Program-made: the position numbers and the translations under genes
Source of the DNA: a virus
Virus record (IMG/VR): IMGVR_UViG_3300049846_002522
Location: 1 to 37,261 of that record
Length of the DNA stretch: 37,261 bases
Strand: one strand, 5' to 3'
The notes under the pieces: model-generated
Databases searched by the model: none
Told to the model about the DNA's origin: nothing
Seen by the model: the letters and a program-made list of their open reading frames with translations, nothing else
Part shown: in pieces, positions 1 to 37,261 of the stretch
Numbering within the stretch: position 1 is the stretch's first letter
How the letters are laid out: each line of letters begins with the position of its first letter

Positions 1-608
1 TAATCGGCTCTACAACAGACGGCTCGGACAACAGGTCGCTGGATATTTGCGTGACCTCTGCAGCAGCATCTACGCGCGGCTCATTTCTAACACTAAACGG
101 TAACGAAAAAACGTCAATTGGCGGCCGATTTACGATGACCGCGGGTGACGGCGCTAACTCGTCTGGTAGTAACATTGCCTTTTTGTTCAATGCATCTGCT
201 ACGACCGGCGGTGCATCTGCTCAGGTTGCAACATGCACGGGTGCAGGCACTTGGGCAAACATTGCTGGAGGCAGCTGGGGCACAATTTCCGACGCGCGGC
301 TTAAGACGAATATACAAAATCTCACAGGCTCATTGGCAATGCTCAACGCGCTGCGTCCAGTGACATACGCGTGGCGGGATGAAAACGTCAGTCCGATGCG
401 GCCGACAACAAATTTTATAGCTGATGAAGTTGAACTCGTAAATCCATCGTGGGTTAAGGTCGGTGGAAGACAGGAAATCACTGTGAATGGTGAAATCGAG
501 GTTGTTGAAAATGTAAAAAGTGTATCGTTTGACACTTCATTTAACGCGCACCTAATAAAAGCAATTCAGGAACTTACGGCCAGAATTGAAGTCCTTGAGG
601 CTGTCTAA
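1..608 (+). CDS. Tail fibre/spike protein, C-terminal part with S74 chaperone (5' partial)
   Basis: The reading frame is open from the left edge of the window, so the N-terminus lies outside. The visible 200 or so residues begin with a Gly/Ser/Thr-rich beta-type segment typical of phage fibre shafts. They end in an intramolecular chaperone of the peptidase S74 family, marked by SDARLKTNI followed by ALRPVTYAWR and a C-terminal helix (AHLIKAIQELTARIEVLEAV). In this family the chaperone trimerises the fibre and cleaves itself off between Ser and Asp of the SD motif, with the nearby Lys needed for cleavage; all three residues are present. The product should be a receptor-binding or host-surface-degrading virion protein. 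The internal GTG at position 51 is not the real start. Confidence 0.88.
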   Translation, partial: IGSTTDGSDNRSLDICVTSAAASTRGSFLTLNGNEKTSIGGRFTMTAGDGANSSGSNIAFLFNASATTGGASAQVATCTGAGTWANIAGGSWGTISDARLKTNIQNLTGSLAMLNALRPVTYAWRDENVSPMRPTTNFIADEVELVNPSWVKVGGRQEITVNGEIEVVENVKSVSFDTSFNAHLIKAIQELTARIEVLEAV

Positions 609-649
609 CTGTTGCAGCACCAGAGGGCTCTCATCTGTAAGGAATAACG

Positions 650-1693
650 TTGATCCAGCTGATACGCCCGGTTTTTCCGCGAATTGAATTGATAAACGAA
701 TATCTATCGGTGTGCTATAAATCCGGAGTTTGGAGTAATTTCGGTGCACTGCATGATATTGCTGTTGAGAAAATAAGGGAAGTAACCGGTAAATTTCCCG
801 TTCTCGTAAATTCAGGAACAGCTGGCATATCTCTTGCTCTTGGTTATGAACGCGATGAAAAGGTCGTTGCAATTCCGGACTATACGCATGCAGGAAGTTA
901 CGTGGGATCTGCCAAAACAGGCAGGGAAATCTGCATAATTTCATGCAATGAAAAGACGATGTCGATGGATCTCGACGCTTTCGAGATGGTTTGTAGAAAC
1001 GGGCTCGCTCATTGTGCCGTTATCGTTAATCCGTTCGGGTATGGGATCGATCGGGAAAGTTATAACTCGATAGCCCGTCGATATGGTGTTTCGCTAGTGT
1101 ACGACTATGCGGGAGCATGGGGAGATTTCAATCATGACGATGAATTTCCGACGGTATATTCCTTTCATGCTACGAAATCAATGCCGATAGGGGAGGGAGG
1201 CGTTGTTCTCTTCAGAGAAAAAGAACATGCAGACAAAGCCAGGAAGTTATCGAATTTTAGCACGAATCCCGATCGTACCATTGCTAATGATCGTGGTGAT
1301 AATCTTAAGCTCAGTGAAGTTTCATGCGCGGTACTCTGCTCTCAACTCGACGGCCGAAATTATCAATCTGTTCTTAATCGGATTCATAATCGGCAGGATC
1401 TTACGCGATTTTACGGAATGAGACTTCGTGCACGTCACAGAATAACAGCGTCTCCATCCCTGTGCGTTTTCGATTTTCACGAATTTGATCCGGCATATTT
1501 TGAGAGAAAGGCTCTTGAATCAGGTTTCGTCGCGAAACAGTATTATATTCCGCTATCCAAAATGCCCGCATATCGCGACGTAAGAAGATATGGCACGAAA
1601 TTACGCGGGATCCTGGATCGGATGATAGCCCTTCCGTCGGACGTTTCTTTCGATGAGGCAAAGAAAATCGTCAAGGCTATCGATACATTTTAG
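650..1693 (+). CDS. DegT/DnrJ/EryC1-type PLP-dependent sugar aminotransferase
   Basis: This 347-residue protein has the layout of aspartate-aminotransferase-fold sugar aminotransferases. The cofactor-binding VNSGTAGISLAL is near residue 53 and the pyridine-nitrogen Asp is in YDYAG (about residue 152). The presumed PLP lysine is Lys176 in HATKSMPIGEGG. The family usually makes amino sugars by transaminating a nucleotide keto-sugar. The start is TTG at 650, chosen because AAGGA (639-643) lies 6 nt upstream. The gene faces an acetyltransferase gene with overlapping stop codons, and aminotransferase plus acetyltransferase is a usual pair for N-acyl amino-sugar synthesis. I infer that it modifies a surface or virion glycan; the substrate is unknown. 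Confidence 0.8.
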   Translation: MIQLIRPVFPRIELINEYLSVCYKSGVWSNFGALHDIAVEKIREVTGKFPVLVNSGTAGISLALGYERDEKVVAIPDYTHAGSYVGSAKTGREICIISCNEKTMSMDLDAFEMVCRNGLAHCAVIVNPFGYGIDRESYNSIARRYGVSLVYDYAGAWGDFNHDDEFPTVYSFHATKSMPIGEGGVVLFREKEHADKARKLSNFSTNPDRTIANDRGDNLKLSEVSCAVLCSQLDGRNYQSVLNRIHNRQDLTRFYGMRLRARHRITASPSLCVFDFHEFDPAYFERKALESGFVAKQYYIPLSKMPAYRDVRRYGTKLRGILDRMIALPSDVSFDEAKKIVKAIDTF

Positions 1694-2274
1694 ACGGGGG
1701 CGCCTGATTGCTCGAATAGTTCTCGTGAGCGTTTGGATAGTTCGATCATTTCTGATTGCCGAGTTTTTAGAAACATTGGAGGATTTCCGACCCATATCGA
1801 CCAAGGGGACAACTGTTTAAACTTCGGCACGACGCCACCGGCTCCGAGCACGGCGCCCTGATGCAGCATACTTCCCGGCAGCATTATCGCGTTGGCGCCA
1901 ATCCATGAATAGTCGGACATATATATTGGCGCCGCCGTGACGTTCGTAAACTGCTCCGGATGATTCGGACCCACGAGATAATTTCCCGATGCATCGTCGC
2001 TTGCTGAAATCAATTTGCATCCCATCGATATCGACGTGAAGTTTCCGAGAGTAATCCCGCCGCCGCATGAAATCATGCATTGAGAGGCAATATGAACGTG
2101 ATCATGAATCGTTAAATATCCCTTCGCAGCCAATATAAGCGTTTGAGCATCGATACGGACGTTGTCGCCGATTTCGATATTTTCTTCGCCGAATATGAGT
2201 GCGTGTCGACTGATTAGAACCTTGCGTCCTACCTTTTTAAATTTCGATAGCTCGTGTTCACTTAGCCATGCCAT
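1690..2274 (-). CDS. Left-handed beta-helix (hexapeptide) O/N-acetyltransferase
   Basis: This protein of 194 residues is built of imperfect hexapeptide repeats, for example IGDNVRIDAQTLI, IHDHVHIASQCMI and LGNFTSISMGCKL. It ends with the WVGNPPMFLK segment seen in WbbJ/CysE-like acetyltransferases, where VGNPA-type motifs are standard. Such enzymes transfer an acyl group from acyl-CoA to a sugar and act as trimers. It converges on the aminotransferase gene, with stop codons overlapping at 1690-1693 and no terminator between them. Its start is divergent from the following membrane-protein gene. The Shine-Dalgarno candidate AAAGG is rather far upstream (about 13 nt), so the start is less certain than the family. 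Acetylation of an amino sugar is inferred from the neighbour. Confidence 0.78.
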   Translation of the reverse strand: MAWLSEHELSKFKKVGRKVLISRHALIFGEENIEIGDNVRIDAQTLILAAKGYLTIHDHVHIASQCMISCGGGITLGNFTSISMGCKLISASDDASGNYLVGPNHPEQFTNVTAAPIYMSDYSWIGANAIMLPGSMLHQGAVLGAGGVVPKFKQLSPWSIWVGNPPMFLKTRQSEMIELSKRSRELFEQSGAPV

Positions 2275-2318
2275 ACTGCGATTGCGCCTTTCACAAAAAT
2301 TTTAGGGAGAGCAGCCAT

Positions 2319-2711
2319 ATGATGCGTGCGATCGTATTATTGATTTCATTATGCCCAACTTTCCTGTGTGCAGCGATCGACAATCAACAGCCAAGTGGCG
2401 CGGACTGGCTGACATTTGTAATGAGTCTGAAAGGGGCCGCGGGACTTGGAGCACTTGGAATGGCCGGCGCGGCTGTTCAGGGTCTGCTGCTGATTTTCAG
2501 GAGTGATTTTGTGAAACTTTCAGGCGCCAAAAAACTGGCCATCGTACAGAGTCTGTCGATTGTGTTCGGTGTTTTATCGCTACGGCTGAACGGTTTTGAC
2601 TGGGCTTCGAGCTTTCTGCATGCGAATACGCTCGGTGCTATCCAAGTTTTCGGCAATCAATTGCTGAAGCAATTTGGCGGCAAAACGCCGGAAAGCGAGA
2701 AAGCGGCATGA
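2319..2711 (+). CDS. Small membrane protein, holin candidate
   Basis: The start is ATG 2319, 8 nt after AGGGAGA. The protein has 130 residues. It opens with a short hydrophobic segment resembling a signal peptide (MMRAIVLLISLCPTFLCAAI). Two further hydrophobic stretches follow, around GLGALGMAGAAVQGLLLIF and AIVQSLSIVFGVLSL, separated by a Lys-containing loop, and the C-terminal tail is charged. Size, two or three membrane segments and position beside the tail fibre gene fit a holin, but the family is not recognised and the muralytic enzymes lie 9 kb away. The ATG of the next gene overlaps its stop codon (ATGA), suggesting translational coupling. Confidence 0.6.
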   Translation: MMRAIVLLISLCPTFLCAAIDNQQPSGADWLTFVMSLKGAAGLGALGMAGAAVQGLLLIFRSDFVKLSGAKKLAIVQSLSIVFGVLSLRLNGFDWASSFLHANTLGAIQVFGNQLLKQFGGKTPESEKAA

Positions 2712-3493
2712 CGGTATATGCGATCACGCTCGCATTTTGTAATCCCGAGATCATCAGTCGATCGATTGCACAGTTCTATGCGACAAAAAATCCATCACTG
2801 GAAATTGAAAAACACATGATCGTCGATCAGCACTATCCGCTGGATTACCCATCTGTGAAGAAAAAACTCCATGAGCTTGAGAAAAATTACCCAGTCATTG
2901 TGGTTGATCCAGGCAAGAACCTTGGTCTTCACGGCGGTTTCAATTGGGCTCTGACCCAGCTCAAGCCTGGTCCTGACGACATCATTATCGGGTATGACGG
3001 CGATAGTTATCCGATCAGCTCCGGGTGGGATATGGCCCTCACGCGCGCGATTTTGAGCCCCAGGAGTGACGGTCACGGCCAGGTGGTATGGTCAACGCTG
3101 GGCAACACCCGATCGATCTCAGACGCTCGATTGCGCGGCTACGATCGCGTCATGGCGGACGGATTTATTGAACTGATGCTCGTGCATGCAGCGGTGACAA
3201 ATTCGATTTGTGCCTGGCGTTATGACTGGCTTGAGTCGGTCGGGTTTCTTGATGAACCGCTCGACTTCTATGGACATCTCGAAACGTGCATGTGGCAGAA
3301 GCTTCAAAAAGGAAAACGCTGGGCAGTCCTGACGCAGTGGATGGAGTCGGACGAGCTTCGCGATCTGCACGATCGTCAATACGTTGCCTACAAGTGGTTT
3401 TATGCCCACGATAAAACATGGACGGGTGATTTAGCCTCGTATATCGAGGCAGGATGCCCCGATCTCGCTAAAAGCCCGCCGAGAATACCTTGA
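2708..3493 (+). CDS. GT-A-fold (family 2-like) glycosyltransferase
   Basis: The 261-residue protein starts at the ATGA overlap with the membrane-protein gene. The N-terminal MTVYAITLAFCNPEI strand, the GKNLGLHGGFNWAL segment (about residue 75) and the IIGYDGDSYP acidic motif (about residue 97) match the nucleotide-sugar and metal site of GT-A enzymes; DGDS replaces the usual DxD. The C-terminal half has many aromatic residues and no clear membrane span, so the enzyme is probably cytoplasmic. The context of aminotransferase and acetyltransferase genes suggests decoration of a polysaccharide, virion protein or DNA base. The acceptor cannot be read from the sequence. Confidence 0.72.
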   Translation: MTVYAITLAFCNPEIISRSIAQFYATKNPSLEIEKHMIVDQHYPLDYPSVKKKLHELEKNYPVIVVDPGKNLGLHGGFNWALTQLKPGPDDIIIGYDGDSYPISSGWDMALTRAILSPRSDGHGQVVWSTLGNTRSISDARLRGYDRVMADGFIELMLVHAAVTNSICAWRYDWLESVGFLDEPLDFYGHLETCMWQKLQKGKRWAVLTQWMESDELRDLHDRQYVAYKWFYAHDKTWTGDLASYIEAGCPDLAKSPPRIP

Positions 3494-3680
3494 TCAGATC
3501 GTCTTCAGTCAGAAGCTCATCGACGGACAGGCAGGGAACGATAATCGTTTGAATATCGATTCCCTGTGCATTCAGGTCTTTCGCCCGAGCCTCGAGGGAT
3601 CTCAGACGTGTAAAACTATCGCTTTTTACGATGACGGGATCCATGTTAGAACGCTTCAAGATTAAACATATTTCATTCAC
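3468..3680 (-). CDS. Small unknown protein (70 aa)
   Basis: GTG start at 3680 with AGGAGAG 9 nt upstream on the minus strand, a convincing ribosome-binding site. The protein MNEICLILKRSNMDPVIVKS... is mixed alpha/beta with a C-terminal DELLTEDDLIKVFSAGF segment. No family is recognised. Its 3' end overlaps the end of the convergent glycosyltransferase gene by 26 bp. It is the only minus-strand gene between two + operons and starts next to the 3684 gene in divergent orientation, so the short shared space may hold both promoters. Confidence 0.55.
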   Translation of the reverse strand: MNEICLILKRSNMDPVIVKSDSFTRLRSLEARAKDLNAQGIDIQTIIVPCLSVDELLTEDDLIKVFSAGF

Positions 3681-3683
3681 AGT

Positions 3684-4241
3684 TTGACTCTCCTGTTTTG
3701 GTGTTCCTTGAAGGTTAGTAATAACAACGTAAAATCAGATCATGTCAAGGTATCACTTACAATCATCGAATCAGACGCATTTAAAAAGTACCTTGCCCTG
3801 AGCCGCGATAGCTATCCGATGGGACTCGGACGACTCGTTGCGCTGTGTCTTCAGGTCCTGCATCTTGATCGATATTATTTCAGTCGTTTCGAAATGGATC
3901 GACTCGTTCAGTGGCCGGCGGATCGAAATCTTGGCTTCGGCGAAGTTCTTGAAGCAATTGGCTGGGCAGAACAACGGCCGAATAGCAGGACTCTTCTTGA
4001 GCTTACATTGCCCGGTGATATTCTACCGCGCAGACCGCTCAAGCGAAGGGCCGCGTTTCGGGCCGTCCGTCTACGAGGCGACGACGGTCAATTCGTCAGC
4101 CGATCTGAAGTCGAAAATCTCGTCTATCGTGATCGTCCTGTAATATTGTTAGACGTGGACGGACGCCGGGCTGTTGATTTAAATTCGTTCTCGACACCGG
4201 AAAAAAAGTCCAATTATAAACGCAGGAAAAAAAATGAATGA
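3684..4241 (+). CDS. Unknown protein, first gene of the ParB/TAGT operon
   Basis: The open frame runs to a stop at 4241 that overlaps the next gene's ATG (4234). The N-terminus is uncertain. TTG 3684 is the first possible start, but it lacks a good ribosome-binding site and a TTG at 3708 is equally possible. The central part (YPMGLGRLVALCLQVLHLDR, then helix-rich sequence) could be a small winged-helix or RHH-like domain. The C-terminal tail is strongly basic (KKSNYKRRKKNE), suggesting nucleic-acid contact. No family is recognised. Tight coupling to the ParB-like gene suggests a shared role. Confidence 0.6.
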   Translation: MTLLFWCSLKVSNNNVKSDHVKVSLTIIESDAFKKYLALSRDSYPMGLGRLVALCLQVLHLDRYYFSRFEMDRLVQWPADRNLGFGEVLEAIGWAEQRPNSRTLLELTLPGDILPRRPLKRRAAFRAVRLRGDDGQFVSRSEVENLVYRDRPVILLDVDGRRAVDLNSFSTPEKKSNYKRRKKNE

Positions 4242-5034
4242 AGCCGAACCGGCCGAACTCGGATTGATTCGAAACGCCACAATTCGTTGCGCACACGCCG
4301 CACAAGTAGATCCGAAGTTTTTAAAGCCTCACCCTCTTAATCCGAACAAACATCCTCCAAAGCAAATCGAGATGTTTATAACGATCCTTGGATACCAGGG
4401 ATGGCGACGGCCGATCACCGTCTCTAAACGCTCCGGCTATATCACAAAAGGCCACGGAGCGTGGGAAGCGGCTATGTCGGCGGGTTTTAATATCGTGCCG
4501 GTTGACTATCAAGACTATGAAGACGAGGCTCAGGAACTCGCGGACATCGTCGCCGATAACCAGCTTCAGCGTATGAGCGAGATGGACACCGGGAGGCTGG
4601 CAGAGCTTTTCGTTCAGCTCGATACGGGATCTTTCAATTTCGAACTGACTGGCTTTGAATCGATGAAGGTCGAATCCATGCTCTCGGCCCTTCCAGGCTA
4701 TCGGAACGAGCCGGACGCTGGACTTGCTGTCGATTACAATGATGAGGAGATAGACCATCCCGAACAGTCTCCAGTGCAGCAGCAGTCACAATTTGCAGAA
4801 TCCACTATTCAATCTGGAGGTCCGGCCGTCGATCAGCCGCATGCCGAAGGATTGCCAGCGCCCCAGCCCGTGACGCAAAGTCACGTCCGCATGATTCAGC
4901 TGTTTTTCAACGAGCAGACCGTGTCGGAATTTATGACGATGGTCGAACATTTCCAGCGAAAACTGGAAATCGATAACGTCACAGATACCGTCTTAGCCGT
5001 CTTACGCAGCAACTATTCAACCGACGTCGTATGA
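4234..5034 (+). CDS. ParB/Srx-fold protein, copy 1
   Basis: The first 130 residues are a ParB/sulfiredoxin-type domain: LKPHPLNPNKHP, then GYQGWRRPITVS, then GYITKGHGAWEAAMSAG, which occupies the position of the GxxR nucleotide-binding motif of ParB. This is followed by VPVDYQDYEDEAQELADIVADNQ. In phages such single-domain ParB-like proteins often sit in DNA-modification or methyltransferase clusters and need not act in plasmid partition. The C-terminal 130 residues are Gln/Pro-rich and end in a small alpha/beta domain (RMIQLFFNEQTVSEFMTMVE). AGGA lies about 8 nt before ATG 4234. A diverged paralog lies at 5341-6081. Confidence 0.82.
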   Translation: MNEAEPAELGLIRNATIRCAHAAQVDPKFLKPHPLNPNKHPPKQIEMFITILGYQGWRRPITVSKRSGYITKGHGAWEAAMSAGFNIVPVDYQDYEDEAQELADIVADNQLQRMSEMDTGRLAELFVQLDTGSFNFELTGFESMKVESMLSALPGYRNEPDAGLAVDYNDEEIDHPEQSPVQQQSQFAESTIQSGGPAVDQPHAEGLPAPQPVTQSHVRMIQLFFNEQTVSEFMTMVEHFQRKLEIDNVTDTVLAVLRSNYSTDVV

Positions 5035-5048
5035 AAAGGAAGACAACG

Positions 5049-5339
5049 ATGCAAGATGAAACACTGGAAAAATCAGCAGAACAGGCAGAATTCGCAGACG
5101 ATCTTCAGATGGAAGCCGAACAAGAACAAGATGAAAAGAAAAAACGCCCTGCTGTTTGGCTGGCTGTTCTATCCAGCATCAGAAGCGAGGTCTCTTTCTT
5201 AAAAGCTACATCTCTCAAAGAACTTCATGAAGCCATCAAACATCTCGATCTTGGTACAGAAGTCTCTGAACTCTATCGAGCGGTGCCAAAGCAGTTTCAA
5301 GTCAAGACGACTGTGACCAAGAAGTTGGAGATTGTCTGA
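5049..5339 (+). CDS. Small acidic/coiled-coil protein between the ParB paralogs
   Basis: ATG 5049 is preferred because AAGGA at 5036-5040 is well placed. An in-frame ATG at 5031 overlaps the previous stop but has no ribosome-binding site. The 96-residue product has a Glu/Gln-rich N-terminus (EQAEFADDLQMEAEQEQDEK) followed by an amphipathic helical segment (KATSLKELHEAIKHLDLG) and a basic end. No family is recognised. Position between two homologous ParB-like genes suggests an adaptor or partner of those proteins. Confidence 0.6.
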   Translation: MQDETLEKSAEQAEFADDLQMEAEQEQDEKKKRPAVWLAVLSSIRSEVSFLKATSLKELHEAIKHLDLGTEVSELYRAVPKQFQVKTTVTKKLEIV

Positions 5340-5340
5340 A

Positions 5341-6081
5341 ATGGAAATCCGTTGCGCTTATCGTGAATTGCTGAATCCAAAGACGCTGAAACCTCACCCT
5401 GCCAATCCAAATGAGCATGGGCAGGACCAGATTGATCTATTTGTCGAAATCCTGAAATACCAGGGCTGGCGTAGACCGATCACGGTGTCGATCAGATCTG
5501 GATATATCACGAAAGGCCACGGAGCCCTTGCTGCAGCAATCGCAGCCGGCTGCGATCTTGTGCCGGTTGATTATCAGGATTACAAAGACGAAGCCCAGGA
5601 GCTGGCTGATATTGTGGCCGATAATCAGCTGCAACGCATGTCGAAGATGAACATGGGCAAACTTCAGCAGATCGTAACGAGTCTCGATACTGTATCGGTT
5701 GATCTTTCAATGACTGGACTCGATAGCATACAGCTTCAGTCCCTTCGTCTCGTTACGAATCCCCTGCCACCTCCGCCTCCTCCCGAAGCACTTTTAAGGG
5801 ACTCGCGGTATGCGAATCCCGTCGATCCGGCGCCACCTGAGCCAGAATCGACATCGGATGCAGAATACGTAAATCAACACTACCAGGGCATGCCTGAATT
5901 CAATCAGCAGGATCTCTCACCGAAACGCCAGATCACGGTGAATTTTGCGTCGGAGCAGGACTTTCAGGAATTCTTCAACGTGATCGGCCAACGGACAACC
6001 AATCACCGTTCGATCTGGTTTCCGGAACAGCCGATAGAAAAGGCTGTTGATAAACGATATACATCGAATTCTGGTGAATAG
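5341..6081 (+). CDS. ParB/Srx-fold protein, copy 2
   Basis: Start at ATG 5341, 10 nt after GGAG; the TTG at 5332 is too close to the ribosome-binding site. The N-terminal domain parallels copy 1 almost motif for motif: LKPHPANPNEHG, YQGWRRPITVS, GYITKGHGALAAAIAAG, VPVDYQDYKDEAQELADIVA, DNQLQRMS. The linker is Pro-rich (LPPPPPPEALL) and differs completely from copy 1. The C-terminal segment RQITVNFASEQDFQEFFNVIG resembles the C-terminal segment of copy 1, so the two proteins share both ends. Tandem duplication followed by divergence is the simple explanation. Confidence 0.82.
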   Translation: MEIRCAYRELLNPKTLKPHPANPNEHGQDQIDLFVEILKYQGWRRPITVSIRSGYITKGHGALAAAIAAGCDLVPVDYQDYKDEAQELADIVADNQLQRMSKMNMGKLQQIVTSLDTVSVDLSMTGLDSIQLQSLRLVTNPLPPPPPPEALLRDSRYANPVDPAPPEPESTSDAEYVNQHYQGMPEFNQQDLSPKRQITVNFASEQDFQEFFNVIGQRTTNHRSIWFPEQPIEKAVDKRYTSNSGE

Positions 6082-6085
6082 TATC

Positions 6086-6892
6086 ATGCGGTCAATTTTT
6101 CAATATACGACTGACGATGATTTGAAGGAATATCTGGTTCGATGCAAGCGGTTTAGAAACGATTTGGATATTCAGTCGATGTTTTTTGATATAAAAAACA
6201 CGATCAAATACCATAAACAAAATGGATTTATTACCGCCAAAGGAACAGCCGCTCAGCAGCTCTGGTATGAGTCTCTCGAGAGAGGTCAGCCAGACTATTC
6301 ACTATACGATTCCGAATTTTTTATAGGCGACGTCTGGACGTGCTGGGTTGCATATTCGCGAAAGTACCTGCTGTCTTTGAATTCTCCAAAGTCCTTAGCC
6401 ACCAATAAGTCAATCAGAGAAACGTTTTCGCCATTTATTGGAAGGGTGGCCGATCTCGGCTGTGGCCTCGGATATTCGACGGCAGCGCTCAAGGAGCTTT
6501 TTCCTCTGACGCTGGTGTACGGGACAAATATTCGTGATACGTGTCAGTGGCGACTTGCAGAAGACTTGGCAAAATATCGGAACTTTTCTCTTTTCACGGA
6601 GATTCAGAACGATACGGATCTGGTTTTTGCTTCGGAATATTTCGAGCACATCGAAAATCCGATCGAACATCTGGAGGATGTTATACGCATTGGCAGACCG
6701 AAGGTAATGGTATTTGCGAACGCCTTTCGATCGAAAGCACTAGGTCACTTTAATTTTTATAAGCACCGCGGACAGACGCTACCCAACACATGCATAGGAA
6801 GACTGTTCTCGAAACACCTGAGGGAGTCTGGCTATAAGCGACTCGAAACGAAATTATGGAATAACCGTCCAGACGTTTGGGTAAAAATATGA
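6086..6892 (+). CDS. Class I SAM-dependent methyltransferase
   Basis: The start ATG 6086 lies 4 nt after the ParB stop; upstream TTG/GTG codons in frame are less likely. The SAM-binding motif VADLGCGLGYSTAAL is at about residue 133, followed by an acidic/hydrophobic strand (TDLVFASEYFEHIENPIEH) characteristic of the Methyltransf_11/23 groups. The N-terminal 120 residues, with FIGDVWTCWVAYSRKYLLSL, are not a recognised domain and could bind the substrate. The gene overlaps the TAGT-like glycosyltransferase gene by an ATGA junction. Methylation of a modified base or of a sugar attached to it is inferred from the operon. No DNA-methylase DPPY or PCQ motif is seen. Confidence 0.75.
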   Translation: MRSIFQYTTDDDLKEYLVRCKRFRNDLDIQSMFFDIKNTIKYHKQNGFITAKGTAAQQLWYESLERGQPDYSLYDSEFFIGDVWTCWVAYSRKYLLSLNSPKSLATNKSIRETFSPFIGRVADLGCGLGYSTAALKELFPLTLVYGTNIRDTCQWRLAEDLAKYRNFSLFTEIQNDTDLVFASEYFEHIENPIEHLEDVIRIGRPKVMVFANAFRSKALGHFNFYKHRGQTLPNTCIGRLFSKHLRESGYKRLETKLWNNRPDVWVKI

Positions 6893-7779
6893 ACCCAAGA
6901 TTTCCTATCTATATCGTCTCCAAGGGCCGTGCAGATTCACGACTGACCTCGCGAACGCTTGAAAAAATGCGTGTTCCATATTTTATCGTTATAGAAGAGC
7001 AGGAATACGATCAGTATGCTGCTGTCATTGATCCGAAGAAAATTGTGATTCTGGACAAGGCTTATCAGAGAAACTACGACGCTCTGATCCCTCTGGAGCC
7101 CGGCCAAAGCCGGGGATCCGGGCCGGCTCGAAACTTCGCATGGGACCACTCTATAAAGCTTGGGTACCCGTGGCACTGGGTCGTCGACGACAATATCCGA
7201 TACTTTTATCGGCTCAACAACAACATGAAAATACCCGTGGCAGACGGCACGATTTTCAGGATTATCGAGGATTTTTGCCTTCGCTATGTGAATATTTCTA
7301 TGGCTGGACCTAATTATGCCTTCTTTGCACCGCGCAAGTACAAGATTCGCCCTCTGACTTTTAACACGCGAATCTATTCGTGCAATCTCATACGCAACGA
7401 TACACCCTTTCGCTGGCGAGGTCGTTATAACGAGGACGTTGATCTCTCGATCCGCATGCTCAAGGCGGGCTGGTGTACGGTGTTGTTCAAGTCGCTGCTT
7501 CAAGGCAAGATGAATACCCAGTCCATGAAGGGCGGCAACACCGATGCATTCTACGCAGCCGAGGGCACTTTTCCCAAGACCCGTATGCTATACGAGTGTC
7601 ACCCCGATATAACGTCGGTCGTCTGGAAGTGGGGGCGCTGGCACCATGTCGTCGACTATAGTTCGTTCTCCAAGAATAAGCTGATCCTAAAGCCTGGGCT
7701 GACGCTACCCTCAGGTGTCGATAACTACGGCATGGAGCTGACGGCCGCCCGGCCCGAGGATTCAATCCGCCATCCCTGA
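6889..7779 (+). CDS. TET-associated-type (TAGT-like) phage glycosyltransferase
   Basis: The 296-residue protein begins FPIYIVSKGRADSRLTSRTL. It then shows PARNFAWDHSIKLG (about 79-92), HWVVDDNIRYF (96-106) and RGRYNEDVDLSIRML (177-191), and finally a GGN segment. This series, an N-terminal SKGR, RN..W.HS, W.DDN and YNEDVDL, is the pattern I associate with phage glycosyltransferases that attach sugars to hydroxymethylated pyrimidines next to TET/JBP enzymes. No TET/JBP dioxygenase or hydroxymethylase gene is in this window, so the acceptor base must be made elsewhere or the acceptor differs. The ATG overlaps the methyltransferase stop (ATGA). It is the last gene of the operon. The family assignment is from memory of motifs. 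Confidence 0.7.
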   Translation: MNPRFPIYIVSKGRADSRLTSRTLEKMRVPYFIVIEEQEYDQYAAVIDPKKIVILDKAYQRNYDALIPLEPGQSRGSGPARNFAWDHSIKLGYPWHWVVDDNIRYFYRLNNNMKIPVADGTIFRIIEDFCLRYVNISMAGPNYAFFAPRKYKIRPLTFNTRIYSCNLIRNDTPFRWRGRYNEDVDLSIRMLKAGWCTVLFKSLLQGKMNTQSMKGGNTDAFYAAEGTFPKTRMLYECHPDITSVVWKWGRWHHVVDYSSFSKNKLILKPGLTLPSGVDNYGMELTAARPEDSIRHP

Positions 7780-7810
7780 TTTATAACCTATGATCGTTGG
7801 GCCTGCCTGT

Positions 7811-7828
7811 GTAGTCCATATGGATTAC
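7811..7828. promoter_or_regulatory. Near-perfect 18-bp palindrome, operator candidate
   Basis: GTAGTCCATATGGATTAC is a dyad with a perfect TCCATATGGA core and matching GTA/TAC ends. It lies in the 240-nt gap after the glycosyltransferase operon and before the 8020 gene. A dimeric regulator could bind here; no promoter is clearly attached. Confidence 0.35.
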
Positions 7829-7900
7829 CTACCCACCCTCGGGACACAATTTCGAATAAAAAGACCATAAAAAATACGATCCAACACCCTGACTATATTA

Positions 7901-7929
7901 GCCTAAATATTTATTTTCATTATTTAGGC
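7901..7929. repeat. AT-rich inverted repeat in the 7780-8019 gap
   Basis: GCCTAAATA (7901-7909) and TATTTAGGC (7921-7929) are perfect 9-bp arms around an 11-nt loop. A TATAAT sequence follows at 7934-7939 and could be a -10 element for the 8020 gene, although no good -35 is spaced correctly. The hairpin has no T-tract, so operator or RNA-structure roles are more likely than termination. Confidence 0.45.
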
Positions 7930-7976
7930 AATTATAATTAAAGATATTCAAAAAAAGTCCGATAATGTATTTATAA

Positions 7977-8012
7977 GGCAGGCAATGGTGACCTGCCCTT
8001 TCCCCGAAAGGA
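7977..8012 (+). promoter_or_regulatory. Leader hairpins masking the Shine-Dalgarno of the 8020 gene
   Basis: Two hairpins follow each other: GGCAGG (7977-7982) with CCTGCC (7992-7997), then CCTTT (7997-8001) with AAAGG (8007-8011). The second hairpin contains the Shine-Dalgarno AAAGGA for ATG 8020 in its 3' arm. The two stems share one base, so they compete only slightly. Control of translation by RNA structure is inferred. Confidence 0.4.
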
Positions 8013-8019
8013 TCGTTTT

Positions 8020-8448
8020 ATGAAAAAGTTTCCCGCAATTAATTTCGACCTCAAGGCTGAAGATCAGACCCAGAACCTGAAAAACGTGATCGAATCGATA
8101 TTGACGCTTCGTGAGGACGGACATGCCTGGAAAGTGATCGAGGGCGCCTACAAGACATCGAAATACGCCGAGCACCTGGGCTGGGCCAAGGTCTATAAGG
8201 CTGCGTCCGCTGCTGAAAAGGTCGCTGTTCCTCCTCCTGTTAAACCGGAAAAGGTCAAAACTGAATCCAAGAAACAGCCTGAAAACTCTGATAAGCCAAA
8301 AAAGGAAATTGAACTCGTAAACATCAATGAACATTTTCCACAGCTCTCTGCGGAAAAGTACAAGCTTCTGAAAGAACTCATTATCAAGGATTTGCAGTCC
8401 AAGGACTCAGTGCTGATGTCCGAAATCATTGCGCGGCTGGAAGCCTAA
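8020..8448 (+). CDS. Unknown Lys/Glu-rich protein (142 aa)
   Basis: Start ATG 8020 with AAAGGA 7 nt upstream. The N-terminal 60 residues are helical (INFDLKAEDQTQNLKNVIES, WKVIEGAYKTSKYAEHLGWA). A Lys/Pro/Glu-rich linker follows (KPEKVKTESKKQPENSDKPK), then a C-terminal helical domain (LSAEKYKLLKELIIKDLQSK). The bipartite layout with a charged linker suggests a DNA-associated or adaptor protein. I do not recognise the family. It is followed within 60 nt by the RHH/AT-hook-like gene and appears to be the first gene of a four-gene + strand run. Confidence 0.7.
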   Translation: MKKFPAINFDLKAEDQTQNLKNVIESILTLREDGHAWKVIEGAYKTSKYAEHLGWAKVYKAASAAEKVAVPPPVKPEKVKTESKKQPENSDKPKKEIELVNINEHFPQLSAEKYKLLKELIIKDLQSKDSVLMSEIIARLEA

Positions 8449-8463
8449 ATCTGTTTCATCGAT

Positions 8464-8500
8464 GGGGGCCTCAAGGTGGAGGCTCCCTTCCATGGGAGGA
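8464..8500 (+). promoter_or_regulatory. Two mutually exclusive hairpins before the 8507 gene
   Basis: Stem A pairs 8464-8472 with 8479-8487 (9 bp, one G-U, six-nt loop). Stem B pairs CTCCC (8483-8487) with GGGAG (8494-8498), which is the Shine-Dalgarno of ATG 8507. Both use 8483-8487, so they cannot form together. A is longer and would leave the ribosome-binding site free by default; opening A would let B close it. There is no T-tract. Confidence 0.4.
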
Positions 8501-8506
8501 AAAAAC

Positions 8507-8710
8507 ATGAAAAAAGTTGGCAGACCAAAAGCAGACGACGGCTCAACGACGCAGATTAGAATTATGCTCGACAACAAGATTCTGGAACACTTTGAGAGAC
8601 AAGCTGCGGCGCTGGGTATAAAGGTTTCAGCCGTGATACAGATCGTCATTGGCGAAAGATATCAGAATGATTTGGCAAGGAGTCAGAATAAAAACAGGGA
8701 GGAAAAATAA
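8507..8710 (+). CDS. Small DNA-binding protein, ribbon-helix-helix candidate with GRP motif
   Basis: ATG 8507 has GGGAGGA 6 nt upstream; an in-frame ATG further upstream has no such site and would run through the leader hairpins. The 67-residue product starts MKKVGRPKADDG, an AT-hook-like GRPK motif. It continues with a strand (TTQIRIML) and two helices (ILEHFERQAAALGIKVSAVI), the usual RHH order. It probably acts as a small transcription regulator, perhaps of its own operon. The stop codon region overlaps the start of the next gene at 8710. Confidence 0.6.
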   Translation: MKKVGRPKADDGSTTQIRIMLDNKILEHFERQAAALGIKVSAVIQIVIGERYQNDLARSQNKNREEK

Positions 8711-9123
8711 TGAATGCAGCACTTTTCAGGCATGCAGCTGTTCACTTCGATGTAGCGAAATACCTGGACACGAAGCGATCGGACCTTCGATGGGTAGTTG
8801 AGTTCGATCACATGATTATCAAGGGCGGCCGGTCGATCGAATACATCATCGATATTGCCGGACTGGATTTAAAGAAAAAATCAATCGAGTTTGCTGTTGA
8901 AATCGCCGCGACCACTCAACGCAAGGACGGCAAACAGAAACACTCAGATTATGAACTCTCGAAAATTCCCTATTATTTGCTCGTCGATTGTATCAGCGGC
9001 AAGTGTTCACTATTCCAGCATAACGGAAATTCATACGACGAGATTGACGTTAAAAATCACTTTCCTGAACTCATAGATATTGTGGCCAAGGCCATTGTTC
9101 AATCCGCTGAAATGGAGGATTGA
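8710..9123 (+). CDS. Uma2-like PD-(D/E)XK-fold protein
   Basis: The 137-residue protein has IEYIIDIAGLDL, then KKKSIEFAVEIAATTQRKDG, KQKHSDYELSKIPYYLLVDC and a final beta strand. The order D...(V)E(I)...K...Y...YLLVD resembles Uma2-family proteins, which share the restriction-endonuclease fold. The candidate catalytic residues are the Asp in IDIAG, the Glu in AVEIA and the Lys in KQKH. The family's role in phages is not established; a nuclease acting on DNA is the usual inference. GGAGG lies just upstream of ATG 8710, which overlaps the end of the RHH gene. Confidence 0.55.
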   Translation: MNAALFRHAAVHFDVAKYLDTKRSDLRWVVEFDHMIIKGGRSIEYIIDIAGLDLKKKSIEFAVEIAATTQRKDGKQKHSDYELSKIPYYLLVDCISGKCSLFQHNGNSYDEIDVKNHFPELIDIVAKAIVQSAEMED

Positions 9124-9181
9124 CTAAAAGCCTTATCTGGCATAGTTTTGCGGCCAGGAATATCCAGAGGAGTCCCGGCCG

Positions 9182-9637
9182 ATGAAATCACTCATTCTAT
9201 CGTCGCTAATTGTTTTTACGAACGTCGCCTCGGCTTATGATTTCAAGCCGACACAAGTCATCAATCTGAAAGTCGAAAACACTTCCGGTCAATCCGATGA
9301 GGAGGCTTTGACGGAGCTTTCCGACGTCATTTCGAGTGATTCATCCTACCGCGGAAAGCAGGTCGAAATCACAGTTGGCGACGCAAGGAAGGTCCTCGAT
9401 CTGACAAAGACCATGTCGATTCAGTCGGCGTCCGATAATAAATTGAAGATGAAAAAGCCCGAGGAAGGGGCCGATCAGTGGGCTAAAAATGTTGGCGCTA
9501 TCGTCAAAGGTGCTACGAGCGGAATTGAAGGATCTGCGACTGTGAAGGTCGACGTTTCCCACAGTGAAAAACGGCCAGACGGAACTGCAGCCGATACCAC
9601 TGTTAAAGTCGAGGTTACCGTATCAGCGAAAAAATGA
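9182..9637 (+). CDS. Secreted/periplasmic unknown protein (151 aa)
   Basis: Start ATG 9182 follows GAGGAG. The first 18 residues (MKSLILSSLIVFTNVASA) form a clear Sec signal peptide with an A-S-A cleavage site before YDFKP. The mature part is a small beta-rich protein with a Glu-rich helix (SGQSDEEALTELSDVI) and a C-terminal strand TVKVEVTVSAKK. No family is recognised. A strong terminator ends the run 38 nt later. It is one of several exported accessory proteins in this part of the genome. Confidence 0.7.
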   Translation: MKSLILSSLIVFTNVASAYDFKPTQVINLKVENTSGQSDEEALTELSDVISSDSSYRGKQVEITVGDARKVLDLTKTMSIQSASDNKLKMKKPEEGADQWAKNVGAIVKGATSGIEGSATVKVDVSHSEKRPDGTAADTTVKVEVTVSAKK

Positions 9638-9675
9638 TATTTGCCCTGATCGATCGTTCATCGTTTTTTGGTTTG

Positions 9676-9708
9676 TCCTTCCTGGTGTTAGCAGGAAGGA
9701 TTTTTTTT
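9676..9708 (+). terminator. Rho-independent terminator
   Basis: TCCTTCCTG (9676-9684) pairs perfectly with CAGGAAGGA (9692-9700) around a 7-nt loop, followed directly by eight T. It ends the 8020-9637 operon. The next gene converges from the other strand with its stop at 9718. Confidence 0.92.
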
Positions 9709-9717
9709 GGAGGTTAA

Positions 9718-10392
9718 TCAGCGGGGCGCACAGAACGCAATCTGATTTTTGTTTTCATACGCTCCTCCTGGAACATAAATTCCCCTGCAGAAAGGTCCGC
9801 GTCCGTTTGCATATTCATAGACTGCTATCGCGCCCGCTATATCATCCGGCTGAAGCTCGTCATATAGATAAGCATAATTCATTATACCGCTCGGTTGATT
9901 GATTGGTGTCTGATATCCGCCCTCTGAATAAGTATCGGCCAAGCCCATCATATGGCCGAATTCGTGAAGGATCACACGAAAGCTATTCGGATCCCACGAA
10001 GCGAGATATGACGGCGATAAATGTATTTCGCGTAATTCAGGAATTGCATAAGAACGTTGTATGGCCGTATCAACTATAACGGAGTAATTACCGCCGCCGA
10101 ATGTTACGTCGACTGTTTCATATTTCCAATACGGATTTCCCTGCAAAGCTCCAGTCCAGGCATTGATGGCTCGTGTAATATTGTATTGCAGCATCGTATG
10201 ATCCGCCTGCGCTGGTATTATTCCCCTATACTGTAAATTGATTCGCAAAACTCCCTGATCGGATTCGATCGCCGTATAAGCGGATAGCGATCGCACTTTT
10301 TCCCGTCCCCATGACCATGTTCCATATGATTCTGCAAATGCGCTGCAACAACAAAACGAAAAACATAAAATTGCGATGATCAAAGATCTCAC
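9718..10392 (-). CDS. Secreted zinc metalloprotease (metzincin/matrixin-like)
   Basis: The 224-residue protein starts with a signal peptide (MRSLIIAILCFSFCCCSAFA, cleavage before ESYG). At 143-153 is HEFGHMMGLAD, the HExxHxxGxxD zinc site of metzincins. It is followed at 169-173 by GIMNY, the Met-turn, and then ELQPDDIAGAIAVYEY, a segment usual after the catalytic core in matrixins. Residues before the zinc site (NAWTGALQG, VDVTFGGG, REIHLSPSY) fit the same fold. There is no visible propeptide cysteine switch. It would act outside the cytoplasm. Such a gene is not a standard phage component and looks like cargo. Transcription is opposite to its neighbours. Confidence 0.88.
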   Translation of the reverse strand: MRSLIIAILCFSFCCCSAFAESYGTWSWGREKVRSLSAYTAIESDQGVLRINLQYRGIIPAQADHTMLQYNITRAINAWTGALQGNPYWKYETVDVTFGGGNYSVIVDTAIQRSYAIPELREIHLSPSYLASWDPNSFRVILHEFGHMMGLADTYSEGGYQTPINQPSGIMNYAYLYDELQPDDIAGAIAVYEYANGRGPFCRGIYVPGGAYENKNQIAFCAPR

Positions 10393-10477
10393 GGTGTTTT
10401 CTCCGAGAAGTTGATTTGCTGTGGAATTTAAAAATCTATAGGATCTGTATTTTCATATTTGCAGGAATTACGGTCTA

Positions 10478-10663
10478 ATGGAATCACCTGAACACTGGAA
10501 GATATGCCTCGACGATGAGGATAGAACCTGGTTGAACAATATTCTCCAATCGATAGGCGGGGATCGATATGAAATGCTTGCCCTCGAGCTAGCTTTCAAA
10601 CGCGGCTACTGGAAATGCCTCAAACAATATGACATAGATCGTGATCGAAAAACCTCCAGCTAG
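10478..10663 (+). CDS. Small unknown protein (61 aa)
   Basis: ATG 10478 has AGGA about 10 nt upstream. The product MESPEHWKICLDDEDRTWLN... is acidic then basic, with a helix (YEMLALELAFKRGYWKCL) and a charged C-terminus DIDRDRKTSS. No family is recognised. It is divergent from the metalloprotease gene. Length and codon composition are compatible with a real gene but do not prove it. Confidence 0.5.
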   Translation: MESPEHWKICLDDEDRTWLNNILQSIGGDRYEMLALELAFKRGYWKCLKQYDIDRDRKTSS

Positions 10664-10712
10664 AAATCGTGGTGTTCGCTGAACGTTTCTCGGAAAAAAC
10701 GGAGGTTGTCGC

Positions 10713-10796
10713 ATGCATCGAAAATCGTCCAAAAAACATCTGATTTTTGATCGCAGGGCGCGCCTATATTGCGTGGGTAATGTCTCGATGAGATGA
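10713..10796 (+). CDS. Possible 27-aa basic peptide
   Basis: ATG 10713 follows a perfect GGAGG (10701-10705) by 7 nt and the frame ends with TGA at 10794. The peptide MHRKSSKKHLIFDRRARLYC... is strongly basic. The only support is the ribosome-binding site. It precedes the lipoprotein gene by 39 nt and could be a leader peptide for it. Confidence 0.35.
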   Translation: MHRKSSKKHLIFDRRARLYCVGNVSMR

Positions 10797-10804
10797 TATG
10801 ATGC

Positions 10805-10826
10805 CCTCCAAAATCGAAAATGGAGG
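10805..10826 (+). promoter_or_regulatory. Hairpin masking the lipoprotein Shine-Dalgarno
   Basis: CCTCCA (10805-10810) pairs with TGGAGG (10821-10826) around a 10-nt A-rich loop. The GGAGG in the 3' arm is the ribosome-binding site for GTG 10836. The hairpin would hold translation off unless melted or displaced. Confidence 0.45.
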
Positions 10827-10835
10827 AGCACATTA

Positions 10836-11450
10836 GTGAGAATCATTCTGCTGCTTGTTTTTTTTCTGCTTGCCGGATGCGGGGGCAATGAATGTGCGGA
10901 AGCCTGTCCAAAGCCTTCTGATCCAAAACCGGCACCGAATCCTCCGCCGCCTGGCCCTTTCCCGCCCAGCGATCCTGTCGTCACGGTTTGGGAAGCCCAT
11001 CATAACGATGTTCGCTGTCAACACGGCGCTCGTCCCGTCGTCTGGTCATTCAAGCTGGCGTCGGATGCGCAGGCATGGGCCGATCGGTGCGAATTTCGAC
11101 ACGATCCCGGTAATAAGAGCGGCGGTGAAAATCTGGCGATCGGAACCAGTCTGACACCTGAGCGGGCAATGCAGATGTGGTATGAGGAAGGCCGCGACTA
11201 TCCATACCGCGTTAGCACGCCCCCGAGTCGATACATGCACTTCACTCAAATGGTATGGGCGAAAACTACCGAACTGGGTTGCGCAACGGCCGTTTGCCCG
11301 GAAGGAAACTATCACGTATGTCGATATAATCCGCCAGGAAATTATGTTGGATTATTCTCTGATAACGTAAAACCCCCGACAATCGCTTGCCAGGGGTCTG
11401 TTCCAGTGCCTTTTCCAGCGCCTTTGCCAGCGCCGGCATACGAATATTGA
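10836..11450 (+). CDS. CAP/SCP-domain lipoprotein
   Basis: GTG 10836 starts a 204-residue protein with a lipoprotein signal (MRIILLLVFFLLAGC, acylated Cys15). A Pro-rich linker follows, then a CAP (SCP/PR1/Tpx-7) domain. CAP signature segments are visible: HHNDVRC near the start of the domain, FRHDP, GENLAIG, and HFTQMVWAKTTELGCA. A Cys-rich hinge-like part (CATAVCPEGNYHVCRYNP) follows and the tail is Pro/Ala-rich. The protein should be anchored in the cell envelope. The biochemical role of bacterial CAP proteins is unsettled. In a phage this is unusual cargo; a role in envelope alteration or superinfection exclusion is a guess. Confidence 0.87.
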   Translation: MRIILLLVFFLLAGCGGNECAEACPKPSDPKPAPNPPPPGPFPPSDPVVTVWEAHHNDVRCQHGARPVVWSFKLASDAQAWADRCEFRHDPGNKSGGENLAIGTSLTPERAMQMWYEEGRDYPYRVSTPPSRYMHFTQMVWAKTTELGCATAVCPEGNYHVCRYNPPGNYVGLFSDNVKPPTIACQGSVPVPFPAPLPAPAYEY

Positions 11451-11454
11451 TTGA

Positions 11455-11685
11455 TCAGATCAGCTGAACCTTCCAGATACTAAGCGCCTGCGGCTCGAGA
11501 TAATCGAGATATACGAGCAGGCCTTCCCTTTCAAAAATTCCAATGAGTTCCCTACCGCTGCTCGATTTTCCATATCTCGATACGTAAATCGTTTTCTGAT
11601 CGATCGAGCGTATAACCTCATATCCGTGTTTTTCGAGAATGGCGACAACCATGAAATAATACGTGGATCCAAATCTCATTTTCAT
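11455..11685 (-). CDS. Small unknown protein (76 aa)
   Basis: ATG 11685 has AGGAGAG nearby and overlaps the stop of the upstream membrane-protein gene (ATGA), so a longer start in the same frame is unlikely. The protein MKMRFGSTYYFMVVAILEKH... is a mixed alpha/beta small domain (IDQKTIYVSRYGKSSSGREL, LVYLDYLEPQALSIWKV). No family is recognised. It is the last gene of a minus-strand trio beginning with the SLT enzyme and is convergent with the CAP lipoprotein gene, 5 nt away. Confidence 0.6.
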   Translation of the reverse strand: MKMRFGSTYYFMVVAILEKHGYEVIRSIDQKTIYVSRYGKSSSGRELIGIFEREGLLVYLDYLEPQALSIWKVQLI

Positions 11686-11903
11686 GGTCTCTCCTTCAAC
11701 TTGTGGATTTGCCAAAGATGAACGGGAACGAGAATTGCCCAATTTGTAAATAACGGCCATACGTCGTGATGATAGCAGTAAATGAGTTTCAAGGCGCACG
11801 CTATCAAGGCAACAAAGTGCAGGGCGACACGCTCCCTCATAAAATATGAAGCAAAAAGAATTGCCGTTCCTGTCCAGCCCATGATGTCCAGCCAGTAGTT
11901 CAT
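11682..11903 (-). CDS. Small integral membrane protein, lysis-region
   Basis: The 73-residue protein shows three hydrophobic segments: WLDIMGWTGTAILFASYF, VALHFVALIACALKLIYCY and LFTNWAILVPVHLWQIH, with a basic end KLKERP. It resembles small YgjV/CBU_0592-type membrane domains in pattern only. It lies directly downstream of the SLT transglycosylase gene, so a holin or holin-like role is reasonable. This makes it a second holin candidate beside the 2319 gene. Confidence 0.65.
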   Translation of the reverse strand: MNYWLDIMGWTGTAILFASYFMRERVALHFVALIACALKLIYCYHHDVWPLFTNWAILVPVHLWQIHKLKERP

Positions 11904-11904
11904 A

Positions 11905-12393
11905 TTATTTGAGCCTCGCCTTCAATTTTAAAATATCGTTTACGTATTCCTGATTTTTATAACGTCCGTCTTGCGCTCGAAACGGTTGGCCCTGGTTATA
12001 TGCGGAGATTACGTCGCTCTCGAGTCCATACGTTTTCAAGAGCTTCGACAGCTGCCTTGCGCCGAAGCGTATATTCGTTTCAGGGTCGATCAGTTGACCG
12101 AACCAGCCGCTGAAGCCCAGGTATCGTGCCGTCGCACCCATGATCTGCATCAATCCCCACGACGTGCGCTGCATATGAAGTTCGGTTGAATAGCTACAGC
12201 CGATCGATCTCGCAAATTCCGACACGCGATATACGTAGGGATAGTCGGGTTGATATTGCTGTGCGTACTTGTTTCCTCCGCTCTCTTTTATGATGATTGC
12301 GGATATGAGCAATGCATCGACGCCGGTCTCAAGCGCAATGCGTGCTACGAGGATTTCTGGCACTTTGTAAACGTCGAGCGAATCAGCTATCAT
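11905..12393 (-). CDS. Lytic transglycosylase (SLT/lysozyme-like)
   Basis: The 162-residue protein has the SLT core: LLISAIIIKESGGN with probable catalytic Glu37, then SWGLMQIMGATARYLG, NIRFGARQLSKLLKTYG and ISAYNQGQP. These are the usual E-S, GLMQI, N-I-xxG and AYN-x-G motifs of soluble lytic transglycosylases. It cleaves the MurNAc-GlcNAc bond of peptidoglycan. There is no signal peptide, so export would need a holin or packaging in the virion. ATG 12393 has GAGGT 8 nt upstream. It heads a minus-strand operon with a membrane protein and a small unknown gene. Confidence 0.88.
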   Translation of the reverse strand: MIADSLDVYKVPEILVARIALETGVDALLISAIIIKESGGNKYAQQYQPDYPYVYRVSEFARSIGCSYSTELHMQRTSWGLMQIMGATARYLGFSGWFGQLIDPETNIRFGARQLSKLLKTYGLESDVISAYNQGQPFRAQDGRYKNQEYVNDILKLKARLK

Positions 12394-12421
12394 TCAAATA
12401 ACCTCACACGGAGTTATTTCA

Positions 12422-12574
12422 ATGTTCCACGCAAAGACTGACGAAATATTTGATTTCCTGGAAGAAATCGACGATAAAATGCACGACATGCACGATGAGA
12501 TTAAAGAGCTGAGAAAGCGTCTGGATAGGATTTTAGCGCTATTGGATATTCCTCAGCAGAGAATGAAAAACTAA
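12422..12574 (+). CDS. 50-aa coiled-coil peptide
   Basis: ATG 12422 follows GGAG by about 8 nt. The peptide MFHAKTDEIFDFLEEIDDKM continues with HDMHDEIKELRKRLDRILAL, a regular amphipathic heptad pattern. It is divergent from the transglycosylase gene, only 28 nt away. The heptads and the ribosome-binding site make a real gene likely; the function is unknown. Confidence 0.55.
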   Translation: MFHAKTDEIFDFLEEIDDKMHDMHDEIKELRKRLDRILALLDIPQQRMKN

Positions 12575-12635
12575 GCTTTTATAGCATAACGGAGTGAAAA
12601 TAGATAGAGTCGGAAGCAGCTAAGGAGGATAAAAA

Positions 12636-12743
12636 GTGCGCATAATGCGATTGATAATCATCGTTTTTTTGTTGTTCGATAACCGCCCTGCGCTGGCGGT
12701 TCAAGATCATTTGCAGCAGCATCGAAGCGCCATGCGAGCATGA
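12636..12743 (+). CDS. 35-aa secreted peptide
   Basis: GTG 12636 follows a strong AAGGAGG by 7 nt. The peptide begins with a signal-like MRIMRLIIIVFLLFDNRPALA and a short remainder VQDHLQQHRSAMRA. Position in the lysis region and very small size recall a degenerate Rz1-like spanin, but there is no lipobox Cys. It ends 1 nt before a convergent gene. Confidence 0.5.
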   Translation: MRIMRLIIIVFLLFDNRPALAVQDHLQQHRSAMRA

Positions 12744-12744
12744 A

Positions 12745-12975
12745 TCATTTGATTATCTTCTCACGTTCGAGAACGAACGTTTTTAAGACGGGAATTCGAT
12801 CAAAGCCAAGACAGAGACTGCGCGCAGTTTCCATTTTCGATTGAATCCAACCCAGATCATGACTGCAGTACGTTACCCATTCATCCTTGATTCGTTCGCT
12901 AATCATATCCTCGATTCCGTCCGATTTTCGTGCGTAGATGGCATAAATTTCCGTCTTTCGATCGACGTTTGTCAT
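12745..12975 (-). CDS. Small unknown protein (76 aa)
   Basis: ATG 12975 is preferred because AAGGGG lies a few nucleotides upstream; the longer frame would run through a terminator hairpin. The protein MTNVDRKTEIYAIYARKSDG... has a conserved-looking alpha/beta pattern (DEWVTYCSHDLGWIQSKMET, RIPVLKTFVLEREKII). No family is recognised. Because a terminator for the amidase lies just upstream, the gene needs read-through or its own promoter in a very short space. Confidence 0.55.
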   Translation of the reverse strand: MTNVDRKTEIYAIYARKSDGIEDMISERIKDEWVTYCSHDLGWIQSKMETARSLCLGFDRIPVLKTFVLEREKIIK

Positions 12976-12996
12976 TTTGCGATCCCCTTTCGACAT

Positions 12997-13028
12997 AAAA
13001 AAAACCGCGCATGGCAGCAACGCGGTTT
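12997..13028 (-). terminator. Terminator of the amidase gene
   Basis: On the minus strand AAACCGCG pairs with CGCGGTTT around an 11- to 12-nt loop, followed by a run of T (eight A on the + strand at 12997-13004). It lies 64 nt after the amidase stop. Confidence 0.85.
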
Positions 13029-13091
13029 GTGAAATCATCGTTGTGGAACTTGGTATGAAAACTGATTACGGCGGTCATCATAGCCCTGCCG

Positions 13092-13655
13092 TCACGCGGA
13101 CTCAAGATATTCACGTATGGCCCTTGCCAGGACGGCGCCCTCGAGCTGTGCCATGCGAAATATCTCGGAGTTTGGCATCGGGGCGTCCATGAAAAACCCC
13201 TCCGAAAGGACGCACGCCCTGGCGTTCGATTTCCGGGCTCCTGAGAGCACGGACAGCGGGGAGCGAAGAATGCCCCGATCCTTGATCTTCAGCTCGGCAG
13301 AAACCGATTTTGAAATCGCGGCCGCCAGCTTTAAATCGGCGTCGGTTGCCTTGCTGTCGTGCACGCAGACCTCAGTCCCTTGGGCCAGTCCGTTTAGCGC
13401 ATTGTGATGGATCGACAGAAACACGTCGAAATCGACGGCCCTGCGGCCCCGCTCGAAAAGCGGAAGACCCAGCGGCACGAATTCCGCCGCATAGCCGGCC
13501 GCCAGCAAATCCCTAAGGCACGCCGCTCCGGCCGTCGCGTTGAGCATGTACTCATTGGTGCCGCATGGCAGCACGACCCCAGGATCAAAGCGGCCAGTCT
13601 CTGCGTACCAGCCATGGCCGATATCAATAATCACGCGACGTTTAAACGACGCCAT
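13092..13655 (-). CDS. N-acetylmuramoyl-L-alanine amidase (amidase_3 endolysin)
   Basis: The 187-residue protein shows VIIDIGHG near residue 9, a zinc-ligand Glu candidate in TNEYMLN, the zinc His in FLSIHHNALNG, and the catalytic Glu in VLSEGFFMDAP. These are the ordered motifs of zinc-dependent amidase_3 enzymes, which cut the lactyl-amide bond between MurNAc and L-Ala of the stem peptide. No signal peptide or cell-wall-binding domain is present; the catalytic domain is the whole protein. This fits a small globular endolysin of a phage infecting a thin-walled host. The start ATG 13655 follows a G-rich stretch (GGGGG). Confidence 0.9.
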   Translation of the reverse strand: MASFKRRVIIDIGHGWYAETGRFDPGVVLPCGTNEYMLNATAGAACLRDLLAAGYAAEFVPLGLPLFERGRRAVDFDVFLSIHHNALNGLAQGTEVCVHDSKATDADLKLAAAISKSVSAELKIKDRGILRSPLSVLSGARKSNARACVLSEGFFMDAPMPNSEIFRMAQLEGAVLARAIREYLESA

Positions 13656-13741
13656 ACACGCAAACCCCCGTCAGAAAAGGATGTTACGGGTATTTTATGG
13701 TTTTCTTTTGACGCAAGATAGGATAAAAGGGTCGGGTTCGA

Positions 13742-13987
13742 GTTCCGGCAAAGGCCGCCCATTTGTGAACAGGCGGCCCCGGAACGCATTCCATGCTGAT
13801 CGGCCAAGATCAGCATGGAAAAAAACTGAAAAAGGCGATAAGCGCGCCCTCTTGTTTCGATGACTGCAAGAGTCATCAACAAGACCAATTGGAGTGGTCT
13901 CGTGCGTTCGGCAGGGAACATATGTCCCGCCGCCCATTCGAGTCAAGACCAAATTGCCTTGCGCTGTCGCCTTGCTTCAATGCAAGG
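13742..13987 (+). ncRNA. Structured leader RNA candidate before the initiator gene
   Basis: A chain of stems fills this otherwise geneless stretch. P1: 13742-13748 with 13779-13785, stacked on 13753-13759 with 13772-13778 (14 bp with a 4-nt bulge). P2: 13789-13801 with 13808-13820 (13 perfect bp). P3: GATGACT 13859-13865 with 13871-13877. P4: AGACCA 13882-13887 with 13895-13900. P5: 13909-13917 with 13925-13932 (8 bp with a bulged A). P6: CCTTGC 13970-13975 with GCAAGG 13982-13987, which masks the Shine-Dalgarno of ATG 13997. A second CCTTGC at 13957-13962 could pair instead. Strand and RNA nature are inferred from the downstream gene. The frame is open from 13793 but the sequence looks structural, not coding. 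Confidence 0.45.
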
Positions 13988-13996
13988 ATGCAGAAC

Positions 13997-15067
13997 ATGA
14001 CAAATCTACCGACCTACGAGACCCCATCACAGATCAAAATGCTGCGGGATGAGTGCGAATCAGCGCTATACGCTGGCGGCAGGAGTCTTAACGCAATTTG
14101 GTATAATTCTGGGCTCAACCATGACGAGAAATTCCTTTTAGATTTTTTCGGCTCCGAATGCGATTTTAAAGGAAATTTTCGAGATTGGATAAAAGTAAAG
14201 CTAGATGTATTGGCTGAGCGTAAAGGTTTTAAGAAGACTGAAAGCGTGGCTCGAATCATTCAATCTGCGATTCAAAAAGGATATCTGGAAAAGCGGGCGA
14301 CATACGATAAAAACGGACGTAAGTCAGAAAATGAATATCGGCTGACGAGTAAGCTATTTGACGAGTATGCCGAATGGCTGTTCAGAAACTGCAAAGAACT
14401 CAAGAAGACTGTCTCATCATTCGACTGGAAGCGATCCGGCCGATACGAATTGACTTCCTCGGTTGTCGAGATTGAGACCCCGCTTAGGGGGGGTACAGAG
14501 ACCCCGCTTAGGGGGGGTACAGAGACCCCGCTTAGGGGGGGTACAGAGACCCCGCTTAGGGGGGGTACAGAGACCCCGCTTAGGGGGGGTACAGAGACCC
14601 CGCTTAGGGGGGGTACAGAGACCCCGCTTAGGGGGGGGACTTTTACTCCTTCTTCTTCTCCCTCTTTTCCTCCTTTGAAAGAACTCCTGTGGTGTTCTCC
14701 TAACGACACCGACCCAGTCAAAGAGATCGAAATCTCTGATCACGTCAAGAAGGTTCTTCAGCTAAGAGGTAAAACCCAAATCCACCATTTGGAGGAGGTT
14801 ATTGTTGATCTTTGCCAGGAAGTGGAAGCTAAACTGCTTCCAGCGGACACCAAATATAAAAGTTACGAGATAACTCAAGATTTTGTGGTTGATTTGATCG
14901 ACAAGATTGGAGCCGATGAATTCAAATCCTGGATCGATTGGATACCGAGCTTATGCTACGCAAATATTAAACTTCAGAAAGGCGATCAAGCCTGGGAAAA
15001 AAGACTGCGATCAGCGCTCTCCCTTTATAAAAGCCGATCAAAAGAAAGGAGTGCAGCACAATTATGA
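13997..15067 (+). CDS. Replication initiator with winged-helix domain and internal repeats
   Basis: Start ATG 13997, with AAGGA 8 nt upstream. The N-terminal 140 residues contain a winged-helix/HTH domain (LNAIWYNSGLNHDEKFLLDF, then VKLDVLAERKGFKKTESVAR, then EKRATYDKNGRKSENEYRLT). Such proteins in phages are DnaA/O-like origin-binding initiators. Residues about 160-215 are seven copies of ETPLRGGT, encoded by the 24-bp DNA repeats. The C-terminal part (HHLEEVIVDLCQEVEAKLLP) is helical and may recruit the replisome. The layout, initiator gene carrying iterons in its middle, is the same as in lambda O. The next gene starts at its stop codon. Confidence 0.72.
   Translation: MTNLPTYETPSQIKMLRDECESALYAGGRSLNAIWYNSGLNHDEKFLLDFFGSECDFKGNFRDWIKVKLDVLAERKGFKKTESVARIIQSAIQKGYLEKRATYDKNGRKSENEYRLTSKLFDEYAEWLFRNCKELKKTVSSFDWKRSGRYELTSSVVEIETPLRGGTETPLRGGTETPLRGGTETPLRGGTETPLRGGTETPLRGGTETPLRGGTFTPSSSPSFPPLKELLWCSPNDTDPVKEIEISDHVKKVLQLRGKTQIHHLEEVIVDLCQEVEAKLLPADTKYKSYEITQDFVVDLIDKIGADEFKSWIDWIPSLCYANIKLQKGDQAWEKRLRSALSLYKSRSKERSAAQL
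14474..14641. repeat. Seven 24-bp direct repeats (iterons), probable replication origin
   Basis: Seven contiguous head-to-tail copies of a 24-bp unit lie inside the initiator gene. Each unit reads GAGACCCCGCTTA, then seven G, then TACA; the last copy differs at its end. Each unit carries CCCC facing GGGG with a 5-nt spacer, and the G7 runs could form quadruplexes on one strand. Directly after it, 14641-14678 is almost purely pyrimidine on the + strand (CTCCTTCTTCTTCTCCCTC inside), a possible unwinding element. The 24-bp length keeps the reading frame. Confidence 0.8.
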
Positions 15068-15315
15068 AAGTTATAGAGGCCACCAGATTATTCGACGGAA
15101 TAAAGCAGCGCCGATTTCTGGATAGAGCCAGAACGGGAACCTTTTGGATCAGAAACAGAGATGAAGCGGTTTACGAAATAATATCAACCGCAATTATGCC
15201 CGATCCATATAAGGAGATTGTCGTCGTTTACAGATCTATCGAAGGCGGTCCATGGTGGTCTCTTCCATCTTTGGATTTTGAAAAAACGTTTACGCTTCTT
15301 GCTCAGAAATCCTGA
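15064..15315 (+). CDS. Small DUF1653-like protein (83 aa)
   Basis: ATG 15064 overlaps the stop codon of the initiator gene (ATGA). The 83-residue protein has YEIISTAIMPDPYKEIVVVY followed by RSIEGGPWWSLPSLDFEKTF. This resembles the DUF1653 pattern in which a YeVigta strand, a VVYRa strand and a W-x-P-x-x-F segment occur in order. The function of that family is unknown. The pattern match is by eye. Confidence 0.55.
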   Translation: MKVIEATRLFDGIKQRRFLDRARTGTFWIRNRDEAVYEIISTAIMPDPYKEIVVVYRSIEGGPWWSLPSLDFEKTFTLLAQKS

Positions 15316-15317
15316 TC

Positions 15318-15346
15318 AAAAAAACGCCTTGCGCGATCGCAAGGCG
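15318..15346 (-). terminator. Minus-direction terminator-like hairpin
   Basis: CGCCTTGCG (15325-15333) and CGCAAGGCG (15338-15346) form a perfect 9-bp stem with a 4-nt loop. The T-tract (seven) lies on the minus-strand side only, so this would stop leftward transcription. No minus-strand gene is nearby. Confidence 0.6.
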
Positions 15347-15399
15347 AATGATAAAACCCTTGTGTGACAACGAGTTCAGACGAAACGGAGAAAACGAAA

Positions 15400-15951
15400 A
15401 TGACGATCGAAACAGCCACAGCTCAAAAACTTACCGAAGCCGAACCGCCTAAGCCGACCCTGTTCGGGCTGCTGGCTGCGCTGAAAGCAGTTGATGAAGA
15501 TATGATCGAGCTAAACCTTGATGAACAGATCGACCTGATCGAAAACGGTCGCGTGAAGGTGGACAGCTACAAATACGTGATCGACAAACTCGAAGTGCAG
15601 GCGATCTTTTTGAAGCAGCGCGAGGAGGAGATCGTAAAAGCTCGTCGGACGATCGAAAACAATATCAAGCGGATCAAAGAGCATCTCGTCAAAGCCCTGC
15701 AGATCAATGGATTCGACAAATTCACTGGCAACGAGTATGCCGTGACGCTGCGCAAGGCGCCGCCCTCGATCGAACTGAAATGCGAACCCACATCGATGAT
15801 GAAAATAAAATTTCCGGAATGGATTCGCACGAAATACGAATGGGATAAGACGGCCGTTAAGGACGCTCTGAAATCTGGAAATAAAGAAGCGATTGAACTG
15901 GCGGGATTGCGGGAAACGTATTATCCAAAATTCAGTCTTGTGAGGGAGTAA
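15400..15951 (+). CDS. Siphovirus Gp157-like protein
   Basis: Start ATG 15400, 9 nt after GGAG; the in-frame GTG at 15364 lacks a site. The 183-residue protein has a long coiled coil (KYVIDKLEVQAIFLKQREEE through IKRIKEHLVKALQINGFDKF), then TLRKAPPSIELKCEPTSMMK and KTAVKDALKSGNKEAIELAG. This is the Gp157 layout: helical pair, beta hairpin with R-K-x-P-P-S-V/I, and a final K-x-A-I/V-K-x-x-L-K motif. Gp157 proteins usually accompany recombination genes, as here, where a RecT-like gene follows 2 nt later. Their exact function is not settled. Confidence 0.82.
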   Translation: MTIETATAQKLTEAEPPKPTLFGLLAALKAVDEDMIELNLDEQIDLIENGRVKVDSYKYVIDKLEVQAIFLKQREEEIVKARRTIENNIKRIKEHLVKALQINGFDKFTGNEYAVTLRKAPPSIELKCEPTSMMKIKFPEWIRTKYEWDKTAVKDALKSGNKEAIELAGLRETYYPKFSLVRE

Positions 15952-15953
15952 CA

Positions 15954-16865
15954 ATGAGCGGTCAAATCGTAAAGTCAGGAAACGCAAGGCCAGCCCAGGC
16001 CCAAGGCGGCATGACAGCCATCGCTTCGATTGAGGATCTTAGGGCGCAGGCTGATGAAATCAAAATGGTGGCTGATATATTCGGCATCGAAGGCGATCAG
16101 CTGCGTCATCTGAAGGTCGCCTTCTTCTATGCCGGCGTCGGCAATGGGTTGGTGCCCGACGTCTTCAAGGGCGACTATCGATCGATGTTTATCATGAGCC
16201 AGATTTCCGATCAGATGAAGCTGCCGCTCAGCGAAGTTCTACAGGGCTGCTATTTCGTGCACGGACGTCTGGGCTGGTATGCCGAATGGATGATCAAACG
16301 CATTTTGGCTCTTGGGATATTCACGGCATTCGACTATGAAGTCGGCGGCGACCTGAAGGACGAAACCCTTTGGTGTCGGGCGGTCGGAACGAGGCCGGAT
16401 GGCACGAAGGCCATAGGCACAGTCGTCTCGCTGAAGATGGCCAGGGCCGAAGGCTGGTTTGATAAAAAGGGCAGCAAGTGGCTGACGATGCCAGCTTACA
16501 TGCTGAAAAAGCGGGCAGCAACTTTTCTGATTCGCGAGTGTGCCCCCCATATTTTCGGAAACAATACACTCACGGCTGAGGAAGCCGAGGAAATTGAGCC
16601 GGCCACGCCCGACAAGCCCCAGCTGATCGAAACGAAGGTGAATGCTGCCACTACTATGGCGATGATAATTGCCGACGAAGAGAAAAAGAATGAAGAGCAG
16701 CAGCGCCTGGATCTGCTCGATCGTGTGGAGAAAAAGATTGCCTCGAAGATCCAGGGCGGAGTAAATCCAGTCGATATTGAAAATAGCATGGGCATGGCTC
16801 TTGGATCAGTGCCCGAGCTTAATATCGAGCAGCTCATGGCTGTATGGGAGATGATAAGTCGGTAA
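15954..16865 (+). CDS. RecT/Bet-like single-strand annealing protein
   Basis: The 303-residue protein contains MSQISDQMKLPLSEVLQGCYFV and GRLGWYAEWMIKRILALGIF, then CRAVGTRPDGTKAIGTVVSL, ARAEGWFDKKGSKWLTMPAY and MLKKRAATFLIRECAPHIFG. This is the order seen in RecT/Redbeta-superfamily proteins: a helical start, the G-x-Y-x-x-x-G-R turn, a beta sheet with RPDG, and the W-x-x-x-P-x-x-M-L-x-x-R-A motif. It anneals complementary single strands during phage recombination and replication. Its usual exonuclease partner is not seen in the window. The C-terminal 80 residues form a charged coiled coil. It starts 3 nt after the Gp157-like gene. Confidence 0.8.
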   Translation: MSGQIVKSGNARPAQAQGGMTAIASIEDLRAQADEIKMVADIFGIEGDQLRHLKVAFFYAGVGNGLVPDVFKGDYRSMFIMSQISDQMKLPLSEVLQGCYFVHGRLGWYAEWMIKRILALGIFTAFDYEVGGDLKDETLWCRAVGTRPDGTKAIGTVVSLKMARAEGWFDKKGSKWLTMPAYMLKKRAATFLIRECAPHIFGNNTLTAEEAEEIEPATPDKPQLIETKVNAATTMAMIIADEEKKNEEQQRLDLLDRVEKKIASKIQGGVNPVDIENSMGMALGSVPELNIEQLMAVWEMISR

Positions 16866-16873
16866 ATGAGGGA

Positions 16874-17132
16874 TGACAATTGAGCGATCTAAGAAAAATC
16901 GTCTGCAATCTTTCGTATGGGAACTTCGCATCACTCACAAAAGAAGATGGGATGAAACAGCCCTGTACGAACACTCATCGAGCAGCATTTAAAGGAAACG
17001 ATAAAAAGCCTTTTGAATAATGAATATAAGGATCTCGTGCGGCAAATCCTGGGTGAAAAACTCAAAAACGAAATGATTGAAAAGATTATTGCTCGTGCTG
17101 TCAATCGAGCAATTGAAGACTTCAGGGAATGA
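16874..17132 (+). other. Coding-like stretch with split frames, possible frameshifted gene
   Basis: Three overlapping frames look plausible. One starts at ATG 16874 (MTIERSKKNRLQSFVWELRI) and stops after 39 residues. A second starts at TTG 16880 after GAGGG (MSDLRKIVCNLSYGNFASLT) and stops at 17020 after 46 residues. The third has no good start after its stop at 16953 but reads a convincing helical protein to TGA 17130: TLIEQHLKETIKSLLNNEYK and NEMIEKIIARAVNRAIEDFR. A programmed or accidental frameshift joining an early frame to the third is one explanation; a decayed gene is another. Confidence 0.4.
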
Positions 17133-17194
17133 AAGTCTTGATTTTGGTACTCTTTGGTTTCGGTATTTTTTTGGGATGGGTTGTATGGAAATAA
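17129..17194 (+). CDS. 21-aa transmembrane microprotein
   Basis: ATG 17129 overlaps the stop of the preceding frame (ATGA), and its own stop TAA overlaps the next ATG (17185). The peptide is MKVLILVLFGFGIFLGWVVW followed by Lys, a single hydrophobic span flanked by Lys. The two-sided overlap and amphipathic ends support translation; the function is unknown. Confidence 0.45.
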   Translation: MKVLILVLFGFGIFLGWVVWK

Positions 17195-17472
17195 GTCGAG
17201 AGGCCAGTATGATGTATGGATCCGAAATGATAAAAGACTGCCAGCGCACAGCTGCTACGACAAAGATTGCGGAACTGAGAGGTATTTATGCGTCTGCTAT
17301 GCGGGACGCCGATTTAATGGTAATTGACGCGATAACAGACGACGCTATTCAGACCGTGTTTGAATCGCTTGATGATCTTTTAGATATCGCAGAATCAGCT
17401 ATTCGCCGCTCTGATGTAGATGAACGCGCCCGAAATTGGTTTAAAGATCAAATAGCTGCATTGGCGAAATAG
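17185..17472 (+). CDS. Small helical protein (95 aa)
   Basis: ATG 17185 lies inside the end of the microprotein frame. The protein MEISREASMMYGSEMIKDCQ... is almost entirely helical and rich in Ala, Asp and Ile (AVIDAITDD-like repeats, DDLLDIAESAIRRSDVDERA). It ends ARNWFKDQIAALAK. No family is recognised. It closes the rightward replication/recombination operon. Confidence 0.6.
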   Translation: MEISREASMMYGSEMIKDCQRTAATTKIAELRGIYASAMRDADLMVIDAITDDAIQTVFESLDDLLDIAESAIRRSDVDERARNWFKDQIAALAK

Positions 17473-17639
17473 CCGCCCCTCGGCAAAGAGTGATTGTTTA
17501 AATTTACAAGGCCAGTAAATTTTTTGTTTTTGATGATCGGCAAACCACAAACGCCGAAGAGCAACCGAATGGCAACTTATCTCACAAAAATTCTTTTTGA
17601 AATTCGGACGGAATCAGCGCATAAAAATCCCATGCGTAT

Positions 17640-18302
17640 TCACCAATCCCTGACGATTTCCAGGTGCGTCTTTTTAATTTCCTGAACTTCTGCAGGTTCA
17701 TATGGCTCAAGTTTGTTGAGTAGTCGATCTAACAAATCAGACTGCTTTTTCAATTGTTCAGATTGATCCCGTAGCTGTTCAGATTGACTCTGCAGCTGTA
17801 CGGACTGAACCTCAAGCTTGTCATAAATTGCCGCTAACACTTCCGCCTCTCTTTTTTCTTCATCCTCATGTGCATTTTCCGGCACGTCGGATTTACGAAT
17901 TAATGTTTTCAGTTCGGCTATCAGATTTTCCTGAGCGTCTGTGTACTTGAATTGACACGCTCTATATTCGAAAAGATATCCATATGCTGGGAATTTATTG
18001 GCTAATTTGTGGTTTAGTTTAACGCTCTTGTCGTTGATACGTACCAGCTCGCCCTTTTTTATCAATTCAGTAATCGCGTTCGTGATAGCGTTTGCATTCC
18101 ATCCTGTCAACCGTGCAATCGTGCTACGAAGACTTTCGTCAATCATTACCATATTTTTGAAATCACATAATAGCCAAAGAAAGTGCCTGATGAAATTGCG
18201 TATGTCTTTCGTGACCAAGCATTCAGCGCAGAAGTGAATATGATTTATTTTTGTGAATACTTGTATGGATTGCGTGTAAAATCTTTGCATGCTATGACCC
18301 AT
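17640..18302 (-). CDS. Winged-helix DNA-binding protein with coiled coil, RepL-like candidate
   Basis: The 220-residue protein carries a winged-helix domain at about residues 35-110: IRNFIRHFLWLLCDFKNMVM, then ARLTGWNANAITNAITELIK, then KKGELVRINDKSVKLNHKLA. The wing ending in LNHKL resembles the final 'lNP.l' strand of RepL-type plasmid initiators. A long coiled coil follows, with near-repeated heptads (QSEQLRDQSEQLKKQSDLLD), and a basic end. It is either a second replication initiator or a transcription regulator. The start is uncertain: ATG 18302 and ATG 18290 both lack a good ribosome-binding site. It runs opposite to the operon upstream. Confidence 0.58.
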   Translation of the reverse strand: MGHSMQRFYTQSIQVFTKINHIHFCAECLVTKDIRNFIRHFLWLLCDFKNMVMIDESLRSTIARLTGWNANAITNAITELIKKGELVRINDKSVKLNHKLANKFPAYGYLFEYRACQFKYTDAQENLIAELKTLIRKSDVPENAHEDEEKREAEVLAAIYDKLEVQSVQLQSQSEQLRDQSEQLKKQSDLLDRLLNKLEPYEPAEVQEIKKTHLEIVRDW

Positions 18303-18356
18303 CTAGTTTTGAAAGATGGTCAACTGATTACGATTTTATCGTGACTTTGACAATAA

Positions 18357-18387
18357 CCGGAGCCGACCACAGGCTCTGGTTTTTTTT
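18357..18387 (+). terminator. Rho-independent terminator, rightward
   Basis: CCGGAGCC (18357-18364) pairs with GGCTCTGG (18372-18379), one G-U, followed by eight T. It lies just past the start of the minus-strand winged-helix gene, so it stops either read-through from the 15-17 kb operon or a short antisense RNA. Confidence 0.85.
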
Positions 18388-19182
18388 CGTCGAAATCGCT
18401 TATATGCGAAATAGGCGGAACATCCTCAGAATGTGCGCGCACATCCTCAGGATGTGTCCCATTTCTGCATTCGTTAATGATTTCGGATGGTGATGGTCGA
18501 TCATATATCTTTTGATTTCTTTACGGACCACCGGTGTCTCGAAGCCGCCGAAGGCAAACATGGAGATCCATCCTTTTCGACTTATACCCAACTCCCCTCC
18601 TCCCCCTTTCTTTCTCCAGCGTCAAATTTCGGAGTGCGTTTGTTTTCTGACGGCAAATTTTTTTCAGCTTACGGCCTGGTTTTTCTGTTCAAATCTTGAG
18701 CATCATATTCTGCACATAATCCCCAACGAATACGTCATAGTGCCAAACGCATGATCAGTGATCTATAAACCCCCTTATTTTTTTGAAAGGCTTGCTACGC
18801 ATGGCTTTGAATGGCTGAGGCCGCTCGTCCAAAAAACAGGTGTTTTCCGCAAAACCCTTGTGGCGCAAGGCTTTTCTGGGATTTTTAGCGAACATTTTTA
18901 AGAATTCTTAATCACAACTGTATGCTGAATCCCGCTCTGCATAAAAGTTTGAGTGTCATTTTACTGATTCGGCATTGACGCTATTGTAAAACGCAAACGA
19001 GCCGCGCTGCATGGTTTTGATCATTGTGCAGCTATGCATTCTTTTGCGGATCGTCATGGGTGTAACTTAATATGTCCCGTATTTGACATGCGTTTGAACG
19101 ATGACGGTCTAAAGTTTGGAAAAGTAATATGCTGGCTGCAGAGCAGCCGCGCTAAGGGTTTCGATATCTCTGATTCCATGCA
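18388..19182. other. Gene-poor region, about 795 bp
   Basis: I see no convincing gene here. It holds the operator pair at 18420-18455, a pyrimidine-rich tract at about 18588-18614, and a hairpin-forming CCTTG...CAAGG near 18857-18872. The rest is AT-rich sequence. A minus-strand frame 18591-18400 (TTG start after GGAGGGGAG; FAFGGFETPVVRKEIKRYMI) is possible, but its C-terminal HILRM repeats only translate the operators. The region lies next to the winged-helix gene and may be a regulatory or origin region. Confidence 0.5.
18420..18455. promoter_or_regulatory. Tandem palindromic operators
   Basis: ACATCCTCAGAATGT (18420-18434) and ACATCCTCAGGATGT (18441-18455) are two copies of one 15-bp dyad with ACAT/ATGT ends. 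They are separated by six G/C bases (GCGCGC), giving a 21-bp centre spacing, two helical turns. The second site extends to a perfect CACATCC-TCA-GGATGTG. Cooperative binding of a dimeric repressor, possibly the nearby winged-helix protein, is inferred. Confidence 0.6.
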
Positions 19183-19551
19183 TTGCGGTTTTCCGAAGGG
19201 ATAAAAAAAACCGCTCTTGATGGGGCGAATGAGATTGACGCACTGAGAATGATTCTCGCCGCCGTCGACGTGATCGGCACAGTTCCGAGTCCCCGGTCCC
19301 AAAACGCCAGCATCAGCTACGCCACAGATACGGCCAACGCACGAGATTATCTTGCGGTCGGCTTTGTTTTAAATCCTCTTCCATCAGTAACGCGGGATAT
19401 GCGGGTCAAGAGGCTTGTTATCGATTCGACCGAAGTCGTCATATGGGTTTCGAGTCCAGCGGCTGCAGGACGTGATTTTGTGCGTCTGAGGGCGATATCA
19501 ATCCGGCATACATATCTGGACAGCCCTTGCTTTAAATGCCCGTCGAATTGA
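19183..19551 (+). CDS. Possible unknown protein (122 aa)
   Basis: The open frame begins at TTG 19183 inside an inverted repeat (GCGGTTTT 19185-19192, AAAACCGC 19207-19214) and has no ribosome-binding site there; ATG 19249 is an alternative start. The sequence ARDYLAVGFVLNPLPSVTRD and VKRLVIDSTEVVIWVSSPAA has a believable beta-strand pattern. No family is recognised. It is followed by 26 nt and the next gene. Whether it is coding is uncertain. Confidence 0.38.
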   Translation: MRFSEGIKKTALDGANEIDALRMILAAVDVIGTVPSPRSQNASISYATDTANARDYLAVGFVLNPLPSVTRDMRVKRLVIDSTEVVIWVSSPAAAGRDFVRLRAISIRHTYLDSPCFKCPSN

Positions 19552-19591
19552 TTATGAGGAAAAATAGTGACGTGCAGTGGAGGTTATTGCT

Positions 19592-19999
19592 TTGAAGATG
19601 CCGATTACGAGGATCAATCGTTGGCACTATCGCGTCGATAAGCGGACAGTGGGCTGCTGTGCTTTGGAAACGTGGATCACCGATCGAAATGATTTTTGTG
19701 TTCTCGTCACGGAACTTGGCGACAATCCAGGGCCATCAATTACGAATTCTCACGAACAGCTCAGACGCGAACTGGAAAAGTGGCTATGTCTGGAGAATAG
19801 GACCTATCGGTTTTTCGAACGATACGTTGCGACGAGCTATATTCCGCCTCGGGAAAATGATGATGAAATTTGTGAGGTGACGAATGTCGACGAACGCTTT
19901 CGATGGCGTTTTGTTCCCGAAGATGAATGGGCGGAAATTTATCATCCGGTGTCTCAAAAAATAATACGAAAACCACGAAAAACAAAGGAACTCGATTGA
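19592..19999 (+). CDS. Unknown protein (about 135 aa)
   Basis: TTG 19592 has GGAGG (19579-19583) 8 nt upstream and is preferred to GTG 19577; ATG 19598 is also possible. The protein starts MKMPITRINRWHYRVDKRTV and has a beta-rich middle (FCVLVTELGDNPGPSITNSH). Segments REND-DEICEVTNVDERFRW and PVSQKIIRKPRKTK follow. The NPGPSITN turn and the strong acidic/aromatic second half look like a real globular protein. No family is recognised. Confidence 0.6.
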   Translation: MKMPITRINRWHYRVDKRTVGCCALETWITDRNDFCVLVTELGDNPGPSITNSHEQLRRELEKWLCLENRTYRFFERYVATSYIPPRENDDEICEVTNVDERFRWRFVPEDEWAEIYHPVSQKIIRKPRKTKELD

Positions 20000-20058
20000 C
20001 GTTTCATCGTTCGTGCGGCATAGAATTACTCAAACAATCGAGGCCCTCGTGAGTCGTT

Positions 20059-20250
20059 ATGAAAACACTGGTAATCAACGAACAGATGCGTGTGAATTTA
20101 ATCGAGAGTGATGGTGTCGAGAAAGGCAGCCTTTCAATCATTGTTTCGGAAAACAGTGTCCATGGCGATGTGCGGATAGGCGCCAATTTGAATAAAAAGG
20201 ATCTGAAGAAATTACTCGAATTTTTGCGACGAGCCGATCAAGTTATATGA
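20059..20250 (+). CDS. Small unknown protein (63 aa)
   Basis: ATG 20059, with a weak GTGAG-type site upstream. The protein MKTLVINEQMRVNLIESDGV... is predicted beta strands then a helix (NLNKKDLKKLLEFLRRADQV). It ends 35 nt before a terminator. No family is recognised. Confidence 0.55.
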   Translation: MKTLVINEQMRVNLIESDGVEKGSLSIIVSENSVHGDVRIGANLNKKDLKKLLEFLRRADQVI

Positions 20251-20284
20251 GTGGTCCCTATACCTTGCGAGAGAGGAAAAAATG

Positions 20285-20320
20285 GCCGGAGCCGATATTT
20301 CGGTTCCGGCTAATTTTTTT
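20285..20320 (+). terminator. Rho-independent terminator
   Basis: GCCGGAGCCGA (20285-20295) pairs with TCGGTTCCGGC (20300-20310) with one G-U, followed by TAA and seven T. It ends the small-gene run at 19.2-20.25 kb. Confidence 0.9.
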
Positions 20321-20334
20321 GATGAGAGGAGTGC

Positions 20335-20628
20335 ATGACGATAAGAGTGTGGCATAGCGAAAGACGAAAGCAGCGAAAGATCCTCACGGCCGTCATCGAC
20401 GTGGAGAATAGCTCAAAAACGGGCAAAGCGGAAAGATTTTACTACGAATTTTACACGAACGATATGGATGAGCGTCGCATAAACGTCAACGGTTCCGAAG
20501 CGGCATATGCTCATGAGGCGTGGAAATATAATTCGTTCTGGCAGCTGGCGTGCGCTTGGAAAAAAAAGTCTGTATCGCTCGATGTAGTGCAGGAATATAT
20601 CGACGGGAATGTGGGGCAAAATGTTTAA
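20335..20628 (+). CDS. Unknown protein (97 aa)
   Basis: ATG 20335 follows GAGAGGAG. The protein MTIRVWHSERRKQRKILTAV... has a basic start, a beta hairpin (AERFYYEFYTNDMDERRINV) and two helices (EAAYAHEAWKYNSFWQLACA). It is the first gene after a terminator and overlaps the start of the glycosyltransferase gene. No family is recognised. Confidence 0.6.
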   Translation: MTIRVWHSERRKQRKILTAVIDVENSSKTGKAERFYYEFYTNDMDERRINVNGSEAAYAHEAWKYNSFWQLACAWKKKSVSLDVVQEYIDGNVGQNV

Positions 20629-21721
20629 ACTGGGATGCATCGTACCGTCATTGACCGATGGAACGTCGTTCTATCGAGCCGCTGGACCGCTTCAAGCTCT
20701 CGAGCTTCAATTTCCGAATCGAGTAAAATTGGAAATGAGCGGAACGATTAACTGGGTCTATATGCGAGGCGTTAACGGCGTCTTTCTGCAAAGGCCATAT
20801 GGCTCGGATCACCTGAAAATTATGAATCTTGCGCGGATGAACGGCAAGCCAACATGGGTCGATTACGATGACGATCTGTATTCGGTGCCAATGCAAAATC
20901 CAATGCATAAAGTATATTCGTCCAGAGCGATTCAGAATTCGATAACATCGATCATCACACAAGCTGATTTTGTTTCGGTATCGACGCAGGCACTGAAAGA
21001 AAAGTTTGCGAGAATTCTCGAACGTGTGGCATCGGCTCCGGAAAATCGCGATCTTCTAAGCAGACACTTTTCGCCAGATAAGATCACGGTAATACCAAAT
21101 GCCTACGACGAAAAGCTTTTCGATTACAGCTATCGGCATTGGTGTAAGCCCGGAGAGCCAGCAAATTTAACAGCGCTCTGGCGCGGGTCGCATACTCATG
21201 ACGCCGATATGAATGAATATACGATTCCATTGACGAAGGCGTTTTCAAATCATGGCGCCAAATGGACTCTGAATTTCGTCGGAAGCCCGTTCTGGGGAAC
21301 GATTCGATATCTGGAAAACGCCGGCGTGTCGTCCGATCAAATCATCGTCACGCCGCCGCTAGATCCAATCGAATATTTTCATTATCTGCATCATATTCGA
21401 CCCGCATTCGTATTCGTGCCACTCTTAAAGGATCCTTTTAATCTCAGCAAAAGTAATATCGGATGGATCGAGGCAACTCATGCCGGGGCTGTATGCGTGG
21501 CTCCTGATTGGCCTGAATGGCGACGGCCCGGCATTATTAACTATTGTGATCAGGATGATTTTCAAAACAAGATTGAAAATCTTTTGAACTTCAAATTTCA
21601 GCGTGAGGATTTGCTGCGAAAAAGCGAAGCATATATATCACGATATTTGACGCTGAGCGAAGTGAATAGGCAGCGATTAGATATCATTGAAAAGATGAAT
21701 AGGATCGACGCGTGGCAATAA
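20621..21721 (+). CDS. GT-B-fold glycosyltransferase (family 4-like)
   Basis: Two ATGs in frame (20609, 20621) are possible; 20621 has GGGG 4 nt upstream, and both overlap the previous gene. The protein of about 366 residues shows an N-terminal Rossmann half (LGCIVPSLTDGTSFYRAAGP), WVDYDDDLYSVP, DFVSVSTQALKEKF, ITVIPNAYDEKLF and the C-terminal half with NLTALWRGSHTHDADM, SNIGWIEATHAGAVCVAPDW. IPNAYD and the E-A-T-x-x-G-x segment are GT4 hallmarks. It transfers a sugar from an activated donor. The acceptor is unknown, but this is the third glycosyltransferase in the window. Confidence 0.8.
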   Translation: MFKLGCIVPSLTDGTSFYRAAGPLQALELQFPNRVKLEMSGTINWVYMRGVNGVFLQRPYGSDHLKIMNLARMNGKPTWVDYDDDLYSVPMQNPMHKVYSSRAIQNSITSIITQADFVSVSTQALKEKFARILERVASAPENRDLLSRHFSPDKITVIPNAYDEKLFDYSYRHWCKPGEPANLTALWRGSHTHDADMNEYTIPLTKAFSNHGAKWTLNFVGSPFWGTIRYLENAGVSSDQIIVTPPLDPIEYFHYLHHIRPAFVFVPLLKDPFNLSKSNIGWIEATHAGAVCVAPDWPEWRRPGIINYCDQDDFQNKIENLLNFKFQREDLLRKSEAYISRYLTLSEVNRQRLDIIEKMNRIDAWQ

Positions 21722-22224
21722 TCGAAAAAGATCTCCTTGCAATTCGCGTCAGGACAGTGGAAAAATTAGGCTTAAATTTTCCTCTTACCGCTCAATTGAT
21801 TCTCGACTGGGCACAATCTCAAAAAAATCATACCGAAGCTATAAGCTTCGCCGTACCCTGCCTTCCTCCGTCTGTCAATCACATGTATATTGCGGGGCCA
21901 AACGGCAGACGGATCCTCAGCCCTGAAACCATTCGCTTCCGATGGGAAGTCTTGGCTGCAGTGAGCGGACGCAATTTTCGTCCGCAGGGCGTTTTAATGT
22001 GCTTAATATTTTACAAATCGCCTGCCTGGATCACAAAAAGCCGCAGAGTGAGGAAAATGGATGCAGATAATCGGCAGAAGGCGCTGTTCGATGCCTTTAA
22101 GCATGCAACGGGAATAGATGATAGTCTGGTTTTCGAGTATCATGCTTATAAGATTCCGGGGGAATCAATTCAAACGCTGTTTTATGCCGTGGATATCGGC
22201 AATATCGTGGAGTTTTTCAAATGA
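21712..22224 (+). CDS. RusA-like Holliday junction resolvase
   Basis: GTG 21712 overlaps the glycosyltransferase stop. After 45 residues of unassigned helix, the protein shows VPCLPPSVNHMYI and GRRILSPETIRFRWEVLAAV. It then shows KMDADNRQKALFDAFKHATG and IDDSLVFEYHAYK. P-x-x-N-x-x-Y, R/K-x-D-x-D-N-x-x-K and D-D-x-x-V are the RusA signature residues. RusA-family dimers cut Holliday junctions and other branched DNA. In a phage the enzyme can clear branches before packaging. The next gene starts at an ATGA overlap. Confidence 0.85.
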   Translation: MAIIEKDLLAIRVRTVEKLGLNFPLTAQLILDWAQSQKNHTEAISFAVPCLPPSVNHMYIAGPNGRRILSPETIRFRWEVLAAVSGRNFRPQGVLMCLIFYKSPAWITKSRRVRKMDADNRQKALFDAFKHATGIDDSLVFEYHAYKIPGESIQTLFYAVDIGNIVEFFK

Positions 22225-22595
22225 GCTGTATAAAAATGGGAGTGATCGGGCTCATAACGGATCGAAGCACGCCGGCGATCGTAAAAAATTCTGATTCGTT
22301 TTTAGAGGTGCAGTTCGTTAAAAAAAACAGGGATTGTGAGCCCTATTCGTTTTCGAACTTCGTTGGAGCGAGCGGACATTTCATCGGAACGGACGGAATC
22401 ATTTCAATTGCAGCAGATCTCGTGTCGGAGGATCTCGGAAAAATTCGATTGCCCCTTGCTGCGTCGGCGACACAGCTACTTGAAGCTGGTGAAGCTCAGT
22501 CTTTTCAAGTGGATTTTCAGGACGATAGCGGTCTCAATAAGATTGTTTTCTTTGACGCCATTGAAATCATTGCGCCTCTTTATCCGGCCGAGTAA
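22221..22595 (+). CDS. Unknown beta-rich protein (124 aa)
   Basis: ATG 22221 overlaps the RusA-like stop. The sequence is mainly short beta strands with T-x-L/S-F-x-V-x-F spacing (ATQLLEAGEAQSFQVDFQDD, FFDAIEIIAPLYPAE). This recalls Ig-like or BppU-type modules of virion proteins, but I cannot assign a family. It lies directly upstream of the packaging genes. Confidence 0.6.
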   Translation: MSCIKMGVIGLITDRSTPAIVKNSDSFLEVQFVKKNRDCEPYSFSNFVGASGHFIGTDGIISIAADLVSEDLGKIRLPLAASATQLLEAGEAQSFQVDFQDDSGLNKIVFFDAIEIIAPLYPAE

Positions 22596-22636
22596 TATGC
22601 ATTGCGTAAGCGCATTGCGCGCGGAAAGGACCAGAT

Positions 22637-22858
22637 ATGATTGAGCTACGATCAGTGCATGATGCTCTGCAAGCTGCAGTAATCGCTACGTCTTCGCAGC
22701 CATCGAAACCTGATCCCAAGGTCAATATGACCGTCAGACTGGACGCCGATAGAAAACGACTGCTTAAAGAAATCTGTGAGACCAATGGAACGACGGCCTC
22801 CGATTTTCTGCGCGCCTGTGCCGATGCATTAATATCTGATTATCTGGGGAAAAAATAG
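22637..22858 (+). CDS. Ribbon-helix-helix DNA-binding protein (73 aa)
   Basis: ATG 22637, with GGAAAGGA upstream. After a 28-residue leader the protein reads VNMTVRLDADRKRLLKEICE followed by TNGTTASDFLRACADALISD. This is a strand-helix-helix RHH motif with the G-T-T-x-S-D-F turn. A role as transcription regulator is likely. It ends 2 nt before the small terminase gene, so a role in packaging initiation is also possible. Confidence 0.7.
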   Translation: MIELRSVHDALQAAVIATSSQPSKPDPKVNMTVRLDADRKRLLKEICETNGTTASDFLRACADALISDYLGKK

Positions 22859-22860
22859 AC

Positions 22861-23595
22861 GTGAGCGATGACGAAATGCCGTCACAGCATCATCTGCGAA
22901 TCGTGCGCGATGGGGACGACAATAATCATCGCTCGCCGAAGATTTCGCCAGAACAGGCAAAGTCCATGTTCATGGCCTCGCCGCACCTGGAGTGGTCAAC
23001 CTGGGCCAAATCTATGGGATGGCGAACATCCACGCCGAAATATCCGAATTTTTCAGACTGGCAAAGAGAAAAGCGCGACATACTAGCGCGGGATCAAGCC
23101 GAATCGATTTCCGAAGCTCTCTTCTCGCACCGAGGCCGCTGGCATGCCGACGTTCTCAAGACGCTGAAAGAATATCCTGAAGCCCCCGACGCGATGATGG
23201 GGATCTTCAAAAAGCGCATCAATGACATTATTCAGACGATAAACGAAGACGAAAGACATCGAGCCCTTGCAGCGCAAACAGGCGAACAGTTTGTTTCGAA
23301 TTTTGCGAAGATTGAAACGGCGGAACTCAGGAATATTGCGGCGGGTCTAAAGCTCGTTACCGAAGCAAAGCACAAGGCCCTGATGATTGACGGCTGGAAT
23401 ATCAAGGTCGCCGAATCATTCACTGATCCCGCGCAATTCGAAGCACCGAATCTTGAAAATCAGCAGTGGAAGGTGCAATTACTCGGAGGCCATGAAATCG
23501 ACGAAAACGGCATGAAACAGCTCATGAAGAGCTATTACGATGTTCCTGGCGTTGAAATTGGCGTAAACGGAAACGACGGATTGGAGACGACATGA
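22861..23595 (+). CDS. Terminase small subunit candidate
   Basis: GTG 22861 begins a 244-residue protein just before the terminase large subunit. Its N-terminal 100 residues have an HTH-like segment (WSTWAKSMGWRTSTPKYPNF). A helical centre follows (ILARDQAESISEALFSHRGR, NDIIQTINEDERHRALAAQT, LRNIAAGLKLVTEAKHKALM), then an acidic C-terminus. HTH plus helical oligomerisation region, length and position directly upstream of terL are typical of small terminases. No diagnostic motif exists for this family, so the assignment rests on position and architecture. Confidence 0.62.
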   Translation: MSDDEMPSQHHLRIVRDGDDNNHRSPKISPEQAKSMFMASPHLEWSTWAKSMGWRTSTPKYPNFSDWQREKRDILARDQAESISEALFSHRGRWHADVLKTLKEYPEAPDAMMGIFKKRINDIIQTINEDERHRALAAQTGEQFVSNFAKIETAELRNIAAGLKLVTEAKHKALMIDGWNIKVAESFTDPAQFEAPNLENQQWKVQLLGGHEIDENGMKQLMKSYYDVPGVEIGVNGNDGLETT

Positions 23596-23596
23596 C

Positions 23597-25912
23597 ATGC
23601 CGCTTGTTAGCGTTGCGCCGTGGCAAATGGCTGCGTTATATAATCCGTATATGCATTTTGCCATGTACGCTGGAGTGGCATGCGTAGCTGCAAATACCCT
23701 TATTGAGACGGCTCATGGTCCGTGCGAGATTTCCAAACTTCAAGAAAACGATCTGGTTGTTTCTGTAGGAAATCAAGGTCTAACCCTAGTTCATTGCGAA
23801 AAACCGTTCGTAAAAGGTCGAGCCCGGCTTCTCCGAATTGAGCACGAGCGAGGCTCGTTTGTTGCTCACGAGCGGCACCTGATTGCTTTAAAAGGCGGTA
23901 CGTATGAATATGCGGCTGATCTTTCCGTTGGAGACGTCCTGTGTTCATTTTTTTCCAACCGATCAGTGACCAGCGAGGTAATTGGCCGCACAGGGTTTGC
24001 TTCAAATGATCAGAGTTCTTTTCAAAAATTCTCAGATTCTTGGGTGAATTATTCTGTTTCAAACCGTCGATATGATCTATTACCTGATTCTTCGATAGAA
24101 CAATACCGTTCGAAAGTTCGTAAATCAGTCGATGGGAATAGATCATTCCTGTCTTTCTGCAGTTTGGATGCCATCGAGCAGCCATCAAAACATATCCGTC
24201 CTTGTCCACCGTTCCGCCGCCTTTATAAGCAGAATTCCGAGCCCCGTGCGGAGAGTTTCGAGGCAATCGAGGCAGATCCTCATGCAGTAAAACCTCCTGC
24301 ACAAATTTTGCCGAATATCCCGTCAATGCCGCTATTTCAGATGAAGAGCGAGTGCCGTCCGCTAGATCTCGAATGGGCTGGCGATCATGAACCCGTCTCT
24401 TCTCCCGGGCCTTACGCATGCAGTTACTCCTTATGCTACTCCAGGATAGTCTCTATCACGGTGTTGCAAGAGGAACAAGAATTCTGGGATGTGCATATAC
24501 CGGGAACCGAGAATTATCTGGCGGAGGGAGCAGTACACCATAACTGCGGAAAAACATACACTGGCGCTCAGTTTGCAGTCTTCAACTTCATAAATCATCC
24601 AGACAAGACCGGTTTAATCGCTTCGAATAATCATGATCAGCTATCACAGGCTACGCTCCGCGAGCTCTTCTACTGGCTGGATGCCTATGGCCTGGAATAC
24701 GTCGTCGACCGAATCCCGCCCGCGGCATGGGGTGTGCCGCGCAGATTTAAAACTTATCGCAACATTTTATCGGTCAGAAATCCACGAAATGGAAAAGTCG
24801 CGCACGCTTTCGTTCGAATTCTATCGGACGCGGATGCATTGCGCGGTATCGAGATCAGCTGGTACTGGCTCGACGAGACACGCGATACGCCCGAAGACAC
24901 GCACGACGTCGTTATTTCGCGTATGCGAGAAAGCGAATACAAAAAAGGGATTATCACGACGACGACAAACGGCGAAGATTGGTCATTTCGCCGGTTCGTT
25001 AAGGGAGCCCGACGGAATGATTTCCTCTATGGGTCGATGCATGTCAAAACAATCGAATCGGTGAAATTGCATATTATCGATCAGAGTTATTATGATTCAA
25101 TGGCTCGATCGTATTCTCCACTCAAAGCGGCACAGGAACTCGATGCACAGCATGTAAACCTTCTCGGCGGGCGCGCTTACTATACGGCGGGATCAGACAA
25201 CACGCGCTCGATTGCCCCGTGGGGCGACGCCGTTCCGAACCGGGAACGTCCTCTCATCGTAGGATGCGATTTTAACTTCAGTCCGGCCCCATGCATCTGG
25301 ATGATAGGTCAGATTGGGCCAAACGTGTTTGGGCCCAATGGCGAACACTTTGGATCGATGATTCACTGGTTCGGTGAGATCGCGGAGCCGGAAATGTCAT
25401 CCGCCGGAATGGCAATGATCCTCATCAACCGCTACCCCGAATTCTTTTACCGGGTCTTCGGAGACTGCTCGGGCGGAATCGGCACCACGTCAAATGCTGG
25501 CGTGACGGATTACGATCAGATAGCGTCAGTATTTCAGCAGGCGCGGGTGGGTTATTCGATCGACTATTTCCAAAGCGAAGAATCGCAAAATCCGAAGGTC
25601 AAGGCACGCGTTGAGAACATGAATCGTCTATTCAAAAACGCACTCGGGGAAGTAAGAATGACATATAACAAGGATTCTTGCCCCTATTTCCATGACGATA
25701 TCAAAATCGTAGGCTGGAAAACGACGACGCAGGGCGGTCGGGGAAAATTATCGGATGGCGGCGACCATCTGCGCACACATGCCACGGACGCCGCGGGCTA
25801 TGCCGTCTATAAGTTGCTGCCGCCGACAGCAAACTTTCGAGTTCACGAGTCCGTTCCATCTCCGATCCGTTCAGAGTATGGTTTATTTGATCAAAACCCG
25901 CAGCGATATTAA
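23597..25912 (+). CDS. terL: Terminase large subunit, interrupted by an intein
   Basis: The 771-residue precursor splits into a 28-residue N-extein, a 288-residue intein and a C-extein of 455 residues; the spliced product is about 483 residues, normal for TerL. Joining the exteins gives AGVA-CGKT, the Walker A P-loop, which is therefore broken by the intein. WYWLDE is the Walker B-like ATPase motif. VGCDFNFSPAPCIW, FGDCSGG and SDGGDHLRTHATDA are the acidic residues of the RNase H-like nuclease. The enzyme cuts concatemers and pumps DNA into the prohead. Function needs splicing, because the uncut protein has no P-loop. ATG 23597 has GGAG 10 nt upstream. Confidence 0.93.
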   Translation: MPLVSVAPWQMAALYNPYMHFAMYAGVACVAANTLIETAHGPCEISKLQENDLVVSVGNQGLTLVHCEKPFVKGRARLLRIEHERGSFVAHERHLIALKGGTYEYAADLSVGDVLCSFFSNRSVTSEVIGRTGFASNDQSSFQKFSDSWVNYSVSNRRYDLLPDSSIEQYRSKVRKSVDGNRSFLSFCSLDAIEQPSKHIRPCPPFRRLYKQNSEPRAESFEAIEADPHAVKPPAQILPNIPSMPLFQMKSECRPLDLEWAGDHEPVSSPGPYACSYSLCYSRIVSITVLQEEQEFWDVHIPGTENYLAEGAVHHNCGKTYTGAQFAVFNFINHPDKTGLIASNNHDQLSQATLRELFYWLDAYGLEYVVDRIPPAAWGVPRRFKTYRNILSVRNPRNGKVAHAFVRILSDADALRGIEISWYWLDETRDTPEDTHDVVISRMRESEYKKGIITTTTNGEDWSFRRFVKGARRNDFLYGSMHVKTIESVKLHIIDQSYYDSMARSYSPLKAAQELDAQHVNLLGGRAYYTAGSDNTRSIAPWGDAVPNRERPLIVGCDFNFSPAPCIWMIGQIGPNVFGPNGEHFGSMIHWFGEIAEPEMSSAGMAMILINRYPEFFYRVFGDCSGGIGTTSNAGVTDYDQIASVFQQARVGYSIDYFQSEESQNPKVKARVENMNRLFKNALGEVRMTYNKDSCPYFHDDIKIVGWKTTTQGGRGKLSDGGDHLRTHATDAAGYAVYKLLPPTANFRVHESVPSPIRSEYGLFDQNPQRY
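23681..24544 (+). other. Intein in the TerL P-loop
   Basis: The intein starts at Cys29 (TGC 23681) with CVAANTLIETAHGP, a standard block A. Block B is near GSFVAHERHLIALKGG, with HERH at the TxxH position. The C-terminal part has EFWDVHIPGTENYLAEG (block F) and AVHHN followed by Cys (block G), so the splice junctions have Cys+1, His-Asn and Cys, all required residues. Apart from about 155 residues between 23950 and 24419, it has mini-intein size. That middle part shows no LAGLIDADG or HNH signature in the + frame: it is the antisense of an HNH gene. Confidence 0.92.
23700..24419 (-). CDS. HNH homing endonuclease gene nested antisense in the intein
   Basis: The minus-strand frame starts at ATG 24419 with AAGGAG 7 nt upstream (24427-24432 on the + strand). 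The 239-residue product has an N-terminal helix-turn-helix (SSSEIAALTGYSAKFVQEVL) and an HNH domain: GGTVDKDGYVLMAARWHPNC, MIYSHRLIYELSNGIVLSKN, QVIDHIDGLKQNNSPKNLRI. These match the GYV...H...HR...HID..NN...NL pattern of phage homing HNH enzymes. About 80 C-terminal codons run antisense to intein blocks A and B and may be read-through only. The HNH core lies in the intein segment without splicing motifs. The minus frame is offset from the intein codons. Confidence 0.88.
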   Translation of the reverse strand: MRKAREKRRVHDRQPIRDLADGTRSSSEIAALTGYSAKFVQEVLLHEDLPRLPRNSPHGARNSAYKGGGTVDKDGYVLMAARWHPNCRKTGMIYSHRLIYELSNGIVLSKNQVIDHIDGLKQNNSPKNLRIFEKNSDHLKQTLCGQLPRWSLIGWKKMNTGRLQRKDQPHIHTYRLLKQSGAAREQQTSLARAQFGEAGLDLLRTVFRNELGLDLDFLQKQPDRFLEVWKSRTDHEPSQ

Positions 25913-25926
25913 CGAGGATGACGTCA

Positions 25927-27420
25927 ATGAGATTTCCCAATCCCGTCGCAGAATCAGAAGATCAATCCCTCGACGAAATGCTGTACGCTGTGCACGCGGA
26001 AATTCGATCGGAAAAAGATCTGGAACAGCAGCGCGGAACTCCGATACCGGCGCTTTTTAGTCAATTCTATAAATTCATTCAAAATCCCTCGACCGTATCT
26101 GTCGAAACATTCAAAAGAATGACGGATACGGATGAAACGCTGGGAGCTGGAATAGATTTTTTACAGACGTGTCTTGCCGCACGCGTAGGTGCATATCAGC
26201 ACAAAAGCCAGGAAGTCACGGAGTTTATTAATACCTCTCTCGATCAGCTGGATGGTGGGTTTTACAATACACTCAGGGAGACACTTGAAGCTGTATGGGC
26301 TGGTTTTTCAGTTCAGGAAATCGTCTGGCAAAATAATCACACGGGCTTTGTACCAAAAAAACTAGTTGGATTACCGCCCACAAGCATTCTGTTTGAAACG
26401 GAACGAACAGGCGAACTCACGCCGGATGGGATCTTGCAGTATCAGAGAAATTACAATCCCGCCCAGCTCGGCTATGGAACGTCCTATCTTTTCGGATGGA
26501 GCGCAAATGCGCTCGGACAGCCCGATCCCTATGCGAGACTCGGCGATTTTCCGTTTCCAATCCGATCGGCCAATACGTATTCATATCTTTCGATTCGCAT
26601 CCCAAAAATCAAGTGTCTCGTATATGCAAATCGAGCCCCAGGTCAGTATGGAAATCCTTATGGACGTAGTCTTCTGCGCCGCTGTTATAAATGGTGGGTG
26701 ATGAAAGATGCATTTCTCAAGATGCTCAGTGTCGCCCTTGATCGTAAGGGAACTCCATTAAACGTCGTTTTTGCCGATCCCAATGCAACGACCCTTGACC
26801 CGCGCCAGGCAACGCCAGGCATCAATGCGAGGGGTAATGCCAGCGTAGGGGAACGTGCTGATCAAGCGGCGTTCCGCGCGTTCTCCAACATACACAATGA
26901 TTCGACGATTATCCTGCCAGGAAAAAAAGGCCAGATTTACGACATTCAGACGATCAGTCAGCAGTCCAATGCACAGGATTTCGAGTCAGCCATTCAGCTC
27001 TGTGACCGGGCTTTTATGAGGGCTCTGCTTATTCCATCGCTCATCTTCACGAATGGCGATGGCACGGGATCCTTTGCGTTGGGTCAGGAGCATGCAAAGA
27101 CGTGGGAAAAAATTCTCGACGGGATGAATGCCGGTGTTAAGCAAACGTGGATAAATCAGCTTATAAGCCAGATCATTCAGTATAACTTTCCTGAATCAGC
27201 ATGGAAAAAAGACGGATTTGGTGAATTCACTAAGCGCGAACTGACGCAGGACGAGCGCGATAAGGAAATGAACATCTTCGCGACGGCCATCGATAAAGGC
27301 GTTGCTGATACTACGGAGCTTGAAGATCTCAACGCAATTCGTGAAAAAATCGGTCTCATACCCAGAAAAAACATTATTGAAAAGCCGAATGACACAGAAA
27401 ACGATGACGATTTAATGTGA
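25927..27420 (+). CDS. Portal protein (DUF935/Mu gp29-like)
   Basis: ATG 25927 is 9 nt after GAGG; ATG 25918 is too near the site. The 497-residue protein contains MTDTDETLGAGIDFLQTCLA, then AVWAGFSVQEIVWQ, RAPGQYGNPYGRSLLRRCYK, KWWVMKDAFLKML, then GKKGQIYDIQTISQQSNAQD and LLIPSLIFTNGDGTGSFALG. These are the ordered features of DUF935 portals, including the G-x-P-Y-G-x-S segment and the SLI-x-T-x-x-G/S region. Twelve copies would form the DNA channel and head-tail connector. It is followed by a bidirectional terminator. Confidence 0.88.
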   Translation: MRFPNPVAESEDQSLDEMLYAVHAEIRSEKDLEQQRGTPIPALFSQFYKFIQNPSTVSVETFKRMTDTDETLGAGIDFLQTCLAARVGAYQHKSQEVTEFINTSLDQLDGGFYNTLRETLEAVWAGFSVQEIVWQNNHTGFVPKKLVGLPPTSILFETERTGELTPDGILQYQRNYNPAQLGYGTSYLFGWSANALGQPDPYARLGDFPFPIRSANTYSYLSIRIPKIKCLVYANRAPGQYGNPYGRSLLRRCYKWWVMKDAFLKMLSVALDRKGTPLNVVFADPNATTLDPRQATPGINARGNASVGERADQAAFRAFSNIHNDSTIILPGKKGQIYDIQTISQQSNAQDFESAIQLCDRAFMRALLIPSLIFTNGDGTGSFALGQEHAKTWEKILDGMNAGVKQTWINQLISQIIQYNFPESAWKKDGFGEFTKRELTQDERDKEMNIFATAIDKGVADTTELEDLNAIREKIGLIPRKNIIEKPNDTENDDDLM

Positions 27421-27430
27421 TTCAGGAGCA

Positions 27431-27470
27431 AAAAAAGGCGAAACCGTGAGAAACCACGCTCGCCTTTTTT
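27431..27470. terminator. Bidirectional terminator
   Basis: AAAAAAGGCGA (27431-27441) pairs with TCGCCTTTTTT (27460-27470), with an inner CGTG/CACG stem (27445-27448, 27455-27458). A-tract and T-tract sit on opposite sides, so it ends the portal gene (+) and the SDR gene (-). Confidence 0.95.
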
Positions 27471-27491
27471 CGTTTCAGTCCAACTTTTTCC

Positions 27492-28322
27492 TTAAAATCG
27501 TTGATAGTCTTCGCGTCGATAGTATTGCGACCACAGCGTCGACCAGTGTGGGGGTTTGGCCAACGTACAATTCCCAACAAGCATTCGTGGTCGCGTCACG
27601 TCCCAGGTAATTTTGTCCAGCCAATATGACGAATCGAGATCGCTCAGTATGAGCCGTGACCAATCGAAAGCGCTTATCGATCCAGTCGGTGTCACATGAT
27701 GGCATGTATATGTTGACTCATTCCACAGCCCGTTGTCGATAGCACCTACGAGCATCTCGGCGATCCAGTCAGTCGGCGTCGGAACAACTTCGTTACGTGG
27801 AACGAGCAATGCGGATCCCGATTGCGGATTGATCGCAAGAAGTCGTCCCGGAAATGTGCTCGCTGGATATACTGGGCCATACGGCGCCCCGATTCGGACG
27901 TAAGCTGTGTTGGGCCGATTGAGTGAAGATAGCTGAGCTTCGAGCAGACACTTCTGCGAAACCCATTCGCTAGTCGGTTCCGGTGTTCTCAAGTATGGTC
28001 GCAGCTGATATTCAGGATGACACGCCTCAAGCGTACTGATAAAGCACAGACGACTTTTCTGATCTGCATGTTCCTGAATTAGTCGAGGCAGGGTGACGTT
28101 TAATACGTGGCTCTGTCTCGCATTTTCACGGGCATGATGATAATCGCCGCCAATGCAGCACCAAATGAAATCGACGTTTCGAAGCGCTCGAAAATCGTTA
28201 TGTTGCAGCCACTCAACAACCTGCGCCAATCCAACAGTCGAAAAGCTATATCTCTGATCGATTATCTCGACGAGACTCGCCGCAAGATTTCCCTGCCCGA
28301 TAACGAGATGATTCAACGTCAT
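27492..28322 (-). CDS. SDR-type nucleoside-diphosphate-sugar epimerase/reductase-like protein
   Basis: The preferred start is ATG 28322, which overlaps the upstream methyltransferase stop (ATGA); longer starts lie inside that gene. The 276-residue protein reads LNHLVIGQGNLAASLVEIID, with a GxGxxA/G nucleotide-binding turn. It continues with VDFIWCCIGGDYHHARENAR, SRLCFISTLEACH, AYVRIGAPYGPVYPASTFPG and PTPTDWIAEMLVGAI. The S-T-L segment and the R-x-G/A-x-x-Y-G-P segment match extended SDRs that act on nucleotide sugars, but no intact YxxxK is obvious. It probably modifies a sugar donor or is an inactive relative. Confidence 0.68.
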   Translation of the reverse strand: MTLNHLVIGQGNLAASLVEIIDQRYSFSTVGLAQVVEWLQHNDFRALRNVDFIWCCIGGDYHHARENARQSHVLNVTLPRLIQEHADQKSRLCFISTLEACHPEYQLRPYLRTPEPTSEWVSQKCLLEAQLSSLNRPNTAYVRIGAPYGPVYPASTFPGRLLAINPQSGSALLVPRNEVVPTPTDWIAEMLVGAIDNGLWNESTYTCHHVTPTGSISAFDWSRLILSDLDSSYWLDKITWDVTRPRMLVGNCTLAKPPHWSTLWSQYYRREDYQRF

Positions 28323-28849
28323 TTCATAGCCTCGACGATCAAATCGCCGATGAACGGCCTGATCTCCATCCCTTTCAGATCGGGATGTCGTGACTGTCTC
28401 CAATCGCATTTTTCCACAAATTGAAAACCTGCTTCGTGCAGTGCCTGTATCATTTCCGATACGTCATATAGAAATTGATGACCCCACAGTCTCATGCCCT
28501 CATTCAGCATCCGGGACGGGCTTCTCGGTCGCCACGTCGGCACCCAGTGATCGGTTTGCTTGAGTTCAAAACAGTCGACCAGAAAATTGAGATCCGGCGT
28601 CGATATGCGCAGCACACCACGCGGGCGCAAGACGCGATAGCATTCGTCGAGAAATCTCTGCCCGTCGTCACGAGTCAGGTGTTCGATGAAATGCTCGGTG
28701 AATATATAGTCGACCGTTTCGGTGCCCTGCCATGGCAGCCCTTTTCTTAGATCGGCTTTCACGCCTCGCGATCCCGGTTCAAGATCGACGTTTTTCCATC
28801 CCTCGAAAATATGTGGTCCACAGCCGAGGTGTAATTTTATAGACTGCAC
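28319..28849 (-). CDS. SAM-dependent methyltransferase (Methyltransf_11-like)
   Basis: GTG 28849 is chosen because GGAG lies 8 nt upstream and the protein then starts VQSIKLHLGCGPHIFEGWKN, directly at SAM motif I (LGCGxxxxxGW). TVDYIFTEHFIEHLTRDDGQ and LDECYRVLRPRGVLRISTPD are motifs II/III of the family; STPD is followed by LNFLVDCFELKQTDHW. The frame extends 76 codons upstream, but that part lacks a site. Methylation of a sugar or a small molecule is likely, given the SDR partner. The 176-residue size is a minimal methyltransferase core. Confidence 0.8.
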   Translation of the reverse strand: MQSIKLHLGCGPHIFEGWKNVDLEPGSRGVKADLRKGLPWQGTETVDYIFTEHFIEHLTRDDGQRFLDECYRVLRPRGVLRISTPDLNFLVDCFELKQTDHWVPTWRPRSPSRMLNEGMRLWGHQFLYDVSEMIQALHEAGFQFVEKCDWRQSRHPDLKGMEIRPFIGDLIVEAMK

Positions 28850-28883
28850 GATTAAGGCTCCAAAACATGGGTGATTACAAAAC

Positions 28884-29813
28884 GTGGATAACGTATTGCA
28901 CGATCGCACTGCGATCCAGAGTAAATCTGATATAAAGAAAACTCTTTCGCAAGCGTATGGTAGTGCGCTCGCGTCTCGCGTGATGCTTTCCGCAGACGAT
29001 ATGCAAGCAATCGAGTCGAAGTGGCGTTCGATATGGCGTGACGAGCTTGAAGATCTTAGCTTCTGGCTGATTGACAAGGCGTTGCGAACAGGACAGCTCG
29101 ACGTCGCTGCCGTCGATTTTCAGGATCTGGCGATGGAGCATAGTCTCGACGTAATGGCTCGATCGCTCGAAGATTCGTCATTATTCATACCGGACGTACT
29201 CGACGAAGATCGGCGTCGACTTGCAAAAGGAACGCCGCCTCCGCGCGCAATGGTCCCCACAAACTTCGCAGAACTGAGGGCTCTTTGGGATAAGTTCCGG
29301 AAAAAACGATACATCCCGCCCCGGCAGAGATCGATTGCAGAAAGAATTAAAAAAGCTTATCTGTATAAGGTGCAATCAGCATGGGCTAAATATGGCGAAG
29401 GGTTTCGCAGCGGAGAAACAGCCGTTCGAAACGAAGCCGTTAATGCTGTAATGAAACAGGCTATGGTTTCGTACAGCAGGGCAAAAATGATTGTGGAAAC
29501 TGAGACGACTTACTATTACAACAAAGTGAGACGCTCTGTATTCGACCAAAGCCCCGACGTGACTCATTATCTTTTTATGGCAATCCGAGATCACAGGACA
29601 ACTGAATGGTGCAAGACCAGACACGGATTGGTTTATTCAAAAAAAGATCCTCTGCTAAAGTCCGAGCAGCCCCCGATACACTGGAATTGTCGCAGCGAAA
29701 TTTTGCCGCTTACGGAACTCAATCCCACACACAAAGCCATGATCGACGATCCATCGCGAAGTCGACGCAATCACAAATGCAAACCGCTTCCGTCTGACTG
29801 GGGGCCTCGATAG
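28884..29813 (+). CDS. MuF/SPP1 gp7-type head morphogenesis protein
   Basis: The 309-residue protein has a helical N-terminal region and the MuF domain at about 190-290: QAMVSYSRAKMIVETETTYY, then YYNKVRRSVFDQSPDVTHYL, then AIRDHRTTEWCKTRHGLVYS, then PPIHWNCRSEILPLTELNPT. RTTEWC...W-N-C-R is the C-terminal signature of this family. MuF proteins are minor head components that enter the capsid. GTG 28884 is the first start, but it has no good site; ATG 28981 is a possible shorter start. It lies in the usual place after the portal, though the SDR/methyltransferase pair separates them. Confidence 0.85.
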   Translation: MDNVLHDRTAIQSKSDIKKTLSQAYGSALASRVMLSADDMQAIESKWRSIWRDELEDLSFWLIDKALRTGQLDVAAVDFQDLAMEHSLDVMARSLEDSSLFIPDVLDEDRRRLAKGTPPPRAMVPTNFAELRALWDKFRKKRYIPPRQRSIAERIKKAYLYKVQSAWAKYGEGFRSGETAVRNEAVNAVMKQAMVSYSRAKMIVETETTYYYNKVRRSVFDQSPDVTHYLFMAIRDHRTTEWCKTRHGLVYSKKDPLLKSEQPPIHWNCRSEILPLTELNPTHKAMIDDPSRSRRNHKCKPLPSDWGPR

Positions 29814-29824
29814 TTGGAGATGAT

Positions 29825-31492
29825 ATGCTAGTGCGTTTGAGTAATACGGGATTTATCGAGCACTCGGAAACGCCAACGGGAGAGATACCAAGCCATTTGA
29901 CGAAGCGCGCTCGACTCGTATACGTGGGCGACTTTGAATCGATGGACGGGCCGGTCAGTGTGAAGGAAGAGCATCTCGAAAAGATCTGTACGGCATACAA
30001 TGGAAAACTCGCTAAGCTTAAGCGTCTCGTCATCGGACAGCTATCAGTCGGAAACCTTCCCCCAATTCAACTTGATCATAATCGAAGCGCCCGCGATACA
30101 GTCGGTCGACTTGAAAATTCCAATCTGACAATCGAAGACTGGACGGATGAGGATGGCAGAACCCGCAAGGCTCTGTACGGGAATGTCCGCTTTCTGGGTC
30201 GCGAGAACGTCGAGAAAGTGCTAGACGGCCGCTGGTCCACGCTCTCGATCGGGGCAAACTTCGACGACGGCAAGCTGGACGAGCTGTCTGTGACGCCGTT
30301 TCCCGCAGCGGAGAAGGCAAGCATATTGGCAAGCGGTGGATGGAGCGGAAATTTCAGTGTAAAAGGTAAAAATTATTCTTGGGAAAAGCAGTCATCTTCT
30401 GGATTGCTTTGGCTATATGACGAAGAGTTTAATGTAATAGGTCGCGGATATAAATCTGTTGCGGACGCGAGAAAAGCAGCCGAAAGGCACTCTTCCGGAT
30501 CTTCTCTATCGAATACAAATCAACCACATTCAAGTATCATCAATAAGGATTCAATCATGAAGCTCGCCCTTTATCAGCGTCTCCGCAAGTATTTCAAGCT
30601 CAAAAAGAAAATGAGTGACGAAGAGATCGATGAGAAAATGAACAAGCTCGCCGAGGAAGAGAATGAGGAAGAGCTGAAAAAGCTGGCTGAAGAGGCTGAG
30701 AAGGACGAAGACAAAAAAGAGATGTCCGACGATGACGACGAAGAAAAGAAAAAGCTTGCAGAGGAAGAGGAAAAGAAAAAAGAAGAAATGAAAAAGAAAA
30801 TGTCGGCCGCACGCGAAAGCCTCACCAAGCTTTCGGCCGACTTCCGCGCAAAAAAGGAATCAGCAGAGTTATCGGCCAAGGCCGCCGCCATTGGATCGCG
30901 CCTCTCTGCCATCCGCGCATCCGGCCGCATTACACCGGCTGAAGCAAAAAAAATCGACGTCAAACATCTGGCTTCAAAATCTCAGGAAGCAATCGACGCA
31001 GTACTGAAATCATATGAAGATCGTCAGCCGGTCATTCTTGTTGGACAGCTAGGATCAATGAAGCCCATGAGCCTCAAGGATATGGAGACGGCAAGCAAAC
31101 AGATTCGCATGTCGCAGCTGGAAATCGAAACCAGAAAAAATATGAGTCTTCTCAAAAACACTATCAACGAAACATCCGATAAACGGCTGTCCGAGACGAC
31201 AGTTCAATCACATGACGATAGTGATCCAAGCACCGACAAGGCGGCTATGGAAAGCGACTATATGGAGCTGTGCCGATTGATGGACGAAGGCAAAGTCAGC
31301 GACGCAAAAAGTCGTTTGAAAAATCTGATGATCCGACTTCAATCGATGGGCGCCTACGGCATGGCTGAACCCACAATGCACGAAGAATCCATGAAACAGT
31401 TGGCCGGACTATCGAAAGATATCGAAGCCCTCACGAGTAAATTCAATGACGCCGTGCAGCTGGCCGAAAGCCTTGCTGGCGGAAACGAATAA
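29825..31492 (+). CDS. Mu-I-like prohead protease fused to scaffold
   Basis: ATG 29825 starts a 555-residue protein. The N-terminal 180 residues are protease-like: KRARLVYVGDFESMDGPVSV, IQLDHNRSARDTVGRL with a candidate catalytic His, NVEKVLDGRWSTLSIGANFD with a Ser in LSIG, and ELSVTPFPAAEKASIL. This is the order in Mu protein I and related serine proteases that cut the scaffold. About 60 residues link it to a highly charged C-terminal scaffold, almost all Lys/Glu/Asp between 245 and 330, followed by helices. GGAG is just upstream. An internal start at 30557 probably makes a separate scaffold. Confidence 0.8.
   Translation: MLVRLSNTGFIEHSETPTGEIPSHLTKRARLVYVGDFESMDGPVSVKEEHLEKICTAYNGKLAKLKRLVIGQLSVGNLPPIQLDHNRSARDTVGRLENSNLTIEDWTDEDGRTRKALYGNVRFLGRENVEKVLDGRWSTLSIGANFDDGKLDELSVTPFPAAEKASILASGGWSGNFSVKGKNYSWEKQSSSGLLWLYDEEFNVIGRGYKSVADARKAAERHSSGSSLSNTNQPHSSIINKDSIMKLALYQRLRKYFKLKKKMSDEEIDEKMNKLAEEENEEELKKLAEEAEKDEDKKEMSDDDDEEKKKLAEEEEKKKEEMKKKMSAARESLTKLSADFRAKKESAELSAKAAAIGSRLSAIRASGRITPAEAKKIDVKHLASKSQEAIDAVLKSYEDRQPVILVGQLGSMKPMSLKDMETASKQIRMSQLEIETRKNMSLLKNTINETSDKRLSETTVQSHDDSDPSTDKAAMESDYMELCRLMDEGKVSDAKSRLKNLMIRLQSMGAYGMAEPTMHEESMKQLAGLSKDIEALTSKFNDAVQLAESLAGGNE
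30557..31492 (+). CDS. Nested scaffold protein from an internal start
   Basis: Within the protease-scaffold frame, ATG 30557 is preceded by AAGGA at 30545-30549, 7 nt away, an unusually good ribosome-binding site. It lies exactly between the protease/linker and the charged scaffold. The 311-residue product (MKLALYQRLRKYFKLKKKMS onward) would be a scaffold without the protease, as for lambda C/Nu3 and Mu I/Z. The parallel with those systems is established knowledge; translation from this start is inferred. Confidence 0.6.
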   Translation: MKLALYQRLRKYFKLKKKMSDEEIDEKMNKLAEEENEEELKKLAEEAEKDEDKKEMSDDDDEEKKKLAEEEEKKKEEMKKKMSAARESLTKLSADFRAKKESAELSAKAAAIGSRLSAIRASGRITPAEAKKIDVKHLASKSQEAIDAVLKSYEDRQPVILVGQLGSMKPMSLKDMETASKQIRMSQLEIETRKNMSLLKNTINETSDKRLSETTVQSHDDSDPSTDKAAMESDYMELCRLMDEGKVSDAKSRLKNLMIRLQSMGAYGMAEPTMHEESMKQLAGLSKDIEALTSKFNDAVQLAESLAGGNE

Positions 31493-31524
31493 ACCAAAGC
31501 TTCCAAAGCATAGGAGTGCTACGC

Positions 31525-31935
31525 ATGGCATCGACAGACGTGAATTTCAATGGATCAGTTTTTCGATTTGATCAACCCCTCGTCATCGCAATGAACCGTC
31601 AATCGGCGTATCTTCTGGGTATTCGTCTTCGCTATCAAGCTGATGGATATGCAGCCGGCACAGTGCTTGCGCGTAATACGACGGACGGCTTATATCAGGC
31701 TTATGATGACGGTGGGTCGAGTGGAATCAATACGGCAGCATGTGTGCTCTTCGATAAAAAAGCAGCCGAGGATTTCGACGGAACTGCATCGACCAGTACG
31801 ACCACGGCCGTCGGTATATTTGGAGGCTGCGCCGTCTACAAGGATCGTTTGACTGGATACGATGCGAATGCCCTGACAGATCTCAAAGGCAGAGTTATCA
31901 AGGGCGCCACGGGAGACGATTTGGTGCTCTTCTAA
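31525..31935 (+). CDS. Head decoration protein (lambda gpD-like)
   Basis: Start ATG 31525, with AGGAG upstream; an in-frame GTG at 31516 is too close. The 136-residue protein has FRFDQPLVIAMNRQSAYL, GTVLARNTTDGLYQAYDDGG, SGINTAACVLFDKKAAEDFD, STTTAVGIFGGCAVYKDRLT and DLKGRVIKGATGDDLVLF. Beta strands separated by A-G-x-V-L-A and the position between scaffold and major capsid genes match phage decoration proteins. It should sit on the capsid surface as trimers. Confidence 0.82.
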   Translation: MASTDVNFNGSVFRFDQPLVIAMNRQSAYLLGIRLRYQADGYAAGTVLARNTTDGLYQAYDDGGSSGINTAACVLFDKKAAEDFDGTASTSTTTAVGIFGGCAVYKDRLTGYDANALTDLKGRVIKGATGDDLVLF

Positions 31936-31991
31936 GCCACGTAATACTTTTTTGACGCCTAAAAACAAATCTATATAGGGGAGGCCCATCA

Positions 31992-33074
31992 ATGGCCAAC
32001 GAATTTTTCACGAATGAATATACCGAAACGATTCAGAAGCTTGTGCACGAGGTCGTCAACGATCCAAGCTCGTATATGGGATCGAAATATTTGCCGTCGA
32101 TTGCGCTGCCGGTACAGCGGGTTCGAACAGAAGTCATCGAGGCTACAGGCGGGTTGACGAGTGAACACGTCATCGGCAGCAGTCCGCAATATATTCAGAG
32201 CTTCGGCACACGCGTACAGGAATACACGCCTCCATATTATAAAGAGGCAATTCATTACGACGAGACGAGAATTTTGTACCTACGCGAAGTTGGTCAAAAT
32301 GGTCGCAATGTTCGCGGTATCCAGAAATTTATCGATCTCGATATCGATCGACTGAATCGAAGAATTGAAGCTCGTATCGAAAAGCAGCGTTGGGATACCA
32401 TTTTTAATGGTGGTTTTTCATATCTCGGTAAAACCGTATCGTTTGGTATTCCGTCCGGAAACCGCGTGACACCGGTCGGTGCCGTCTGGTCGAGCGACGG
32501 TACCAGTGCCAACAACTCTGCGGATCCTATCCGTGATCTTCGCTACTGGGTGATGGGCGGATCGTCGGCATTCAGAAAATACAATATCACCGGCCTCGTC
32601 ATGAATCCAAACACAGCACGATGGATTCTCGACAACTCCAATACACGTGCATATTTGACGAGCTACGGCGCAAACCCAGCGCTCAGCGAATTCGATCTGA
32701 ATAAAGCTCTGCAATTCCTTATTCCCGGCTTGCCAGCCGTCTTCGTCTATAAGGGCTGGTATCAGACGGAATCAGTGTCCAGCGGAAAAATCTCCGTATC
32801 TGATGCGACATATTTCATTCCGGACGGATATATTTATTTTGAGTGTGCACTGCCAGGAAACGACAAGATCGGCGAATTCGTTCAGACGGTTCATTTGGCA
32901 GCCGGATCGATCAACGATCCAGGCTACGGTAAATTCCTGGTTATAGAAGACAATACGCAGCCTGGTTCAAAAGGCGGTCCCGGCAATCCGTACATCGACC
33001 TCATCGGCGGCGTATACGGCGGCGTTAAGCTCGATCGTGCGTTTGATGTTTTGACCGCGAAAGTCGTTTCGTAA
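31992..33074 (+). CDS. Major capsid protein (gpE family)
   Basis: The 360-residue protein has VQRVRTEVIEATGGLTSEHV, EYTPPYYKEAIHYDETRILY, DLDIDRLNRRIEARIEKQRW, then DPIRDLRYWVMGGSSAFRKY and IPDGYIYFECALPGNDKIGE. This is the layout of the lambda E/HK97-fold capsid family: the I-E-x-T region, the long helix with RR-x-E, W-D-x-x-x-G, and a beta-rich P-domain part. It is expected to be the most abundant virion protein. A Shine-Dalgarno GGGGAGG lies about 10 nt before ATG 31992. Confidence 0.88.
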   Translation: MANEFFTNEYTETIQKLVHEVVNDPSSYMGSKYLPSIALPVQRVRTEVIEATGGLTSEHVIGSSPQYIQSFGTRVQEYTPPYYKEAIHYDETRILYLREVGQNGRNVRGIQKFIDLDIDRLNRRIEARIEKQRWDTIFNGGFSYLGKTVSFGIPSGNRVTPVGAVWSSDGTSANNSADPIRDLRYWVMGGSSAFRKYNITGLVMNPNTARWILDNSNTRAYLTSYGANPALSEFDLNKALQFLIPGLPAVFVYKGWYQTESVSSGKISVSDATYFIPDGYIYFECALPGNDKIGEFVQTVHLAAGSINDPGYGKFLVIEDNTQPGSKGGPGNPYIDLIGGVYGGVKLDRAFDVLTAKVVS

Positions 33075-33116
33075 GCAGGTTCAAAAAGCCTTTCGATGGG
33101 TTTGTCGATAGGCTCA

Positions 33117-33155
33117 GGCCGGGATTGAGGTTTCTGGCTCTCCTTGATCCCGGCC
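33117..33155 (+). repeat. 14-bp hairpin after the capsid gene
   Basis: GGCCGGGATTGAGG (33117-33130) pairs with CCTTGATCCCGGCC (33142-33155) through 14 bp including two G-U pairs, with an 11-nt loop. No T-tract follows, so it is more likely an mRNA processing or stability element than a terminator. Confidence 0.65.
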
Positions 33156-33181
33156 GCCAAAACTATTGAGCGAGGTTTATA

Positions 33182-33451
33182 ATGCAATCACCATCTACAG
33201 CCGACCCAATGACAGCAAAATCCGACGCCCGATCTCTGGTAAAAATCAGAGCCCTTGCACCTATACTCGTGACGAAAGGCTCTGATAAGACTCTTATTCA
33301 GGCCGGTGAACTGGCCGACGTGCCGGAAGACGAGGCCAAAGAGTTTTGTGACCGCGTGTTCGTCGGCAATTATAGCGAGGGCGGCGAGCACGGTGAACAG
33401 TGGGCGGAAAGCAGACGCCAGCGACTGAAGCGGGCTGAACGCGTGCACTGA
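33182..33451 (+). CDS. Small neck-region protein (89 aa)
   Basis: ATG 33182 follows a GAGG site. The protein has KIRALAPILVTKGSDKTLIQ, a short strand-rich core, and DVPEDEAKEFCDRVFVGNYS, followed by a basic/acidic helix (RRQRLKRAERV). Small proteins with the L-x-P-G-E/D-x-A-D-V-x-x-x-x-A core commonly lie between capsid and head-tail connector genes. Function unknown; position suggests a head-tail joining accessory. Confidence 0.6.
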   Translation: MQSPSTADPMTAKSDARSLVKIRALAPILVTKGSDKTLIQAGELADVPEDEAKEFCDRVFVGNYSEGGEHGEQWAESRRQRLKRAERVH

Positions 33452-33476
33452 TCAATGAAAAATAGGGCGGTGAGAG

Positions 33477-34052
33477 ATGCCACGATACATTAGCTTCGAG
33501 GACGTTCGTATACGACTTGTCGGCAAAGTTCGATTTACCGACGATCCGAGCGAAGAGAATGAAATGTCGAACAAACTGGCCCTTCGCTTGATAAACGAGG
33601 CCGAAGGGCAGGTCGAATTGGATCTTTCGCCGCGATATTTTTCTCCTTTCCAGACCGCAGAGGGAGCGGAGTTTAAAAATCTCCCGGATCGCCCTACAAA
33701 GGAGACTCTCCGCTCTCTCTGCGAATTACGCGCCATTATGAATATTCTCGATATCGATTTCGGTCGCGGCACAATCGTCAATGCATCGAATTATTATAAT
33801 GGAATCGAAAAGCGTTATAATTCCATTGTCGGGAATCTCCTTAAACGAAGAGACGAGTACGGGAGCGGATGGTATTTACCGCCGCTCCCCGGTTTGCGTC
33901 TCAATTACCAGAATGCGGCCGCCGACGACGGTTTCGCGGGTCAGGTGCTCGTGGCCGGAAGTGAAAATCTCGGAACAAGTTATCCTCAGACGCGCATCAA
34001 CGATCCATCGCAATCTTTTTGGCAGGGAACCTACGATGACGGTCAATATTGA
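33477..34052 (+). CDS. Head-tail connector-like protein (DUF1320/Mu gp36-like)
   Basis: The 191-residue protein begins MPRYISFEDVRIRLVGKVRF and has LRLINEAEGQVELDLSPRYF, then TLRSLCELRAIMNILDIDFG. A helical bundle with E-A-E-x-x-V-x-x-x-L-x-x-R-Y is the mark of DUF1320-type adaptor proteins. Position after the capsid and before a tail-completion gene fits. It overlaps the next gene by 17 nt. Confidence 0.7.
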   Translation: MPRYISFEDVRIRLVGKVRFTDDPSEENEMSNKLALRLINEAEGQVELDLSPRYFSPFQTAEGAEFKNLPDRPTKETLRSLCELRAIMNILDIDFGRGTIVNASNYYNGIEKRYNSIVGNLLKRRDEYGSGWYLPPLPGLRLNYQNAAADDGFAGQVLVAGSENLGTSYPQTRINDPSQSFWQGTYDDGQY

Positions 34053-34647
34053 TTTTCAATTTCCCGATCTCGGCGCTGCCATGAAAAGCCGTGAGGGTGA
34101 GATTAATCTGTTTCTCGCGGCGACGATTCAGACGAATCGGGGCCTGCTGTTCGATAGTGAGGGCCATCACAACGGCCGTCCAGGCTGGGCTCCACTGAAA
34201 TTTAGGCGGGGCCAGATCCTGTCTGATCGAGGCGTGCTCAGAAAATCGATCGCTCCGTATTCGGCCGACGGCAAGCCTGGACCGAACGGCATTGTACAGA
34301 TTCAGCCCGACGCCATTACGATCGGCACAACGCTGCTCTATGCCGCCCTGATGAACTACGGCACGACGAAAATGCCGGGCGGTGTCTTGCGGCCCAAGTA
34401 TGCGAAGGCCCTGAAAATCCCTATCCCCGGTGGTGCGAACGCCACGCCCGTCGCTAAAGCGATGCGCAAAGGCGCGAAAACCCTGTCATACGATGCCGCT
34501 GACGGCGTCAAAAAAAGCGGAAAGTTCATTTTTAGAAAATTCGTACGCATTCCCGCACGCCCCTTCAACGATTGGAACGAACGTGATCAGGAAGAACTCG
34601 ACGCGGCGTTGATAAATAAAATTGCCAAGGTGATGAACGATGGCTGA
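34036..34647 (+). CDS. Tail completion/virion morphogenesis protein (Mu gpG-like)
   Basis: ATG 34036, with GGGA upstream, starts MTVNIDFQFPDLGAAMKSRE. The 203-residue protein has NGRPGWAPLKFRRGQILSDR, LRKSIAPYSADGKPG, IGTTLLYAALMNYGT and IFRKFVRIPARPFNDW. W-x-P-L, I-L-x-x-x-G-x-L-x-x-S-I, Y-A-x-x-x-x-x-G, and the final I-P-A-R-P-F define the phage virion morphogenesis family. The longer frame upstream (from 33781) overlaps the DUF1320 gene and is not used. Confidence 0.82.
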   Translation: MTVNIDFQFPDLGAAMKSREGEINLFLAATIQTNRGLLFDSEGHHNGRPGWAPLKFRRGQILSDRGVLRKSIAPYSADGKPGPNGIVQIQPDAITIGTTLLYAALMNYGTTKMPGGVLRPKYAKALKIPIPGGANATPVAKAMRKGAKTLSYDAADGVKKSGKFIFRKFVRIPARPFNDWNERDQEELDAALINKIAKVMNDG

Positions 34648-35323
34648 ACGGATCAACGAGATAAAATATTCCGAGCCTTCGAGATCCAGTACCCTGGAGC
34701 CCTTCGAAACGAATCTGTTTATCACACAGCCGGCCGAGTTTCTCGTGTCGTCGTTCGTCGATGAATTGAAAAATGATCCTGCCTGGTCGTTGATATTCGG
34801 CGGATATATCGAAGATTACGAACGCATGGATTTTTCCATTCGATCGCTTCCTGCGATGAGAATCTATTGCGAGAGATATCGAAAAGACGGAGAGACGTGG
34901 TACGAGAATGGCGAAATTATCATCGACGTGATATGGCCGGCATCGATTCGCCGGGGAGAACTCAACCGATTGCCGCAAACGATCGCTGGGGCGATGATTC
35001 AGCAGCTGCGTCGTCCATCGTTTTTTCAAACGCTATGTGATCGCGTGCCAGGGCTCAACGAATTTGGGAAAACGATTAACGTCGATTTTGATCTGGGATT
35101 TAAATGGCAGGACGATTTGATCCCGCTTACGCGTATCACGGCCAATTTCCGTATCCTGTTAAACGAGTGGGACGATTATCTGCAGTCGGACTATCGAACG
35201 ATCGACGCGCCATTTCTTAGGACGCTTGGCGATCTTCAGCGAATAGCCACGACGATTCAGGCTTTGCGCTCCAACGATCCGGACGATATTGAATTAACCA
35301 TAGGCATTGATCAAAACAAGTAA
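34640..35323 (+). CDS. Neck/tail terminator-type protein (Mu gp37 position)
   Basis: ATG 34640 overlaps the previous stop. The 227-residue protein is alpha/beta with PAEFLVSSFVDELKNDPAWS, MRIYCERYRKDGETWYENGE, IIIDVIWPASIRRGELNRLP and KTINVDFDLGFKWQDDLIPL. The strands I-I-I-D-V-x-x-P and L-x-W-x-D suggest a tail-terminator-like fold. It sits between the gpG-like and sheath genes, where Mu has gp37. The assignment is by position and pattern. Confidence 0.6.
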   Translation: MAERINEIKYSEPSRSSTLEPFETNLFITQPAEFLVSSFVDELKNDPAWSLIFGGYIEDYERMDFSIRSLPAMRIYCERYRKDGETWYENGEIIIDVIWPASIRRGELNRLPQTIAGAMIQQLRRPSFFQTLCDRVPGLNEFGKTINVDFDLGFKWQDDLIPLTRITANFRILLNEWDDYLQSDYRTIDAPFLRTLGDLQRIATTIQALRSNDPDDIELTIGIDQNK

Positions 35324-35341
35324 TTAGGGGAGGACAAGCGC

Positions 35342-36535
35342 ATGGCGCTTACGAGTATCGGTCAGCAAAAAACGCCGGGAAGGCCAGTCGAGATCACGTT
35401 TTCAGCCGACACCGGACTCCCGAGTGATTCGCAGGAGGTTCTCTTAATCGGTCATGCTGCGTCGGGAGCGACTGGAACCAATACGGTCATTGTGGTTGAA
35501 AACAGCGGCGACGTAACAGCTGCTTCGAGCGAAGTGGCGACGAAGTTTGGCGATGGTTCTGAAATGGCGAAAATGGTTCTGGCTGCAATCAGAGCAAACT
35601 CAGGTGGGTCTACATATCCGCGCATCAAGGCTGTCCCTCTCGATTCCACGGAAACGTCTATTCCCACTGACGCGCAGAGCGCCATTCTCGCAACGAAAGC
35701 GGAATATATCGTTACGCCATACGATCTGCATAACGACACGGCCCAGCGGACGATTCTTAAAACGCTGGCCCAGACGATGTCGGCCGCGGCTCGCGTAAGC
35801 AATAATCAATTTGGAACGTTCGGCGTAGGCGCCAATCACGACGTCTCATCGCCGTCGAGTCTTTATCGATTCGACACACAGTACTTGGTCGGTCTTTGGA
35901 TTCGCGATACGGGTACCGGCGATAACGAACGCACATACAGCCTTGGCGAAGACGCCGCAGCCTGTGCTGCACGGATGGCTGCAAACGGCATTCCGTTCAA
36001 TCCCCTCGACGATGTATCGATCGGATCCGTACCTGCGCCTCTTCAGGCGTCGGACTGGATCACCGTCGGTGCGGGACTTGAATCGGAAAGCTGTTTGGAG
36101 AGAGGCTGGACACCCGTCTATACGAAGCCGAACGAAGAAATGGCGTTCGTGCGAACGGTGACCGGCCGCATATCGGCCGATGGAACGGGAAGTCCTGTTG
36201 TCGGCTCGTATTATGATGTTCAGGATTTTAGCGTCCTTTATTTCTGGCGTAAAACGCTCTATACACGATTCAGTCAGCCCGACTTTAAGCAGCGCAAGGC
36301 AAGTGCCGAGGCCGCACGGGAAATCAAATCCGAAGCGATTCGTTTGGCCGTGCAGTTCGAAGATCAAAACATGTTCCAGGCTGTATCGCAGCTGGCGAAA
36401 GAGTTTCAAGTCGAGCGGAATGCAAGCGATCGACATCGCTTCGACGTGAAAACCCCCGTTAATGTAATTCCTGGTTTACACTGTATTGCAACCAATATAG
36501 TAGCCACTACTCAATACGATGTAGTAAGCGTCTAG
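35342..36535 (+). CDS. Tail sheath protein (Mu L-like)
   Basis: ATG 35342, with GGGGAGGA upstream, starts a 397-residue protein. SLGEDAAACAARMAANGIPF, PFNPLDDVSIGSVPAP, RGWTPVYTKPNEEMAFVRTV, TGRISADGTGSPVVGSYYDV and FQVERNASDRHRFDVKTPVN are typical of the Mu gpL/FI sheath group, including the conserved R-x-V-T-x-R-x-x-x-D segment. The N-terminal domain (PVEITFSADTGLPSDSQEVL) is also recognisable. The length is somewhat short for the family (about 390-500), but both ends look intact. A sheath shows that the tail contracts. Confidence 0.87.
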   Translation: MALTSIGQQKTPGRPVEITFSADTGLPSDSQEVLLIGHAASGATGTNTVIVVENSGDVTAASSEVATKFGDGSEMAKMVLAAIRANSGGSTYPRIKAVPLDSTETSIPTDAQSAILATKAEYIVTPYDLHNDTAQRTILKTLAQTMSAAARVSNNQFGTFGVGANHDVSSPSSLYRFDTQYLVGLWIRDTGTGDNERTYSLGEDAAACAARMAANGIPFNPLDDVSIGSVPAPLQASDWITVGAGLESESCLERGWTPVYTKPNEEMAFVRTVTGRISADGTGSPVVGSYYDVQDFSVLYFWRKTLYTRFSQPDFKQRKASAEAAREIKSEAIRLAVQFEDQNMFQAVSQLAKEFQVERNASDRHRFDVKTPVNVIPGLHCIATNIVATTQYDVVSV

Positions 36536-36614
36536 AAGGCTTTTCAGGGGTTTCCAGATCTCGAAAATAAGATATAAATACGGTTCCCTTAATCCATAAA
36601 AGTTAGGAGGATTT

Positions 36615-37261
36615 ATGTGGGGAACCTATAGGAGAGTCAAAGCGTCTGGAGAAATTGTCTGGTTGTCAAAAATCAATCTCAATAAGCAGCAGATTCACGG
36701 CGGCACGTTCAAGGACCAGTATGAAGCGCATTTACGATCGGTTCAGCTATACGAAGAAAAGACGGGGATGAAGTGGAAGAGTGAAATCGAGAAACATCAA
36801 AAGCCTGATACTCTTTTTGATGTTCTCGATTACGATCACGAAACTGGAATCCTGCGCTGGAAAGCTGTTACAAATCGCAAGCGTGGAGATCTCGCAGGAC
36901 GAGAAGTTGGTTATCCCGGAACAGGCGGATATTTGCAAATGGAATTTAAATCCAAATATTACGCTGTTCATCGCGTCTGTTTTTATCTTTATCATGGTCG
37001 ATGGCCTAACGGACAGATCGATCATATAAACGGCAATAGGACGGACAATAGAATTGCTAATCTGCGAGAGGTCACGAAGAACCAAAATGCCCAGAATCAG
37101 CGAGAACATAGGGAAGGAAAACTATGGGGCGCGATTTACCATAAAAACAAACAAGCTCGTCCATGGCTTGCGCGATTGTCGATCAAAGGAAAAGGATATT
37201 GTGCCGGCTATCACGAAACGCAGTATCAAGCCCATCTTGCTGCAATAGAGCTGGCAACTAA
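36615..37261 (+). CDS. HNH endonuclease with AP2-like end (3' partial)
   Basis: ATG 36615 has AGGAGG (36605-36610) upstream. The frame stays open to the window end (215 codons). After 60 residues of unassigned sequence come TLFDVLDYDHETGILRWK, then GYLQMEFKSKYYAVHRVCFY, NGQIDHINGNRTDNRIANLR and EVTKNQNAQNQ. This is the HNH_3 pattern with HR, DHINGNRTDN and NLR. The visible end, AIYHKNKQARPWLARLSIKG followed by YCAGYHETQYQAHLAAIELA, is AP2-like, a DNA-binding module common in homing HNH proteins. It lies between tail sheath and the expected tail tube gene, an insertion site for a free-standing homing endonuclease. Confidence 0.88.
   Translation, partial: MWGTYRRVKASGEIVWLSKINLNKQQIHGGTFKDQYEAHLRSVQLYEEKTGMKWKSEIEKHQKPDTLFDVLDYDHETGILRWKAVTNRKRGDLAGREVGYPGTGGYLQMEFKSKYYAVHRVCFYLYHGRWPNGQIDHINGNRTDNRIANLREVTKNQNAQNQREHREGKLWGAIYHKNKQARPWLARLSIKGKGYCAGYHETQYQAHLAAIELAT

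Follow-up and report, generated by a model that had tools for sequence, protein, structure and literature searches.

The large terminase gene (terL) of the phage DNA analysed here (IMG/VR record IMGVR_UViG_3300049846_002522, 37,261 nucleotides, hereafter the window) is interrupted by what is very probably a mobile intein with its homing endonuclease gene (HEG) on the opposite strand, an arrangement from which we infer splicing, cleavage, the target site, minus-strand transcription and timing. Comparative analysis of the sequences strongly supports a homing-type HNH gene lying antisense within a canonical intein, with both strands under selection; in the window, the endonuclease belongs to the minus strand and not to the reading frame of the splicing domain.

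Positions 15,954–36,535 of the window belong to a tailed phage with a tail sheath, based on PHROG matches to a RecT-like protein, glycosyltransferase, RusA, terL, portal, head maturation protease, major head protein and tail sheath. The gene preceding terL (22,861–23,595) had no PHROG match, and its position suggests that it encodes TerS.

The terL intein

The terL ORF (23,597–25,912, plus strand, 771 aa) is open throughout. It consists of a 28-residue N-extein (23,597–23,680) that ends ..MYAGVA within the Walker A motif, a 288-residue intein (23,681–24,544) supported by Pfam, AlphaFold and Foldseek, and a C-extein (24,545–25,912) that resumes with CGKTYTG. The intein begins with Cys1 at 23,681, continues through blocks A–B and a long middle, and closes with block F/G, ending HHN (..AEGAVHHN); block B carries an invariant His and the C-terminal sequence ..FWDVHIPGTENYLAEGAVHHN precedes the +1 Cys. 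All class 1 Hint intein motifs (Cys1, block-B His, C-terminal HN, +1 Cys/Ser/Thr) are therefore present. The sense strand matched Intein_splicing (Pfam, 2.1e-8), in agreement with the coordinates and splicing motifs of the original prediction, and the C-extein matched Terminase_6N (Pfam, 5.1e-8) and terminase large subunit (PHROG, 1.1e-19). In an alignment of 51 inteins, residues C1, T10, G13, H66, H286 and N288 were invariant. Parsed inteins retained C1, the block-B His and a C-terminal HN or EN, with C, S or T at the +1 position in every one. At block F, most of these inteins have Asn or Glu in place of the classical His; this counts somewhat against splicing, which would nevertheless be expected. 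On these motifs, 23,681–24,544 is classified as a canonical intein at the terL Walker A motif.

The AlphaFold model of the sense intein adopted a Hint fold, with pLDDT >90 at approximately residues 1–90 and 251–288 and mostly <60 at residues 96–248, and Foldseek retrieved mini-inteins (6frg, 4o1r and 2imz, at ∼1e-6), DnaB and RecA mini-inteins among them. The middle of the sense frame (23,951–24,419, ∼156 codons) is open, is not conserved as protein and is predicted to be mostly disordered, as seen in both pLDDT and the substitution patterns discussed below. No Pfam, PHROG or NCBIfam match to an endonuclease was found anywhere in the intein sense frame, the middle included, as had been claimed from the sequence; these absent matches, together with the disordered model, rule out a sense-frame endonuclease in the middle. 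Because it is disordered in the model, the middle is best read as a tolerated linker with no recognisable domain, and it appears to be constrained chiefly by the antisense HNH gene.

Comparison with empty alleles, which the original prediction had called for, located the insertion precisely. Three relatives (L118–L120), whose TerL proteins are 58–63% identical to the window C-extein, carry HFAFYAGIGA-GKTYTG / HFAMYGGVAVGKTYTG uninterrupted where the window reads HFAMYAGVA|intein|CGKTYTG. Since these alleles read through without an insert, the window insert is precise, in frame and inside Walker A.

The antisense HNH gene and its expression signals

The minus strand of the intein carries a 239-aa ORF (24,419–23,700) with an N-terminal HTH, an HNH_3 core and a C-terminal helical region. 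The ATG at 24,419, the HTH and the AAGGAG located 7 nt upstream were all present as predicted, the last as part of a TAAGGAG Shine-Dalgarno sequence (24,427–24,433). The ORF matched HNH_3 (Pfam, 2.4e-9) and PHROG 10730 (HNH endonuclease, phrog_10730), the latter across residues 16–209 with an E-value of 5.7e-34. Within the core (residues 94–136, 24,012–24,140; SHRLIYE..VIDHIDGLKQNN..NLRIF) the catalytic-type residues are intact, and H96, R97, H116, G119, N124, N128, N135 and H138 were invariant among 50 relatives. By profile and catalytic-type residues the product is an HNH homing endonuclease (HNH_3), which would be expected to cleave DNA. The AlphaFold model, built from an alignment of 50 family members (two rows from INPHARED records were left out of the HNH and intein alignments used for AlphaFold), had a pLDDT of 88.4 and showed HTH-like N-terminal helices, the HNH core and C-terminal helices. 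The helices at residues 173–233 were confidently modelled even though they are encoded opposite splicing blocks A–B. The closest PDB fold was I-HmuI (1u3e), a weak match (E 0.68), and a phmmer search against PDB yielded nothing except a repeat protein matching the HTH part.

Starts of the HNH gene are nearly constant across the family, falling mostly 122–149 nt inside the intein 3′ end. A Shine-Dalgarno sequence of at least 4 nt preceded the gene in 67/71 relatives compared with 18% of control start-like codons in the same frame, a contrast that is somewhat inflated because each HNH gene was scored at the best among its candidate starts. A sigma70-like site scoring at least 9/12 occurred at the expected place inside the intein in 51% of the family, versus 22% in sense-codon synonymous shuffles. 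Perfect sites (TTGACA-17-TATAAT, 12/12 with 17-nt spacing) were found in L069/L072, and sites of 11/12 in Pseudoalteromonas phage PHS3, L044 and L092. In the window itself no minus-strand promoter was recognisable, the best candidate scoring 8/12. The proposal that the endonuclease can be made independently of TerL thus fares well with respect to the Shine-Dalgarno sequence and to the promoter-like site in about half of the family, but less well for the promoter of the window. Taken across the family, the conserved Shine-Dalgarno sequences and promoter-like sites support expression of the endonuclease that would be uncoupled from TerL.

Family distribution and mobility

A search of IMG/VR with an alignment of the antisense protein recovered 219 relatives. 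In all of the best 80 of these, the minus-strand HNH was kept together with an opposite strand that was open across it in one phase (80/80), as the original prediction would have it for close relatives keeping the intein, while the remaining two opposite frames carried several stops. A search from the sense side arrived at the same relatives. When 158 distinct HNH domains were classified using profiles for the HNH and the two splicing halves, 151 lay opposite an open frame that matched splicing domains, almost always in one codon phase. This fraction does not describe HNH_3 at large, since the sampled domains are the closest relatives of a small number of related queries. A further five lay antisense to an open frame lacking a splicing-domain match, two (L160 and L181) were freestanding, and none of the 158 was encoded in sense within an intein. 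The freestanding copies are a possible source of the antisense genes or possible escapees. In total, more than 150 distinct relatives, mostly from phage-like contigs, showed the back-to-back arrangement. A long opposite ORF in phase 2 in L135, which is without a splicing motif, was treated as chance. Searches of plasmids gave partial HNH matches only, and a scan of genome contigs gave one distant, uninformative HNH (L115).

The inteins reside in several terminase families, a clamp-loader-like protein (L161; DNA_pol3_delta2/AAA) and an AAA_24 protein (L175), and 26/28 hosts matched Intein_splicing. A subgroup (L020–L022, L028–L030, L032, L038 and L039) has longer inteins (336 residues) and a longer HNH frame; the contig identifiers of this subgroup resemble isolate genomes, and its members are possible prophages. 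In another sequence, L127, the host protein (1120–4311, minus strand) also matches LAGLIDADG_3 farther downstream in its sense frame (residues 807–869), which suggests a second, conventional intein besides the one with the antisense HNH.

Among named phages in INPHARED, nine had a match to the antisense HNH: seven Pectobacterium phages, Dickeya phage Setonix and Pseudoalteromonas phage PHS3. The sense terL frame with its intein was open in 6/6 of the named phages whose DNA was examined. In every annotated phage examined, one of the two genes is missing or incomplete: PHS3 is annotated with the HNH plus a truncated TerL, and the Pectobacterium phages with one long ‘hypothetical protein’.

Several observations bear on mobility. 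Between L030 and L032 the inteins share 95% nucleotide identity while the TerL exteins share 74% protein identity. Third-position divergence in the exteins exceeded divergence in the intein C block in most of 21 pairs, although lower intein than extein divergence could result in part from dual-coding constraint rather than from recent homing. Decayed HEGs were found inside still-open inteins with intact splicing ends in L105, L106 and L107; L105 is without the HTH frame, and L106/L107 have an intein ∼100 codons shorter and an altered HNH. Empty alleles, greater likeness of inteins than of exteins and decayed HEGs make up the pattern expected of a homing cycle of gain, decay and loss, and offer indirect evidence for one.

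The antisense gene might instead be real but mainly regulatory, with its transcript or protein repressing or delaying terL and homing secondary or lost. Its overlap with terL, the promoter-like site of its own in many relatives and an N-terminal HTH that weakly resembles DNA-binding regulators would all suit such a role. We nevertheless consider it improbable, as the catalytic-type residues do not vary among 50 diverse relatives, decay strikes residues of the HTH and HNH but leaves the intein in place, and both the spread over unrelated P-loop genes and the excess similarity of the inteins fit homing.

Selection on both strands

Across the family the two genes overlap almost always in one codon phase, in which sense position s1 lies opposite antisense position a1, s2 opposite a3 and s3 opposite a2. 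The earlier description of the antisense gene as ‘non-register’ was therefore misleading. The wobble position of each gene thus falls on the second codon position in its partner, and the placement of substitutions separates the two genes. Between the window and its relative L002, the sense intein is 73% identical and the antisense HNH 89% identical. Substitution rates at s1/s2/s3 were 0.17/0.09/0.57 in the C-extein and 0.02/0.02/0.26 in the intein C block, as opposed to 0.14/0.39/0.04 in the HNH region (23,951–24,419), where 61 changes fell at s2/a3 and 6 at s3/a2. Hence substitutions accumulate at the sense wobble in the exteins and splicing blocks and at the antisense wobble in the middle.

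The same profile across 21 independent pairs identified intein codons 1–24 and 265–288 as sense-coding and codons 97–240 as antisense-coding. Codons 25–96 had low rates at both s2 (0.02–0.12) and s3 (0.07–0.11), and are considered dual-coded because they are depleted at both positions alike. By this measure of substitution rates, the C-terminal third of the HNH, whose helices on the minus strand overlie plus-strand intein blocks A–B (23,700–23,950), is dual-coded with these blocks. The antisense gene had been described as covering the central ∼155 codons of the intein; it does cover the middle, but it extends over the N-terminal splicing blocks A–B as well.

No sense stop was found over the HNH region in 75 distinct inteins (L047, whose intein start had been parsed wrongly, was excluded from the intein statistics). 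Shuffling of synonymous codons in the HNH gene gave an expectation of ∼5.2 sense stops per intein, with an open frame in 0.4% of shuffles; for the window, the same null gave 4.2 expected stops and an open frame in 0.25%. The simpler calculation made earlier from uniform base use, (61/64)^155 or ∼0.06%, was arithmetically right, and the proposal that selection keeps the intein frame open across the antisense gene is borne out by the absent stops and the codon-position data.

These data also bear on whether the antisense HNH could be the only functional element, with a non-splicing sense ‘intein’ and TerL either disrupted or made from its downstream part. The GenBank record of PHS3 (L008) could be taken in this way, as its HNH is placed at 4041–4751 and its TerL at 4844–6019, beginning only within the last intein codons; the terL frame that contains the intein is, however, open from ∼3893. 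Such a reading is highly unlikely given the complete lack of stops against 5.2 expected in each intein, the retention of C1, the block-B His, the C-terminal HN or EN and the +1 C/S/T in parsed inteins, a Hint fold modelled at pLDDT >90, and the fact that a TerL without the N-extein would miss half of Walker A. That the HNH reading is a chance open frame, a by-product of a conserved sense intein, is barely credible: a fixed codon phase can yield long mirror ORFs and the C-terminal third of the HNH does overlap conserved splicing blocks, but distant relatives are ∼18–25% identical in sense (whole intein) versus 30–44% in antisense, and the shift of substitutions to the antisense wobble, the conserved Shine-Dalgarno sequence (67/71) and the PHROG profile match refute it.

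Proposed homing pathway

Under the preferred reading of a mobile intein with an opposite-strand HEG, the plus strand would be expressed as a TerL precursor containing the intein. The Hint fold (an N part of ∼92 residues and a C part of ∼40) would then excise itself along with the long, mostly disordered linker, and splicing would join GVA to CGKTYTG. The minus strand would act as an independent gene with its own ribosome-binding site, driven in many relatives by a sigma70-like promoter inside the intein, and would produce the 239-aa HTH-HNH endonuclease. The predicted target of this enzyme is the stretch encoding Walker A in terL, or in other P-loop genes, where the intein is absent; repair of the cut allele would copy the intein in. 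With the endonuclease encoded by a gene of its own, homing would not have to await late TerL expression. More broadly, the family likely represents one class of mobile inteins that is both ancient and widespread. In this class, a self-contained antisense endonuclease gene would be phase-locked because its 3′ third is dual-coded with the splicing blocks, and the inteins would move among phage P-loop ATPase genes (terminase families, clamp loader, AAA) while separating homing from expression of the host protein.

Comparison with known systems

In canonical inteins, the splicing and endonuclease domains are made as one polypeptide. The inteins described here share with canonical mobile inteins (e.g. 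PI-SceI; HNH/LAGLIDADG) the Hint fold, the C1 and HN|C/S/T junctions, insertion at a conserved active-site motif, an endonuclease located between blocks B and F, and the decay cycle. They differ in that the endonuclease is a separate opposite-strand gene, outside the spliced polypeptide, with its own start, Shine-Dalgarno sequence and often a promoter-like site, and in that this gene overlaps the splicing-domain coding sequence. Dassa et al. in 2009 reportedly described ‘fractured genes’, in which the two halves of a split intein flank a free-standing endonuclease; there the endonuclease gene is likewise separate from the splicing polypeptide, whereas the inteins analysed here are contiguous and are overlapped by the endonuclease gene from the opposite strand. 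Gosselin et al. in 2025 are said to have reported non-canonical actinophage inteins.

I-HmuI (PDB 1u3e), from a group I intron of phage SPO1, is likewise an HNH nuclease with a DNA-binding HTH, but it is sense-encoded in an RNA intron, and its domain order and carrier differ from those of the antisense HNH. Nuclear group I introns provide known cases of antisense HEGs, including Dsq.L2066 / I-DsqI, Didymium Dir.S956-2 and Porphyra P1 extensions (PMC9548176, PMC2585584). These also lie opposite both the host gene and the splicing element, and separate transcription has been proposed for them (PMC9548176, PMC2585584); the opposite-strand placement is the same here, with a promoter-like site in about half of the family but no clear one in the window. 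The HEG of a group I intron, however, sits in a peripheral RNA loop, and the other strand need not stay open as protein, whereas here it must remain a translatable, partly dual-coded intein; the splicing chemistry, hosts and nuclease family (His-Cys in the introns, HNH_3 here) differ as well. In the ShiLan domain, an out-of-frame HNH lies in a phage methylase insertion, in the third frame with a GTG 18 bp in (PMC11855218). As in our case, an HNH is hidden in another frame of an open phage-gene insertion and was missed by annotation, but the ShiLan HNH shares a strand with the methylase gene, and its insertion yielded no splicing domain (PMC11855218), while here it is on the opposite strand and a splicing domain is present.

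A full-text literature search, covering no preprints and few subscription papers, found no intein with an antisense HEG, and as far as we could find this genetic arrangement has not been described for inteins. The original prediction that no reverse-orientation example is well described holds in this respect, although the window is one member of a widespread family. If the endonuclease is a separate antisense gene, the regulation of intein mobility changes, as the enzyme could be produced without, and before, the late protein that was invaded. Antisense HEGs may also explain some inteins that seemingly lack an endonuclease, and the overlap offers a natural case of antisense dual coding with selection measurable in both frames. 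The arrangement occurs in culturable phages, namely Pectobacterium phage Koroua and its relatives and Pseudoalteromonas phage PHS3.
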